Positions 1 through 64,000 of a stretch of 64,000 nt of DNA are shown in pieces. Position numbers and translations under genes: made by a program. Under the pieces are notes generated by a model. That model ran no database searches. It saw nothing but the letters and a program-made list of their open reading frames with translations, and had not been told where the DNA came from. Positions within the stretch are counted from its first letter, which is position 1. Every line of letters starts with the position of its first letter. Source of the DNA: Rhizobium aethiopicum (lineage in GTDB: Bacteria; Pseudomonadota; Alphaproteobacteria; Rhizobiales; Rhizobiaceae); assembly GCF_014197535.1 (NCBI RefSeq), contig NZ_JACIFV010000002.1, positions 434,001 to 498,000 on the forward strand, given 5' to 3'.

Positions 1-1142
1 TCATCGAGATCGTCGAGACCTATCCGCAGAATTCGGACTATAACGAGATCATCCGCATTGCGCGCGATCAGCTCAACCTGCAGATTTCGATCGAGCCGGA
101 CGGCGATCTGCCGCCGCCGCGCGTCAAGCCGTTCTTCTCGATCCTTGACGGCATCCTCAGCGATGAGATCACCGATGAGATTCATCGGCCCTTCTGGATC
201 GACACGGTCGGCAACTCGAATCTCGTCGAAATCCGCATCAAGCTCGAGAACAAGATCCTGCGGGTGCTGGCCAAACGCAGCCAGACCTATGCCTCCAACA
301 CCCATATCTTCATCGTCTGGATGGTCGGCACGTCGCTGGTGCTGATCGGCATTTCGATCCTCTTCCTGCGCGGGCAGATCCGGCCGATCCTGATGCTGGC
401 GCGGGCTGCCGAAAGCTTCGGCAAAGGGCAGAAGCCTGACAATTTCTATCCGCGCGGCGCCGACGAGGTTAGGCGCGCCGGCCTTGCCTTCATTCTGATG
501 CGTGAACGCATCGAGCGGCAGATCGAGCAGCGGACGGCGATGCTTTCCGGCGTCAGCCACGATCTGCGCACCATTCTCACCCGCTTCAAGCTGCAACTGG
601 CGCTCGCCGGCGACAATCCCGACCTGCATGGCCTAAACGACGACGTCAATGATATGCAGACGATGCTGGAGGCCTACATGGCCTTCGCCCGCGGCGAGGT
701 CGAAGAGGATGTCGGCGAGCTGAAGCTCAGCGAGATCTTCGCCAAGCTGGAATCCGACTTCGTCCTGCATCGTAAAACGTTCAGCTATTCGATCGAGGGC
801 GACGACGACATTTCCGTCAGACCGAATGCGTTCACGCGTCTCGTCACCAACCTTGCCTCGAACGCGCGCCGTTATGCCAATAGGCTCGACATCGAGGCCA
901 AGCACAATGCCAAGTGGCTGACTGTTATCTTCGACGATGACGGGCCGGGCATTCCGGAGAAGAATCGCGAGGACGTGTTCAAGCCGTTCTTCCGGCTGGA
1001 TGCGGCCCGCAACCTGGATGCATCAGGCACCGGCCTCGGTCTGGCGATCGCCCGCGATATTGCCCGCAGCCATGGCGGCAACGTCACGCTCGGCGACAGC
1101 CCGCTCGGGGGCTTACGGGCAACGATCCGTATTCCGGCCTAA
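1..1142 (+). CDS. EnvZ-like sensor histidine kinase, C-terminal part (5' end outside window)
   Basis: Inner-membrane sensor kinase of a two-component system of the OmpR/EnvZ type. The reading frame is open from base 3, so the start lies upstream of the window. In the visible part there is the end of a periplasmic domain, a transmembrane helix (about 300-375), a HAMP linker beginning RPILMLARAAESF, a HisKA dimerisation box with the phospho-acceptor His in GVSHDLRT, and a HATPase domain with N box (NLASNARRYA), G1 (DDDGPGIP) and G2 (GTGLGLAI). The partner response regulator is probably just upstream but cannot be seen. Its stop overlaps the end of the convergent HxlR gene by 4 bp. The stimulus cannot be told from the sequence. 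Confidence 0.9.
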   Translation, partial: IEIVETYPQNSDYNEIIRIARDQLNLQISIEPDGDLPPPRVKPFFSILDGILSDEITDEIHRPFWIDTVGNSNLVEIRIKLENKILRVLAKRSQTYASNTHIFIVWMVGTSLVLIGISILFLRGQIRPILMLARAAESFGKGQKPDNFYPRGADEVRRAGLAFILMRERIERQIEQRTAMLSGVSHDLRTILTRFKLQLALAGDNPDLHGLNDDVNDMQTMLEAYMAFARGEVEEDVGELKLSEIFAKLESDFVLHRKTFSYSIEGDDDISVRPNAFTRLVTNLASNARRYANRLDIEAKHNAKWLTVIFDDDGPGIPEKNREDVFKPFFRLDAARNLDASGTGLGLAIARDIARSHGGNVTLGDSPLGGLRATIRIPA

Positions 1143-1561
1143 TTGTCCGTTGCCGTCAGCTTCACGGCCTTGCGCGAATCGAACTCATCCAGGCGCTCCA
1201 CGATCCAACGCCAGAGAGTGACGACCTGCATGAGGAGGTCGCGGCCAAGCGGCGTCAATTCATATTCAACGCGCGGTGGAATCTCGGGATAGAGGGTGCG
1301 AATAATGAGGCCGTCGCTTTCGAGGGTGCGCAGCGTCTGCGTCAGCACTTTCTGGCTGATGCCCTCGATCCGCTCCATGAGGCGCGAGAAGCGTAAGGGC
1401 GCGCCGGCATCCGATAGTGCGTGCAGGATGCGCAGTGGCCATTTCGCCGCCGCCCGTTCTATCAAGGCGCGCGCCCGTGCATCCTGCTCTTCGGTCATGT
1501 TGCAGCAGAAATCGAATATGTCGCCGGCCACTTCAGTTACCTCGAGGTGTGTATAGATCAT
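1139..1561 (-). CDS. HxlR-family winged-helix transcriptional regulator
   Basis: A 140-residue DNA-binding protein of the HxlR type (a MarR-like winged helix). The core has the typical features: a WPLRILHAL helix, an FSRLMERIEGISQKVLTQTL recognition region and the wing RVEYELTPLGRDLL. I start it at 1561, which has a GAAGG upstream; an in-frame ATG at 1615 adds 18 residues unlike the family. It is divergent from the SDR gene at 1633 with only 71 bp between them, the usual arrangement of an HxlR regulator with the oxidoreductase it controls. The Cys pair near residues 19-20 could sense electrophiles or oxidation, but that is a guess. Confidence 0.85.
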   Translation of the reverse strand: MIYTHLEVTEVAGDIFDFCCNMTEEQDARARALIERAAAKWPLRILHALSDAGAPLRFSRLMERIEGISQKVLTQTLRTLESDGLIIRTLYPEIPPRVEYELTPLGRDLLMQVVTLWRWIVERLDEFDSRKAVKLTATDN

Positions 1562-1632
1562 TCTGGTACCTTCTTTCGATCGGGAACAATAGGACCTACA
1601 TGCTCGGGGAACCAATCAAGGAGAGGTTTCCG

Positions 1633-2505
1633 ATGTCGAAGGTGTGGTTGATTACAGGCAGTTCGCGTGGTCTCGGCCGGGCGCTGGCGGAGGCGGTTCT
1701 GGCCGCCGGCGACAATCTATTGGCGACGGCGCGCGATCCTGCCCGGCTTGCGGATCTTTCCGGACAATATGGCAATCAGGTGCTGACGCTGGCGCTCGAC
1801 GTGACCGACGAGGAAGCGGCAGCTGCCGCGGTGGAAGCTGGCGTGAAGCGGTTCGGCCGTATCGACGTGCTTGTCAACAATGCCGGCTACGGCAATGTCA
1901 GTCCGATCGAGGATACCAGCCTCGCCGATTTCCGAGCCCAGGTCGAGACCAACCTCTTCGGTACTGTTATCATGACCAAGGCGGTGATCGCCCTGATGCG
2001 CGAACAGGGTGCGGGCCATATCATCCAGTTCTCATCCGTCGGCGGCCGTATCGGACCGGCCGGACGTGGCGCCTATTCGGCAGCCAAATTTGCCGTCGAG
2101 GGCTTTTCGGAGGTGTTGTCGAAGGAAGTCGCGCCATTCGGCATCAAGGTGACAGTGGTCGAACCCGGCGGTTTCAGAACTGATTTCGCCGGTGCCTCGA
2201 CGGTGCTGGCCGAGGGGCGCGCGGACTATGCGGAAGCGGTCGGCGCCACGGTGCGCTTCCAGCGTGAATATGACGGCCGTCAACCTGGCGATCCTGCCAA
2301 AGCGGCCGCCGTCGTCATTCACATTGCCGGTCTCGACCAACCGCCGCTCCGGTTGCTGCTCGGCAGTGATGCTGTGCGCAATGTCGAGAAGTCGGATGCG
2401 GCACGCATCGAGGCCGATCGGGTATGGCGCGCGGTCAGCGTCTCGACCGATTTCGAGTCGGATGCCGAGTTGCGGGCGATGCCCTGGGAGAAGAAGGCGG
2501 GCTGA
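1633..2505 (+). CDS. Short-chain dehydrogenase/reductase (classical SDR)
   Basis: A 290-residue NAD(P)-dependent oxidoreductase of the classical SDR family. Cofactor motif TGSSRGLG is near the N-terminus, the structural motif NNAG follows, and the catalytic Ser-Tyr-Lys set is visible as SSVGG and YSAAK. The start at 1633 follows AAGGAGAGG at good spacing; the frame is open further upstream but that part overlaps the divergent HxlR gene. Substrate is unknown. Close relatives are often annotated as oxidoreductases acting on small carbonyls. Control by the adjacent HxlR protein is likely from the divergent layout. Confidence 0.88.
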   Translation: MSKVWLITGSSRGLGRALAEAVLAAGDNLLATARDPARLADLSGQYGNQVLTLALDVTDEEAAAAAVEAGVKRFGRIDVLVNNAGYGNVSPIEDTSLADFRAQVETNLFGTVIMTKAVIALMREQGAGHIIQFSSVGGRIGPAGRGAYSAAKFAVEGFSEVLSKEVAPFGIKVTVVEPGGFRTDFAGASTVLAEGRADYAEAVGATVRFQREYDGRQPGDPAKAAAVVIHIAGLDQPPLRLLLGSDAVRNVEKSDAARIEADRVWRAVSVSTDFESDAELRAMPWEKKAG

Positions 2506-2520
2506 ACGAGGCAAAAACAA

Positions 2521-2544
2521 AAGCGCCGCTGGAGAGCGGCGCTT
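2521..2544 (-). terminator. Intrinsic terminator after the BA14K-family gene
   Basis: A 10-bp perfect stem (AAGCGCCGCT/AGCGGCGCTT) with a GGAG loop. Read on the minus strand it is followed by TTTTGTTTTTG, so it ends the transcript from the minus-strand gene that stops at 2565. It also lies 16 bp after the SDR stop and may slow that transcript too. Confidence 0.75.
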
Positions 2545-2564
2545 CGCGATGACGTGTTGGCAGA

Positions 2565-3017
2565 TCAGCCGGCGGTGCAGAAGTGGCTGCGGCCATCATT
2601 GCCGATATAGGTGCCGCTGCGCGGATCGAAGGAGCGGTAGCGGTAAGAGCAGTAACGCTCCCATTGCGGCGACCAGGGCTCCACAGCCGTGCGGACGGGC
2701 GCATAGTAGCGCGGCTGCTCGACATAGCGCGGCTCTTCAACGTAGACGCGGCGCGGGGCGCGGTAGACGGGAGCGGGTTCATAGTAATCCGGCTCGTACG
2801 GCGGGTCGATGTAGCGAGGTTCATCGTAAACAGGGCCGTTATTGGCATTCGCGATAGCCGAGCCGACGATCAGGCCCGTCGCAAGCCCGACGGCGCCGCC
2901 AACCAGCGCGTCATTCCGGCGCCAATGGCGATCTCGGGCCGATGCCTCGCCGATGGCGGAGAGGGTGAGTGCGGCAGCCGTTGCCGTCAGCAAAAGAGTT
3001 TTGGCGAGCCTGTTCAT
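2565..3017 (-). CDS. Exported BA14K-family protein
   Basis: A 150-residue exported protein. It has an N-terminal signal peptide (hydrophobic stretch to about residue 28, ending SARDRHW), a glycine-rich hydrophobic segment (LVGGAVGLATGLIVGSAIA), then a Pro/Tyr/Glu-rich middle with repeated PRY/PVY units, and a C-terminal block WERYCSYRYRSFDPRSGTY followed by a final Cys. This C-terminal block is the hallmark of the BA14K family first noted as a Brucella immunoreactive lectin-like protein and common in Rhizobiales. The molecular role is not established; a cell-envelope role is an inference. It has its own terminator downstream. Confidence 0.82.
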   Translation of the reverse strand: MNRLAKTLLLTATAAALTLSAIGEASARDRHWRRNDALVGGAVGLATGLIVGSAIANANNGPVYDEPRYIDPPYEPDYYEPAPVYRAPRRVYVEEPRYVEQPRYYAPVRTAVEPWSPQWERYCSYRYRSFDPRSGTYIGNDGRSHFCTAG

Positions 3018-3114
3018 AAGCGTGATACCCTAATTCCGGGAACCGAATGTCGGTTCCTTTCTCGATGACAACATTCCTACAAATCCGCAGCTGAACGAAG
3101 GCTGAACGACAAAA

Positions 3115-3132
3115 CCCGGCATTGCTGCCGGG
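3115..3132 (-). terminator. Intrinsic terminator after the cold shock gene
   Basis: A 7-bp GC stem (CCCGGCA/TGCCGGG) with a TTGC loop. On the minus strand it is followed by TTTTGTCGTT, 33 bases downstream of the cold shock gene's stop. Confidence 0.7.
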
Positions 3133-3165
3133 CTTCAACTCGAATTCGACAGCCTTGTTAAGGGC

Positions 3166-3381
3166 TCAGCCGGCAATCTGCAGATTGACGGCCTTGGGGC
3201 CCTTGCCGCGGCGATCCGGCTCCGTGTCGAAGCTTACCTTCTGGTTTTCCGTCAAACCGGCCAGCCCGGAGGCCTGTACGGCAGAAATGTGAACGAAGAT
3301 ATCGGCGCCGCCCCGGTCCGGCTTGATGAAGCCGAAGCCCTTGTCGGTATTGAAGAATTTTACAGTCCCAGTCTCGGCCAT
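3166..3381 (-). CDS. CspA-family cold shock protein
   Basis: A 71-residue single-domain OB-fold protein that binds single-stranded RNA and DNA. RNP1 (KGFGFI, residues 14-19) and RNP2 (DIFVHIS, 27-33) are intact. Length is normal for the alphaproteobacterial CspA family, which has a slightly longer loop than E. coli CspA. The start has AGGAC 7 bp upstream. No upstream gene shares its strand closely, and a long gap lies 5' of it, so a long untranslated leader like those of other csp genes is possible. Several paralogues exist in rhizobia, so I give no gene symbol. Confidence 0.93.
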   Translation of the reverse strand: MAETGTVKFFNTDKGFGFIKPDRGGADIFVHISAVQASGLAGLTENQKVSFDTEPDRRGKGPKAVNLQIAG

Positions 3382-3867
3382 GCGTCAGGTCCTTTTCTCT
3401 CTGCCCGCCATCCACACGGGCAGCATCATAGCATTGCCTCCTTGCGGGAGGCGTTGGCAGGCAAGTCTTGAAATGTGAGAAAAAGGTCCCCTCTACCTCG
3501 GCCTGCTCCAAACAGGACTTTCGCCTGTCTTTTTCGGAACCGGCTGACCGGAATATTAGCGTTCCCGGCGCGCAAATACTTAAGGACTTCCCATGCTCGC
3601 AAAATGCCCGAACGCGCCGAGAGTGCTGCGTTTAAGGGATTTTGGCAAGCAAAAGTTTTTTAACGTGTCCTTGCGGGCACACTGCAGCCGACATCTGGTT
3701 TACGCAAAAACGCAAAATTTCCGCCGCGAATGGGAGATGATTAACGATTTATATCGCCCGCAATGTAAGTTTCGGGCAGATTTTGCCAAAAATGCAACGT
3801 AAACGGGCTTTCGGGATCCGTTGAAATTTTTTTCAAATCCGGCATCCACCCATATTTGGACGCATGT
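3382..3867. other. 486-bp gap upstream of the cold shock gene
   Basis: No credible gene is seen. The short frames here lack a ribosome binding site and the codon bias of neighbouring genes. The part near 3640-3840 is unusually AT-rich for this genome and probably holds the cold shock promoter and a long leader. The end of the minus-strand EamA gene closes the gap at 3868; no clear terminator hairpin was found for it. Confidence 0.5.
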
Positions 3868-4758
3868 TCAGATGGCCGGCAGGCGGCGACGAACAAAGCC
3901 GGGGACGATCTCGACTACAAGCATAGCGATAAACATTAGCGCACAACCTGTATATCCCATAGCCGGCATCGACTCACCGAGAATCAGGGCTGCGAGCGAT
4001 GCGCCGAAGAGCGCTTCGGATGATAGGAAGATTGCCGCCTGCGACGGCGTCGTGTAGCGCTGGGCGATCACCTGCAGGACGAAGGCCAGACCGGACGAGA
4101 AGATGCCGACATAAAGGATCTCAGGTCCTGCGGCCCAAATCGCCGAAAGGCTGATCGGTTCGACCGCCGCGGCAATGGCCAGCGCGCAGACCGTGGTGAC
4201 GGCAAATTGCGTGGCGGCCAGCGCGAGCGGCCTTCCACTCTCGGAGACGGTCGTGCCGGCAAGGGTGATCTGGATCGCCCAGAAGACGGCGCAGACCACG
4301 GTCAGGAGATCGCCTGAGGTGAGCGCCGAGAGCTGACCGCCGGACAGGAGATAGATGCCGGCGAGCGCCGTCAGCGCACCTGGCCAGATGATCCAATGCG
4401 GGGCACGGCGCAGGAAGAACACGGCAATGAGCGGCACGAAGACGACATAGAGGCCGGTGATGAAGCTGGAATTCGTTACCGTCGTCGTCTGCAGGCCGAC
4501 CTGCTGGGTGGCGGCACCGCTGAAAAGGGCAAGACCCGTGAGGACGTAGAGCCTGGCATGGCGCGCGCTGGTCTTCACCTCTGCTTTGCGCGCTTCCAGA
4601 AGAACGAAAGGCAAGACGGCCAATGTGGCGACGGCAAAACGCAAGGCGATGAACCAGAAGGGGCCGATCGCCTTCATCGCCGTCGACTGCGCGACGAAGC
4701 CGCCGCCCCAGATGGCGGCGGCAAGCAACAGGAGGAGGTTCGCCTGAATGCGCGTCAT
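3868..4758 (-). CDS. EamA-family (DMT) membrane transporter
   Basis: A 296-residue inner-membrane protein with about ten hydrophobic helices arranged as two EamA repeats, the drug/metabolite transporter pattern (first repeat begins LLLLLAAAIWGGGFVAQ; second begins GDLLTVVCAVFWAIQ). Such proteins export amino acids, metabolites or drugs; the substrate cannot be told. I start it at 4758 because GAGGAC precedes it; a frame open to 4821 adds 21 polar residues without a good binding site. It stands alone on its strand. Confidence 0.86.
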   Translation of the reverse strand: MTRIQANLLLLLAAAIWGGGFVAQSTAMKAIGPFWFIALRFAVATLAVLPFVLLEARKAEVKTSARHARLYVLTGLALFSGAATQQVGLQTTTVTNSSFITGLYVVFVPLIAVFFLRRAPHWIIWPGALTALAGIYLLSGGQLSALTSGDLLTVVCAVFWAIQITLAGTTVSESGRPLALAATQFAVTTVCALAIAAAVEPISLSAIWAAGPEILYVGIFSSGLAFVLQVIAQRYTTPSQAAIFLSSEALFGASLAALILGESMPAMGYTGCALMFIAMLVVEIVPGFVRRRLPAI

Positions 4759-4977
4759 GTCGTCCTCGAGGGGGAAGGGAGATCTGTCCGAGCGGTTAGC
4801 AGTTGCGGTTCCTCCAGGCAAGCACGAAGACTTTGACGGGTCGATCTATTACCTTAACCGCAAAGCAGATCACGTGACTGTGGAGCGAAGGATCGCAACC
4901 GTAGTAATGCCGGCCGATTGCTGATTTTGTACATGATCAAGCCAGCATCATGGGCGGATAACGGGAGCGCGTATTTT

Positions 4978-5364
4978 ATGGGTGGAAAATATTTGAAGTT
5001 CATTGTGCTGTGCGGACTTTTGGCACTTGCCACAGAACCAGCGGATGCCCGCGATGCTGTAAAAAGCGGAACTGTAGAGCGCAGTGGTTCGAAGTTCAGC
5101 TATCTCGTTACCGCTTTAGGTCCGAACAGCCGCAGAATTGAAGTCACTCATAACGGGAAGAAATACACAGGCCCGCTGGCCGAAATGTCTTTTCGTGACC
5201 GGCATTTGCAGGTTTTCGAGATGGTGGCGATTTTGATCAAGGACAGCTGCCGGAACGGTGTTTCCTCGCTCGGAAATATTTGGTTGAGCAAGGATCCGGA
5301 GCAAGACAAGGATCCCGACGCCAGGCATCCTCAGTACTTCATCTGGGAATATAGCTGTAAGTAG
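4978..5364 (+). CDS. Small exported protein of unknown function
   Basis: A 128-residue protein I do not recognise. The chosen start at 4978 follows GGGAG and gives a normal signal peptide (KYLKFIVLCGLLALATEPADA). The mature part contains RSGSKFSYLVTALGPNSRR, a short basic stretch, and two Cys residues (in DSCRNG and the final YSCK) that could form a disulfide in the periplasm. The local base composition is less GC-rich than in neighbouring genes, which hints at a lineage-specific gene. It is convergent with the sugar dehydrogenase gene, 21 bp away. Confidence 0.6.
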   Translation: MGGKYLKFIVLCGLLALATEPADARDAVKSGTVERSGSKFSYLVTALGPNSRRIEVTHNGKKYTGPLAEMSFRDRHLQVFEMVAILIKDSCRNGVSSLGNIWLSKDPEQDKDPDARHPQYFIWEYSCK

Positions 5365-5385
5365 ACGCTTGAGCCTGGCGAGATC

Positions 5386-6528
5386 TCAACCATTGTTGGC
5401 TTGCGCCCGCGAGACCCTGAGCAGCGCGCCGTCGTCCTCGTCCGTCACCATCAGCAGCGCGCCGTCGGGCGCCACGATGACGTCGCGGATGCGGCCGTAA
5501 TCGCCTTCGAACAAGCGCTCTTCGGCGACGAAGGCGCCGCTCTCGTCGCGCTGCATGCGTGAGAGTAGCTGGAATTTCAGCGCCGCGACGAGGAAGTCGC
5601 CGTCCCATTCCGGGAACATGGCGCCGCGATAGACGGCGAGCGCGCCGGGCGCGATCGAAGGATCCCAATAGTGCAGCGGCTGCTCCAGCCCTCTTTTGGT
5701 GGTGCCTTCGCCGATCTCGGCGCCCGAATAGTCACGGCCGTAGGTGATGATCGGCCAGCCATAATTCTTGCCCGCTTCGATCCGATTGATCTCGTCGCCG
5801 CCGCGTGCGCCATGCTCGACGGTATAAAGCTTGCCGACCTTGGCATCGAAAGAGATGCCCTGCGGGTTCCGGTGGCCCTTCGACCAGATCTCTGGCAGCG
5901 CCTTGCCGCCGTCCTTGAACGGATTGTCGGCGGGGATGCTGCCGTCGGCATTGATGTGGACGATCGAGCCGGCATCGTCCTGCCAGTCCTGCGAGCGGTC
6001 GCGGTCGCCGCGGTCGCCGACGCTGATGAACAGTGTGCCGTCACGGGCGACCGCGATGCGCGCGCCATATTGAATGTTGCCCGATGTGAAGCGCTTCATG
6101 GTGAAAATCGGCGTCACCGCCTCAAGCGTCTTTTCGTCGGCGGACAGCGTCGCGCTGAAGGCCTCGGTCCCGGAGCCCTGCCTGTTGGCGATGGCGGCGG
6201 TGAAATAGAGCTTTCTGCTCGTGGCAAAGTCCGTGGCAAGCGCCACGTCCATAAGACCGCCCTGGCCGCGGGCATTCACTTTGGGCACGTTGCCGATCGG
6301 CTTGGAAAGCTTGCCATTGCGAATGATACGCATGCGGCCCGGCCGCTCGGTGACGAGATAGGCGCCGTCAGGCAACACTTCGACCGCCCAGGGGTGTTCG
6401 AGACCATCGGCCAGTTTTTCGACGCGAACCGCAGGACCTTGCGTGTTGACGGAATCGGCCGCATTGGCCGGTGTGGCGCCGAACAGAACCAGCGCCGCGG
6501 CGAAATGGAAGGCGGATATTCTCGTCAT
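5386..6528 (-). CDS. PQQ-dependent aldose sugar dehydrogenase-like protein (GSDH family)
   Basis: A 380-residue periplasmic protein with a signal peptide (FHFAAALVLFGATPANA) and a six-bladed beta-propeller of the glucose/sorbosone dehydrogenase family, as in E. coli YliI. Recognisable parts are the opening LEHPWAVEVLPDG, the ISVGDRGDR segment, the GHRNPQGISFD motif with its conserved His, the EHGARGGDEINRI loop and GKNYGWPIITYG. Known relatives oxidise aldose sugars with PQQ and pass electrons to the respiratory chain; whether this one does is inferred. Length fits the family. No PQQ synthesis genes lie in the window. Confidence 0.88.
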   Translation of the reverse strand: MTRISAFHFAAALVLFGATPANAADSVNTQGPAVRVEKLADGLEHPWAVEVLPDGAYLVTERPGRMRIIRNGKLSKPIGNVPKVNARGQGGLMDVALATDFATSRKLYFTAAIANRQGSGTEAFSATLSADEKTLEAVTPIFTMKRFTSGNIQYGARIAVARDGTLFISVGDRGDRDRSQDWQDDAGSIVHINADGSIPADNPFKDGGKALPEIWSKGHRNPQGISFDAKVGKLYTVEHGARGGDEINRIEAGKNYGWPIITYGRDYSGAEIGEGTTKRGLEQPLHYWDPSIAPGALAVYRGAMFPEWDGDFLVAALKFQLLSRMQRDESGAFVAEERLFEGDYGRIRDVIVAPDGALLMVTDEDDGALLRVSRAQANNG

Positions 6529-6586
6529 TTGCTTCCCCGTCGTCTCTCCATCCGGAACGTGGAGGGGCAGGGCAGAGCTTCAAGCC

Positions 6587-7348
6587 TCAGTCTGTCTGTA
6601 ATAACGGCTTTGTGTTTGCCGGTTGAACGGAGCCGATCGCGCTACCATCGACTAGTTCGGCTTCGAGGATGTAGCGCAGCGGCCCGCGTTCCGTCGCATC
6701 GAAGGGCCAGCAGGTGGTCAGTACGAGGCGGCGGCCATCGGAGGAGGGGTCGATGCCGCTCGCGTCCCAGGGGGCAATGCGGCCTTCGCCGGCTTTGAAG
6801 GTCAATAGCTTGCCGTCGCGGCGGGTAACTTCGATCGTATCGCCTGGCCTTATATATTGCAGCCAGCGGAAATGGGTGTCGCGATGGGCGGCGATGATGG
6901 AGGTGCCTTCGTCGCCCGGCTGCGGTGTATTGGCGAGCCAGGCGGGACCGAAGGCGAGCGCTTCGCCGGAGGCGCCGGAAAGCACGATCACCTCCTTGCC
7001 GAGGCGCGGCGCACGCACCCTGGCTTCCGTGGTGAAATCGGCCCAGGGCCAGGGTTTCGTCTCCTTGCCGCTCAGTTCGGCGGCAAAAGCACGCTTCAGC
7101 AGGACTTGCGAGATTTCCGCCTTCGCCTTCAGCAGAAAACCGTCGCCGATCAGCGCAAGGCCGTAGAAGGCGAGACCGGCAATGGCGAAGGCGATCGTCT
7201 TTTCGATCGGCGAAAGACGCCAGAGGAAGAAACCCTTTCTCCTTCGCGCCTTCGGCATGTCGTGGGCCGTGGCGGCGGCCATGGCGAGTTCCAGATAGGT
7301 CGGAAGCGGCTCGAATTCGACCGCTTCCTCAGCGTTGCTAGAAACCAT
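6587..7348 (-). CDS. Class GN (Gram-negative) sortase
   Basis: A 253-residue membrane-anchored transpeptidase. After a cytoplasmic N-terminus and a transmembrane helix (about 50-69) comes a sortase beta-barrel with the catalytic His155 (AAHRDTHF), Cys213 (LTTCWPF) and Arg226 (PLRYI); the 13-residue Cys-to-Arg spacing matches known sortases. The start at 7348 lies inside the upstream gene's last codons, an 11-bp overlap, with GGAG in place; a frame open to 7408 is less likely. The upstream gene encodes an LPQTA-tagged VIT/VWA protein, its evident substrate. Class GN sortases and this partner are a known proteobacterial pair; the acceptor in the envelope is unknown. Confidence 0.9.
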   Translation of the reverse strand: MVSSNAEEAVEFEPLPTYLELAMAAATAHDMPKARRRKGFFLWRLSPIEKTIAFAIAGLAFYGLALIGDGFLLKAKAEISQVLLKRAFAAELSGKETKPWPWADFTTEARVRAPRLGKEVIVLSGASGEALAFGPAWLANTPQPGDEGTSIIAAHRDTHFRWLQYIRPGDTIEVTRRDGKLLTFKAGEGRIAPWDASGIDPSSDGRRLVLTTCWPFDATERGPLRYILEAELVDGSAIGSVQPANTKPLLQTD

Positions 7349-9719
7349 CGCGCTTGGCTCCGGCCGAGACGAGACCCTTGAGGCGGCGGCGCCAGATGGC
7401 GAGCCCACTCGCCGCCGCCAGCGCCAGCAGCAGCATGGTGAGCCCGCGCATGATCTGCTCGTCGGCGCGTGTCGCCGTCTGCGGCAGGTTCACGGTCGAG
7501 CTCTTCTGCGCGATCAGCGTGGCGGCTTTCGCCGTCGGCGCCGCGGCCATCAAGTTGGCGATCTCGGGCGATGCGGCGAGATCCTGCGTTGCGGCTGCCG
7601 CCCGTTGCGGTTCGGCGCTTCCATCAGGCGTGGCCGCGCCGTGGCGTTCGGCGCCGCCAGACGGGATAGCATTTTCGCCGAAGACCTTTGCGAAGTCCCA
7701 GCCTTCGGGCAGGTTGAGCGGCAGCTTCGCCGAGCCGAGCGGTTCGGTTGCCGGACGCGACGGCGTGATGTCGACGGCGACCAGACTGGTGACGCGCGAG
7801 ACGAGGTGGTGGGCGAGCGCCACCGTCTCAATGTTCTTGTCGAGTGCGGCGGGATCCTGGCGCTCATAGGCGCGGGCCTCGAAATCCTCGATTTTGCGTC
7901 GCGCCCAGAGCTTGGAAATGCCGTTGCCGTCTGCGGCATTAGCGATATCCATCTCGACGCGCCAGGGCTGGTTGCCTGTCTTGCCGACGATCTGCAGCTT
8001 TCCGGTAGGCTTTTCCTGCGGCAATTCCGCCGTCAGAACGACGGGCTCGCCGCTATAGAGGTCGGGCATCGGGTTCGGCGTGATATCCTCGGCTTCGATG
8101 CCTTCGAAGGTCGCGGCGATATCGGTCATTGCGGGGTTCTGCAGCTTGGCGAAGAGTTCGCTCATGCGGCTTGCCACCTGATCGGTCGAGCCGATCTGGG
8201 TGAAGGTGCCGCGGCCGACCTCGGCGGCTTTGGTCATGAAATAAGTGTTCGGCGCCGAGCCGATGCCGACGGTGAAGACGCGGGCATCGCCGCGGTTTGT
8301 GGTGATTTCCTGGAAGAGCTGTTGTTCGTTGCCGATCGCGCCATCCGTCAGGAATACGACCTGGCGCAGCGATCCGCTTGCGACCGGGCCTTGGTTGCGA
8401 AGCGCATCCTCGAGCGCCGGCAGCATTTCCGTGCCGCCATCGGCGGTCAGGCCCCTGACGTAAGCGATGGCCTTTTCGCGATTATCAGGCGTAGCAGCGA
8501 CGAGACCGTTGAAATAATCGGTCATGGTGTCGTCGAAACGGATGACGTTGAAACGGTCGCCGGGGTTCAGCCTGGAGATGGCAAGTGCCAGGCTCTGCTT
8601 TGCCTGCTCGATCGACTGGCCGGACATGGAGCCGGAATTGTCGATGACGAAGACCACCTCGCGTTTCGGCGGCGCCGCCGCATCCGGTGCCGTGGGCGGG
8701 GTGACGAAAGCGAGCAGATAGGTCTTGCCATCAATGACTTCGCGGAAGAGGCCCGCGCTCGGCATATTGCCGGGGGCTGCCTTCCAGGTGAGCTCAAAAT
8801 CCTTGTCGGCGGGTACAGCATCGCCCTTCAGTCTGATCGTCCTTGAGTGGTCGCCATCCTGCCGGATATCGATCTCGTGGAAGGACGACTTCACGTCACC
8901 GAGCGGGAAGCCGGCCTTGAGATTGACGGTCAGCGAGATCGGATTGATTTTGGCATTCTCGCGCGGATCGAGCACCGGGGCTTCGATCTTCTCACGATTT
9001 TCCACCGGGTCGCTCGGTGTCGCGAAGCCGGCGCCGTTGTTGAATTCGACGGTCTGGACGATCGGCGCCGGATTGTAGCGCGGCGCGACGACCATCGGGA
9101 AACGCAGCGAGAATTCGCCGCCGGACTGGTGGACGGTCTGCTGATATTCGATCTGCACGACGATCTCTTCGCCGGGGCCGATATTGGCGACCTGGTTGGT
9201 GAAGATGTTTGGCCGCTGCTGTTCGAGCAGCGCCGTCTTCTTGCCCTCGGCCTTGGCCTGCTCGTAGATCTCTCGGGCCTCCTGGTGCGGCTTGATCTGG
9301 CCTTCGACGAAGCGTTCGCCGATCTGCATTTTCAGCGCGTCGACGGCGGAATTGTCCGGCAGCGGGAAGACGTAGGTGCCCTCGACCCAGCCCTGGCTCG
9401 GGTTCCGGAAACGTTGGGTGACCTTCACCCTGGCGATCGGGCCGGAGACATCGATTGCGACGTCGGTCTTCAGCCGCGGCGCTTCGACATAGAAGCCCGG
9501 TTCCTTCGACGGGAAGAGCAGCGAGCCGTTGTTGACGTCGTTCGGCCGCACAAGCGCCGCGAGCTGGCCGGATGCCTGCCGCGTCTCGGCGCGGGCGGTG
9601 GAGGCCAGCCCCAGCATCGCGGCGATGCAGGCGACAAAGGCGGTGACGGCGACAAGACATGAAATGGAGATCCGGCGCATGCGCATGCGCCCGATGGCGA
9701 ACTCATCTTCCAGAAACAT
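7338..9719 (-). CDS. VIT/VWA-domain sortase target protein with LPQTA sorting signal
   Basis: A 793-residue exported protein. It has an N-terminal membrane signal segment, a VIT domain (RFRNPSQGWVEGTYVFPLPD), a VWA domain with the MIDAS motif DNSGSMS, and a C-terminal sorting signal: LPQTA at 745-749, a hydrophobic helix, then WRRR and a basic tail. This is the layout of the proteobacterial sortase target family (inter-alpha-trypsin-inhibitor-like). The start at 9719 has GAGGG upstream; a TTG at 9740 is possible but poorer. It is the first gene of a two-gene operon with the class GN sortase. VIT/VWA proteins bind divalent metal and ligands, so surface adhesion is a fair guess. Confidence 0.9.
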   Translation of the reverse strand: MFLEDEFAIGRMRMRRISISCLVAVTAFVACIAAMLGLASTARAETRQASGQLAALVRPNDVNNGSLLFPSKEPGFYVEAPRLKTDVAIDVSGPIARVKVTQRFRNPSQGWVEGTYVFPLPDNSAVDALKMQIGERFVEGQIKPHQEAREIYEQAKAEGKKTALLEQQRPNIFTNQVANIGPGEEIVVQIEYQQTVHQSGGEFSLRFPMVVAPRYNPAPIVQTVEFNNGAGFATPSDPVENREKIEAPVLDPRENAKINPISLTVNLKAGFPLGDVKSSFHEIDIRQDGDHSRTIRLKGDAVPADKDFELTWKAAPGNMPSAGLFREVIDGKTYLLAFVTPPTAPDAAAPPKREVVFVIDNSGSMSGQSIEQAKQSLALAISRLNPGDRFNVIRFDDTMTDYFNGLVAATPDNREKAIAYVRGLTADGGTEMLPALEDALRNQGPVASGSLRQVVFLTDGAIGNEQQLFQEITTNRGDARVFTVGIGSAPNTYFMTKAAEVGRGTFTQIGSTDQVASRMSELFAKLQNPAMTDIAATFEGIEAEDITPNPMPDLYSGEPVVLTAELPQEKPTGKLQIVGKTGNQPWRVEMDIANAADGNGISKLWARRKIEDFEARAYERQDPAALDKNIETVALAHHLVSRVTSLVAVDITPSRPATEPLGSAKLPLNLPEGWDFAKVFGENAIPSGGAERHGAATPDGSAEPQRAAAATQDLAASPEIANLMAAAPTAKAATLIAQKSSTVNLPQTATRADEQIMRGLTMLLLALAAASGLAIWRRRLKGLVSAGAKRDGF

Positions 9720-9954
9720 TGGCCTACCCTCAATAACCAATTTTGGATGAGCGAATGATGCAGCTTCGATCTCGGCGCGCTCGCGACCGAATTGCGGCGG
9801 CGTGCGGCATTTGTTGCGGCTTATTCGTGGCGATGACGAAATCCGACGATCTCTCTGATTTCAAAAGACGAAAAACAGAATCGTCGTCACGGCGAAAGCA
9901 CCGCGATCGAGCCATGTCCTGTCCAAAGCCCATGGCCTCAGACTGTCGCGACGT

Positions 9955-11586
9955 TCATGGACGGGTGATTCTGTAGACCAGCAAATCGTTCGAATCCACA
10001 AGCTTGGTTGCCGTCTTGTCCAGATAATCGATGACGCCAACATGATGCTCGACGAACCGCCGATTCTGCTGGTCGGTGGCGTTCTTGGCAACGCCGAACA
10101 GATCCGCGCCTTGCGCGCGCAGTTCGTCGAGCTGCGCGATCGCAGTGGCCTCATCCGCGACGAATGTCGACCAATCGGCGTCGCCTCCGCCCGGTGGGAA
10201 CACCCAGCCGCGCGCCCTGCTGTAGTAGACTGCGACGGGGTCGCCGACGTCGGGCGCGATGGCGACGACGAGATCGCCCGGTTGCGTCAACCGCGCCAGT
10301 TCCTCGCCAAGCAGTTTGCCCTTCGTGGCGACGGGCTTCTTCATCGTCCTGACGAGGGGCAGGGTCGACCAGGCAAGCGCCACGGCCACGATGCAGATGG
10401 CGCGGAGCGCCACAGCCGGCTTTAGAACTGTTCTCGAGGAAAGCGTTGCCAGGAGAAGCGCGCCGCGGCCGCAGAATATCGCGAGCGGCACATGGAAGAT
10501 GTGGAAGTTCCAAACATTGGCGGTGATTTCGCCCGCCGCCGCCAGATAGAGGATCATCGCCGCTGCCATCCATACATAGGGAATGGTCGAAAGTGCGCGT
10601 TGCTTCAGGTCTTCGACGGATCTCGGCGGTATCCACAAGCCGACCGCCGACAGCATCAAGAATGGATAGCCGTAGAACCACAAGACCGCCGTGTTCCACG
10701 CGGATTTGAAATAAAACCTGTTCTTGACGTATGCCCAGAATCCGTGATCCCAGATGTAGCCGCCGCTGCCGGCGATATGATATGGCGGATAGTTGCGGCC
10801 GAGATAAATGGCCCAGCTGTAATAAGAGGCGATGATGGCTAGGCTTAAAAGCCCCCAAACGAAGACCACGGTTGCCTGCTTCTGCTTCTTCTCTAGAATC
10901 CAGCAAACCATCAAATAAAAGACGACGGCCCCCGCGACGAGGCCTGGCGGCTTTGACAGTGCGCCGAGCGAGACGCTCGCCGTGGCGAGCGGCAAGAGCC
11001 AGCCGCTGCCGCCGGCCCAGTACTTGACGAACAGCCAGACGCCAAGCGTCGCCAGGGCCAGCATTGCCGGATCGGGAAGAAACGAGCTGTCGATCATGAT
11101 CGCCGCCGGCATCAGCGCGTAGGCAAGCGCCGCCGCATGGGCGTGCATCTCGCCCCAGCATAGCGCGGTGACCCTATGCAGCGAAAACACCGTCACCAGA
11201 CCGAAGAAAGCCGCTACCACGCGGCCGAACCAGTCGTGCCAGCCGAAGAGCTGGTAGAGCAGGGCTGTGACATAGCTGATGATCTGGAACTCGCGGCCCT
11301 GATAACTTGGCCCGGGCCCGGTCCAGCTGACCTCCGGAAAGAAGATGTTCCAGCTGCGCTGCTGGAAATTGTCCGCCATCATCGCGGTGCTGATCTCGCG
11401 CCAGCTGAAACCGTCGACCAGCGGCAAGGTGATCTTGTGGAACCTGAAGACGATGGCAATAAACAGGATCCCGAGCAAAATCGCCGTATGGACGCTCAGA
11501 TAGTTGCGGGCAGCCATGTTCCGGCCGGTGGCCTGCTGCTGGTATTGCTGTCCCTCTGGCTGGTTCAATTCCCGGACGTCCGCCAT
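9955..11586 (-). CDS. Polytopic ArnT-like glycosyltransferase (GT39/PMT superfamily)
   Basis: A 543-residue inner-membrane protein with about ten to twelve hydrophobic helices followed by a soluble C-terminal part with a Rossmann-like ending. The first extracytoplasmic loop carries FSWREISTAMMADNF, where the acidic residue is in the place of the catalytic Asp/Glu of GT39/ArnT enzymes. Such enzymes move sugars from polyprenyl-phosphate donors to lipid A, core sugars or proteins in the periplasm. The start at 11586 has GGGAGGG upstream. It is divergent from aatA and does not share a strand with the GT cluster further on. The donor and acceptor are not known. Confidence 0.8.
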   Translation of the reverse strand: MADVRELNQPEGQQYQQQATGRNMAARNYLSVHTAILLGILFIAIVFRFHKITLPLVDGFSWREISTAMMADNFQQRSWNIFFPEVSWTGPGPSYQGREFQIISYVTALLYQLFGWHDWFGRVVAAFFGLVTVFSLHRVTALCWGEMHAHAAALAYALMPAAIMIDSSFLPDPAMLALATLGVWLFVKYWAGGSGWLLPLATASVSLGALSKPPGLVAGAVVFYLMVCWILEKKQKQATVVFVWGLLSLAIIASYYSWAIYLGRNYPPYHIAGSGGYIWDHGFWAYVKNRFYFKSAWNTAVLWFYGYPFLMLSAVGLWIPPRSVEDLKQRALSTIPYVWMAAAMILYLAAAGEITANVWNFHIFHVPLAIFCGRGALLLATLSSRTVLKPAVALRAICIVAVALAWSTLPLVRTMKKPVATKGKLLGEELARLTQPGDLVVAIAPDVGDPVAVYYSRARGWVFPPGGGDADWSTFVADEATAIAQLDELRAQGADLFGVAKNATDQQNRRFVEHHVGVIDYLDKTATKLVDSNDLLVYRITRP

Positions 11587-11790
11587 TCTAACCGTGCCCT
11601 CCCTGACGCCCGATACGCGCCGCCATTGGATCGGGAGGAAGATTAGGCTGAGCTAAATCCCGCCGCAAGCGCACTTGGCTGCGGAACGGTTCCACCGTTC
11701 GCTGCAAGCCTCGCCGAAATGGAAAGCGGGCCAGCCCGCCGGCGCGGCCAAACGATGAATAAGAATCATTGCCCCATCACGCCTTTGCCC

Positions 11791-11819
11791 TTGAAATGCC
11801 GTCATACATTGGACATAGA
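11791..11819 (+). promoter_or_regulatory. Candidate sigma-70 promoter of aatA
   Basis: TTGAAA (11791-11796) and CATAGA (11814-11819) are separated by 17 bp, 59 bp before the aatA start. Neither box is perfect; this is a composition-based call. Confidence 0.35.
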
Positions 11820-11824
11820 GCTAA

Positions 11825-13081
<1,257 letters not shown>

Positions 13082-13106
13082 GCTTGTCGCCATCATATCG
13101 ATCGAA

Positions 13107-13128
13107 GGCCTGCCGGTGACGGCGGGCC
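13107..13128 (+). terminator. Intrinsic terminator after aatA
   Basis: A 9-bp stem (GGCCTGCCG/CGGCGGGCC, one T-G pair) with a GTGA loop followed by TTTTATTTA, 25 bases after the aatA stop. Confidence 0.85.
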
Positions 13129-13418
13129 TTTTATTTATCCGGCGTTGGCTGCTGCTGGCGCAGTGCAAGGTCGAAGGTTTGCAGCTTGCCATCGTCGACC
13201 GGCTGCTCGTCGATCATCCTTTGGCGCTGCGGCTATAGCTCACATTCCGATTCAACGCGTTGCTGCATTGAATCCGCTTCGCCTCGCAAGTCGTTGAATT
13301 CCGATTCAAAACGTGACGCGGAGTGCCGGTGGGGCGGGTGATCTGCGGTTGCGGGCGGCCGCCAAACCAACTAGATATCCGGCATCAAGTTCAATTTGCC
13401 GCTTCGGGGGGCCGGATT

Positions 13419-14324
13419 TTGCAGCTTAGTGCCGTCATCGTCTGTTCTGACGTTAACATGCTCCCGGCCGCCTGCTGCACTCTGCTTTCCGTCAACCGCA
13501 ATCTTACGAATGCTAATGTAGAGTTCCTGCTTCTCGGCATCGACCTCAAGCCGCACGAGGTCGCCGAGGTCGATAATTTTGGGCGGCTTCACGGTATGGC
13601 GATCAGGGTATTGCCCTATAAGACGCCCGACACCGGCCTTCAGGCGCGGGGCCGCTGGTCCGCCGCCACGCTGGCGCGGCTCTATATGGATCGGGATATA
13701 CCAGACCATATCGAGCGCCTGCTTTACCTCGATGCCGACGTGCTCGCGGTGGCTTCCGTCGACGAGCTCTTCACGCGGGATCTCCAAGGCAAGGCGCTCG
13801 CCGCCGTCGACGACTACGTCATGGCCTTTCCTGAGAAGGCCGGGGCACGGCAGCGCAAGATCGGCATGGGCGAGGGCGGTCGCTACTTCAATGCCGGCGT
13901 GCTGCTGTTCGACTGGTCGGCCTGCCGGGCGAGGGGGCTTTTCGCCAGGACCCGGGAAGTCTTCGAGGAGCGGTCGCATCTGTTCGAGAATAACGACCAG
14001 GATGCGTTGAACGTCACTTTCGACCGCGACTGGCTGGTGCTCGATCCGCGCTGGAATACACAGACGGGCCTGCTGCCTTTCGTCGATCGGCCGGCCATCT
14101 TTCATTTTACCGGCCGCAAGAAGCCGTGGCAGGCGAACGTCCCCTGGGTGCACCGGCGGATGGCCAATCGTTATGCCGAGGATCTTCGCAACACGCCTTG
14201 GGCTTCCTTCTGCAGGCAGCCGTCGATGACGGGCCGAGTGGCGGGCTTCCTCTCGCATGTGGGAAAGCAGATCGGCGGGCTGACGCGGCTTGCCCGGATG
14301 CGCGCCTATTTCAGCAACAGCTAG
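13419..14324 (+). CDS. Glycosyltransferase family 8-like protein
   Basis: A 301-residue cytoplasmic GT-A fold glycosyltransferase. The N-terminal strand SAVIVCSDVNMLPAACC, the metal/nucleotide-sugar motif YLDADV (DAD at 105-107), FNAGVLLFDW, NDQDALN and the late IFHFTG match the GT8 (LgtC-like) family, which adds galactose or glucose to lipopolysaccharide cores. The start is uncertain: I use a TTG at 13419, which places the first strand where the family has it. A GTG at 13323 would add 32 residues without similarity. It is first in a run of three same-strand genes likely acting on surface polysaccharide. Confidence 0.78.
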   Translation: MQLSAVIVCSDVNMLPAACCTLLSVNRNLTNANVEFLLLGIDLKPHEVAEVDNFGRLHGMAIRVLPYKTPDTGLQARGRWSAATLARLYMDRDIPDHIERLLYLDADVLAVASVDELFTRDLQGKALAAVDDYVMAFPEKAGARQRKIGMGEGGRYFNAGVLLFDWSACRARGLFARTREVFEERSHLFENNDQDALNVTFDRDWLVLDPRWNTQTGLLPFVDRPAIFHFTGRKKPWQANVPWVHRRMANRYAEDLRNTPWASFCRQPSMTGRVAGFLSHVGKQIGGLTRLARMRAYFSNS

Positions 14325-14371
14325 TCGGGCGGGCGGAGCGCGTCATCCTTGGAAAGTGCATGTGAGGCGAT

Positions 14372-15241
14372 ATGGAAGCAATCCCCAGCGATAACAAGGC
14401 TATGACCGCTCCGGACGGCGGCTTCAATTTCCTGACGCCGGAAGCGTGGAAGGCGCTGTTGTCGGGCTACTCCCATATCGTGTTGGTAGCAAACAGTGAG
14501 GCGGTCGACCTCGAACGGCTGCGGAGCGAATTGCCGGAGACAGCGCTCTACGTCTTCTTCAACAAGGTCTACAAGGTGCTCGACGAACCCTTCGTCGGCC
14601 ATTCCATGCTGGTTGCCCGCAGCGATGTGATGGGCGCCCATATCGTCCACCGGCGCGAGGCGGCGGATGTCTTGCGCTTCTTTGGCGGCGACGAGTTCCT
14701 CGGCGTCGTCAACATCCGGGTCTCCGTCGAGGAAAATCTCAGTGAAGAGAGCCGCTTCGAAGGCGCTAAGGCTCGGCACCTCGATCTGACGCAAATGCTC
14801 GCCGACCTCTATCCGATCGGCAAGATCGCGACGAGCGGCTTTGCGGTAGCGTTGTGGCTCGCCGATCTGCAGTTGCCGGGCAAGGTCTTGCTTGCCGGCT
14901 TTTCGGCGAAGCGGAGCGAGAAGTGGAAGGTGTTCGACGTGCACGATTGGACGTTCGAGCAGATCTTCCTGCGTCTCTTTGCGCGCATGGGTTCGATCTC
15001 GATGATGGGCGGCGTCGATGCCAGCCCCTATTCGGCGCTTGCCAAACGGTTTCCTGAGGTGCCGCCGATCGAGATCGCGATGACTGCGGCTGAGGTCTTG
15101 TCGGAGCGGCTCGACAATACGAACAGCCAGATCGACAGGCTGATGTCCATCACCAAATTCATCCGCGCCGTCGACAATTTCTTTCGGCGGTTCAAACCGA
15201 AAACCCGCAAGCAGCGTTTTCTCGAAAAGTCGAAGGGATGA
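14372..15241 (+). CDS. Conserved protein of a glycosyltransferase cluster, function unknown
   Basis: A 289-residue soluble protein I cannot place firmly. It contains HIVLVANSEAVDLERLRSEL, YVFFNKVYKVLDEP and, later, TSGFAVALWLADLQLPGKV, GFSAKRSEKWKVFDVHDWTFE. The pattern of a nucleotide-binding strand, an FFNK segment and a GFS..HDW segment recalls sialyltransferase-like (GT29/GT42) folds and proteins that rhizobial annotations name inconsistently. The last 30 residues are strongly basic (FFRRFKPKTRKQ), as in membrane-peripheral enzymes. It lies 47 bp after the GT8-like gene and 73 bp before the next glycosyltransferase, so a role in the same glycan is the best inference. Confidence 0.7.
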   Translation: MEAIPSDNKAMTAPDGGFNFLTPEAWKALLSGYSHIVLVANSEAVDLERLRSELPETALYVFFNKVYKVLDEPFVGHSMLVARSDVMGAHIVHRREAADVLRFFGGDEFLGVVNIRVSVEENLSEESRFEGAKARHLDLTQMLADLYPIGKIATSGFAVALWLADLQLPGKVLLAGFSAKRSEKWKVFDVHDWTFEQIFLRLFARMGSISMMGGVDASPYSALAKRFPEVPPIEIAMTAAEVLSERLDNTNSQIDRLMSITKFIRAVDNFFRRFKPKTRKQRFLEKSKG

Positions 15242-15314
15242 CTGTCGCAGGCCTTTGCTAACAGGCGCGGGTGGCCAAGAAAGCTGTTGCCGATACTGGC
15301 GATCAAGGTGGACA

Positions 15315-16004
15315 ATGGAACAACAGAACGTCCGAATATTTGTGGGATTCGATCCCAAGGAAGTGGTCGCCTACCACGTTCTCGTGCAGAGTATCATCGA
15401 GAAGTCTTCGATCCCGGTCGAGTTCTCGCCCATTGCGCTCTCCAACCTTGGCGGGATTTTCACCCGCCAGCGCAACGCGCTGCAATCGACGGAGTTCTCC
15501 TTCTCGCGTTTCCTGACACCCTATCTCAGCGGTTACGAGGGCTGGAGCATCTTCATGGATTGCGACATGCTGATGCGTGCCGATATAGCCGAGCTTTGGG
15601 CATTGCGCGACGGGCGTTACGCCGTCATGTGCGTCAAACACGATTATCAGCCGAAGATCGACACCAAGTTCCTCGGCCAGACGCAGACCAAGTACGAAAA
15701 GAAGAACTGGTCGAGCTTCATCCTCTTCAACAACGACAAATGCCGCGCGCTGACGCCCGACTACGTCAATACCGCGACCGGGCTGCAACTGCATCAGTTC
15801 AAATGGCTGGAGAATGAAGACCTCATCGGCGGATTACCGGTGACATGGAATTACCTCGTCAATGAATACGACTACCGCGAAGACGCCAAGAACGTCCATT
15901 TCACCGATGGCGGGCCGTATTTCGAGGAATACAAGAACGACGATTACGCCGAGGAATGGTTCGCAGCCCGTGAACGCCTGCTCTTCGCCCAACAGCCCGC
16001 CTAA
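15315..16004 (+). CDS. Glycosyltransferase with DxD motif
   Basis: A 229-residue GT-A type glycosyltransferase. It begins IFVGFDPKEVVAYHVL, has SRFLTPYL and then the metal-binding DCD (residues 82-84, in FMDCDMLMRADI), and a late HFTDGGPYF segment. This set marks a compact GT8-related family frequent in rhizobial and phage genomes. The start at 15315 is preceded by AAGGTGG. Third gene of the cluster with 13419 and 14372. Donor and acceptor are unknown; lipopolysaccharide core or capsule are likely targets. Confidence 0.82.
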   Translation: MEQQNVRIFVGFDPKEVVAYHVLVQSIIEKSSIPVEFSPIALSNLGGIFTRQRNALQSTEFSFSRFLTPYLSGYEGWSIFMDCDMLMRADIAELWALRDGRYAVMCVKHDYQPKIDTKFLGQTQTKYEKKNWSSFILFNNDKCRALTPDYVNTATGLQLHQFKWLENEDLIGGLPVTWNYLVNEYDYREDAKNVHFTDGGPYFEEYKNDDYAEEWFAARERLLFAQQPA

Positions 16005-16043
16005 ACAGACTGTTCCTTCCCTTCCTCCGCGGGGAGGGAGCCC

Positions 16044-17141
16044 TCAGAGCCCCAGAGCCGTCAGCATGACGAAGGTGGCGAAGAGGATGAAATGTGTCAT
16101 GCCCTCGATGGCGTTTGTCTCGCCGTCATTGAGGTTGATCGCCGCGGCAATCAAGGTGATCGTCACCATCACCGTCTGCACCGGGGTCATCGCCATGATG
16201 AAGGGCTGGCCGGTATAGAGCGCGATCGCTTCCATCACGGGCACCGTCAGGATCACCGTCGATAGCGAGGCGCCCATGGCGATGTTGACGGTTGCCTGCA
16301 TCCGGTTCTTGAGCGCCGCTCGCAAAGCGGTCAGGATTTCGGGGGCGGCCGAAATCGCCGCGACGACGACGGCCGTCACCGCGATCGGTGCGCCGCTGTC
16401 GCGCAAGCCTTCGGTCATGAAGGCCGACATGAATTCCGCCAGCAGGCCTATGATGACGACGCCGACGAGGATGGTGGCGATCGAGACGGCGGCCGGTCCG
16501 TTGATGCCGTGTTCGTCGCGACTTTCCTTCTTCCGCTCGGAGCGCGGGTAGCTGTAGCTGAAGAAATAGCTGTGCTGGCCGACCTGCATGCGCAGGAAGA
16601 GGCCGTAGAGAGCGATCATCGCGACAATGGTGAAGGCGGAGTAATAATGCCACCGATCTCGCGGCACGAATTCCGGCACGATCATCGAAATGCCCATGGC
16701 GGTGAGGATCATCACGCCATAGGTCTTGCCCGAATTGTCGTTGTAGGGCTGCTCCCCGTGCTTGAGGCCACCCAGAAGGGCAGCGAGGCCGAGGATGCCG
16801 TTGATATCGAGCATCAGGGCCGAATAGATCGTGTCGCGCACCAGCGTTGGAGAGCTTTCGCCGCTCATCATGATGGCGAGAATGATGACTTCGACGGCGA
16901 GGGCCGAAAGTGTCAGGATCATCGTGCCGTAGGGATCGCCGACTTTGACGGCGAGCAGTTCGGCATGATAGGCGACGCGGATCGAAGCGAGCACGATGGT
17001 GGCGACGAGTGCTGCGGCGGCGATGAGCGCCAGGCCGCGCCCCATCTCCATGACTGTATGCTCCAGAAGATAGGCGGTCACCGCGACGACGAGTGCAGTG
17101 ACCAGAAACCTCTCCTCTTTAAGGCGTGACGCGATGCCCAA
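16044..17141 (-). CDS. Calcium/cation:proton antiporter, ChaA/Y4hA type
   Basis: A 365-residue inner-membrane antiporter of the CaCA superfamily. About eleven hydrophobic helices hold the two alpha repeats, seen in SALAVEVIILAIMMSGE and VVVAAISAAPEILTALRAAL, each with the acidic residue that binds the cation. A polar cytoplasmic loop (PRSERKKESRDEHG) separates the halves. The protein resembles the putative ionic transporter Y4hA of Rhizobium NGR234 and E. coli ChaA, which exchange Ca2+, Na+ or K+ for protons. It stands alone and is convergent with the glycosyltransferase cluster. Confidence 0.88.
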   Translation of the reverse strand: MGIASRLKEERFLVTALVVAVTAYLLEHTVMEMGRGLALIAAAALVATIVLASIRVAYHAELLAVKVGDPYGTMILTLSALAVEVIILAIMMSGESSPTLVRDTIYSALMLDINGILGLAALLGGLKHGEQPYNDNSGKTYGVMILTAMGISMIVPEFVPRDRWHYYSAFTIVAMIALYGLFLRMQVGQHSYFFSYSYPRSERKKESRDEHGINGPAAVSIATILVGVVIIGLLAEFMSAFMTEGLRDSGAPIAVTAVVVAAISAAPEILTALRAALKNRMQATVNIAMGASLSTVILTVPVMEAIALYTGQPFIMAMTPVQTVMVTITLIAAAINLNDGETNAIEGMTHFILFATFVMLTALGL

Positions 17142-17371
17142 ATCTCAGCTCCCGTTGCGATTCACGCCTTTTAACTAAGTCACTGATTTCGGATGGGAAG
17201 CACGCGGCGGCACTCTGCTATTTGCAGTCTTCGGCGTTTAATGGAATACTGACGCCATCGGGGCCGGAAAGCAGATCGCGGCGTCCTCGAATTCTCGTCA
17301 CGCGGCCGCGATGATCCGGACCCTGTCCGGAAGCATGCGAATGCGCAACAAGATGATGAGGAGACGGATGC

Positions 17372-17665
17372 ATGATCAAGGTGGTCTATGAAGTCGTGCC
17401 GCATGACGGCGGTTGGGCCTACAGGCTGGGAGGCGTCTATTCCGAGGCATTCCCGACCCATGCCGAGGCGCTCGAAGCTGCGCGCATCGTCGCGGCCGAA
17501 CAGCAGGTCGGGGGCGATTCCGCCGAGATCAGCTGGCAGGACGAAAACGGCAAATGGCATGAGGAATATGCCGAAGGCGGTGACCGGCCGGAAACCGAGG
17601 TGGTCGACGGCTTATGGCAGGAGCGATCGGCTGGAGCCTCGCAGAGCGCCGGACGTCAACCCTAA
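17372..17665 (+). CDS. Small DUF2188-type protein
   Basis: A 97-residue cytoplasmic protein. Its N-terminal 65 residues (YEVVPHDGGWAYRLGGVYS, then HAEALEAARIVAAEQ) match the DUF2188 pattern of a small alpha/beta domain with a conserved GGWA and a helix of aligned Ala and Glu. The C-terminal 30 residues are acidic and low in structure. The start follows GAGGAGACGG. Function is unknown in the family. Its stop codon coincides with the first bases of the repeat element at 17663. Confidence 0.75.
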   Translation: MIKVVYEVVPHDGGWAYRLGGVYSEAFPTHAEALEAARIVAAEQQVGGDSAEISWQDENGKWHEEYAEGGDRPETEVVDGLWQERSAGASQSAGRQP

Positions 17666-17766
17666 AGCGCGTCGCGAGCTTTCAGATTCGCTTGCTGCGC
17701 TTTGGGCCTTTGTTTTGCGCACGCCGTTATCGCAAAATCGCGCACACTTTTGCGCGACATGCTTTA
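17663..17766. repeat. Rhizobial intergenic repeat element (about 104 bp)
   Basis: The element starts TAAAGCGCGTCGCG and ends GCGCGACATGCTTTA, so the tips form an inverted TAAAGC/GCTTTA with an imperfect continuation. It fills the whole space between two convergent genes and its ends fall on their 3' ends. I recall near-identical stretches as a frequent intergenic repeat in Rhizobium chromosomes; only one copy is in this window, so the repeat nature rests on memory. Confidence 0.55.
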
Positions 17767-18267
17767 GCCCCTCAATGCCCGCGTGACGATCGTGTCGACA
17801 AATTCGCGTTTCTCGGCGGTATAGCGATCGCCGTCCATTCTGAATTCGGCTGCCAGTCTGCGTTTGAGCGCGGCATAATCGGCCGCTGCCTCGGGATGTG
17901 CGATGAGATAATCCCGGAAAGCCAGCCTGTTTCGATGCGTGCCGTTGCCGGCCGGGCAAAGGTATACCCGCTCCGCCGGCGCCGAACCTCTCGACAAGAA
18001 TGCCCAGACCTCGTCATCGTAGCGATTGCCGCGCGGCTCGTAGTTTTCCGAGAGAAGCACCTGCGTCGCAGGCTCGATCTGCTCCAGACCGGAAAGAACG
18101 ATGTCGATATCGATGAGCGGCTTGGCGGTCATACCAGGTATGGCCGTGCTGCCGACGTGATCGATGGCGAGCGCCTGCGGCAGCAAAGCCAGCAGCTTGG
18201 CTCGGATGCGCTGGAAAGCTTCCGGCCATTCCCTATCGTAGCTCACGAGTTCAACCGGCTTGTGCAT
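17764..18267 (-). CDS. GrpB/UPF0157 family protein (nucleotidyltransferase-like)
   Basis: A 167-residue soluble protein of the GrpB family, which has a nucleotidyltransferase-like fold. It shows the family's typical N-terminus (VELVSYDREWPEAFQRI), the HVGSTAIPGMTAKPLIDIDIV motif region (a Gly-Ser with the DxD pair of nucleotidyltransferases), and the C-terminal RNRLAFRDYLIAHPEAAADY helix. Function is unproven; relatives include proteins annotated as dephospho-CoA kinase partners. Its stop lies within the repeat element. Confidence 0.86.
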   Translation of the reverse strand: MHKPVELVSYDREWPEAFQRIRAKLLALLPQALAIDHVGSTAIPGMTAKPLIDIDIVLSGLEQIEPATQVLLSENYEPRGNRYDDEVWAFLSRGSAPAERVYLCPAGNGTHRNRLAFRDYLIAHPEAAADYAALKRRLAAEFRMDGDRYTAEKREFVDTIVTRALRG

Positions 18268-18331
18268 CGTTATCTCCCTCCGATGCGAGATTGCTCATGA
18301 TTCTCACCAAAAATCGATTTCGCTTTTCTGC

Positions 18332-19234
18332 TTACGCGCCGGTCGAGTGATGATGGTAGGTCCGGAGGCCCTTGACCAGCGCGTCGAACGTGGCGCGGCA
18401 GCGCGGTGAGGTCTTCAGGCTTTCGTGCATGACCACCCATGTGCCAAGCGGAATCTCGAACGCATCGGGAAGGACATGCACGAGGTCGGGGTTTTCTCGG
18501 GCCAGTCCGATCTGGCAGGGACCGATGCCGACCCCGGCGCGGATTGCGGAGAGCTGGGCAAGATTGCTGTCGGTCCTGTAGGAGAATTTGATGCCCTCGG
18601 ACGCCGGATAGCGCTTCATCACCATGCGGACGTAGGCCGTCTGCCGGTCGAAGCCGATGAGCCGGTGGTTGGCGAGGTCCGCCATGGTTTGCGGAATGCC
18701 GTGCCGTTCGAGATAGCGGCGGTGGGCATGGAAGCCGATCGGGATGTCGCCGATGCGGCGCACGATGAGAGCATCCTGCTGCGGCTCGGCCATGCGTACG
18801 GCGATATCGGCCTCGCGATTTACCAGATCTTCGATCGCATCGGATGCCGAGAGCTCGATGTGAAGTTCGGGATAGGCTTCCTGCAGCGGCCCGAGAATCC
18901 GAGGCAGGATCTCGACGGCGACGACCTCGCTGGCGCTGACCCTCACCGTTCCGGCTACCCTCTCTCGCTCGCCGGATGCCGTGCGCAAAAGGGCGGCGGC
19001 GGTTGCCGCCAGTGTTTCGGCATAGGGTGTCAGCGCCTGTGCGGCGTCGGTCGGCACGAGGCCGTTCGGCGACCGGATGAAAAGTTCGGCGCCGATCGCC
19101 TGTTCCAGAGCGTCGACATGGCGGCCTATGGTCGGCTGGGTCAGCCCCAGTTCGCGCGCAGCGGCCGAAAGCGACCCTTGCTGAAGCACGGTCAGGAAAC
19201 TGCGGTAGAAATCCCAGCTTGGTTCGAGAGCCAT
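18332..19234 (-). CDS. LysR-family transcriptional regulator
   Basis: A 300-residue LysR-type regulator with a winged helix at the N-terminus (LTVLQQGSLSAAARELGLTQ, PTIGRHVDALE) and a two-lobed effector domain. It is divergent from the epimerase-like gene, with 94 bp between starts that hold likely T-N11-A operators. LysR proteins usually control the adjacent divergent gene. The effector is not known. Confidence 0.9.
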   Translation of the reverse strand: MALEPSWDFYRSFLTVLQQGSLSAAARELGLTQPTIGRHVDALEQAIGAELFIRSPNGLVPTDAAQALTPYAETLAATAAALLRTASGERERVAGTVRVSASEVVAVEILPRILGPLQEAYPELHIELSASDAIEDLVNREADIAVRMAEPQQDALIVRRIGDIPIGFHAHRRYLERHGIPQTMADLANHRLIGFDRQTAYVRMVMKRYPASEGIKFSYRTDSNLAQLSAIRAGVGIGPCQIGLARENPDLVHVLPDAFEIPLGTWVVMHESLKTSPRCRATFDALVKGLRTYHHHSTGA

Positions 19235-19328
19235 ATGTTTTTGTATAGCTGATCCACTTATTTCGTCAATTTTGTTTATCTGAGAGCAGGCGCATAGTCA
19301 TCTCATTCAATTGAAGGAGATGATTGCG

Positions 19329-20351
19329 ATGAGTGGAGAAACGAAGATCACGGCACTGGTTCTCGGCGCGACCGGCGGTATCGGCGGCGCGATCGCGCGC
19401 AAACTTCTGGCCCGCGGATGGCGCATCAGTGCGCTCAACCGTGACGCCGCCAAGGCGTCGAAGAACGAGCCGGCATTCGAATGGGTGCAGGGTGATGCGA
19501 TGAATGCCGGCGACGTGCTGAAGGCGGCTGAAGGTGTTGGCCTGATTGTCCACGCGGTCAATCCGCCCGGCTATCGCGATTGGGAAAGGCTGGTGCTGCC
19601 GATGCTCGACAATACGATCGCTGCCGCTCGAGTCGTCGGTGCGCGGATCGTTCTGCCGGGCAACGTCTATAATTTTGGTCCCGACGCCCTGCAGTCGCCG
19701 ACGGAGGAAAGCCCGCAGCATCCCCTTACAAAGAAGGGAGCGATCCGCGTCGAGATGGAGAAGCGGCTGAAGGCGGCTTCGCAATCCGGCACCGCCGCGA
19801 TCATCGTCCGGGCCGGCGATTTCTTCGGTCCGGGCGCAACGGCCAATAGCTGGTTCTCATCGGGGTTGGTGACGCCGGGCAAGCCGGTCGGCACCATCAA
19901 GAATCCAGGGCGGCGCGGCGTCGGCCATCAGTGGACCTATCTGCCCGACATGGCGGAAACCATCGCCCAGCTCGTCGAGCGGGCCGATCGGCTGCCGCCC
20001 TTCGCCGTCTATCATATGGATGGCTTCTGGGATGCGGATGGCATGCAGATGGCGGAAGCGATCAAGCGAGTCGCTGGCGGCAAGGCGAAGATCGGGCGGT
20101 TTCCCTGGTGGATCGTGCCGCTCGCCGCGCCTTTCGTTCCGGTCATGCGGGAGATCAAGGAGATGCGCTATCTCTGGAAAGTGCCGCTCAGGATGAACAA
20201 CGCCAAGCTTGTCGCCGAACTTAGCAAGGAGCCGCAGACACCGATCGACGAGGCGGTGAGGGCCTCACTGGTGGCGCTCGGCTGCCTGCCGGAAGCGCGT
20301 CGTGACACCGCGGCCGCCTTTATCGGGCATACGCTGCAGAAGGCGCCTTAG
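19329..20351 (+). CDS. NAD(P)-binding epimerase/dehydratase-like protein
   Basis: A 340-residue extended-SDR or NmrA-like protein. It opens with the Rossmann motif VLGATGGIGG, has NVYNFGP in the place of the epimerase S-x-x-x-Y region, and a long C-terminal substrate part (WWIVPLAAPFVPVMREI). AAGGAG lies 9 bp before ATG 19329; an ATG at 19320 and a TTG at 19311 are also in frame. It is divergent from the LysR gene, its probable regulator. The substrate is unknown; the lack of a plain YxxxK suggests a non-standard reaction. It overlaps the next, convergent gene by 4 bp. Confidence 0.8.
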   Translation: MSGETKITALVLGATGGIGGAIARKLLARGWRISALNRDAAKASKNEPAFEWVQGDAMNAGDVLKAAEGVGLIVHAVNPPGYRDWERLVLPMLDNTIAAARVVGARIVLPGNVYNFGPDALQSPTEESPQHPLTKKGAIRVEMEKRLKAASQSGTAAIIVRAGDFFGPGATANSWFSSGLVTPGKPVGTIKNPGRRGVGHQWTYLPDMAETIAQLVERADRLPPFAVYHMDGFWDADGMQMAEAIKRVAGGKAKIGRFPWWIVPLAAPFVPVMREIKEMRYLWKVPLRMNNAKLVAELSKEPQTPIDEAVRASLVALGCLPEARRDTAAAFIGHTLQKAP

Positions 20352-21157
20352 GCCGCCAGCTCGGCCAGCGCGATCCGCGCAACCGTCAAGGCCGTCTCCG
20401 CCTGCTCGATATTGGGGTCGCCAAGGAACCAGGCGGCGGAAAGACCGGAATAGGCGGCGATCCATTGCAGCAGCCGCTTCGGCTCCAGCCCCGCCTCGGC
20501 AGAGACGATGGCGAGCTGGCGGCGGAAGCGGGCGGGGTCGGTGATGGTTGGCAATTCCTCGTTGGCGAAGATATTGGCGAAATCGAAACCGCGCTCGCCG
20601 TGGAGCCGTTTCGGATCGATCGCCAACCAGCCGCGCGCCTCGAAATCGAGAATGTTGCCGTGGTGGATGTCGCCATGGAGGACGGAGAGATCGCGCGGAT
20701 CGGCAAGAAGGGCGTTGGCGATCGCCGAGCAATCGGCAAGCGTGCCTCCATGTTTGCAGGCGGCCGGCTCGAGATCGCGGAACCAGCGGGTGAGGGGAAT
20801 GGGATTGGGGAGTGGTCTTTCGCGCGGTGCGTGCAGCCGGGCGGCGGTGCGGCAGAGAATGCGGCTCGCCTCGTCGTCTTCGCCGTCCATCGCCATGGCC
20901 AGCAGGGAGCGTTTCCCGGTTGCCCTTTCCAGCAATACGGCGTCACCTTCGTGGGCATAGACATGAGCTGCGCCGTCGCCGTCCCACCACTGCATCAGCA
21001 GTGCGCCGCATCGTTCATCGATATCGGTCGCAACTTTCAGCATGGCGGGCCTCTCCTGCCAGAGGACCGGCAGCAGGCGGCTCGAATGGGTGATGATGGG
21101 CTCGCCGTCCGACATGAGCGACCAGCGATCGAGATAGGGAGCAAACATGCCCCTCAT
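20348..21157 (-). CDS. Aminoglycoside/hydroxyurea-type phosphotransferase (APH(6)-like)
   Basis: A 269-residue small-molecule kinase of the APH(6)/hydroxyurea resistance family. Seen are the ATP-site region EGDAVLLERATGKRSL, the catalytic Brenner motif HGDIHHGN and the metal-binding IDPKRLHGERGFD. True APH(6) enzymes phosphorylate streptomycin; chromosomal rhizobial members may have other substrates, so resistance is not claimed. A start later than 21157 is possible, since MSDGE follows at residue 15. Stop overlaps the convergent epimerase-like gene by 4 bp. Confidence 0.85.
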   Translation of the reverse strand: MRGMFAPYLDRWSLMSDGEPIITHSSRLLPVLWQERPAMLKVATDIDERCGALLMQWWDGDGAAHVYAHEGDAVLLERATGKRSLLAMAMDGEDDEASRILCRTAARLHAPRERPLPNPIPLTRWFRDLEPAACKHGGTLADCSAIANALLADPRDLSVLHGDIHHGNILDFEARGWLAIDPKRLHGERGFDFANIFANEELPTITDPARFRRQLAIVSAEAGLEPKRLLQWIAAYSGLSAAWFLGDPNIEQAETALTVARIALAELAA

Positions 21158-21175
21158 ATAGGGATACTGAACGCA

Positions 21176-21201
21176 GAAATCCCGCCTCTCGGCGGGATTT
21201 C
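21176..21201 (-). terminator. Intrinsic terminator after the Old Yellow Enzyme gene
   Basis: An 11-bp perfect stem (GAAATCCCGCC/GGCGGGATTTC) with a TCTC loop, 19 bp after the minus-strand stop at 21221 and just upstream of the kinase start at 21157, so it separates the two units. The U-tract is short (ATTTCTG). Confidence 0.7.
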
Positions 21202-21220
21202 TTGATGCGTATGGGAAATC

Positions 21221-22345
21221 TCAGGCGACCTTTTCTAATGTGGGATAGTCGAGGTAGCCCTTGGCGGTGCCGCCGTAGAAGGTCGACTGGTCGGGCGTGT
21301 TGAGCGGCAGGTTCTTTGCCAGCCGCTCGACGAGATCGGGATTGGCGATGAAGGGCTTGCCGAAGGCGACGAGATCGGCGCGGCCGCTTTCGGCGGCGTC
21401 GATCGCGAGATCGCGGTCATAACCGTTATTGACCATCCAGCTCGCCTTGCCGCCGGCCTTTTCATAGGCCTGGCGCAGTGCCTTGTAATCGAAGGAGGGG
21501 TTATCCCCCTGCTTGTAGTCGCGCTCACCGCCGGTCTGGCCTTCGATGACGTGGATATAGGCGAGGCCGTATCTGGCCAGCCCCTCGACGACACGGGTGA
21601 AGGTCGCCTGCGGATTGGAATCGTAGCTTTCGCCCGACGGCGTCACCGGCGAGATGCGGATTGCGGTACGGCCTGCGCCGATTTCCCTAACCACGGCATC
21701 GACGACCTCGAAGGTCAGGCGGGTGCGGTTTTCGATCGAGCCGCCATATTGATCGGTGCGGTCGTTGACGCCGTCGCGGATGAACTGATCGAGCAGGTAG
21801 CCATTGGCGCCGTGGATCTCGACACCGTCGAATCCGGCATAGATGGCCGCGCGGGCTGCCTTGCGGTAATCCTCGATGATGCCGGGGATTTCGGCGGTTT
21901 CGAGTGCACGCGGCTCGGAGGTATCGGCAAAGCTGCCGCTGCCGTCGGCATTGACCAGATAGGTCTTGGCCTTGGCGACGCGATTGGTCGAGGAGACCGG
22001 CTTGCCGCCGTCCGGCTGCAGCGTCGTGTGCGAGATACGGCCGACATGCCACATCTGGACGACGATCCTGCCGCCGGCTGCGTGGACGGCATCGGTCACA
22101 CGCTTCCAGCCGTCGAGCGCTTCCGTGCTGTAAAGGCCGGGCACGTCGGCATAACCCTGGCCCTGATGGGTGATCGCGGTCGCTTCGGTGATGATCAGAC
22201 CCGCCGTGGCGCGCTGGCGGTAATATTCGACATTGAGGTCGTTGGGGATCGCACCTGGCGAACGGTTGCGGGTAAGCGGCGCCATGACGATACGGTTCTT
22301 GACGGCGATGTCGCCAACCTTGGCGGGTTCGAAAAGCTTGGCCAT
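21221..22345 (-). CDS. nemA: Old Yellow Enzyme family alkene reductase (N-ethylmaleimide reductase)
   Basis: A 374-residue FMN flavoprotein that uses NAD(P)H to reduce activated C=C bonds and nitro groups. The TIM barrel shows the N-terminal KNRIVMAPLTRNRS, the substrate-binding HGANGYLLDQFIRDGVNDRT, ENRTRL, and the late FMN-phosphate site LVAFGKPFIANPDLVERL. Start at 22345 has AAAGGA in place; the open frame to 22432 runs into the preceding gene. It is the last gene of an ArsR-MFS-OYE operon (25 bp gap), so it probably detoxifies an electrophile sensed by the ArsR protein. Confidence 0.9.
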   Translation of the reverse strand: MAKLFEPAKVGDIAVKNRIVMAPLTRNRSPGAIPNDLNVEYYRQRATAGLIITEATAITHQGQGYADVPGLYSTEALDGWKRVTDAVHAAGGRIVVQMWHVGRISHTTLQPDGGKPVSSTNRVAKAKTYLVNADGSGSFADTSEPRALETAEIPGIIEDYRKAARAAIYAGFDGVEIHGANGYLLDQFIRDGVNDRTDQYGGSIENRTRLTFEVVDAVVREIGAGRTAIRISPVTPSGESYDSNPQATFTRVVEGLARYGLAYIHVIEGQTGGERDYKQGDNPSFDYKALRQAYEKAGGKASWMVNNGYDRDLAIDAAESGRADLVAFGKPFIANPDLVERLAKNLPLNTPDQSTFYGGTAKGYLDYPTLEKVA

Positions 22346-22370
22346 GATGGTCCTTTCTTTTGCGGGAGGA

Positions 22371-23537
22371 TCACTCGGCGGGGGCGAGAGCGGCTTGGCC
22401 CCTGGCGGAGAGATAGGTGAGCGCCGTCGCACCCAGGCCGATCAGGGCCATCAGGGCTGCGGCGAGCGGAACGAGGGTGAGATCGAAGCCGGCATCGATG
22501 ACCAGGCCGCCCGCCCAGGCGCCAAGCGCATTGCCGGTGTTGAAGGCGCCGATGTTGATCGTCGAGACGAGGTTCGGCGCATCCTTGCCGAAGCCGACGA
22601 CGCCGACCTGGAGCGCCGGCACGGCGGCAAAGCTTGCGGTCGCCCAGAGGAAGAGGGTGATCTCAGCCGGGATGAAGAGGCGGCTCGTATAACTGAAGGC
22701 AAGCGAGGTGACGGCGATCGCGGTGAAGACGCCGGCAAGTGTGACGCCGAGGCGCCAATCGGCAAGCTTGCCGCCGATGAGATTGCCGACGGTCAGACCG
22801 AGGCCGATCAGGAACAGCGTCCAGGTGACGCCCTCAGGCGAAACGCCGGTGACGTCACGCAAGAGCGGCGCGATATAGGTGAAGAGGGCGAACATCGAGG
22901 CGGCGAAGAAGACGGTGGTGGAAAGCGCCAGCCACAGGCTGCCATTCCTGAGTGCCGCGATCTCGCGCAGGATGCTGCCGCTTTCCTGTTTCTTGTCCTT
23001 CGGCAGGATGGCGATCAGGCCTGATATGGTGATGATGCCGATAACGGTGACGACGCCGAACGTGGCGCGCCAGCCATAGGCCTGGCCGATTGCGGTGCCG
23101 AGCGGCACGCCAAGGACGTTGGCAAGGGTCAGACCGGTGAACATCAGCGCGACGGCGCGGGCTTTGCGGTCTTCGACGACGAGGCCGGCGGCGACGACCG
23201 AACCGATGCCGAAGAAGGCGCCGTGGCAGAGCGCGGTCACGATGCGGGCGATCATCAGCACCCAATAATCGCTCGCCAGAGCACAAAGCAGGTTGCCGGC
23301 GATGAAGAAGGCCATCAGCGCAATCAGTGCCGTGCGGCGCTTCAGCGTCGCTGTGGAAATGGCCATGATGGGTGCGCCGATCGCGACCGCGAGCGCATAA
23401 CCCGTCACCAGCCATCCGGCTTGTGGGATCGTCACTGAGAGATCGGCGGCGACCTCCGGCAGCAGACCCATGATGACGAATTCGGTCGTGCCTATCGCAA
23501 AGGAGCTCAAGGCGAGGACGAGAAGGGCGAGGGGCAT
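22371..23537 (-). CDS. MFS transporter, AraJ/YdhP type (drug or sugar exporter)
   Basis: A 388-residue major facilitator protein with twelve hydrophobic helices and the cytoplasmic MFS loop between helices 2 and 3 (here STATLKRRTA). The N-terminal ALSSFAIGTTEFVIMGLLPEVA is the typical opening of the AraJ/YdhP/CmlA-like DHA1 group, which export sugars, nucleosides or drugs. It starts 1 base after the ArsR stop and is followed by the Old Yellow Enzyme gene, so the three are cotranscribed. The exported substrate is unknown. Confidence 0.88.
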   Translation of the reverse strand: MPLALLVLALSSFAIGTTEFVIMGLLPEVAADLSVTIPQAGWLVTGYALAVAIGAPIMAISTATLKRRTALIALMAFFIAGNLLCALASDYWVLMIARIVTALCHGAFFGIGSVVAAGLVVEDRKARAVALMFTGLTLANVLGVPLGTAIGQAYGWRATFGVVTVIGIITISGLIAILPKDKKQESGSILREIAALRNGSLWLALSTTVFFAASMFALFTYIAPLLRDVTGVSPEGVTWTLFLIGLGLTVGNLIGGKLADWRLGVTLAGVFTAIAVTSLAFSYTSRLFIPAEITLFLWATASFAAVPALQVGVVGFGKDAPNLVSTINIGAFNTGNALGAWAGGLVIDAGFDLTLVPLAAALMALIGLGATALTYLSARGQAALAPAE

Positions 23538-23538
23538 T

Positions 23539-23832
23539 CTAGAGATCCTGTGTCAGCTGCTTGAGGAAAGCCGCGATCGTTTCTTCGTTGCGCTTATAGA
23601 AGATCCACTGGCCGACACGTTTCGTGGTCACGAGGCCGGCGCGCTGCAGGGTTCCAAGATGAGCCGAGACGGTGGATTGAGATAGGCCGCAGCGCTCGAA
23701 CTGGCTGGCGCAGACGCCCATTTCAAAGGGATGCTCCTGCGTGGGGAAATGTTCCTCGGGATTCTTCAGCCAGCTCAGAATGTCCATTCGGGTGGGGTGG
23801 GCGAGCGCCTTGATGATCTCGTCCTTGTCCAT
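23539..23832 (-). CDS. ArsR-family transcriptional repressor
   Basis: A 97-residue winged-helix repressor. It has the ArsR core: IIKALAHPTRMDILSWL, then the recognition helix LSQSTVSAHLGTLQRAGLV and the wing TTKRVGQWIFYKRN. The start at 23832 follows the likely promoter directly; an open frame to 23997 would run over the AbcR terminator. Cys residues at about 41 and 48 lie before the recognition helix and might sense a metal or an electrophile, but the usual ELCVCD metal motif is not present. It heads the operon with the MFS and OYE genes and probably represses it. Confidence 0.88.
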   Translation of the reverse strand: MDKDEIIKALAHPTRMDILSWLKNPEEHFPTQEHPFEMGVCASQFERCGLSQSTVSAHLGTLQRAGLVTTKRVGQWIFYKRNEETIAAFLKQLTQDL

Positions 23833-23845
23833 CGTCGTTTGCCGA

Positions 23846-23870
23846 ATTATAAATCGTGTTTGAACGATAT
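23846..23870 (-). promoter_or_regulatory. Candidate arsR-operon promoter and operator
   Basis: A perfect -10 box TATAAT (23851-23846 on the minus strand) lies 13 bp before the ArsR start. An inverted ATCGT...ACGAT (23853-23857 and 23864-23868) sits just upstream of the -10 box, where a bound repressor would block RNA polymerase. A matching -35 box is weak. Autoregulation by ArsR is inferred. Confidence 0.45.
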
Positions 23871-23946
23871 ATTGATCGTCGGATACCGATATGCAAATCA
23901 CGGAGACGTGAGGCGGCAGCTTTTGTTGATTGGGCAAATTTTGGGC

Positions 23947-24061
23947 AAAAAAAGAGGGCCACCGGAAAACCAGGGCCCTTTGAATTGTGAAGGTCAATAA
24001 CCTCCAGAGGGGAACAGCTAATGCGGTGGAACTGGGAGAGAAACCACGAAATGCATCAGCT
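23947..24061 (-). ncRNA. AbcR-family (alpha-r15) trans-acting small RNA, downstream copy
   Basis: A 115-nt predicted Hfq-dependent small RNA. On the minus strand it begins at AGCTGATGCA, carries the anti-Shine-Dalgarno motif CUCCC (24038-24034) and a second CCUCUGGAGG motif, and ends in an intrinsic terminator: stem AGGGCC/GGCCCU followed by UUUUUUU (23953-23947). A second copy of the same plan lies 224 bp upstream. Tandem copies next to the lsrB gene are the known arrangement of AbcR1/AbcR2 in Sinorhizobium and Agrobacterium, where they repress ABC-transporter mRNAs. I cannot say which named copy this is. Promoter: CATATC with TTGAAA 17 bp upstream. Confidence 0.85.
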
Positions 24062-24067
24062 GAGTTG

Positions 24068-24096
24068 GATATGGTGCTTCCTTAGGCAGGTTTCAA
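24068..24096 (-). promoter_or_regulatory. Promoter of the downstream AbcR copy
   Basis: On the minus strand TTGAAA (24096-24091), a 17-bp spacer and CATATC (24073-24068), with 6 bp to the predicted RNA start at 24061. The other copy has the same geometry. Confidence 0.65.
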
Positions 24097-24107
24097 TGCT
24101 TTTTTGT

Positions 24108-24122
24108 GCATACCTGTTATGC
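24108..24122 (-). promoter_or_regulatory. Dyad at -54 of the downstream AbcR copy (candidate LysR-type site)
   Basis: GCATA-CCTGT-TATGC, a 5-bp perfect inverted repeat with a 5-bp centre, centred 54 bp before the predicted RNA start. The upstream copy has GCATG-CCAGT-CATGC at the identical distance, with compensating changes in both arms. The neighbouring lsrB gene encodes a LysR-type protein, a likely binder. Confidence 0.6.
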
Positions 24123-24168
24123 GCCGCACAATTTTTTTGCGATGCGGCATTTTCCGAAGCGGCAAGGC

Positions 24169-24285
24169 AAAAAAAGAGGGCCGCTGGAAAACCAGGGCCC
24201 TTATAAGTGTGAAGGTTCAAAAACCTCCAGAGGGGAACAGCTAATGCGGTGGAACTGGGAGGAAAAGCCACCATGTGCATCAGCT
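24169..24285 (-). ncRNA. AbcR-family (alpha-r15) trans-acting small RNA, upstream copy
   Basis: A 117-nt predicted small RNA, sister of the copy at 23947. It shares the 5' end (AGCTGATGCA), the CUCCC anti-Shine-Dalgarno motif (24261-24257), the block around CCUCUGGAGG and the terminator with UUUUUUU (24175-24169). The segment between 5' end and CUCCC differs most from the sister, which may give each copy its own targets or expression. Promoter: CATATC (24297-24292) with TTGCTG (24320-24315) 17 bp upstream. Confidence 0.85.
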
Positions 24286-24291
24286 ATGTGC

Positions 24292-24320
24292 GATATGGTG
24301 GTTTAATGGGCAAACAGCAA
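24292..24320 (-). promoter_or_regulatory. Promoter of the upstream AbcR copy
   Basis: On the minus strand TTGCTG (24320-24315), a 17-bp spacer and CATATC (24297-24292), 6 bp before the predicted RNA start at 24285. The -35 box is poorer than in the sister copy, which suggests it depends more on an activator. Confidence 0.6.
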
Positions 24321-24331
24321 CCCTCATTTGT

Positions 24332-24346
24332 GCATGCCAGTCATGC
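24332..24346 (-). promoter_or_regulatory. Dyad at -54 of the upstream AbcR copy (candidate LysR-type site)
   Basis: GCATG-CCAGT-CATGC centred 54 bp before the RNA start, 12 bp beyond the -35 box, exactly as in the other copy. A further 7-bp inverted repeat (TATGGAA/TTCCATA) lies at 24360-24377, between this site and the lsrB stop. Confidence 0.6.
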
Positions 24347-24385
24347 GCTCACCGCATAGTATGGAAATCATTCCATAAATCTGGC

Positions 24386-25282
24386 TTAAAAATTCCAGTT
24401 TCTCGCTTTGCTGACAATGAAATCGCGGAAAGCTTTCAGCTTGGCGGCATTCTTGATCTCGTCAGGATAACAAAAATACGTGTCGAATGACGGCACGTCC
24501 GCATTGATCGGCAGCTGAATCAGGCCAGGGTCGCGCCCGACGATATAATCCGGCAGGCAGGCGACGCCGATTCCGAGCAGGCAGGCGCGCTTGATCGAGG
24601 TCTGGCTGTTGATCTGCAGATGCGGGATGCGCTTGTTGTCGGAGGAGCGGCCGGCGACCTCAAGCCAGTTGACGTCAAGCAGGTAGCTCGGAGCCGGCTC
24701 GCCGAAGGTGATGATGCGGTGATTGTCGAGATCCTCGATCTTCTGCGGCTCGCCATGGCGGTTGATGTAGGAGGGAGCGGCGTAGACGTGCATGTGCACG
24801 GTGAAGAGCTTGCGCTGGATGAGGTCGGACTGCTGCGGCTGACGCAGACGGATTGCGCAGTCGGCGTGGCGCATGTTCACATCCACTTCCTCGTTGTCGA
24901 GGATCAGCTGGATCTGCACATCGGGATAAAGCTGCAGGAATTCCTGGATCTTGTCGGTCAGCCAGCCCTGGCCGAGACCGACCGTCGTCGTCACGCGCAG
25001 CTTGCCCGACGGCGTCTCGGTCGTCTCGGTGAGCTGCATCTTGACGGTTTCGAGCTTCAGCAGCACGTCATGGGCGGTGCGGTAGAGCAGTTCGCCCTGT
25101 TCCGTCAGGATCAGTCCGCGCGCGTGACGGTGAAACAGCTTGGTGCCGACATCCTGCTCCAGCGCGCTCACCTGGCGGCTGATGGCGGACTGGGACAGAT
25201 GCAGTTTATCCGCCGCGTGCGTGAACGAACCCGCCTCGGCCGCTGCGTGGAAAATACGCAGCTTGTCCCAATCCAATGGCAT
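24386..25282 (-). CDS. lsrB: LysR-type regulator LsrB (VtlR homologue)
   Basis: A 298-residue LysR-type activator. The DNA-binding helix-turn-helix is AGSFTHAADKLHLSQSAISR; the effector domain follows, with Cys at 142, 234, 242 and 271. Relatives: LsrB of Sinorhizobium meliloti, needed for symbiosis, lipopolysaccharide genes and the oxidative stress response through redox-active cysteines, and VtlR of Brucella, which activates abcR2. Location supports this: it lies between the AbcR sRNAs and trxB, as in S. meliloti. The start at 25282 follows AGGGGCGGGGGA; an in-frame ATG at 25297 adds MRGGG. It is 22 bp after trxB on the same strand, likely in one transcript. Confidence 0.92.
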   Translation of the reverse strand: MPLDWDKLRIFHAAAEAGSFTHAADKLHLSQSAISRQVSALEQDVGTKLFHRHARGLILTEQGELLYRTAHDVLLKLETVKMQLTETTETPSGKLRVTTTVGLGQGWLTDKIQEFLQLYPDVQIQLILDNEEVDVNMRHADCAIRLRQPQQSDLIQRKLFTVHMHVYAAPSYINRHGEPQKIEDLDNHRIITFGEPAPSYLLDVNWLEVAGRSSDNKRIPHLQINSQTSIKRACLLGIGVACLPDYIVGRDPGLIQLPINADVPSFDTYFCYPDEIKNAAKLKAFRDFIVSKARNWNF

Positions 25283-25304
25283 TCCCCCGCCCCTCATGCC
25301 GGTC

Positions 25305-26279
25305 TTACTCCGCAGCCACGGCGATAGGCATGTGGCCCGTCAGATATCGCTCGGCTTCGAGCGCTGCCATGCACCCCAAGCCGGCGGCGGTGATTGCCTG
25401 GCGGAACGTATCGTCGGTCACGTCGCCGGCGGCATAGACCCCCTCCAAGCTGGTCGCGGTCGAATCCGGCGCGGTCCAGAGGTAGCCATTGTCCTTCAGC
25501 TTCAGCTTGCCCTTGAAAAGCTCGGTTGCCGGGGCGTGGCCGATGGCAACGAAGACGCCGTCGATCGGCATTTCGGTAATCGCTCCGGTTCTGACGTCGC
25601 GCAGACGCGCGCCAGTCACGGATTGCGGCATTGGCGGCTTGGCCGGCGTGCCGGTGATCTCGGCCACCTCGCTGTTCCACAGCACCTCGACGTTTTCCTT
25701 GGCGAACAGGCGTTCCTGCAGGATCTTCTCGGCGCGGAAGGAGTCGCGGCGGTGCACCAATGTGACCGACTTCGCGATGTTGGAGAGATAGAGCGCCTCT
25801 TCGACGGCGCTGTTGCCGCCGCCGACCACGATGACGTCCTTGTTGCGATAGAAGAAACCGTCGCAGGTGGCGCAGGCCGAAACGCCGAAGCCCTGGAAAT
25901 GCTGCTCGCTTTCGATGCCCAGCCACTTGGCCTTGGCGCCGGTTGCGATGATCAGCGTATCCGCGGTCCATACCTGGCCGCTGTCGGTGCGGGCGACGAA
26001 AGGACGCTGGTTCAGGTCGACTTCGGTCACGAGGTCGTTGACGATCTCGGCGCCGACATGTTTTGCCTGCTGCAGCATCTGGTCCATCAGCCAGGGGCCC
26101 TGGATCGGATCGGCAAAGCCCGGATAGTTCTCGACATCGGTGGTGATCATCAGCTGGCCGCCCTGTTCGAGGCCGGCGATCAGAACCGGCTTCAGCATGG
26201 CGCGCGCGGCATAGACCGCGGCAGTATAGCCGGCGGGTCCGGAACCGATGATGAGCACCTTCGTGTGGCGGGCAGGCAT
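25305..26279 (-). CDS. trxB: Thioredoxin reductase
   Basis: A 324-residue FAD- and NADPH-dependent reductase that keeps thioredoxin reduced in the cytoplasm. It shows the FAD motif GSGPAGYTAA, the redox-active disulfide CATC (136-139), and the NADPH motif GGGNSAVEEA. Length is normal. It is followed 22 bp later by lsrB, whose relatives sense oxidation, so the pair may be coordinated. Divergent from the Lrp-type gene. Confidence 0.96.
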   Translation of the reverse strand: MPARHTKVLIIGSGPAGYTAAVYAARAMLKPVLIAGLEQGGQLMITTDVENYPGFADPIQGPWLMDQMLQQAKHVGAEIVNDLVTEVDLNQRPFVARTDSGQVWTADTLIIATGAKAKWLGIESEQHFQGFGVSACATCDGFFYRNKDVIVVGGGNSAVEEALYLSNIAKSVTLVHRRDSFRAEKILQERLFAKENVEVLWNSEVAEITGTPAKPPMPQSVTGARLRDVRTGAITEMPIDGVFVAIGHAPATELFKGKLKLKDNGYLWTAPDSTATSLEGVYAAGDVTDDTFRQAITAAGLGCMAALEAERYLTGHMPIAVAAE

Positions 26280-26510
26280 GTCATTTCCTTTCGACTGGCA
26301 GGAGGGCGGCGGCTAAAAGGCGATTGCGGCCGTTTCGCGGTCCATGCGCCATTTATGAACGTCCAATGCTATTATTCAAGGGCAGCCTTGCATTACCAAC
26401 AAGGCAAATCGCCTCGCTGTGCAAGAATCCGTCATCGGCTTGAAACTTTCTTGCGTATTCCGCCGCTTTATATAGAAGCTCGCCGCGAAGAATTAAAGAA
26501 AGGCCACGGT

Positions 26511-26978
26511 GTGGGGCGCACGGAACTCGACGTCATCGACATAAAGATCCTCCGGGAGCTGCAGGCCGACGGCCGCATGACCAATGTCGAACTCGCCGAC
26601 CGGGTCGGCATCTCGGCGCCGCCCTGCCTGCGCCGGGTGCGCAAGCTCGAGGAAGCCGGCATCATCGAGGGCTACCACGCCATGCTGAACAGCCCGAAGC
26701 TCGGCTTCGATCTGGTTGCTTTCTGCATGGTCGGCCTCAAACACCAGTCGGAAGGCAACCTCAAGGCGTTTGCCGCCGCCACCACCGAGTGGCCGCTGGT
26801 GCGCCAGGCCTGGATGGTATCGGGTGACAGCGATTTCCTGCTGCATTGCGTGGCGGAAAATCTCACCCATTTCCAGGATTTTGTCATCGAGATTCTGACG
26901 GCGAACGAACATGTCGACACCGTGCGCACCATGCTGACGATCCGGCAGGTGAAGAAGCTGGGATTGGTCGAAGTCTAA
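26511..26978 (+). CDS. Lrp/AsnC-family transcriptional regulator
   Basis: A 155-residue regulator with an N-terminal winged helix (VELADRVGISAPPCLRRVRKLEEAG) and a C-terminal RAM ligand domain that forms octamers and binds amino acids. The start is a GTG at 26511 with AAAGG 7 bp upstream; the frame is open far upstream, but only as the shadow of trxB. The same gene sits beside trxB in Sinorhizobium. Which amino acid it senses is not shown. It is convergent with dctD. Confidence 0.9.
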   Translation: MGRTELDVIDIKILRELQADGRMTNVELADRVGISAPPCLRRVRKLEEAGIIEGYHAMLNSPKLGFDLVAFCMVGLKHQSEGNLKAFAAATTEWPLVRQAWMVSGDSDFLLHCVAENLTHFQDFVIEILTANEHVDTVRTMLTIRQVKKLGLVEV

Positions 26979-26991
26979 TGCGACCTCGCGG

Positions 26992-28338
26992 TTACTTGCG
27001 CGAGGCGTAGCCGCCCCGGTTGATGCCGTGGCGCTGGAGCTTGTCGTAAAAGGTCTTTCTCGGAATGCCGAGCGCCTCGATGGTGCCGCGCACGTCGCCG
27101 TCATTGGCCGCGAGCGCGTCGCGGATGATCTCCGCCTCGTAGCGTTCCAGCCGTTCGGGCAGCGTGCCGCCGGTCGGTTGCGGGGGAACGAGCGTCGCTC
27201 CGCCGCCTTCCACGCCCAGCACCACCCGTTCGGCATAGTGGGAGAGCTCGCGGACATTGCCCGGCCATGCATGGGTGGCGAGATGCCGGCGGACATTCTC
27301 TGAAAGCTGCGGGACATCGCGGCGGAAGCGCCCGGCGGCGCGAGCGGCGAAATGGGAAAACAGCAGCGGAATATCGTCGCGGCGCTCCCTCAGCGGCGGA
27401 ATGGAAATCGTCACGACATTCAGCCGGTAATAGAGATCCTCGCGAAAATCCCCGCGCACCTCGGGATCGCCAAGGTCGATCTTGGCGGCTGCGACGACGC
27501 GCAGATCGACCGGGCGCACCTCGTTGGTGCCGAGCGGGGTGATTTCGCGCATCTCCAGCACCCTCAGCATCTTGACCTGCGTGGCGAGAGGCATGCTCTC
27601 GATCTCATCGAGGAAAAGCGTGCCGCCGCTGGCATGTTCGATGCGACCGGTGCGGCGCTTTTGCGCGCCGGTAAAGGCGCCGGCCTCGTGACCGAACAGC
27701 TCGCTTTCGATGACGGTCTCAGGTAGCGCGCCGCAGTTCAGCGCCACGAAATTGCCTTTCCGGCGGTGGCTCCACTGATGCAGGATCTGCGCGACCACTT
27801 CCTTGCCGCTGCCGGTCTCGCCGGCCACAAGCACGTCAACGTCGGTATCGGCGATGTGGCGAAGAATCTTTCTGAGATTCTCCATGACGGGGGTCTGGCC
27901 GATCAGCGGCAAAGTCTCTTGCGCATCTTCGGCCGCCTTGCGCAGCATGCGGTTTTCCAGAACGAGCCGACGTTTTTCGCTGGCGCGACGCACGCTCTGG
28001 ACGAGCCTGTCGGCGGGGAAGGGTTTGGCGATGAAATCATAGGCGCCATCCTGAATGGCTTGGACGGCCATCGGAATATCGCCGTGGCCGGTCATCAATA
28101 TCACCGGCAGGTCGGCATCCATGCCTTGCAGCATGGCGAAGAGTTGCAGCCCGTCTATCTCGGGCATGCGAATATCGGTGACGACGGGGCCGGCGAAGTC
28201 CGCCGGCAGGTCCGCCAGCGCCGCCTTGGCGCCGTCATAGGCGGAAACGGAGAAGCCGGCGAGCTCCAGCGTCTGGGCGGTGGCGCGGCGCAGGTCCCTG
28301 TCGTCGTCGATCAGCGCAACCGGGCTCCGTGTGTCCAT
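26992..28338 (-). CDS. dctD: C4-dicarboxylate transport response regulator DctD (sigma-54 activator)
   Basis: A 448-residue NtrC-type enhancer-binding protein. The receiver domain carries the phospho-acceptor Asp55 (VVTDIRMP), the AAA+ domain shows Walker A (GETGSGKE) and the sigma-54 contact loop GAFTGA, and a Fis-type helix-turn-helix ([20 protein letters not shown]) lies at the C-terminus. When phosphorylated by DctB it drives dctA from a -24/-12 promoter. It starts 3 bp after the dctB stop, so the two form an operon. It is oriented away from dctA. Confidence 0.95.
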
Positions 28339-28341
28339 GAC

Positions 28342-30219
28342 CTAAGCGTTCCTCAGATGAACGATGAACCGGGTTCCTGCGCCATTGCTCTCAACCTCCA
28401 TCCGGCCACCGTAATCGCCGACAATATCCTTGGAGATGACGAGCCCGAGGCCGAGACCACTCTCCTTCGATGTGTTGAACGGCGTGAATAGGCCCTTGCG
28501 GATTTCAGGCGAAATGCCGGGGCCGTTGTCGACGACCGTCAGGGTCACCATGTCCGCATCGGTTGATGTCCTGACCTCGACGCGCCCCGCCTCGGCCTTC
28601 GGCGCGACTGCCTCCAGGGCGTTCTGAAGCAAATTGATGAGCACCTGCTCGAGGCGGATCCGGTTTCCCATGACCTGCAGCGCGGCCGGCGGCAGCTCGA
28701 TGTCAAGCGTGTCCATGCGGCCGGCAAAGCGGCTGCGCAACAGCATCACCGCACCCTCGATGACTTCCCTCAGGCCAGTCGGCTCGGCACTGCTGCGGCC
28801 CTTGCGGGCGAAGGTCTTCAACTCCTCGGTGATCGTGCCGATACGCTCCGTCAGCGCCGCGATGTTCTGAAGATTTTCGCCGGCAGGCGCGGTCTGGCCG
28901 CGCTCGAGGAAGGTGCGGGCATTGTCGGCATAGGCGCGGATGGTCGCCACCGGCTGGTTGATCTCATGGGCGACGCCGGCCGCCACCTGACCGAGGATTG
29001 CCAGCCGGTTGGCCTGCACCAGATCCTGCTGCACCGCCTGGAGCTTCTGCTCCGTGCTGCGGTGACCGGTGATCTCGGCCTGCAGGCGATCCCGCGCCTG
29101 GCTAAGATCGAGCGTCCGCTCGGCCACGCGCCGTTCCAGTTCTTCGCGCGCCTGCTGTTCGCTGAAGATCCTGAGCGTGATCGTCTGGCGGCGGCGCAGC
29201 AGAAAGGCCGCTCCCGACAGCACTGGCAGCAGCGTCAGCAGCGCCAGCATGCGGGCTTCGCGAACTCCCGCATCGATCGAAGGGCCGAGCGCCACAAGAT
29301 GCTGAAGGCGCCATGCGGTTTCCGGAACGGGTGCTCCGACATCGAGAAAGCTGGTTTTGCCGGCGCCGCCCGGCATGACTATCTCGACGACGTCGAGCCT
29401 GTCGCCGAGATTTCGGACTATGTCGAGCGGAAGGGGCTGGAGTGGCGCATCACCGAACTGGAGGCTTTCGCGGATCGCCGTCAGCCGGTCCTCGGCGATC
29501 TGGCCGATCGTCATGAACCGCCATGAGGGAATGCTGGTGATGAGAATGATGCCACGGTCGTCAACGACGTAAGACGGGGCATCCGTGGCATTCCAATCTG
29601 CCTCAACATCGTCGAATTCCACCTTGACCACGACGACCCCGAGCAGGCTGTTGTTGCCGTCGGAGATGCGCTGCGAGATATAGAGGCCAGGTTTCTTGCT
29701 GACGGTGCCGAGCGCGAAGTGTTCGGCCTGGCCACGGGCGACCGCACCCTGATAATATTCCCTGAAGCGATAGTCGTTGCCGACGAAGCTCGTCGGCTCG
29801 CGCCAGTTGCTGGCAGAAACAGCCATGCCGTGCTTGTCGATGACATAGATGACGGCCGCTTTGGTGCCCGTCGCCAGCATATCCAGCTTGCGGCTCAGCT
29901 GCTCAAACGTGGCGGCATCGCGCTCTGCCAGCGCGGCGGCGAGCGCATTGTCCTGCGACAGGACGAAGGGCAAGGCCCGGAATTTTTCGAGAACCGTGCG
30001 CAGCAATGCTGCGTTCAGCCTGGCATCCGTGCGGGCCTGCTCTTCGAGAGCCGTCTCGGCCCGTTGGCGGCCAAGCTCGCCGCTTGCCCACAGGCTAGCG
30101 ATCACAGCCAGCAGGGCGGCGGCCGCAAACAGCCACCACATCCGGCGGATGCGGTGCTGGAGGGGCAGGGAGGGCCACAGCCTTTGTGAAACGGACAAGG
30201 ACATGGCGGATTTGTGCAT
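28342..30219 (-). CDS. dctB: C4-dicarboxylate sensor histidine kinase DctB
   Basis: A 625-residue membrane kinase. A first transmembrane helix (about 28-48) and a second near residue 330 flank a periplasmic PDC/Cache sensor domain that binds succinate, malate or fumarate in relatives. A coiled region follows, then HisKA with the phospho-His in [11 protein letters not shown] and a HATPase domain ([26 protein letters not shown]). The ATG at 30219 lies within a likely DctD site and has no clear binding site; ATG at 30204 is an equally possible start and would give 620 residues. Divergent from dctA. Confidence 0.95.
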
Positions 30220-30229
30220 TTTTCGGCAC
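30213..30229 (+). promoter_or_regulatory. DctD binding site 1 (distal UAS of dctA)
   Basis: TGTGCATTTTTCGGCAC resembles the DctD inverted repeat of dctA promoters, though the left arm is imperfect. Centred about 143 bp before the predicted dctA start; it covers the first codon assigned to dctB. Confidence 0.6.
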
Positions 30230-30245
30230 GGAACGCAAACGGATT

Positions 30246-30262
30246 TGTGCGGCTTTCCGCAT
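30246..30262 (+). promoter_or_regulatory. DctD binding site 2 (proximal UAS of dctA)
   Basis: A TGCGG-CTTT-CCGCA inverted repeat, centred about 110 bp before the predicted dctA start. It is the better of two tandem sites, which lie 33 bp apart (about three helical turns), as expected for cooperative DctD binding. Confidence 0.7.
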
Positions 30263-30337
30263 TGCTTATTTAGCCCTTTGGCAGCGGTATAAATTTTATC
30301 CTATTCAAAACAACTAGTTACCCAATTTATGCGAAAC

Positions 30338-30352
30338 TGGCACGGCGGTTGC
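30338..30352 (+). promoter_or_regulatory. Sigma-54 (-24/-12) promoter of dctA
   Basis: TGGCACGGCGGTTGC is a perfect match to the RpoN consensus TGGCAC-N5-TTGC. Transcription should start near 30364, giving a leader of about 80 bases before dctA. Confidence 0.9.
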
Positions 30353-30443
30353 GAAGGAGATGGCACAACGGCTGAGCTGTTGGAGTGAAGCGAACGGCTC
30401 GGGAGGCCGGAGTTCGTTCCGGGCGAGCCCTTAGGAGGATATC

Positions 30444-31778
30444 ATGATCGCAGCACCAGTTGACGCAGTTGCAGACAGCAAGGGCAGGAAGCCCTTTTAC
30501 ACCCATCTATACGTTCAGGTTCTCGCCGCCATCGCCGCGGGTATCCTTCTCGGCCATTTCTACCCCGAGCTCGGCACGCAGCTGAAGCCGCTCGGCGATG
30601 CCTTCATCAAGCTCGTGAAGATGGTCATTGCGCCCGTCATCTTCCTGACGGTGGCAACCGGCATTGCCGGCATGAGCGATCTGAAGAAGGTCGGCCGCGT
30701 CGCCGGCAAGGCGATGTTGTACTTCCTGACCTTCTCGACCTTGGCGCTCGTCATCGGCATGGTCATCGCCAATGTCGTTCAGCCCGGCGCCGGCATGAAT
30801 ATCGATCCGGCTTCGCTTGACCCCAAGGCCGTCGCCACCTTTGCCGAGAAGGCGCATGAGCAGAGCATCGTCGGCTTCCTCACAAACATCATCCCCACGA
30901 CGATTGTCGGCGCCTTTGCCGATGGCGATATTCTGCAGGTATTGTTCTTCTCGGTGCTGTTCGGCATTGCGCTCGCCATGGTCGGCGAAAAGGGCGAGCC
31001 GGTCATCAACATCCTGAATGCGCTGACGGCTCCGATCTTCAAGCTGGTCGCCATCCTGATGAAGGCTGCCCCGATCGGCGCCTTCGGCGCCATGGCCTTC
31101 ACCATCGGCAAGTACGGTATCGGATCGATCGCCAACCTCGCCATGCTGATCGGCACCTTCTACATCACTTCGCTGCTCTTCGTTCTTGTCGTGCTCGGCG
31201 CCGTCGCCCGCTATAACGGCTTCTCGATCCTGGCGCTGCTGCGCTACATCAAGGAAGAGCTGCTGCTGGTTCTCGGCACCTCGTCGTCAGAAGCCGCACT
31301 TCCGGGACTGATGAACAAGATGGAAAAGGCCGGCTGCAAGCGCTCGGTCGTCGGCCTCGTCATCCCCACCGGCTATTCCTTCAACCTTGACGGCACCAAT
31401 ATCTACATGACGCTGGCCGCCCTCTTCATCGCCCAGGCAACCGGCATCCAGCTCTCCTGGGGTGACCAGATCCTGCTGCTGCTCGTGGCGATGCTGAGCT
31501 CGAAGGGTGCTGCCGGCATCACCGGCGCCGGCTTCATCACGCTTGCCGCGACGCTCTCCGTCGTGCCTTCCGTGCCGGTCGCCGGCATGGCGCTAATCCT
31601 CGGCATCGACCGCTTCATGTCGGAATGCCGGGCGCTGACCAACCTCGTCGGCAATGCGGTCGCGACAATCGTCGTGGCCCGTTGGGAAAACGAGCTGGAT
31701 ACGGCGCAGCTCGCTAGAGTGCTGGGCGGCCAGGCAGAAGAGGGCGCTCCGGTTGCCGGACTTCAGCCGGCGGAATAA
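30444..31778 (+). CDS. dctA: C4-dicarboxylate transport protein DctA
   Basis: A 444-residue inner-membrane symporter that takes up succinate, fumarate and malate with protons or sodium. Family marks are the N-terminal [19 protein letters not shown], the serine-rich hairpin motif [13 protein letters not shown], and the substrate site [16 protein letters not shown]. In rhizobia DctA supplies plant dicarboxylates to nitrogen-fixing bacteroids. AGGAGG lies 7 bp before the start. It is driven by the sigma-54 promoter upstream and controlled by the divergent dctBD operon. Confidence 0.97.
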
Positions 31779-31807
31779 TCTCGCCTGATTATTGGCAATC
31801 TTTGCAG

Positions 31808-31829
31808 CGGCCCGTTTTACAGCGGGCCG
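31808..31829 (+). terminator. Possible intrinsic terminator after dctA
   Basis: A 7-bp stem CGGCCCG/CGGGCCG with an 8-base loop, 29 bp after the dctA stop. The T-tract after it is broken (TTCGCTT), so termination may be partial. Confidence 0.45.
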
Positions 31830-31913
31830 TTCGCTTGTCGATAGATGTCGCCCTCTACGCAGATGTTCAACGTCACGAGCCGTTCCGACCCAAGGAGATC
31901 GGCGAGACCGCTT

Positions 31914-32056
31914 ACCCCTCCCCAACCCCTCCCCACAAGGGGGAGGGACTAACCCGGAGCGCCCACTTCGTTCCTTCTCGAAACGTCGCAGATATGGAGA
32001 ACGGGCGCGGCAAGTTAAGCCCCTCCCCCTTGTGGGGAGGGGCTTGGGGCGGGGTC
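31914..32056. repeat. RIME-like palindromic repeat (CCCCTCCCC-type)
   Basis: Two arms of about 36-40 bp form a large imperfect inverted repeat: the left arm (31914-31948) and the right (32017-32056) each contain a smaller hairpin, CCTCCCC-ACAA-GGGGGAGG in one and its complement in the other. It separates convergent dctA and lpcC. This plan is that of rhizobial intergenic mosaic elements, but the sequence flavour differs from the copies at 42547 and 58195. Confidence 0.65.
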
Positions 32057-32095
32057 TTTTATGGATCCTTGTACCGATGTAGTCTTCTTTTGCAC

Positions 32096-33154
32096 TCAGC
32101 CGCTGTTGTCGCCGAGAAGGCGATCGTAAACAGCGCCAATCGCTTTTGCTTCCTTCTCCAGCGCGAAATTCGCCCGGACATGGCACAGCGCATTCTCGCC
32201 ATGGGCGATCGCCAGTGCGGGATCTGCGATATAGGGGGCGATTGCCCGCGTCAGCGCTTCGCCGTCACCGGCGGCGACGACCGAGCCGGTCTCGCCGTCG
32301 GCGATGAGTTCGGCATAGGCGCCCGCATCCGATGCCACGACGGCGGTGCGAGAAGCCATGGCTTCGAGCGGCGTCAGGCCGAAGCCTTCGTTGCGGGAAG
32401 GGGCGACGTAAAGCGTCAGGCGGCGATACCAGACCTTGATATCAGGCACTTCGCCGAGGAAGAGAATGCGGTCGGTGAGCCCGGCGCCGGCGACATCGGC
32501 CTTGAGCTTTTCGCCGAAGGCGGTGTGCTCCGCCGTCACGCGGCCGGAGACGACGGCCGTCCATTCCGGATGCTGCGGCAAGAGTTCGATCATCGCCTGG
32601 ACGAAGAGATCGGTGCCTTTCTGATGGCGCACGCGGCCGAAGCAGCCGACGAGATAGCGGCCGGGCAGGCCGGTCGCGGCGATGCCGTCGTCGGCCGTTT
32701 CCGGCGGATGGAAGATAGAAAGGTCGACGCCGTGCTGGATAACCGTATGCGGTACCTCGAGGAAGGAGCCGGACCGGTCGCTGGTTGCAATCACCGCATC
32801 CATACGGCGGATTAGCCATTTCGTGTAGGCGGTGTGACGGCGTTGCGCCGCCGAGGTGAAGAGCAGCTTCAGCGGCATGCGCAGGACATAGCGAAGCAGG
32901 ATGCCGACAGCCATCTCATTGTTGCGGCGGGCGTGCCAGACGCGGTGACGGCGGCGTGCGGGCGGGCGCCACAAGCCGAGGATCTGCGGCCATGTCAGTT
33001 TCGCCAAGCCGTCGGGCAGGCCGGGGCCGAGCGTCGCGATCCTCATGCCGAGCCGGATCTGGCACGGGATGAGCTGGACGATAGTCGACGTGACGCCGGA
33101 GAGCCGGCGCTTGAAGTTGGGCGCGATGATCTCGACGTCACGAATGTCCGGCAA
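32096..33154 (-). CDS. lpcC: Lipopolysaccharide core mannosyltransferase LpcC (LpsB-like)
   Basis: A 352-residue GT4-family glycosyltransferase with a GT-B fold. It matches the LpcC/LpsB proteins of Rhizobium and Sinorhizobium, which add mannose to the inner lipopolysaccharide core: N-terminal IIAPNFKRRLSGVTSTIVQL, the GRVRHQKGTDLFVQA donor site, and the EX7E motif in SRNEGFGLTPLEAMAS. The only in-frame start after an in-frame TGA (the greA stop itself) is a TTG at 33154, with only a weak GAGAT upstream. It follows greA by 27 bp on the same strand; loss of such genes in relatives alters the cell surface and impairs symbiosis. Confidence 0.92.
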   Translation of the reverse strand: MPDIRDVEIIAPNFKRRLSGVTSTIVQLIPCQIRLGMRIATLGPGLPDGLAKLTWPQILGLWRPPARRRHRVWHARRNNEMAVGILLRYVLRMPLKLLFTSAAQRRHTAYTKWLIRRMDAVIATSDRSGSFLEVPHTVIQHGVDLSIFHPPETADDGIAATGLPGRYLVGCFGRVRHQKGTDLFVQAMIELLPQHPEWTAVVSGRVTAEHTAFGEKLKADVAGAGLTDRILFLGEVPDIKVWYRRLTLYVAPSRNEGFGLTPLEAMASRTAVVASDAGAYAELIADGETGSVVAAGDGEALTRAIAPYIADPALAIAHGENALCHVRANFALEKEAKAIGAVYDRLLGDNSG

Positions 33155-33181
33155 GGGATGGATCTCGTGTCTGGCGGGCGA

Positions 33182-33658
33182 TCAGCCCCAGGAAACCTGG
33201 AGGATTTCGTAGGCCTTGGAGCCGCCGGGTGCGTTGACCTCGATGGAATCACCGACTTCCTTGCCGATCAGCGCGCGGGCGATCGGGGAGGAGATGGAGA
33301 TGCGGCCAGCCTTGACGTCGGCTTCCTGGTCGCCAACGATCTGATAGGTCTTTTCTTCTTCGGTGTCCTCGTCGACGAGCTTCACCTTGGCGCCGAACTT
33401 GATCTTGTCGCCCGACATCTTGGTGAGGTCGATGACCTCGGCGCGCGCCGTTAGGTCTTCCAGTTCGCTGATACGGCCCTCGTTGTGGCTCTGGGCTTCC
33501 TTGGCGGCGTGGTATTCGGCGTTTTCGGAAAGGTCGCCATGAGCACGGGCCTCGGCGATCGCCTCGATGATTCGGGGGCGCTCCTCCTGCTGACGCCAGC
33601 GCAGCTCTTCCTGCAGCTTGACGAAACCACCCTGTGTCATCGGTACCTTTTCAACCAT
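33182..33658 (-). CDS. greA: Transcription elongation factor GreA
   Basis: A 158-residue factor that rescues backtracked RNA polymerase by stimulating cleavage of the nascent RNA. The N-terminal coiled coil has the two acidic tip residues in [11 protein letters not shown], and the C-terminal FKBP-like domain contains [14 protein letters not shown]. Start at 33658 follows AAGGAC; an in-frame ATG at 33706 adds 16 residues inside the leader hairpin's U-tract and is unlikely. It precedes lpcC closely. The leader holds a terminator-like hairpin at 33716. Confidence 0.96.
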
Positions 33659-33703
33659 TTTTTTGTCCTTCACTCCTTGTGTTCGCGCAATCAGGCGCCC
33701 ACA

Positions 33704-33740
33704 CAAAAGAAAACAGGTCCCGAAGGGGAGCTTCGGAACC
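33704..33740 (-). terminator. Terminator-like hairpin in the greA leader (possible attenuator)
   Basis: On the minus strand GGTTCCGAAG-CTCCC-CTTCGGGACC (10-bp stem with one T-G pair, loop CTCCC, 33740-33716) is followed by TGTTTTCTTTTG. No minus-strand gene ends upstream, so the hairpin lies inside the greA leader. It resembles the terminated greA leader (GraL) of E. coli in position; the sequence similarity is not known to me. A TATAAG box lies at 33770-33765, about 25 bp upstream of the hairpin. Confidence 0.6.
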
Positions 33741-33890
33741 GTGCCACATTTCTAGTTAAGTGCTTATAGCAGATCGGCAAGGCCGATTTCCAGAAAATTC
33801 GCATAGACGAAATGCAACCCACTGCGGCATCGGGCGATGCGCCCCAAAATGGGGCAGAGGCGGGATCGTTTCGGTTGACTATGTATATTA

Positions 33891-33905
33891 GAACATATAG
33901 TGAAC
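33891..33905 (+). promoter_or_regulatory. LexA (SOS) box of the radical SAM/UdgX cassette
   Basis: GAAC-ATATAGT-GAAC fits the alphaproteobacterial LexA consensus GAACN7GAAC (the complement of GTTCN7GTTC) perfectly. It lies 6 bp before the ATG at 33912 and covers the alternative GTG at 33900, which argues against that GTG being the start. TTGACT at 33875 lies just upstream. Confidence 0.75.
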
Positions 33906-33911
33906 ATTGGG

Positions 33912-35144
33912 ATGAAGAAGTCGCTAACCGAACGCTTGGCCATTCTGTCCGACGCTGCGAAATATGACGCTTCCTGCGCGTCCAGCGGCACGGTGAAACG
34001 CGATTCGAGCGCAAACGGCGGGCTGGGTTCAACCGAGGGATCCGGTATCTGCCATGCCTATGCTCCGGATGGGCGGTGCATTTCGCTTCTGAAGATCCTG
34101 CTCACCAATTTCTGCATCTACGACTGCGCCTATTGCGTCAATCGCTCCTCCAGCAATGTCGAGCGGGCACGCTTCACGGCGGAGGAGGTCGTCTGGCTGA
34201 CACTCGAATTTTACCGCCGCAACTATATCGAAGGCCTCTTCCTTTCCTCCGGCATCATCCGCTCTTCCGATTACACGATGGAGGAGATGGTCCGCATTGT
34301 CCGCGAGCTGCGGGTGACGCATAATTTCCGCGGCTATATCCATCTCAAAGCGATCCCCGAGGCGTCGCCGCATCTGATCGAGGAGGCGGGGCTTCATGCC
34401 GACAGGCTGTCGCTCAATATCGAACTGCCGACCGACAGCGGGATTTCCCGTTTCGCGCCGGAAAAGAAGCCGGCCAGTATCAGGCGATCGATGGCTGATC
34501 TCAGGTTGAAGATCGAGGCGGCCGATGAACCGACGCTTAAGACCAAAAAACGACAGCGTTTCGTCCCGGCTGGCCAGAGCACGCAGATGATCGTCGGCGC
34601 GGATGGGGCCAATGATGCGACGATCCTGGCGAGCAGCGGCCGGCTCTATAGCAGCTATGGTCTGAAGCGTGTCTATTATTCCGCCTTCAGCCCCATCCCA
34701 GACGCCTCAAAAAACCTGCCGCTGATCAAGCCGCCGCTGATGCGGGAACACCGACTTTACCAGGCCGACTGGCTCTATCGGTTCTACGGCTTCGGCATCG
34801 ACGAGATTACCGCAAACCAGGCGGGCGGCATGCTCGATCTCAATCTCGATCCGAAACTTGCCTGGGCGCTGGCCAACCGGGCCGATTTTCCTGTCGACAT
34901 CAACAAGGCTGAGCGCGAGCGGTTGCTGCGTGTGCCCGGCCTCGGCACCAAGACGGTGAAGGCGATCGTTTCGGCACGCCGGTTTCGTCGCCTGCGGCTC
35001 GATGAGCTCGCCCGGCTCGGCGTTTCGATCAAGAAGGTCCGAGCCTTCATCTCAGCGGAAGGCTGGTCGCCGCGACGGCTAGTCGACCGCCCGGATCTGC
35101 GCGCCATGTTCGAGCCGCAGCCTGAACAATTGTCGTTGCTGTGA
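33912..35144 (+). CDS. Radical SAM protein of the UDG-linked DNA modification/repair family
   Basis: A 410-residue protein with the radical SAM 4Fe-4S motif CxxxCxxC at 68-75 (CIYDCAYC), an N-terminal AAKYDASCASSG segment, and a C-terminal helix-hairpin-helix (LLRVPGLGTKTVKAIVSARR) that would bind DNA. It matches a family known only by its genomic pairing with uracil-DNA glycosylase-like proteins; the reaction is not established. I start at ATG 33912. Its stop shares a base with the UdgX start, so the two are coupled. The LexA-type box upstream suggests SOS control. An N-terminal extension or a second cluster was not found. Confidence 0.9.
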   Translation: MKKSLTERLAILSDAAKYDASCASSGTVKRDSSANGGLGSTEGSGICHAYAPDGRCISLLKILLTNFCIYDCAYCVNRSSSNVERARFTAEEVVWLTLEFYRRNYIEGLFLSSGIIRSSDYTMEEMVRIVRELRVTHNFRGYIHLKAIPEASPHLIEEAGLHADRLSLNIELPTDSGISRFAPEKKPASIRRSMADLRLKIEAADEPTLKTKKRQRFVPAGQSTQMIVGADGANDATILASSGRLYSSYGLKRVYYSAFSPIPDASKNLPLIKPPLMREHRLYQADWLYRFYGFGIDEITANQAGGMLDLNLDPKLAWALANRADFPVDINKAERERLLRVPGLGTKTVKAIVSARRFRRLRLDELARLGVSIKKVRAFISAEGWSPRRLVDRPDLRAMFEPQPEQLSLL

Positions 35145-36598
35145 TGCGCCGGGTCGTGCTTGCGGGGCGCGGAGATCTTGGCGAATGGCGTGACGCCGCA
35201 CGCGCCCTGGCGGCCGCCGGCATATTGCCCGAGGAGATCGACTGGCGTGAAAAAAGCGCCGAGGCCGATCTTTCATTTCAACGGGACGCCATGCCGCCCG
35301 CGCCTGCGACAACACGCAAGCCGATGACGGTGCCGCCCGCCTTCATCGAGCTTGCCGAGACGGTTCTCTGCCATTCCGATCCGGCGCGATTTTCTCTGCT
35401 GTACCGTCTGCTCTGGCGGCTTCAACTGGATCGGCAGCTGCTGGAGGTAAGTTCCGACGAGGATGTCGTGCGGGCCAGGCTGATGGCGAAGAACGTTCGG
35501 CGCGACGCGCACAAGATGACGGCCTTCGTCCGTTTCAAGGAAGTCGGCGCGGTATCGGCAGGTCGCCGGAAATTCCTCGCCTGGTTCGAGCCGGATCATC
35601 ATATCGTCAGGCGCACGGCTGCGTTTTTCCAGCGGCGTTTCACCGACATGGACTGGCTGATTGCCACGCCCAAGGGCTCGGCGGCCTGGGACGGCGAGCG
35701 GCTGACGATTGCCGACGAGCCCTGCGAAAAGCCTAATCTCAGCGATGCCACGGACGAACTCTGGCGGACCTACTATGCCAGCATCTTCAACCCGGCGCGG
35801 TTGAAGGTGAAGGCGATGCAGGCGGAGATGCCGAAGAAATACTGGAAGAACCTGCCGGAGGCCGACCTTATTCCCGGTTTGATTGCATCGGCCGAAAGCA
35901 AGGTGCGGGAGATGGCGGCGCGGGAGGTGACGCAGTCGCTGCCGTTTCACGACCGCTTACAGCAGGCCGCACGCAATCAGCCCGCAGAACCCGAGCCTCC
36001 GGCGGGCACGCTGGAAGCACTGCGCGCAGAAGCCGCGGTCTGCACGCGCTGCCCTTTGCATGCCTATGCGACCCAGACTGTCTTCGGGGAGGGGCCGCGT
36101 GATGCGCGGGTGATGTTCGTCGGCGAGCAGCCGGGCGATCAGGAGGATATTTCCGGACGTCCCTTCGTCGGACCTGCCGGCATGCTGCTCGATCAGGTGC
36201 TATTGGAGGCGGGCATCGACCGGTCGACGCTCTACGTCACCAATGCCGTCAAGCATTTCAAATATGAGCCGCGCGGCAAGCGGCGCATCCACCAGAAGCC
36301 CAATATGGGCGAGGTAAAGCTTTGCCGCTGGTGGCTCGATCGGGAAATGTCACTCATCAAGCCGAAACTGATCGTCGCGATGGGCGCGACGGCGCTTGCT
36401 GCGCTGACCGATGTGAAAGAACGCCTGCAGGATGTCAGGGGAAGGGCGATGGCGATCGAAGGAGGGCGCACGCTCTTCGTGACGGTGCATCCGTCCTATC
36501 TGCTGCGCATTCCGGACGAGCGACTGAAGGCGGAGGAGCTGGCGCGGTTTCGCGACGACCTGCTGAAAATTCAGCGGCTTATCGTCTCAGCTGGATAA
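35144..36598 (+). CDS. DUF4130-UdgX fusion, uracil-DNA glycosylase-like DNA repair protein
   Basis: A 484-residue two-domain protein. Residues 1 to about 265 match the DUF4130 (radical-SAM-linked) domain. The C-terminal part is a family 4-like uracil-DNA glycosylase: CTRCPLHAYA (iron-sulfur Cys 300 and 303), GEQPGDQED (327-335), and HPSYLL. The loop KRRIH (379-383) is the mark of UdgX, which in Mycobacterium forms a covalent bond from this His to the abasic sugar after removing uracil. The start at 35144 overlaps the previous stop by one base (TGATG); a GTG at 35141 is also in frame. It probably acts with the radical SAM protein on damaged DNA. Confidence 0.92.
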   Translation: MRRVVLAGRGDLGEWRDAARALAAAGILPEEIDWREKSAEADLSFQRDAMPPAPATTRKPMTVPPAFIELAETVLCHSDPARFSLLYRLLWRLQLDRQLLEVSSDEDVVRARLMAKNVRRDAHKMTAFVRFKEVGAVSAGRRKFLAWFEPDHHIVRRTAAFFQRRFTDMDWLIATPKGSAAWDGERLTIADEPCEKPNLSDATDELWRTYYASIFNPARLKVKAMQAEMPKKYWKNLPEADLIPGLIASAESKVREMAAREVTQSLPFHDRLQQAARNQPAEPEPPAGTLEALRAEAAVCTRCPLHAYATQTVFGEGPRDARVMFVGEQPGDQEDISGRPFVGPAGMLLDQVLLEAGIDRSTLYVTNAVKHFKYEPRGKRRIHQKPNMGEVKLCRWWLDREMSLIKPKLIVAMGATALAALTDVKERLQDVRGRAMAIEGGRTLFVTVHPSYLLRIPDERLKAEELARFRDDLLKIQRLIVSAG

Positions 36599-36650
36599 AT
36601 TGATTCCGGCTGAGTTTGCGCCACCGCCTTATGGCGATGGCGCTGCCGTA

Positions 36651-40139
<3,489 letters not shown>

Positions 40140-40308
40140 GGCGATATCCATTTTCTGGCTGCGCAGAAAACCGGCCAGGGTGGGAGATCACCGGGTCGGT
40201 TGCGCATGCTGGGTCTTTTCAGGCTAGAAGCGGCTTATAGGCAAATGTATTTGCAAACGGAACCCCATAAATCGCGGAATCGACAGGAATTCGAACCGGC
40301 GCGGACGC

Positions 40309-41337
40309 CTATTCCCGGCCGGGGATGACGAGTGCCCGGATTTCGCCGCTGCGCGCCGGATTGACGATCGCGTCCGGGGCTTCCGCAAGCCCAATCCTGC
40401 GGGAGATCAACGGCTCGACCTTGATCCTGCCGGAGGCGATCAGATCGGCGGCGCGGCAATGGGTGAAGGGGTTGACGAAGGAGCTTATCAGCCTGACTTC
40501 GCGAAACAGCAGGTCAAAGGGCTCGATCTCGATTTTTGCCCCCTGCGGCATCACGCCGAGAATGACGGCAGTGCCGCCACGGCGGGCAAGCCGCGGCGCC
40601 TGTTGCATGGTTTCAGCGACGCCGGCGCATTCGAAGACGACGTCGGCGCCGCCGGCCAGCAATCCGTCTGCGGCGGTGATGCGGGCAACGATATCGCCGT
40701 CGCCTGGATCGGCCGTTGCCGTGGCGCCGAGGATTTCGGCCAAGCGTCGTTTTTCGGCGCTGCGCGTCACCAGAATGACGCGGGTGGCGCCGGCGAGCCT
40801 TGCCAGTTGAACCGTGAGCAGGCCGATCACGCCGCCGCCGAGTACGATGACTGAAGCGCCGGTATGCAGCCCGGCGAGATCGACGCCGTGGATGCAGCAG
40901 GCGAGCGGTTCGCAGAAGGCGCCGTGGAGCGGATCAAGATCGGTCGGCAGCGCGAAGGCCTGGCTTTGCGGCATGCAGACATAATCGGCAAAGCCGCCGT
41001 CGCGGTGAATGCCGATCGCCTGCAGGTTCCGGCAGAGATTGACTCGGCCGCGCCGGCATTCCTCGCAGCCGCCGCAGGAAATGTTCGGATCGCCGGTCAC
41101 ACGCATGCCGGGGCGGAAATCGGTCACATCAGGTCCGACGGTCTCGACGATGCCGGCGAATTCATGGCCGAGCGTCACCGGCGGCTTCGACGGAAATTCG
41201 CCGTGGAAGATATGGCGGTCGGTGCCGCAGATGCCACAAGCCTCAATTCGGACGAGCAATTCACCCGGACCAGGTATCGGCCTTTCGACTTCGCAAAGAT
41301 GCAACTGTCCCGTCGCTTGCAGACGCACCGCCTTCAT
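40309..41337 (-). CDS. Zinc-dependent medium-chain dehydrogenase (alcohol/polyol type)
   Basis: A 342-residue MDR-family dehydrogenase. Catalytic zinc ligands are in ACGICGTDRHIFHG and GHEFAG; the structural zinc Cys set is in CGGCEECRRGRVNLC; the Rossmann motif is VIVLGGGVIGLL. Similar enzymes oxidise sorbitol, threonine or other secondary alcohols with NAD; the substrate is not clear. The start at 41337 follows GGAGGAG at the right distance; ATGs further upstream (41343, 41355) are inside that binding site. It follows carB in the upstream direction but is separated by 169 bp, so is likely independent. Confidence 0.87.
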   Translation of the reverse strand: MKAVRLQATGQLHLCEVERPIPGPGELLVRIEACGICGTDRHIFHGEFPSKPPVTLGHEFAGIVETVGPDVTDFRPGMRVTGDPNISCGGCEECRRGRVNLCRNLQAIGIHRDGGFADYVCMPQSQAFALPTDLDPLHGAFCEPLACCIHGVDLAGLHTGASVIVLGGGVIGLLTVQLARLAGATRVILVTRSAEKRRLAEILGATATADPGDGDIVARITAADGLLAGGADVVFECAGVAETMQQAPRLARRGGTAVILGVMPQGAKIEIEPFDLLFREVRLISSFVNPFTHCRAADLIASGRIKVEPLISRRIGLAEAPDAIVNPARSGEIRALVIPGRE

Positions 41338-41602
41338 CGCCATCTCCTCCCGCATTCTCCCCTTCTAACAGGAAGAGCGAAAGCAGGAGTCGCGTCAAGC
41401 GGTTGACGCATCTTCTTTACGTGATGGGGACGCATGGCTGGGGCCGATGGGCTGAGGGAACAATATCCCGTCCGTCAAGTTTGCAGCCGAGGAGCCGTGC
41501 AACCGCCTATTTTGCATGCGGTTGAAGCCGCTGGAATTCCTCCTGCTGACGGTTATATAAATTCATTGATGACAAGCATCGGGATTGGCGGGGAGAACGA
41601 AG

Positions 41603-42523
41603 ATGGAATGGAGAGGCCGGCGTCAGTCCGACAATGTCGAGGATCGCCGCAGCGATCCCACCGGCGGCGGGTTCGGCCGCGGCGGTGGCTTCAGTTTTCC
41701 CTCAGGCGGCGGCGTCCGCCGCGCCGGCGGCGGCTTGAGCATCGGTACGATCATCTTCCTCGTCGTCATCTATTTCATCTTCAAGATGATGGGTGTCGAT
41801 CTGCTGCAGGTGCTCGAAACCGGCGGCATGTCGAGCGGTCCCGGCTACGAGCAGAGCGAGTCCGCGGGCACGCGCACGCCCGCCAACGACGAGATGACCG
41901 CCTTCGTGCGCACCGTTCTTGCCGAAACTGAAGACACCTGGAACGGGATCTTTCAGGCCCAGGGCCGGAATTACGAGGAGCCGCGCCTTGTTCTCTTCTC
42001 GGGACAAACGCAATCAGCCTGTGGATTTGCCTCTGCCGCGACGGGTCCATTCTACTGCCCGGGGGATCATAAGGTCTATCTCGACACGGATTTTTTCCAG
42101 GAATTATCCGATCGGTTCGGAGCTTCCGGCGATTTCGCCGAAGCCTATGTCGTCTCTCATGAGGTGGGCCATCACGTGCAGAACCTGCTCGGCATCCTGC
42201 CGAAGTTCAATCAGGCCCGTCAGCGCATGAGCGAGGAGGAAGCCAACAAGATGTCGGTGCGCGTCGAGCTGCAGGCTGATTGCTTCGCCGGCATCTGGGG
42301 CAAATATACCGATCAGAAGGGGATCTTGGAGGCCGGCGATCTCGAGGAGGCGCTGAACGCCGCCCAGCAGATCGGCGACGATACGCTGCAGAAGCGCTCG
42401 CAGGGTTACGTGGTTCCCGAAAGTTTCAACCACGGCACCTCGGCGCAGCGCGTCAGGTGGTTCAAGCGCGGTTTCGACAGCGGGCAGCTGACGGCGTGCG
42501 ATACGTTTTCGGGGCCGGTTTGA
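41603..42523 (+). CDS. Neutral zinc metallopeptidase, YpfJ/KPN_02809 family
   Basis: A 306-residue membrane-anchored protein. A polar, Gly-rich N-terminus is followed by one transmembrane helix (about 48-60, IIFLVVIYFIF), and a metallopeptidase domain whose zinc motif HEVGH lies at 186-190, with ELQADCFAGIW as the third-ligand region. The late GTSAQRVRWFKRGFDSG is a family signature. Cleavage has rarely been shown for this family and no partner is known. Start at 41603 is preceded by GGGGAGAACGAAG. A RIME repeat follows the gene. Confidence 0.88.
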   Translation: MEWRGRRQSDNVEDRRSDPTGGGFGRGGGFSFPSGGGVRRAGGGLSIGTIIFLVVIYFIFKMMGVDLLQVLETGGMSSGPGYEQSESAGTRTPANDEMTAFVRTVLAETEDTWNGIFQAQGRNYEEPRLVLFSGQTQSACGFASAATGPFYCPGDHKVYLDTDFFQELSDRFGASGDFAEAYVVSHEVGHHVQNLLGILPKFNQARQRMSEEEANKMSVRVELQADCFAGIWGKYTDQKGILEAGDLEEALNAAQQIGDDTLQKRSQGYVVPESFNHGTSAQRVRWFKRGFDSGQLTACDTFSGPV

Positions 42524-42546
42524 GGGTGCAATGTCCTGCCGTGCAG

Positions 42547-42662
42547 CCCCCTCATCCGCCCTACGGGCACCTTCTCCCCGAGGGGAGAAGAGGGAGTCGA
42601 GACGTTGTGGCAAGTCCCCTTCTCCCCTCGGGGAGAAGGTGCCCGTAGGGCGGATGAGGGGG
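42547..42662. repeat. RIME-type repeat, 44-bp perfect inverted arms
   Basis: Arms at 42547-42590 and 42619-42662 are perfect reverse complements: each holds a CCCTCATCCGCCCTACGGGC half and a CTTCTCCCCGAGGGGAGAAG hairpin. The 28-bp centre (AGGGAGTCG...) is not palindromic. The element lies between convergent genes, the usual site of rhizobial intergenic mosaic elements. Similar arms occur at 58195-58351. Confidence 0.8.
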
Positions 42663-42706
42663 CCGCACGACGGGACGTTTCAGCCCCTTTGACCTAATAC
42701 CTAGCC

Positions 42707-43699
42707 TTATTTCTCACTATCCATATGCTGCAGCATATGCTCGGGATAACGCCCACCCGCAGCCGCGTCCTTCGGCACAGCTCGTTCGATCGCGGCGAAA
42801 TCCTCCGGTAACAGGTCGACTGCGCGTGAACCGAGCGCCTCGGTCAACCGGTCGCGGCGGCGTGCGCCGATGAGGGGGACGATATCCTTGCCCTTGGCGG
42901 TGACCCAGGCGATGGCGATCTGGGCGACGGAGACACTTTTTGCTCGGGCGATCTCGCGCAGCTGTTCCACCAGCGCGAGGTTCTGCTCGATATTGCCGTC
43001 CTGGAAGCGCGGGCTGTGGGTACGGAAGTCACCGGCGGCGGCCTGACTCTTCTGCCAATGGCCGCTGATCAGGCCGCGCGAAAGCACGCCGTAAGCGGTG
43101 ATCGAGATGCCCAGCTCGCGTGTCGTCGGCAGGATCTTCTCTTCGATGCCGCGCGAGATCAGCGAATATTCGATCTGCAGGTCGACGATCGGGGCGGTGG
43201 CGGCGCCGCGGCGGATGGTGTCGGCACCGACTTCCGACAGACCGATATGTCTGACGTAACCGGCTTTGATCAAATCGGCGATGGCGCCGACGGTGTCCTC
43301 GATCGGCACATTCGGATCCAGGCGGGCAGGGCGGTAAATGTCGATATAGTCGACGCCGAGGCGCTGCAGCGTGTAGGCCAGGAAGTTCTTCACAGCCGCC
43401 GGGCGGGCATCGATGCCGCTCCATCCGCCTGCAGGATCGCGCAACGCGCCGAACTTGACGCTGATGACGGCGTCTTCGCGCCTGCGGCCCTTCAATGCCT
43501 CGCCGATCAGCATTTCGTTGTGGCCCATGCCGTAGAAATCGCCGGTGTCGAGCAGATTGATGCCGGCATCGAGGGCGGCGTGGATTGTCGCAATGCTCTC
43601 GGCGGGGTCGGCGGGACCATACATGCCCGACATGCCCATGCAGCCGAGGCCGATGGCCGAGACATCGGGTCCGGTCTGTCCCAAACGATAGGTCTGCAT
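42707..43699 (-). CDS. Aldo/keto reductase
   Basis: A 330-residue NADPH-dependent TIM-barrel oxidoreductase. Family marks: N-terminal RLGQTGPDVSAIGLGCMGMS, the catalytic Asp-Tyr pair in LLDTGDFYGMGHNE, VISVKFG with the catalytic Lys, and the NADPH site near LSEVGADTIRRGA. It belongs to the AKR subgroup that reduces small carbonyls such as methylglyoxal or quinones. The start at 43699 has AGGAG at the right distance; the open frame continues to 43966 with low-quality sequence. Substrate unknown. Confidence 0.9.
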   Translation of the reverse strand: MQTYRLGQTGPDVSAIGLGCMGMSGMYGPADPAESIATIHAALDAGINLLDTGDFYGMGHNEMLIGEALKGRRREDAVISVKFGALRDPAGGWSGIDARPAAVKNFLAYTLQRLGVDYIDIYRPARLDPNVPIEDTVGAIADLIKAGYVRHIGLSEVGADTIRRGAATAPIVDLQIEYSLISRGIEEKILPTTRELGISITAYGVLSRGLISGHWQKSQAAAGDFRTHSPRFQDGNIEQNLALVEQLREIARAKSVSVAQIAIAWVTAKGKDIVPLIGARRRDRLTEALGSRAVDLLPEDFAAIERAVPKDAAAGGRYPEHMLQHMDSEK

Positions 43700-44052
43700 T
43701 GTCTTCTCCTTTATTGCGCCAGGCGGCGTGACCGGGCATCCGCGCCGGAGCGCTGCTGTCGAGGCTGTTCCACCGTCTTCGTATCCGGGCGGAACAGGCT
43801 GCGCGGGGAAATGCACAATGAGTGTTCTGCCTGGATTGATCTGGATGCCGTCGCGGCGATTGCAAGGGAGTTGTCGCCGGGATCCGCCGGAACGACGCCG
43901 CGCGTCTACCGGTTGAGGCCCAGACGATTTTCCCGTAGAACTCCTGAGATGCTTCCAGATGTTCACGGATTGTTTCAGTTTCTTTTCTGAGCTATGTCAC
44001 TTTCCGGCGACGGAGATCGTCTTTCCAGAAACAGCCGCGGTTGAGATGCTTC

Positions 44053-45297
44053 ATGCTTGATCCCAAATTCGTTCGCCGCGGCCTTTTCCTGGTCTTCGTC
44101 ATTCTCTTCCTCGACATTATCGGCATCGCCATCATCATGCCGGTGCTGCCCGCCTATCTCGAGCAACTGACCGGCGGCAGTGTCAGCGATGCGGCGATCG
44201 ACGGCGGCTGGCTGATGCTTGTCTATGCCGGCATGCAGTTCCTGTTCGCGCCATTTCTTGGAAACCTGTCCGACCGCTTCGGCCGCCGGCCGATCCTCCT
44301 GCTTTCGGTGCTGACCTTCGCGATCGACAATTTCATCTGCGGCATCGCCACCAGCTTCTGGATGCTGTTCGTCGGCCGCGTGCTTGCCGGCATCAGCGGC
44401 GGCAGCTTCGCCACCTGCTCGGCCTATATCGCCGATATCAGCACGGAGGAGAACCGCGCGAAGAACTTCGGACTGATCGGCATTGCCTTCGGCGTCGGCT
44501 TCACCATCGGCCCGGTCATCGGCGGCTTCCTAGGGGAATTCGGCCCGCGCGTGCCCTTCCTCGGCGCTGCCGCTTTGTCGCTTCTCAATTTCCTCGCCGC
44601 CTGCTTTCTGCTGCCGGAGACGCTGGAGGCGAAGAACCGCCGCCGCTTCGAGTGGAAACGCGCCAATCCGCTCGGCGCGCTGCGACAGATGCGCCATTAC
44701 CCCGGCATCGGCGGGGTCAGCCTCGTCATGTTCCTGTTCTTCCTGGCGCATGCCGTCTATCCCTCGGTCTGGTCTTTCGTCTCGACCTACCGCTATGGCT
44801 GGAGCGAGGGGCAGATCGGCCTGTCGCTCGGCATTTACGGCATCGGCGCGGCGCTCGTTATGGGGCTGGTCCTGCCGCGTGTCGTGCCTCTGCTCGGCGA
44901 ATGGAAGACCGCGCTTCTCGGGCTCTGCTTCTCCGCTGCGGGGCTGACCGGCTATGCCTTCGCCTGGGAGGGCTGGGTGGTTTATGTCGTCATCGTGGCG
45001 ACCGTCATCGAAAACGTCGCCGATCCGGCGCTGCGCAGTATTGCCGCCGGCAAGGTGCCGCCTTCGGCGCAGGGCGAGTTGCAGGGCGCGCTGACCAGCC
45101 TCAGCAGCATCACCACCATTGTCGGGCCGCTGATCTTCACGCAGATGTTCGGCTATTTCACGCGGCCTGAGGCGCCCGTCACCTTTGCCGGTGCGCCTTA
45201 TCTCACGGCTGCCGTGCTCATCGTTCTGGCCGCCGGGGTGTTTCTTACGAGGGTTCGAGCCCGGGAGCCGGCCGAGGCGCTGGAAGGCGTGGGCTGA
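44053..45297 (+). CDS. MFS drug exporter, TetA/TCR type
   Basis: A 414-residue major facilitator of the tetracycline-exporter (DHA1) group with twelve helices. It shows the motif A segment GNLSDRFGRRPILLL between helices 2 and 3 and the exporter-specific motif C-like GVGFTIGPVIGGFLGEFGP in helix 5. Tetracycline itself is not implied; many TCR-group proteins in soil bacteria have other substrates. The start at 44053 (ATG) has a modest GAGATG upstream; TTG 44041 is also in frame. It stands between two divergent or unlinked genes. Confidence 0.85.
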   Translation: MLDPKFVRRGLFLVFVILFLDIIGIAIIMPVLPAYLEQLTGGSVSDAAIDGGWLMLVYAGMQFLFAPFLGNLSDRFGRRPILLLSVLTFAIDNFICGIATSFWMLFVGRVLAGISGGSFATCSAYIADISTEENRAKNFGLIGIAFGVGFTIGPVIGGFLGEFGPRVPFLGAAALSLLNFLAACFLLPETLEAKNRRRFEWKRANPLGALRQMRHYPGIGGVSLVMFLFFLAHAVYPSVWSFVSTYRYGWSEGQIGLSLGIYGIGAALVMGLVLPRVVPLLGEWKTALLGLCFSAAGLTGYAFAWEGWVVYVVIVATVIENVADPALRSIAAGKVPPSAQGELQGALTSLSSITTIVGPLIFTQMFGYFTRPEAPVTFAGAPYLTAAVLIVLAAGVFLTRVRAREPAEALEGVG

Positions 45298-45442
45298 ACC
45301 GATCAGAAATGGTGATGGTATGATGAATTTTTCATCATCTGCCTGTATTGGGGTAGTTCTTTGCGGGGCTTTGATTTAAGCCCGATTGATATTTTTGCGC
45401 CAACTACGCGGCGTTGCAGATCTCAATCACAGGACTGGTGTC

Positions 45443-46846
45443 ATGGACACGCCGATCGACGCGCGCAGCCTTGCGCCGACAAACGATAATCGTTGGGGTG
45501 CGCATTTCCGTGCAACACTGGCGCTCGGCATTCCGCTGATCGGCGCACAGCTCGCTCAGCTCGGCATCAATACCACCGACGTGATGATCGTCGGGCGCCT
45601 CGGCGCCGAGCATCTGGCGGCGATGGTGCTCTCGGCTCAGTTCCTCTTCACGATCCTGATCTTCGGTTCGGGTTTTGCCATCGCCGTCATTCCGATGGTG
45701 GCGCAGGCCTATGGCCGCGGCGACGTCGTCTCTGTGCGCCGATCGCTGCGCATGGGGCTGTGGGTGGTGATTGGATATTGGGCCGTTATGCAGCCCGCTT
45801 TCTTCAATTCCGAGCAGATCCTGCTCTTCGCGCAGCAGAAGCCGGAGGTGGCCAAGCTCGCGCATGGCTATATCATGATCGGTCAGTTCGGCGTGCTGCC
45901 GGCACTGCTGTTCAACGTGATGCGGGCGCTGGTCAGCGCCATCGGCAAGGCAGGCATCATCCTCAACGTCACCATCGTTACGCTGGTGATGAACGCGTTC
46001 TTCGCCTATGCCCTCGTGCTCGGCCATTTCGGCTTTCCGGCGATGGGGCTTGAGGGTGCGGCGATCGTGTCGGTCGTGGTACAGACGGCTGGTTTCCTCT
46101 TCATCCTTGCCTTCGTGCAGAGGCGGGAGGAGACGCGCCGCTACGAGATCTTCGTGCGTTTCTGGAAGCCCGACTGGCATGCGCTGCTGGAAGTCATCCG
46201 GCTCGGTTTCCCGATCAGCGTCACCATCCTTGCCGAGGTCAGCCTGTTCACGGTGGCCTCGCTGCTGATGGGCTATATCGGCACGATCGAACTTGCCGCC
46301 CACGGTATCGCCCTGCAATGGGCCTCGATCGCCTTCATGATCCCGCTCGGCCTCAGCCAGGCGGCGACGGTGCGCGTGGGCGTCGCGCACGGGCAGGGCG
46401 ATTATGACGGGCTGGTGCGGGCTTCGATCATGGTGTTCATCCTCGGCTGCGCCATTTCGGCGGTGGGCTCGGTGCTCTTTGCCACCATGCCGCAATTCCT
46501 GGGCAGCTGGTTCCTCGACGTCAGTTCGCCCGAGGCGCCCGAGGTGCTCGCCTATGCCGGGCCGCTGATCGTCGTTGCCGGGCTTTTCCAACTGGTCGAT
46601 GGGCTGCAGGTGATCGCCAACGGATTGCTGCGCGGCCTGAAGGACGCGCGCGTGCCGATGATCATGGCGCTGATCGCCTACTGGCCGATTGGCTTCTTCC
46701 TGGCTTGGGCCTTCGCTTTTCCGCTGGGCCTGGGCGGCATCGGCATCTGGTTCGGCTTCCTCGTCGGGCTGGCGGCGGCGGCCGCCATGCTCTGCGGACG
46801 GTTCTATCTTCTCGTTCGCCGGGAGGGCGCGATCGCCGGCGTCTGA
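45443..46846 (+). CDS. MATE-family efflux transporter (NorM-like)
   Basis: A 467-residue multidrug exporter of the MATE family with twelve helices in two halves of similar sequence. The N-terminal half begins LALGIPLIGAQLAQLGINTTDVMIVGRLG, where NTTDVM and the acidic residue in helix 1 are typical of NorM-type transporters. It exchanges Na+ or H+ for cationic drugs in relatives. The start at 45443 follows AGGACTGG; the frame open from 45386 has no binding site. No obvious regulator is near. Confidence 0.9.
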   Translation: MDTPIDARSLAPTNDNRWGAHFRATLALGIPLIGAQLAQLGINTTDVMIVGRLGAEHLAAMVLSAQFLFTILIFGSGFAIAVIPMVAQAYGRGDVVSVRRSLRMGLWVVIGYWAVMQPAFFNSEQILLFAQQKPEVAKLAHGYIMIGQFGVLPALLFNVMRALVSAIGKAGIILNVTIVTLVMNAFFAYALVLGHFGFPAMGLEGAAIVSVVVQTAGFLFILAFVQRREETRRYEIFVRFWKPDWHALLEVIRLGFPISVTILAEVSLFTVASLLMGYIGTIELAAHGIALQWASIAFMIPLGLSQAATVRVGVAHGQGDYDGLVRASIMVFILGCAISAVGSVLFATMPQFLGSWFLDVSSPEAPEVLAYAGPLIVVAGLFQLVDGLQVIANGLLRGLKDARVPMIMALIAYWPIGFFLAWAFAFPLGLGGIGIWFGFLVGLAAAAAMLCGRFYLLVRREGAIAGV

Positions 46847-46863
46847 GCCGGCGGCCACAACCC

Positions 46864-47184
46864 TCAAGCGGCGACAGGCTTGTAGCTGCCGATATCGGCT
46901 CGAATGCCGAGACGCGAAAACATTTCCTGCGGATCGCAATTTGCGGCCCTATGGGCGGCCGTCACGGCTGCCCGCGCACGCTCGACGACCTCGGTATTTT
47001 CCCATTCGGCGATGGTGACGAAATTGAATTCGCCGGGACCTGCGACCTGCTCCAGCACCCGGTGATCGATGAAGCCCTCCTGTGCCTCCAGCAGCTTGTG
47101 GGTCATCATCACTTTGACAAGAAATTCCTCACGCGCCGCCGCCGGCACGATGAACTTGTCGACACGATAGAAAGCTCCGCTCAT
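46864..47184 (-). CDS. ABM-domain monooxygenase-like protein
   Basis: A 106-residue protein with the ferredoxin-like ABM (antibiotic biosynthesis monooxygenase) fold: FYRVDKFIVPAAAREEFLVK, then FIDHRVLEQV and the EWENTEVVERARAAV stretch are typical. The family includes small heme-degrading or quinol-forming monooxygenases that act as dimers; which reaction occurs is not known. It is convergent with the MATE gene (17 bp apart) and upstream has a gap of about 300 bp. Confidence 0.78.
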   Translation of the reverse strand: MSGAFYRVDKFIVPAAAREEFLVKVMMTHKLLEAQEGFIDHRVLEQVAGPGEFNFVTIAEWENTEVVERARAAVTAAHRAANCDPQEMFSRLGIRADIGSYKPVAA

Positions 47185-47491
47185 CTATATCTCCTGCATC
47201 GGATCTGCAGGCAGTTCTGTAATTCCTCAAGCATGGTTGAGGTCAATAGTGAAAGGGGAGGGGCCGGTCGAAAGTCCATTGCTTTCCTGTTTCGGGGACA
47301 TTGTCGAAGCTTGATGCAACGGTGCGCCAGAAGCGGTCGCTGGCTCGGCATCATTGCGTGGAGCTTCAACGTCGGGTGCGTCCATGAGCCATTGGACAAG
47401 TCGATCTCAACCAAGATCGCTCCAAGCCGCGGCTAGAAGTTCTTTCTTGCCCTCTGTCTCCCTGCTATCCTGGAAGTGAGGAGACCGCGCC
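47185..47491. other. 307-bp gap before the cyclase gene
   Basis: No gene is supported. It separates the divergent ABM and cyclase genes, so holds promoters for both. GAAGTGAGGAGA (47473-47484) is the cyclase ribosome binding site. No clear terminator or repeat is seen. Confidence 0.45.
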
Positions 47492-49264
47492 ATGAGCGAG
47501 AACCGAAAGCTGGCTGCAATCCTGGCCGCAGACGTGGTCGGGTACAGCCGGCTTGCCGGCGCCGACGAGGACCGCACTCTGGCGAGATTGCGGGCACTGC
47601 GCAGCGATCTCATCGATCCGACGATCGCCGTGCACCATGGCCGGGTGGTGAAGCGCACCGGCGATGGTGCGCTGGTCGAGTTCCGCAGCGTGGTGGACGC
47701 CGTGCGCTGCGCCATTGAGGTGCAGAACGGTATGGTCGAGCGGAATGACGGCGTGCCGCAGGATCGTCGCATCGAGTTCCGGATCGGTATCCATCTGGGC
47801 GACGTGGTCGAGGAGAGCGACGGCGATCTGATGGGCGATGGGGTCAACATTGCCTCGCGATTGGAGGGCGTCGCTGCGGCGGGCGCGATCTGCCTGTCCG
47901 AGGATGCCTATCGCCAAGTCAAGGCGAGGCTCGACCTCTCGGTCAGCGATCTCGGCAACACGCAACTCAAGAACATCGCCGAACCGATCCGGGTCTATTC
48001 GCTGCAAGTCGGCAGCGCCGGGACCAAGGCAGCCGCGACCTCGGAAACCGCAACGAACCCACCTGCGACGGCAACGTCGCCGAAGCTGTCGATCGCCGTC
48101 CTGCCCTTCGCCAACATGAGCGGTGACGCCGAACAGGACTACTTCGCCGACGGCATATCGGAAGACATCATCACGGCGCTATCGAAGTTGTCGCAGCTCT
48201 TCGTCATCGCCCGCAATTCGTCGTTTACCTTCAAGGGCAAGAACGTCCAGGTGCAGGAGGTGGGCACGAAGCTCGGCGTGCGGCATGTTCTCGAGGGCAG
48301 TGTGCGCAAATCGGGGAACAGGGTACGCATCACCGCGCAGCTCATCGACGCGACCACCGGCGGGCACATATGGGCGGAGCGGTTCGATCGCGACCTGACC
48401 GACATATTCGCGGTTCAGGACGATGTAACGCAGAAAATCGTCGATGCGCTGGCGGTCAGTCTGACAGAGGGCGATCGAAAAAGGCTGGTGCCGGGGCAGA
48501 CCGGGCGCCCTGAGGCGTATGATTGCTTCCTGCGTGGCCGGGAGCTGTGGCACCGCCTGACGAAGCAAACGAACAGCGATGCCCGCGAGCTTTTGCGACG
48601 CGCCGTCGACCTGGACCCGAACTTCGCCTCGGCGCACGCCTTTCTCGCTCTTACTCACGGGCTCGACTACCTGAACCGGTGGAGCGCGTCGCCGCAGCGC
48701 TCCATCGAGCAAGCCGAAGAGGCTGCGACGCTGGCGGTAGCGCGGGATGATAACGATCCTGTTGCACACTGGGCGCTGAGCGTGGTCAAGCTTTACTCGC
48801 GACAGCACGATAGAGCCATCAGCGAGGCCGAGCGTGCGATAGTCCTCAATCCGAACTTCGCCGAAGGGCAGGTCAGCCTCGGCGAGGCACTAATCTATTC
48901 GGGCAGAGCCGGGGAGGCACTCGCCTGTTTCGATCGGGCGAGGGTCCTGAATCCGTACTTTCCGGATGTCGTTCTCCACTTTCAGGCTTTGGCTCTGTTT
49001 CAACTGGGAAGGTTCCGAGAGGCCGTCGAGCTGTTGCTGCAGCGCGTGAGCCGCAACCCCATTACCGATGTCTCCCCCGCGCTTCTCGCCGCCTGTTACG
49101 GGCACCTCGGCCGTTTCGAAGAGGCTCGCGCGGCGTGGCAAGAAGTGCTGCGAGTCAATCCCGACTACTCCTTGGAATACCGTCGCAAAGTCTTGCCCTT
49201 CAAGAATCCCGCTGATTTCGAGCTTGTCGTGGAGGGGCTACGCAAGGCCGGTGTCGCACAATGA
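47492..49264 (+). CDS. Class III adenylate/guanylate cyclase with TolB-like and TPR domains
   Basis: A 590-residue cytoplasmic protein. An N-terminal class III cyclase catalytic domain (about 1-165) shows metal-binding Asp14 (AADVVGYSRL) and Asp58 (KRTGDGALVEF) and the transition-state Asn in GDGVNIASRLE. A TolB-like middle domain follows (IAVLPFANMSGDAEQDYF, FADGISEDIITAL), then about six TPR helices (residues 350-570, such as PNFAEGQVSLGEALIYSGRAG). Rhizobia have many such CyaX-type proteins whose signal is unknown. The product is probably cAMP; the Lys54 position, not a Glu/Cys pair, suggests ATP. Regulation by TPR contacts is inferred. Confidence 0.9.
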   Translation: MSENRKLAAILAADVVGYSRLAGADEDRTLARLRALRSDLIDPTIAVHHGRVVKRTGDGALVEFRSVVDAVRCAIEVQNGMVERNDGVPQDRRIEFRIGIHLGDVVEESDGDLMGDGVNIASRLEGVAAAGAICLSEDAYRQVKARLDLSVSDLGNTQLKNIAEPIRVYSLQVGSAGTKAAATSETATNPPATATSPKLSIAVLPFANMSGDAEQDYFADGISEDIITALSKLSQLFVIARNSSFTFKGKNVQVQEVGTKLGVRHVLEGSVRKSGNRVRITAQLIDATTGGHIWAERFDRDLTDIFAVQDDVTQKIVDALAVSLTEGDRKRLVPGQTGRPEAYDCFLRGRELWHRLTKQTNSDARELLRRAVDLDPNFASAHAFLALTHGLDYLNRWSASPQRSIEQAEEAATLAVARDDNDPVAHWALSVVKLYSRQHDRAISEAERAIVLNPNFAEGQVSLGEALIYSGRAGEALACFDRARVLNPYFPDVVLHFQALALFQLGRFREAVELLLQRVSRNPITDVSPALLAACYGHLGRFEEARAAWQEVLRVNPDYSLEYRRKVLPFKNPADFELVVEGLRKAGVAQ

Positions 49265-49541
49265 CGGATGATTAATGTCCGATCTTGAAGCTGTTGCCGC
49301 CGTTTGCACGGAGCTGAGTAATAGCCAGTGCCGGCGCAACCACGACCCTCAGCGTCAGGAAGCTGCGAAGCCGTCCTCTACTTGCGAACGCAAAGCAGCC
49401 CTGTTCTTCGGCAACGAAAAAAGGTCGCTATGGGCAGATAGCGGTCCTTTCTCTGATAGCTGTCTTTCAAGTTCAAGAGATGCTGCGTTACGTTGGTGGC
49501 TGCCCGTTTAACGGGCCTTGCGAAACCGGCACTTCTTGAAA

Positions 49542-50747
49542 TCAGCGTTCGGCGAGCGCTGGTTCGCCCTTCTTCTCGCGCACCATGTTGACGAAGCGGC
49601 GGAAGAGATAATGGCTGTCCTGCGGGCCGGGAGAGGCTTCCGGATGGTGCTGGACGGAGAAGACCTGCTTGCCGAGCACGCGCAGGCCGCAATTGGTGCC
49701 GTCGAAAAGCGAAACATGAGTCTCTTCAACGCCGTCGGGCAGCGACTTCGAGTCGACCGCGAAGCCGTGATTCATCGAGACGATCTCGACCTTGCCCGTT
49801 GTGTGATCCTTGACCGGGTGATTGGCGCCGTGATGGCCCTGGTGCATCTTTTCGGTCTTGGCGCCCAAGGCGAGGCCGAGCATCTGGTGGCCGAGGCAGA
49901 TGCCGAAGACCGGGACATCAGTCTTAACAAGCGTCTTGATGACCGGCACGGCATATTCGCCGGTTGCCGCCGGATCGCCGGGACCGTTCGACAGGAAGAT
50001 ACCGTCCGGCTGCAAGGCGAGCACGTCTTCGGCGCTCGTTGTTGCCGGCACGACGGTCACCTTGCAGTCGAGGCCGGCAAACAGGCGCAGGATGTTGCGC
50101 TTGACGCCGTAATCGAGGCAGACGACGTGATATTTCGCATCCGCCGCGCCGAGTTCGCCGTAACCTTCATTCCAGACCCACGGCGTCTGCGCCCATTGTG
50201 AGGACTGGCCGGACGAGGCGATCTTGGCAAGATCGAGACCTTCCAGGCCGCTCCAGGCCTTGGCTTCGGCCTTCAGCGCCTCGATGTCGAAGACGCCGTT
50301 GGGGTCGTGGGCGATCACCGCGTTCGGAGCGCCGTTCTCGCGGATCCAGGCGGTGAGCGCACGCGTGTCGATGCCGCAAAGGCCGATGATGCCGCGGGCC
50401 TTCAGCCATTGGTCGAGGTGCTTGGCGGCGCGGTAGTTCGAGGGGTCGGTGATGTCGGCCTTGAAGATGACGCCGACCGCGCCGTGGCGGGCTGCAGGCG
50501 TCAGGTCCTCGATATCTTCGTCATTGGTGCCGATATTGCCGATGTGGGGAAAGGTGAAGGTGACGATCTGGCCGAGATAGGAGGGGTCGGTCATGATCTC
50601 TTCGTAGCCGGTCAGCGCCGTGTTGAAGACGACTTCGGCCTGGACCTTGCCGGTGGCGCCGATGCCCCTGCCTTCGATCACCGTACCGTCGGCAAGAACG
50701 AGCAAGGCGGTCGGCTTTTCGGTTGTCCAGGGTGCTGTTGCGGTCAT
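49542..50747 (-). CDS. carA: Carbamoyl-phosphate synthase small subunit (glutaminase)
   Basis: A 401-residue glutamine amidotransferase subunit that supplies ammonia to CarB. An N-terminal CPSase domain is followed by a class I GATase with the catalytic Cys in FGICLGHQMLGLALG and the His/Glu pair in HHPEASPGPQD. The start at 50747 (MTATAPW) gives the normal rhizobial length; an ATG two codons upstream (50753) and an extended frame to 50825 are less likely. It sits alone, away from carB. Confidence 0.96.
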   Translation of the reverse strand: MTATAPWTTEKPTALLVLADGTVIEGRGIGATGKVQAEVVFNTALTGYEEIMTDPSYLGQIVTFTFPHIGNIGTNDEDIEDLTPAARHGAVGVIFKADITDPSNYRAAKHLDQWLKARGIIGLCGIDTRALTAWIRENGAPNAVIAHDPNGVFDIEALKAEAKAWSGLEGLDLAKIASSGQSSQWAQTPWVWNEGYGELGAADAKYHVVCLDYGVKRNILRLFAGLDCKVTVVPATTSAEDVLALQPDGIFLSNGPGDPAATGEYAVPVIKTLVKTDVPVFGICLGHQMLGLALGAKTEKMHQGHHGANHPVKDHTTGKVEIVSMNHGFAVDSKSLPDGVEETHVSLFDGTNCGLRVLGKQVFSVQHHPEASPGPQDSHYLFRRFVNMVREKKGEPALAER

Positions 50748-51016
50748 CTTCATCCCGTTTCCGGCGGCCGATGCGCTTAGCCGCGCTCGTCGCCATTTGA
50801 TCTCGCAGACGTGTGGGCACGGCAATGCCGCGCGCTTCAGGCCTGATCACGAATTTTGGTGCAGGTGGCGGTAAATAGCCAAGCAATCGCTGAGCGTCAA
50901 TCTTTGTAGCCGGGATTGCGGCCGTTTTCCTGCGCTTTATCGCGCCCATCGCGCAATTTATTTGATCGGTCGCATCGGCGTGGTTTATGAAGCGGCATCA
51001 AAAAAGGAGTGAAGAC

Positions 51017-51472
51017 ATGCTGCGCGATCAACTCGCCACCCAGCTGAAAGAGGCGATGAAGGCCAAGGATACGGAGCGGTTATCGACCGTTCGGCTGATT
51101 CAGGCGGCGATCAAGGACCGCGACATTGCCAATCGCGGTACCGGCAAGGAGCAGGCGAGCGACGACGAGATCCTGCAGATCCTCGCCAAGATGGTGAAGC
51201 AGCGCGACGAATCGGCCAAGATCTATGAGGAGAATTCCCGGCCGGAGCTTGCCGCCAAGGAGCGGGCGGAAATCACCGTCATCCAGGACTTCATGCCGAA
51301 GCAGCTTTCCGACAGCGAAGTGCGCGCCAACATCTCGGCGATCATCACCGAGACGGGTGCTGCCGGCGTCAAGGACATGGGCAAGGTGATGGCGGCGCTC
51401 AAGGAGCGTTATGCCGGCCAGATGGATTTCGCCAAGGCATCGGCAACCGTCAAGGAGCTTTTGAACGGATAA
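51017..51472 (+). CDS. GatB/YqeY-domain protein
   Basis: A 151-residue helical protein of the YqeY family, related to the C-terminal tRNA-binding tail of the GatB amidotransferase. It shows the typical LKEAMKAKDTERLSTVRLIQAAIKDRD start and QDFMPKQLSDSEV. A role in tRNA or transamidation control is suggested but not proven. The start at 51017 has AAGGAG 9 bp upstream. In many alphaproteobacteria it lies near carA and dnaG, as here. Confidence 0.9.
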   Translation: MLRDQLATQLKEAMKAKDTERLSTVRLIQAAIKDRDIANRGTGKEQASDDEILQILAKMVKQRDESAKIYEENSRPELAAKERAEITVIQDFMPKQLSDSEVRANISAIITETGAAGVKDMGKVMAALKERYAGQMDFAKASATVKELLNG

Positions 51473-51475
51473 GCC

Positions 51476-52396
51476 TCAGATGGCCCGTCTCGCTTGCGGT
51501 TCTTGACGGACCGCAGGTCCGAGCACGGCCTCGGCGGCGGCATCGACGATGGCGAACTTCGCCGCCTGATAGTTCCAATATTCGAGGATGAAGCGGCGGG
51601 ACAGCCAGAAGTCGCCCTTGCGCGAAGGTTCTGTCCAGCCGACGCTTTCCATGGTCGCGGCCTGGGTCAGAAGCCGCTTCAGGTGGGTATTGGAAATCAT
51701 GAATTGTTCGCGGAGCTCCCGGAGCGACAGGGGACCGATAACGACGCGCTCGGCCGCCCGAGGAAATTGCGGAAGGCGGGAGATCAGGTAATCCATCACC
51801 AGTCCGCCGGAATTCGCCCAGTTGAAGAGGTTGAAGGTGGGGCCAGGATTGCGCACGGAGTCGCTGCCGATGATCGCCCTTGCGATCCGCGGCTGGATCG
51901 CAGCCATTGTTGCGGAGGGGTCGGCGGTGATCTGGTCGGCGCGTTCGCCGCCGTCGAGGCTGTCGAGGATCATCATATGGGTGACGAGCCATCGGGTGAA
52001 ATGCTGTTCGGCAATTTCGGTCGGTTCCAGATAGCGTGTGCGCTTGTCAGGTCCGGGCACCACACGCAGGGAACGATAGGCCAGCATTTCCTGCATGAAA
52101 GCCGCGGCCGTGTTGCGGCTGGCGATGTCGTTCTTGACTGCGAAATCGACAAAGCGGCCGGAATAGAGGCCACCGCTCTGGCCGTCGTCGGGGTGACCGT
52201 AATGAAGTGCGAAGCCGGCATGGGCCATCAGCCAGCGCTGCTGCGCGGCGAAAATCGATGCGATGCGCGGGCTCTCGCGATAGATCGCAAGCAGTTGATT
52301 GGCGCAATGTAGGATCGCAGCGAGAAAGCGATCGTCTGCTGCAAGATTTTCCGCGGTGAAAGCCATTGGGAAGGGTCCAGGAGTTCGGGCATACAT
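51476..52396 (-). CDS. Protein with predicted helix-turn-helix, unknown function
   Basis: A 306-residue cytoplasmic protein I cannot name. The N-terminal half is alpha-helical with conserved-looking RFVDFAVKNDIASRNTAAAF, and the C-terminal half contains LRELREQFMISNTHLKRLL, a plausible helix-turn-helix. A DNA-binding regulator is therefore possible. Start: 52396 as given, or 52366 (MAFTAENL) with equal ease; neither has a strong binding site. It is convergent with the YqeY gene, 3 bp between the stops. Confidence 0.6.
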   Translation of the reverse strand: MYARTPGPFPMAFTAENLAADDRFLAAILHCANQLLAIYRESPRIASIFAAQQRWLMAHAGFALHYGHPDDGQSGGLYSGRFVDFAVKNDIASRNTAAAFMQEMLAYRSLRVVPGPDKRTRYLEPTEIAEQHFTRWLVTHMMILDSLDGGERADQITADPSATMAAIQPRIARAIIGSDSVRNPGPTFNLFNWANSGGLVMDYLISRLPQFPRAAERVVIGPLSLRELREQFMISNTHLKRLLTQAATMESVGWTEPSRKGDFWLSRRFILEYWNYQAAKFAIVDAAAEAVLGPAVRQEPQARRAI

Positions 52397-53031
52397 CTTT
52401 CATGCCCGCGCCGTCTGTCAACGGTTTTGTCGATAAGCGGTTAATTTCAAAGGGAGAGTTGGCAACAGAGCCTAAATTTAAGAAGGCAGGAGCTGGGGGC
52501 GCTCCTGCCTTCTTGCTCTTTGCTTCCGCCGGCAACGCAGGGCTGAGGCCCAAGCCGGAGGGTATTTGCAAAGGCACCCTTGCGAAGCGGCGCCGGGGGT
52601 AGGGATGGTGCTTCGCTCGGGGATCGCTTTGTTGAGATCAAACCTATGGCGATGCGGCTGTCTGTTCAAATTACAAAAAAATAATGATTGCCGGAAACGG
52701 CGCTTCGAGCGTCTTCGAGGCGAAGGTTCGGCAGGCGCCGCGAGGATCACGATCCGCGAGCGATCATGCCGATAAGCGGCTGTTTTGAAACGTTTTAATT
52801 CGGTTTCGTGTTATGCCACCGCTCGTGCCGAAGCCCTTGAGGCGGCCGACCTCAGGCCTTTCGGCGACAATAATGTCGCACCCCTGTCGCAGGGGTGGTC
52901 ACGCGTTGTTGATTGGATAACCGACGCTGCCACCGTTGGGTGCACTTGCCTGTGAATAGCGGGTTTTCCCGACGAGTTTCGTGGCATGGTGCGGCAAAGC
53001 AGCTTATATGGAGCTTGGCCAAGAGGGATAA
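52397..53031. other. 635-bp gap upstream of dnaG with two hairpins
   Basis: No gene is supported here. A strong hairpin (52480-52514, 14-bp perfect stem) and a smaller one (52878-52896, CACCCCTG/CAGGGGTG) lie in it. The stretch 52660-52830 is AT-rich by comparison and probably contains the dnaG promoter. Several short frames have neither ribosome binding sites nor the local codon bias. Confidence 0.55.
52480..52514. repeat. 14-bp perfect hairpin of unknown function
   Basis: AAGAAGGCAGGAGC pairs with GCTCCTGCCTTCTT around a TGGGGGC loop. Neither side has a T-tract of terminator type: GCTCTTTGC follows on the plus strand, AAATTTAGG on the minus. The gene ending nearest is more than 900 bp away, so it is not a terminator for a neighbour. 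Confidence 0.6.
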
Positions 53032-55032
53032 ATGCGCTTTTCCAACACCTTTCTCGATGAGATCCGCGACCGCGTTCCGATTTCGAACGTGATTGCGCGC
53101 CGCGTCAGCTGGGACAAGCGCAAGACCAATGTCTCGCGCGGCGACTACTGGGCCTGCTGCCCGTTCCATGGCGAGAAATCGCCGAGCTTCCACTGCGAGG
53201 ACCGAAAGGGTCGGTATCACTGCTTCGGCTGCGGCGTCACCGGCGATCACTTCCGCTTCCTGACCGAGCTGGAGGGCTTGAGTTTTCCCGAGGCCGTGCA
53301 GCAGATCGCCGACATGGCCGGCGTGCCGATGCCGCTTGCCGATCCCGTGATGGAAAAACGCGAGAAGGAGCGCGGCTCGCTGATCGACGTCATGGAAATG
53401 GCGACGGGCTTCTTCCAGGACCAGCTGCAGACGGCCAACGGCGCAAAGGCGCGCGCCTATCTGCGCGATCGCGGGCTGACGGGGCGTACCATCGAGACCT
53501 TCCGTCTCGGTTATGCGCCTGATAGCCGCAATGCGCTGAAGGAATTCCTCGCCGGCAAGGGCGTCTCCAAGGAGCAGATCGAGGCCTGCGGCCTGGTCGT
53601 TCATGAAAACGTGCCGGTCTCCTACGACCGCTTCCGCGATCGCATCATGTTCCCGATCCTTTCGTCGCGGGAAAAGGTGATCGCCTTCGGCGGCCGCGCC
53701 ATGTCATCAGATGCGCCGGCGAAATATCTGAACTCCAACGAGACGGAGCTCTTCCACAAGGGTAATGTCCTTTACAATTTCGCCCGAGCGCGCCGCGCCA
53801 TACAGGGGCCTGGCCGCGGCGACTCTCAGGACGACAATGCGAGCGGCACCATCATCGCCGTCGAAGGTTACATGGACGTGATCGCGCTCTATCAGGCGGG
53901 CATCGAAAATGCCGTCGCGCCGCTCGGCACGGCGCTCACCGAAAACCAGCTCGAGCTGCTCTGGAAGATGGTGCCGCAGCCGGTGCTGTGCTTCGATGGC
54001 GACGGCGCCGGCATTCGCGCCGCCAATCGCGCCGCCGAGCTGGCGCTGCCGCATCTGAAGCCCGGCCGCTCCGTCCGCTTCGCGCTTCTGCCTGACGGTA
54101 AGGACCCGGACGATCTCGTGCGCGACGATGGGCGCGCGCCTTTCGACAAGGTGATGAGCCAGGCGAAGCCGCTTTCGGAGATGCTGTGGAGCCGGGAAAT
54201 CAACACCGGCAAGTTCGATACGCCCGAGGCGCGCGCCGAGCTCGAAGCACGGCTGAAGCAGCTCGTCGCCGTCATCGCCGACGAAAATGTGCGCCGCCAT
54301 TACCAGCAGGATATTCGCGACCGGCTGAACGCCTTCTTCCAGCCGCAGTTCCAGAACCGCAACAGTGGCGAGCGGCGCGGTTTCAGCGGCAATTCCCGGA
54401 ACGGCCGCGACAATGCGGCCAAGGCAGGACCGAAAAGCCCCAGCCTGATTTCCGACCGGCTCGCCCGCTCGGGCCCCGTGCGCGGACACCGGGACAATAC
54501 GGCGCTGCGCGAAAGCGTGCTGGCGCTCACCATCGTCAATCATCCGGCCCTGATGATCGACGATTATGATGAAATCGCCGCGATCGAATATGACAGCCGC
54601 GAGCTGCAGCGGCTCTGGTCGGCGATGCTCGGCGCAGCCGCTGCCGTCGCCGGCCCGCATCTGACGCGCGAATATCTGACTGAGCGGCTGGAATTCGAAG
54701 GCTTCGGTCCGCTCATCAAGAGCCTCGACCAGCAGGTGCGCAATGCGAGGCTCTGGACGGCGACCGAGGAGGCGGCGATGGAGGATGCCCGTGAGGGCTA
54801 TCGTCAGGCGCTCGCCTTCCACAAACGGGCGAAGGCTTTGCGCCGGCAGAAGATGGAACTCGAACGCGAGATTGCGCTGGCGACCGAAGCCGGCGACGGC
54901 GAGGCGATCGTTCAGCTGATACGGGCGCAGCAGGAAGTGCATCTTGAAGGCGTACGCCTCGAGAATCAGGAGGCGATCATCGACGGCTTCGGCGTGCTTT
55001 CCGGCCGTGTCAAAGGGGCGGCGAACCACTGA
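53032..55032 (+). CDS. dnaG: DNA primase
   Basis: A 666-residue primase that makes RNA primers at the replication fork. The zinc-binding domain has the CHC2 ligands Cys43, His46, Cys64 and Cys67; the catalytic TOPRIM domain shows [14 protein letters not shown] and FDGDGAG; the C-terminal part binds DnaB helicase. It lies 1 bp overlapped with recQ, and rpoD is 5 kb downstream, a loosened form of the dnaG-rpoD macromolecular-synthesis order seen in many bacteria. A weak GAGGG precedes the start. Confidence 0.97.
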
Positions 55033-56900
55033 TGCCGCTCCGCGAACGCAATGAACCAGGCTTTTCCGCTTCCGATGCGCTGTTTTCCGCCGACCGCTCG
55101 CCGCTCGACATCCTGAAACAGGTCTATGGTTATTCCACCTTCCGCGGCAAACAGCAGCAGGTGGTGGAGCATATTGTTTCAGGCGGCGATGCCGTGGTGC
55201 TCTTCCCGACAGGTGCGGGCAAATCGCTGTGCTTCCAGATCCCGGCGCTTTGCCGTGACGGCGTCGGCATCGTCGTCTCGCCGCTGATTGCGCTGATGCG
55301 CGATCAGGTGGAGGCGATGAAGCAGCTCGGCATCAGGGCTGCGGCACTCAATTCGTCGCTGTCGCGCGAGGAGTTCGTCGAGGTTCGCCGGGCGCTTTCG
55401 GCGGGAAAGCTCGATCTTCTCTACGTGACGCCCGAGCGCATCCTGACGGATGGTTTCCGCGAGCTGATCGCCAGTGAGAAGATCGCGCTGTTTGCGATCG
55501 ACGAGGCCCACTGCGTCTCGCAGTGGGGCCATGATTTCCGCCCGGAATATCGCGAGCTCGGCCGCCTCGGCGAACAGTATCCCGGCGTGCCCCGCGTGGC
55601 GCTGACGGCAACGGCCGACCCGCATACGCGTGACGATATCATCGAGCGGCTGGGGCTCGGCAATGCCGAAATCTTCACCACCAGCTTCGACCGGCCGAAC
55701 ATCGCCTATGAAATCGTCGAGCGCGACCAGCCGCGCCAGCAGCTTCTGCGCTTCCTCTCCGGCCATAAAGGCAACAGCGGCATCGTTTATTGTCTGTCGC
55801 GCGCCAAGGTCGAGGATACGGCCGATTGGCTGAACGGGCAGGGTATCCGCGCGCTGCCCTACCACGCCGGTATGGACCGGGCGCTGCGCGACGCCAATCA
55901 GGATGCTTTCCTGAAAGAAGAGAATCTCTGCCTGGTCGCGACCGTCGCTTTCGGCATGGGCATCGACAAGCCGAATGTGCGTTATGTCGCCCATCTCGAC
56001 CTGCCGGGTTCGGTGGAGGCCTATTATCAGGAAACCGGGCGCGCCGGCCGAGACGGGCTGCCGTCCGAGGTCTGGATGGCCTATGGCATGGCCGATGTCA
56101 TCCAGCGCCGCCGCATGATCGATGAGGGCAACGCCGCAGACGAAATCAAGCGGGTCGAGCGCGCCAAGCTCAACGCTCTGCTGGCGATCTGCGAAACCGC
56201 CTCCTGCCGCCGGCAGGCGATCCTTGCCCATTTCGGCGAGGCGCATGCCGGCCAATGCGGAAATTGCGACACCTGCCTGAAGCCGGTTGAAACCTGGGAG
56301 GGCACGGAAGCGGCGATCAAGGCGCTCGCCGCCGTCTACCGCACCGGCGAGCGCTTCGGCGCCGGTCACGTCATCGACGTGCTGGTCGGCAACGTCAACG
56401 AAAAGACCGAGCGTTTCGGCCATGTGAATATGCCCGTCTTCGGCGCCGGCAAGGACATTCCGGCGCGCACATGGCAATCGGTCTACCGCCAGCTGCTCGC
56501 CATGGGGCTGATCCGTATCGATCATGAGGCCTATGGGGCGCTGAAGCTGGAGCCGGAGGCGCGCGCCGTCTTCAAGCAGGAACGGCAGGTCTTCTTCCGC
56601 AAGGACCGGCCGGCCTCGGAACGGCGTACGAAGAAGGCCGAGCGCAGCGAGCGCAAGTCGGGCCTGTCGGGCGCCGACGGCACGCTGTTCGAGGCGCTGA
56701 GAGCCGAGCGCATGGCGATTGCCAAATCGCTCGGCGTGCCGCCTTACGTCGTCTTTCCCGATACGACGCTGATTGCCTTTGCAACGGAGCGGCCGCGCAG
56801 CCGCAAGGAATTGCTCGGCATATCGGGCGTCGGGCAATCGAAGCTCGAGCGTTATGGCGACGCTTTCCTGGAGATCATTCTTTCGCACGACAATGATTGA
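55032..56900 (+). CDS. recQ: ATP-dependent DNA helicase RecQ
   Basis: A 622-residue 3'-5' helicase for recombination and stalled-fork repair. Walker A PTGAGKS (59-65), the DEAH box in [15 protein letters not shown], the RQC zinc-binding Cys cluster ([22 protein letters not shown]) and a C-terminal HRDC domain are visible. The ATG overlaps the dnaG stop by one base (TGATG), so the two are translated in coupled fashion. The predicted DEAH, rather than DEAD, is normal for RecQ. Confidence 0.95.
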
Positions 56901-56990
56901 AGGGGCCTGCTGATTTTGGTGCAGCGAGAAGACAAGCAAGCAGCGATATGCTAACCCGATTGCTATAAAAAACGTCAGGAAAGGCCGCCC

Positions 56991-58178
<1,188 letters not shown>

Positions 58179-58194
58179 GAAGGCTTCTTCTCCC

Positions 58195-58351
58195 TTCTCC
58201 CCAGCGGGGAGAAGATGTCCGTCAGGACAGATGAGGGGGCGAGCGAAGCGAGGTTTCGAGCAGTAAGCGAGAAACAATATCGGATTTGGGCGGTGTGCCG
58301 TGTGGCCCCCTCATCCGCCCTACGGGCACCTTCTCCCCCGCTGGGGAGAAG
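58195..58351. repeat. RIME-type repeat between kbl and tdh
   Basis: Left arm (58195-58239, GTCCGTCAGGAC hairpin flavour) and right arm (58306-58351, CCCTCATCCGCCCTACGGGC flavour) form a diverged inverted repeat: both end in CTTCTCCCC...GGGGAGAAG. The right arm is nearly identical to an arm at 42547. It sits inside an otherwise continuous kbl-tdh pair, so may weaken their cotranscription. Confidence 0.7.
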
Positions 58352-58393
58352 AGGGAATAGCGAAGTCTGGGCCAGCAAAGGTGGGGTAGTTGA

Positions 58394-59431
58394 ATGTCGA
58401 ACATGATGAAGGCGCTGGTCAAGTCGCAGCCGGAAGTCGGGCTTTGGATGGAGAATGTGCCGGTGCCGGAGGTGGGGCCGAACGATGTGCTGATCCGGGT
58501 GAAGAAATCGGCGATCTGCGGCACCGACGTCCACATCTGGAACTGGGACCAGTGGGCGCAGAAGACCATTCCGGTGCCGATGGTGGTCGGTCATGAATTC
58601 TCCGGCGAGATCGCCGAGATCGGTTCGGCGGTCACCCGCTATCACGTCGGCGAGCGGGTCTCCGGCGAGGGGCATATCGTCTGCGGCAAGTGCCGCAACT
58701 GCCGGGCGGGCAGGGGGCATCTTTGCCGCAACACGCTCGGCGTCGGCGTTAACCGGCCGGGCTCGTTCGGCGAGTTCGTCTGCATTCCCGAAAGCAATGT
58801 CGTGCCGATCCCGGACGACATTTCCGACGAGATCGCCGCGATCTTCGATCCGTTCGGCAATGCCGTGCATACCGCGCTTTCCTTCGATCTCGTCGGTGAG
58901 GACGTGCTCGTCACCGGCGCCGGGCCGATCGGCATCATGGGAGCGCTCGTCGCCAAACGTTCCGGCGCCCGCAAGGTTGTCATCACCGACATCAATCCGC
59001 ACCGTCTGGACCTGGCGCGCAAGCTCGGCATCGACCATGTCGTCGATGCATCGAAGGAAAACCTCGCCGACGTGATGAAGGCGATCGGCATGACGGAGGG
59101 CTTCGACGTCGGGCTCGAAATGTCGGGCGCAGCACCCGCCTTCCGCGACATGATCGACAAGATGAACAATGGCGGCAAGATCGCCATTCTCGGCATCGCG
59201 CCGGCTGGTTTCGAGATCGACTGGAACAAGGTGATTTTCAAGATGCTCAATCTCAAGGGCATCTATGGCCGTGAGATGTTCGAGACCTGGTACAAGATGA
59301 TCGCCTTCGTGCAAGGCGGCCTCGATCTTTCGCCGATCATCACCCATCGCATCAAGATCGACGATTTCCGCGACGGTTTCGAGGCGATGCGGTCGGGCAA
59401 TTCAGGCAAAGTCGTGATGGATTGGATGTGA
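58394..59431 (+). CDS. tdh: L-threonine 3-dehydrogenase
   Basis: A 345-residue zinc-dependent MDR dehydrogenase that oxidises threonine to 2-amino-3-oxobutanoate with NAD. The sequence parallels E. coli Tdh: [40 protein letters not shown], and the structural zinc Cys set [15 protein letters not shown]. It shares the two-step threonine pathway with kbl upstream. The start at 58394 follows GGTGGGG. The next gene begins 10 bp after its stop. Confidence 0.96.
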
Positions 59432-59441
59432 GGAGGACGAC

Positions 59442-59786
59442 ATGCTCTATGGAAGCTGCCATTGCGGCAACATCGCTTTCACCGTCGAAGGCGAATTCAC
59501 TGAGGCGCTCGACTGCAATTGTTCGCTCTGCCGCAGGCGAGGCGGGCTTCTTGCCTTCGTGCCGCGCGAGAAGCTGGTGCTGAAGACACCTGAGGAAAAT
59601 ATCTCGACTTATACTTTCAACAAGCATGTCATCCAGCATCATTTCTGCGCCAATTGCGGCATCGCGCCTTTCGGCGAGGGCGTGGCCCCTAACGGCTCGT
59701 CGATGGCTTCGATTAATCTGCGCTGCATTCCCGCGCTCGATCTCGGCGCGCTGAAGGTGACGCCCTATGATGGCGCGGCGCATTAG
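59442..59786 (+). CDS. GFA (CENP-V) family zinc-binding protein
   Basis: A 114-residue protein of the glutathione-dependent formaldehyde-activating (GFA) fold. Cys pairs SCHCGN, CNCSLCRRR, and CANCG supply zinc ligands. GFA in Paracoccus was proposed to form S-hydroxymethylglutathione; most relatives are uncharacterised. It follows tdh by 10 bp with the same strand, so is likely cotranscribed. Confidence 0.88.
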   Translation: MLYGSCHCGNIAFTVEGEFTEALDCNCSLCRRRGGLLAFVPREKLVLKTPEENISTYTFNKHVIQHHFCANCGIAPFGEGVAPNGSSMASINLRCIPALDLGALKVTPYDGAAH

Positions 59787-60260
59787 GCCGGCCGATACCC
59801 GCCCGGAAAAAGCGCAATATATCCAAGCCACAACTGCGTCAAAAGGCTGAAACAACGGGCGCGGCGAGCAAAATCTCGGCCGCCCTTGTCTTTTGTTTGC
59901 TGCTTCTTAAATAAGGTTCGCAATCGCAGCCGCGGTTCAAAGCCTGTGGATAAGGCTTTTTCCGAGTTTTCGCGGGCTTTTTTGCTGGAAAAGCTTGACG
60001 AGAACAAAAAATGTGGGAATCACCGTTCGACTTGTTGAAGCGGTGAACAGGGTCAAGGCGGATCGCGCAACCATGGCCGGAAATCCAAAGGCAAGAAAGC
60101 TTTGCTGTCCGGTACCGGCGATCGTGGTTAATCAGACTTTAAATGTCATCCCGTTAGGTGGGCTCAGGTGATTCAAGGGCGACGCGAGCGGCGCGTCAAG
60201 CCCTGAGACGGCCCATTCACCGTAGCGAGATTGGATAGCGTCAGGAAGGCGACGATATAA
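59787..60260. other. 474-bp rpoD upstream region
   Basis: No gene is supported. A weak hairpin AAAGCC...GGCTTT followed by TT (59939-59961) may end the tdh transcript. TTGACG at 59995 has no good -10 partner. AGGAAGG just before 60261 is the rpoD ribosome binding site. No LexA-type or heat-shock promoter was identified with confidence. Confidence 0.45.
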
Positions 60261-62318
<2,058 letters not shown>

Positions 62319-62625
62319 CGCTTCGACAATGCCGTGATGATTTGGAAAAGCCGGGCTTTACGCCCGGCTTTTGCTTTTATGATTAGTACCAATGATCGCG
62401 GCGGCTTTCTTGTCGCCCTGTGGTGACAAGCCTATAATCCGGCCGCGGGTAGGGATCGATCGCGACGCGCGAGCGAGGGGCGACATATGCCTGCATGGTC
62501 TATCCCCGCCGGATCCAGATGATTGCAGGCCTTGCCGGCCTGAAATCCGAATCCGGATCTGATCCAAGAAGAGAGCATGATGTCGTCTGCTCACCTTTTC
62601 GGCACCACGCTCTGGGAGGTGCGAT
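62319..62625. other. 307-bp gap between rpoD and the GYD gene
   Basis: Holds the rpoD terminator. A minus-strand frame of 37 codons (62383-62496), starting after GGGGATAGACC and reading MQAYVAPRSRVAIDPY at its start, would end just beside the terminator; I rate it as only a possible small gene. No other feature is evident. Confidence 0.45.
62346..62372 (+). terminator. Intrinsic terminator after rpoD
   Basis: An 11-bp perfect stem (AAAAGCCGGGC/GCCCGGCTTTT) with a TTTAC loop and then TTTT beyond the stem, 28 bp after the rpoD stop. The A-rich left side makes it work in both directions. Confidence 0.88.
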
Positions 62626-62919
62626 ATGACCACTTACATTCTTTTGATCGATTGGACGGATCAAGGCATCCGCACTGTACGTGACTCGACAAAACGGCTG
62701 GACGCGGCGAAGAAACTGCTCGCCAGCGTCGGCGGCTCCTTCAATCAATTCTTTCTGACGATGGGCGGGCATGACATGGTGGCCGTCTGCGAGGCGCCTG
62801 ACGATGCCGTGATGGCGCATTTCACACTCTCTCTTGCCATGGCCGGCAACGTGCGGACCGAGACGCTGAAGGCCTTCCCGGAAGCGGCCTATCGGGATCT
62901 CATTGGTTCGTTGGGCTGA
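62626..62919 (+). CDS. GYD-domain protein
   Basis: A 97-residue single-domain protein of the GYD family, with the pattern TYILLIDWTDQGIRTVRDS, QFFLTMGGHDMVAVCEAPDD and ALAMAGNVRTETLKAF. The fold is a ferredoxin-like dimer; the function is unknown but genes often accompany metabolism or stress genes. The start follows GGGAGGTGC. The reading frame is complete. Confidence 0.85.
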   Translation: MTTYILLIDWTDQGIRTVRDSTKRLDAAKKLLASVGGSFNQFFLTMGGHDMVAVCEAPDDAVMAHFTLSLAMAGNVRTETLKAFPEAAYRDLIGSLG

Positions 62920-63090
62920 TCACTGCTCGAGCTCGGTTCCAAATACTGTGCAGAGGCCAGGTGAGGCCGAAGCGCATACGCATACCGCGTTGCGGATGAC
63001 GTCCGCCGAACTGAGAGTTCGGCGGTGTAATCACGAGGTTTTTTGCTTTTGTGGCTTGATGCTGCCCGCTTTAAAGGCCACATCGCTGCT

Positions 63091-64000
63091 GTGACAGAAG
63101 AAGTCGACCCGGCAGAAATGCATGAAGGATCGAAACAGCGGACTGAAATCCGCTGGGGTGTCGGTGCGTCCGTGCTTCTGCATGTGCCTCTCATCGCGCT
63201 TCTCATTTTCGGTCTGCCGAGGATCGAGCCGAAGCTCGCCGAAGACGAGAGCGTGAAGGTCGAGCTCGTTCCGCCGCCGGAGGAGAAGAAGCCGGAGGAA
63301 AAACCCAAGGAAAAACGACCGGAACTGAAGCCGCCGGAACAGGCGAAGAAACAACTGCCGCCGCCTCCACCGCCGCCGCCTCAAACGGAAGCTGCAAAAC
63401 CTCAGCTGACCCCTCCGATGCAAAGCATCTCTCGTTCGGTTCTTGAGTTTGCGAACAAGGATACTGTGTCGGGACAGAGGCAACAGGCGTTGCCGCAGCA
63501 CGCGGAAACCCGAAAGCCATCCATTGCCGGCGTGAAATCAGCGAACGCGTCCGTTGAGCCATCGCAATCCGAAAAGTCTGATGTTCCGAAGACGGTTCCT
63601 GCGGCGAATCCAGTGCCTAAGGATATCGAGCTCCCTCAGGTGCAAACTGATGAAATCAACCCGGAAAAGAAAGCGCCGGCTGCCATAGGGCCGGACGAAG
63701 CAAAGACGAAATTCGAGCAAGCGGAACGTACAAACGAACCTGCGTCAGCGCCACCTCCTGTGACGGCAGCTGGAAAGAAAGCCAAAGAGCTTACCGAAGC
63801 TGGGGTGCTGTATTCCGAGAGGGTCACTTCCGATCCGATGATTAAGACCGCGATTAACAATCTGCCTCGAGGTACCCGCATCAATGCGCTCTGCCTGACC
63901 GAACTTCAACAGCAACTGATCCATGCTCCGAAAGGGTATAAGCCGGATTTCCTGCCTTCCTTCTCGCGTGCCATCAAGGGGAATATTCTTAACGGCACAG
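63091..64000 (+). CDS. TonB-like DUF930 protein, 5' part (runs off the window)
   Basis: An open frame from a GTG at 63091 (or ATG at 63118) to the end of the window, 303 codons, without a stop. It starts with a basic cytoplasmic tip, then a transmembrane helix (WGVGASVLLHVPLIALLIF), a long Pro/Glu/Lys-rich stretch (PPPEEKKPEEKP, PPPPPPPPPQT), and a DUF930-type domain near the end (ASDPMIKTAINNLPRGTRIN). The layout is that of TonB or TonB-like periplasm-spanning proteins. Neither start has a clear ribosome binding site. It is not in any nearby operon. Confidence 0.75.
   Translation, partial: MTEEVDPAEMHEGSKQRTEIRWGVGASVLLHVPLIALLIFGLPRIEPKLAEDESVKVELVPPPEEKKPEEKPKEKRPELKPPEQAKKQLPPPPPPPPQTEAAKPQLTPPMQSISRSVLEFANKDTVSGQRQQALPQHAETRKPSIAGVKSANASVEPSQSEKSDVPKTVPAANPVPKDIELPQVQTDEINPEKKAPAAIGPDEAKTKFEQAERTNEPASAPPPVTAAGKKAKELTEAGVLYSERVTSDPMIKTAINNLPRGTRINALCLTELQQQLIHAPKGYKPDFLPSFSRAIKGNILNGT

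Follow-up and report, generated by a model that had tools for sequence, protein, structure and literature searches.

A predicted SOS-controlled radical SAM and DUF4130 cassette with an optional UdgX domain in Rhizobium aethiopicum and related bacteria

In Rhizobium aethiopicum, a gene for a radical SAM protein (33912-35144, + strand) directly precedes a gene for a DUF4130-UdgX fusion protein (35144-36598, + strand). Analysis of this pair and its relatives suggests, with a probability that we put at roughly 0.6, that it forms an SOS-induced, clamp-tethered unit for radical SAM-dependent repair of DNA lesions, acting on freshly replicated or stalled DNA. The core of the system is the radical SAM protein together with DUF4130, UdgX being optional. 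Coordinates refer to the window, that is, the whole stretch of 64,000 nucleotides that was analyzed (positions 434,001 to 498,000 of contig NZ_JACIFV010000002.1). The features of the locus are the following.

33875-33901, + strand: possible promoter, TTGACT (33875-33880) and TATAGT (33896-33901), with a spacer of only 15 and with TATAGT inside the LexA box
33891-33905, + strand: LexA (SOS) box GAACATATAGTGAAC, an exact GAACN7GAAC at a position conserved in relatives; the same motif is found next to lexA
33912-35144, + strand: radical SAM protein of 410 amino acids, TIGR03916 by family profile, with the start as annotated in pSK03
35127-35141, + strand: QLSLL, residues 406-410 of 410 of the radical SAM protein, predicted beta-clamp-binding motif (motif conservation and published consensus)
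35144-35890, + strand: DUF4130 (TIGR03915) domain of the second protein (NCBIfam and Pfam profiles; model pLDDT 87.7)
35867-36568, + strand: TIGR03914 (UdgX) profile match of the second protein, with the motifs GEQPGDQED, TNAVKH, GKRRIH and HPS; the gene ends at 36598

Organization of the locus and the LexA-type box

The two genes overlap by a single base, as the preliminary description of this DNA had stated: the stop codon TGA of the radical SAM gene occupies 35142-35144 and the ATG of the second gene begins at 35144. The same one-base overlap is annotated in the Rhizobium leguminosarum pSK03 copy, which encodes a radical SAM protein that is 93% identical and has the same neighbors as the cassette in the window, namely, greA, a glycosyltransferase gene and carB. 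ATG 33912 is the likely start of the radical SAM gene; GTG 33900 was set aside as a start because it lies inside the LexA box and the pSK03 copy is annotated from the ATG. No Rfam match at the gathering threshold was found within 33600-37000. A scan of viral contigs yielded two loci. The cassette as a defence system was rejected, there being no PADLOC match at E-values up to 0.1.

A perfect alphaproteobacterial LexA box had been proposed just before the start of the radical SAM gene, and the match of GAACATATAGTGAAC, which ends 6 bases upstream of ATG 33912, is indeed exact. By count alone, the occurrence of such a box is not significant: GAACN7GAAC is found twice in the window, with 1.68 occurrences expected, and 174 times in the 6.49 Mb genome, compared to 128 for the backwards control pattern. 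Chance was rejected as the source of the box on the strength of its conserved position, not of its count. In this genome, lexA is preceded by the same motif, GAACACATATGGAAC, which is also found near several further frames that we take to be imuA, uvrA with ssb, ligD and the gene for an SRAP protein; there is no perfect copy of the box within 1.5 kb of the recA match.

The position of the box was compared first of all within the alphaproteobacteria, where the best 80 of 594 relatives obtained by sequence search of genome contigs were all tested. A perfect GAACN7GAAC or GTTCN7GTTC is present at the start in 78 of the 80 (about 0.26 expected from the same-locus background), beginning 62 to 16 bases upstream of the matched start; the two misses, L063 and L084, are one base off the motif, as judged by eye. 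Controls with a spacer of 6 or 8 gave 0/80 in the same stretch, and the backwards controls CAAGN7CAAG and CTTGN7CTTG gave 1/80 each. In a second sample, drawn evenly from the class and including this genome, the box was found in 24 of 25 (0.03 expected), the exception being L035. The two samples may have species in common, and the counts are not to be read as probabilities because the relatives are not independent.

Outside the class, the picture is different. Of 29 relatives that belong to other classes of the phylum, none has a GAACN7GAAC-type box, whereas the E. coli-type CTGTN8ACAG is present at the start in 19 of the 29 (0.11 expected) and CTGN10CAG in 24 (1.41 expected), with zero matches for the reversed-motif and shifted-spacer controls; five of the 29 (L149, L177, L189, L196 and L200) have neither type of box. 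Among 12 further loci, the alpha-type box was detected in three (L136, L147 and L148), the E. coli-type box in one from Caballeronia (L144), and GAACN4GTTC in one from Clostridia (L141), located 185 and 156 bases upstream, a small annotated frame intervening; seven of the 12 lack any LexA-type pattern tried, except for a loose two-triplet match in L145. Since the alpha-type box is replaced by the E. coli-type box in other classes, LexA control seems to have been retained across classes though the box itself has changed. The preliminary description had called for the same box to be sought upstream of homologues, and its conservation at that place is confirmed. The box at the start of the radical SAM gene looks like real regulation, through putative LexA binding.

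In support of the possible promoter, 15 of the 78 relatives (19%) have an exact TTGAC beginning 9-25 bases ahead of the box, compared to 1.1% of random places; against it, a standard promoter scan found no promoter here.

The DUF4130 partner and the UdgX domain

The DUF4130 domain of the second protein scores well above the cut-offs of both TIGR03915 (214.7 bits against 112.25) and Pfam DUF4130 (138.1 against 27). Across 385 genomes sampled from the class, TIGR03916 and TIGR03915 were each found in 25, and both in 24, so that the two families co-occur in 24 of the 26 genomes that have either. In these 24 genomes, the two matches share a strand and are no more than 0.7 kb apart; as for the exceptions, the gene in G045 runs off its contig, and in G182 a box precedes DUF4130 by about 460 bases, with no TIGR03916 match found. 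The radical SAM family is not rare, being represented in 84 of 398 genomes sampled from the phylum (a sample that includes near relatives) in addition to the 25 of 385 from the class; Caulobacter vibrioides, a species used in the laboratory, has matches over the cut-offs to all three families of the cassette, each scored separately. By profile search, DUF4130 is present in the fetched stretch of 142 of 145 loci (79/80 and 24/25 in the two alphaproteobacterial samples, 29/29 in the other classes and 10/11 among the further loci), the misses being L124 and L055, which are at contig ends, and the Gemmatirosa locus L143. A rough frame search missed DUF4130 in 7 of 80 loci and an ATG-based search in 11 of 117, compared to the 79 of 80 found with profiles.

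The UdgX domain also scores over its cut-off (TIGR03914, 342.5 bits against 189.95), and Pfam assigns a UDG domain to the second protein in addition to DUF4130. The preliminary description had pointed to the KRRIH loop of UdgX in the second protein, and this was corroborated: the window has GKRRIHQKP, and the TIGR03914 family profile aligns to the solved Mycobacterium smegmatis UdgX, 6ail, with an E-value of 4.8e-68 over a span that includes the loop. According to the abstract of PMC10776899, the residues E52, D56, D59, F65, N91, K94, R107, H109 and H178 are named for excision and cross-linking; when mapped by motif, these are carried by GEQPGDQED, TNAVKH, GKRRIH and HPS of the window. Among 64 homologous proteins, a set that leaves out short ones and those without a recognizable GEQPG-type motif (L088, L114 and L115 among them), the R-loop is present in 64, GEQPGD in 64, the F65 position in 61, HPS in 61 and TNAxKH in 58. 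The domain thus shares the KRRIH loop, GEQPG and HPS with M. smegmatis UdgX and differs in its setting: the solved chains comprise 205-229 residues, whereas the present domain is part of a fusion with DUF4130, encoded downstream of a radical SAM gene.

The presence of UdgX in the cassettes is far from uniform. It is fused in 17 of the 24 complete cassettes of the class and not fused in seven; two of these seven genomes have UdgX elsewhere, as do 15 genomes without the pair. A same-frame UdgX domain was found in 73/80, 16/25, 11/29 and 3/11 loci of the four samples, where some of the rows are short (L193, for one, is cut by its contig) and one more of the 25 (L040) is truncated at the edge of the locus; examples from Bacteroides, Spirosoma, Clostridia and Acinetobacter have DUF4130 without UdgX. 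Because the fused UdgX is missing in 7/24 cassettes of the class and in 18/29 from other classes, the core chemistry probably has no need of UdgX. These counts bear on a reading close to the published one, in which UdgX would be the center of a base excision pathway for uracil or ribonucleotides introduced by error-prone synthesis, with the radical SAM protein as an accessory. The R-loop pattern, retained in 66 of the 67 recognized fused proteins of the 80 loci (L114 being the miss), speaks for it, yet a fused UdgX is absent from 18/29 and 8/11 loci of sets in which DUF4130 stays (29/29 and 10/11), and within the class from seven of the 24 complete cassettes, though two of these seven genomes have a UdgX elsewhere. 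We consider this reading quite improbable, and UdgX does not appear to be the central component. Of the preliminary description, the pairing of two genes below a conserved LexA box stands, as do the intact UdgX motifs; the stress laid on UdgX looks misplaced.

The structural model of DUF4130 (pLDDT 87.7, pTM 0.79) offers a lead to its fold. The closest structures are 8a8k_A (Z 8.0, rmsd 4.4 over 176 residues), a Z-score of a size that is common without kinship, RecJ 5f54 (Z 7.4, rmsd 4.0 over 178) and archaeal RecJ-Cdc45 7bih (Z 6.8), all three of which are DHH-DHHA1 proteins; the first 35 fold matches are mostly RecJ, Cdc45-type or pyrophosphatase entries. Foldseek gave a best E-value of 0.059, a weak match among many unrelated ones. 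Comparison of DUF4130 with DHH profiles by hhalign returned probabilities of 0.3 and 0.2, as against 92.7 for a control pair of known DHH families; neither Pfam (6 proteins) nor NCBIfam (4 proteins) supported DHH at E-values up to 10; and a profile search of PDB sequences with DUF4130 gave two matches, the better at E 0.24. DUF4130 as a proven DHH protein is thus not upheld by profile comparison, Pfam or NCBIfam. The likeness to RecJ and family II pyrophosphatases (DHH-DHHA1) is one of model fold, with Z up to 8.0, not of sequence profile, and given the weak Foldseek E-value, the common size of the Z-scores and the unsupportive profile comparison, a RecJ-like fold is taken as a weak lead.

The radical SAM protein and its clamp-type tail

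The first protein of the cassette matches TIGR03916 with 570.4 bits, over a curated cut-off of 343.5. The CxxxCxxC motif (C68, C72 and C75) is present in all 147 rows of the alignment, and three additional cysteines are nearly invariant, C22 being found in 145 of the 147 rows and C47 and C56 in 146 each; they could hold a second cluster. The Gemmatirosa homologue lacks all three and is also the only one whose locus, though complete, has no DUF4130. In the structural model (pLDDT 85.1, pTM 0.81; residues 20-44 poorly modelled), the best fold matches are HydE (3cix, Foldseek E 1.6e-7), lipoyl synthase (4u0o, Z 17.5, rmsd 3.3 over 226 residues) and biotin synthase. Residues past 312 are barely covered by these matches; within this region, residues 328-357 resemble a helix-hairpin-helix (Pfam HHH_3, E 8.7e-6, 26.2 bits, just under the cut-off of 27).

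The additional cysteines and the lipoyl-synthase-like fold would suit an auxiliary cluster or sulfur donor, and the NCBIfam name of TIGR03916 includes 'DNA modification/repair'; both are compatible with an enzyme that writes a base modification, for example, by sulfur or methyl transfer, instead of repairing DNA. The presence of two kinds of LexA-type box in different classes and the lack of a PADLOC match at E-values up to 0.1 weigh against such a function, which we regard as highly improbable.

Another reading is that the protein reverses photolesions in the manner of spore photoproduct lyase. In the accessible portions of the literature, DUF4130 is tied to 'SplB-like radical SAM photolyases' (PMC3765255) and SplB is described as SOS regulated in several species (PMC8565304); the two proteins would thus have in common that they are radical SAM DNA repair proteins with SOS regulation. 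However, among the NCBIfam matches listed for three homologues at E-values up to 10, from which filters drop many weak matches, no SplB family model appears, the weak ones being HydE, ThiH, MoaA and similar, and the protein described here differs from SplB in its helix-hairpin-helix region and clamp-type tail. SPL is also absent among the fold matches listed for the model, which excludes nothing. Photolesion reversal of this kind appears improbable.

The radical SAM protein ends in QLSLL, a clamp-type motif that the preliminary description does not mention. Among 146 homologues, which include that of this genome and are mostly from Pseudomonadota, 145 match a loose form of the motif, Q[LMAGFPQ]x[LMIF], within the last 30 residues, and the one exception, L055, is truncated by the end of its contig. 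The strict pattern Q[LMAG]xL[FLWI] is found within the last 12 residues in 133 of the 146, compared to 3 of the 1653 remaining open frames that span 200 codons or more in these loci, not every one of which is a gene. The Spirosoma, Acinetobacter, Gemmatirosa and Bacteroides records and those of two Clostridia show the variants QLSLF, QLSLGF, QLSIF, QLSLW and QLLLDF, and in several phyla the tail ends linkers that differ in sequence and length; the six-residue forms match a longer clamp motif. UmuC and Pol II are polymerases under SOS control. They share with the tail the QLxLF clamp motif, although here the motif belongs to a radical enzyme, not a polymerase; excerpts of PMC3716654 give the beta-clamp consensus as QL[S/D]LF, with QLNLF in UmuC and QLGLF in Pol II. 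On the basis of motif conservation, the tail may dock the radical SAM protein on the beta sliding clamp. That the C-terminal QLSLF is instead a structural or partner-binding element, a proposal that concerns this one step and is compatible with the other readings, appears unlikely: the model draws residues 405-409 as a short helix (pLDDT 72 and 63 in the last two blocks of ten), as such an element might be, but the motif is kept after linkers of varied sequence and length in several phyla and fits the consensus in the excerpts of PMC3716654.

Relation to described systems and a proposed mechanism

All three families of the cassette, TIGR03916, TIGR03915 and TIGR03914, are already named in NCBIfam, and COG4277 is presumably this radical SAM family. 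The accessible passages of PMC8565304 describe, from comparative genomics, a COG1573-COG4277 operon under SOS-type motifs in Bacteroidetes and mention reported SOS control of such a system in Verrucomicrobia and Alphaproteobacteria. The suggestion of an undescribed lesion-processing system accordingly had to be given up, because SOS control of such an operon and the association of DUF4130 with radical SAM proteins and UDG are already in print, as far as the excerpts of PMC8565304 and PMC3765255 go. The cassette in the window has the same families in the same order and departs from this set in nothing. The passages on the COG1573-COG4277 operon mention neither a clamp-type tail nor an optional UdgX, and among the papers surveyed none was found that connects these radical SAM proteins with the clamp, which is no proof that such a paper does not exist. 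Among the additions of the present analysis are the clamp-type tail, the exchange of one box type for another with control seemingly kept, and the lesser role given to UdgX. In favor of the repair reading, a gene annotated with the same name goes up upon desiccation in Acinetobacter Tol 5, according to an excerpt of PMC13130816; against it, the words radical and uracil are absent from the main text of a Caulobacter SOS paper (PMC12700426), the gene table of which is in the supplement.

Under the repair mechanism that we favor, LexA would occupy the box beside the start codon, possibly covering the -10 element, as suggested by the conservation of the box, and would be cleaved once RecA senses damage, leading to induction of the pair. 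The radical SAM protein is predicted to bind the beta sliding clamp via its QLSLL tail, given the conservation of the motif, and to contact DNA via its helix-hairpin-helix region, to which the Pfam match just under the cut-off points; a 5'-deoxyadenosyl radical, expected from the CxxxCxxC motif and the fold, would be used on a damaged base. DUF4130, the near-constant partner, perhaps holds or presents the DNA, and the fused UdgX, where present, is predicted from its intact motifs to remove uracil or covalently trap an abasic site.

A bolder version, in which an SOS-induced radical SAM enzyme rides the clamp to act on damaged bases of DNA that has just been copied, DUF4130 being a reduced RecJ-like partner and UdgX an optional finisher, is tentative, and we would sooner bet against it than for it in this full form. 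If the clamp docking is true, it hints at the site of enzyme action, that is, the replication fork or just behind it; together with SOS control, it would narrow the search for the lesion to those at or behind the fork. A clamp-riding radical SAM enzyme, if that version is true, would represent a way of repairing DNA that differs from photolyases, glycosylases and excision repair.

Partners found apart and pairs on contigs labelled as phage

The genome that carries the cassette also encodes a second UdgX, which scores above the family cut-off (L247, G000 C6:245285-245860); no GAACN7GAAC site was found within 1.5 kb of this gene. In another sampled genome (G182), a DUF4130 gene (L252, 2313-3559) is preceded, about 460 bases upstream, by a LexA-type box, and no match to the radical SAM family TIGR03916 was found in that genome; this locus is perhaps a decayed cassette. 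The radical SAM and DUF4130 pair is also carried by a contig labelled 'Acinetobacter phage MD-2021a' (L146, CAKLQH020000003.1), which additionally contains glyS and glyQ and looks like bacterial chromosome rather than phage, and is encoded on an unverified gut phage contig of 43.8 kb (L145, MT835514.1).

Candidate regulatory sites

The window contains a second GAACN7GAAC match (GAACGAAGGCTGAAC, 3093-3107), which falls within what chance would give. Relatives from one genus that lack any known LexA box (L177 and L200) share a palindrome around GTCTCATCCAATGAGAC; its end lies some 22 bases upstream of the start of the radical SAM gene, and L189 has a close variant. This palindrome may be another damage-response site.

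Clamp-type motifs

The radical SAM homologue of Gemmatirosa (L143, 3501-4664; 38% identity) lacks the extra cysteines C22, C47 and C56, and no DUF4130 was found in the 8 kb stretch of this locus; despite these absences, QLSLW is present close to the C-terminal end of the protein. DUF4130 itself contains a nearly invariant Leu-Phe at family positions 43-44 (LSF at 35270-35278 of the window), which falls in a lower-confidence part of the model; in Acetoanaerobium, QLSLI is seen. The Leu-Phe might represent a second, degenerate clamp contact.
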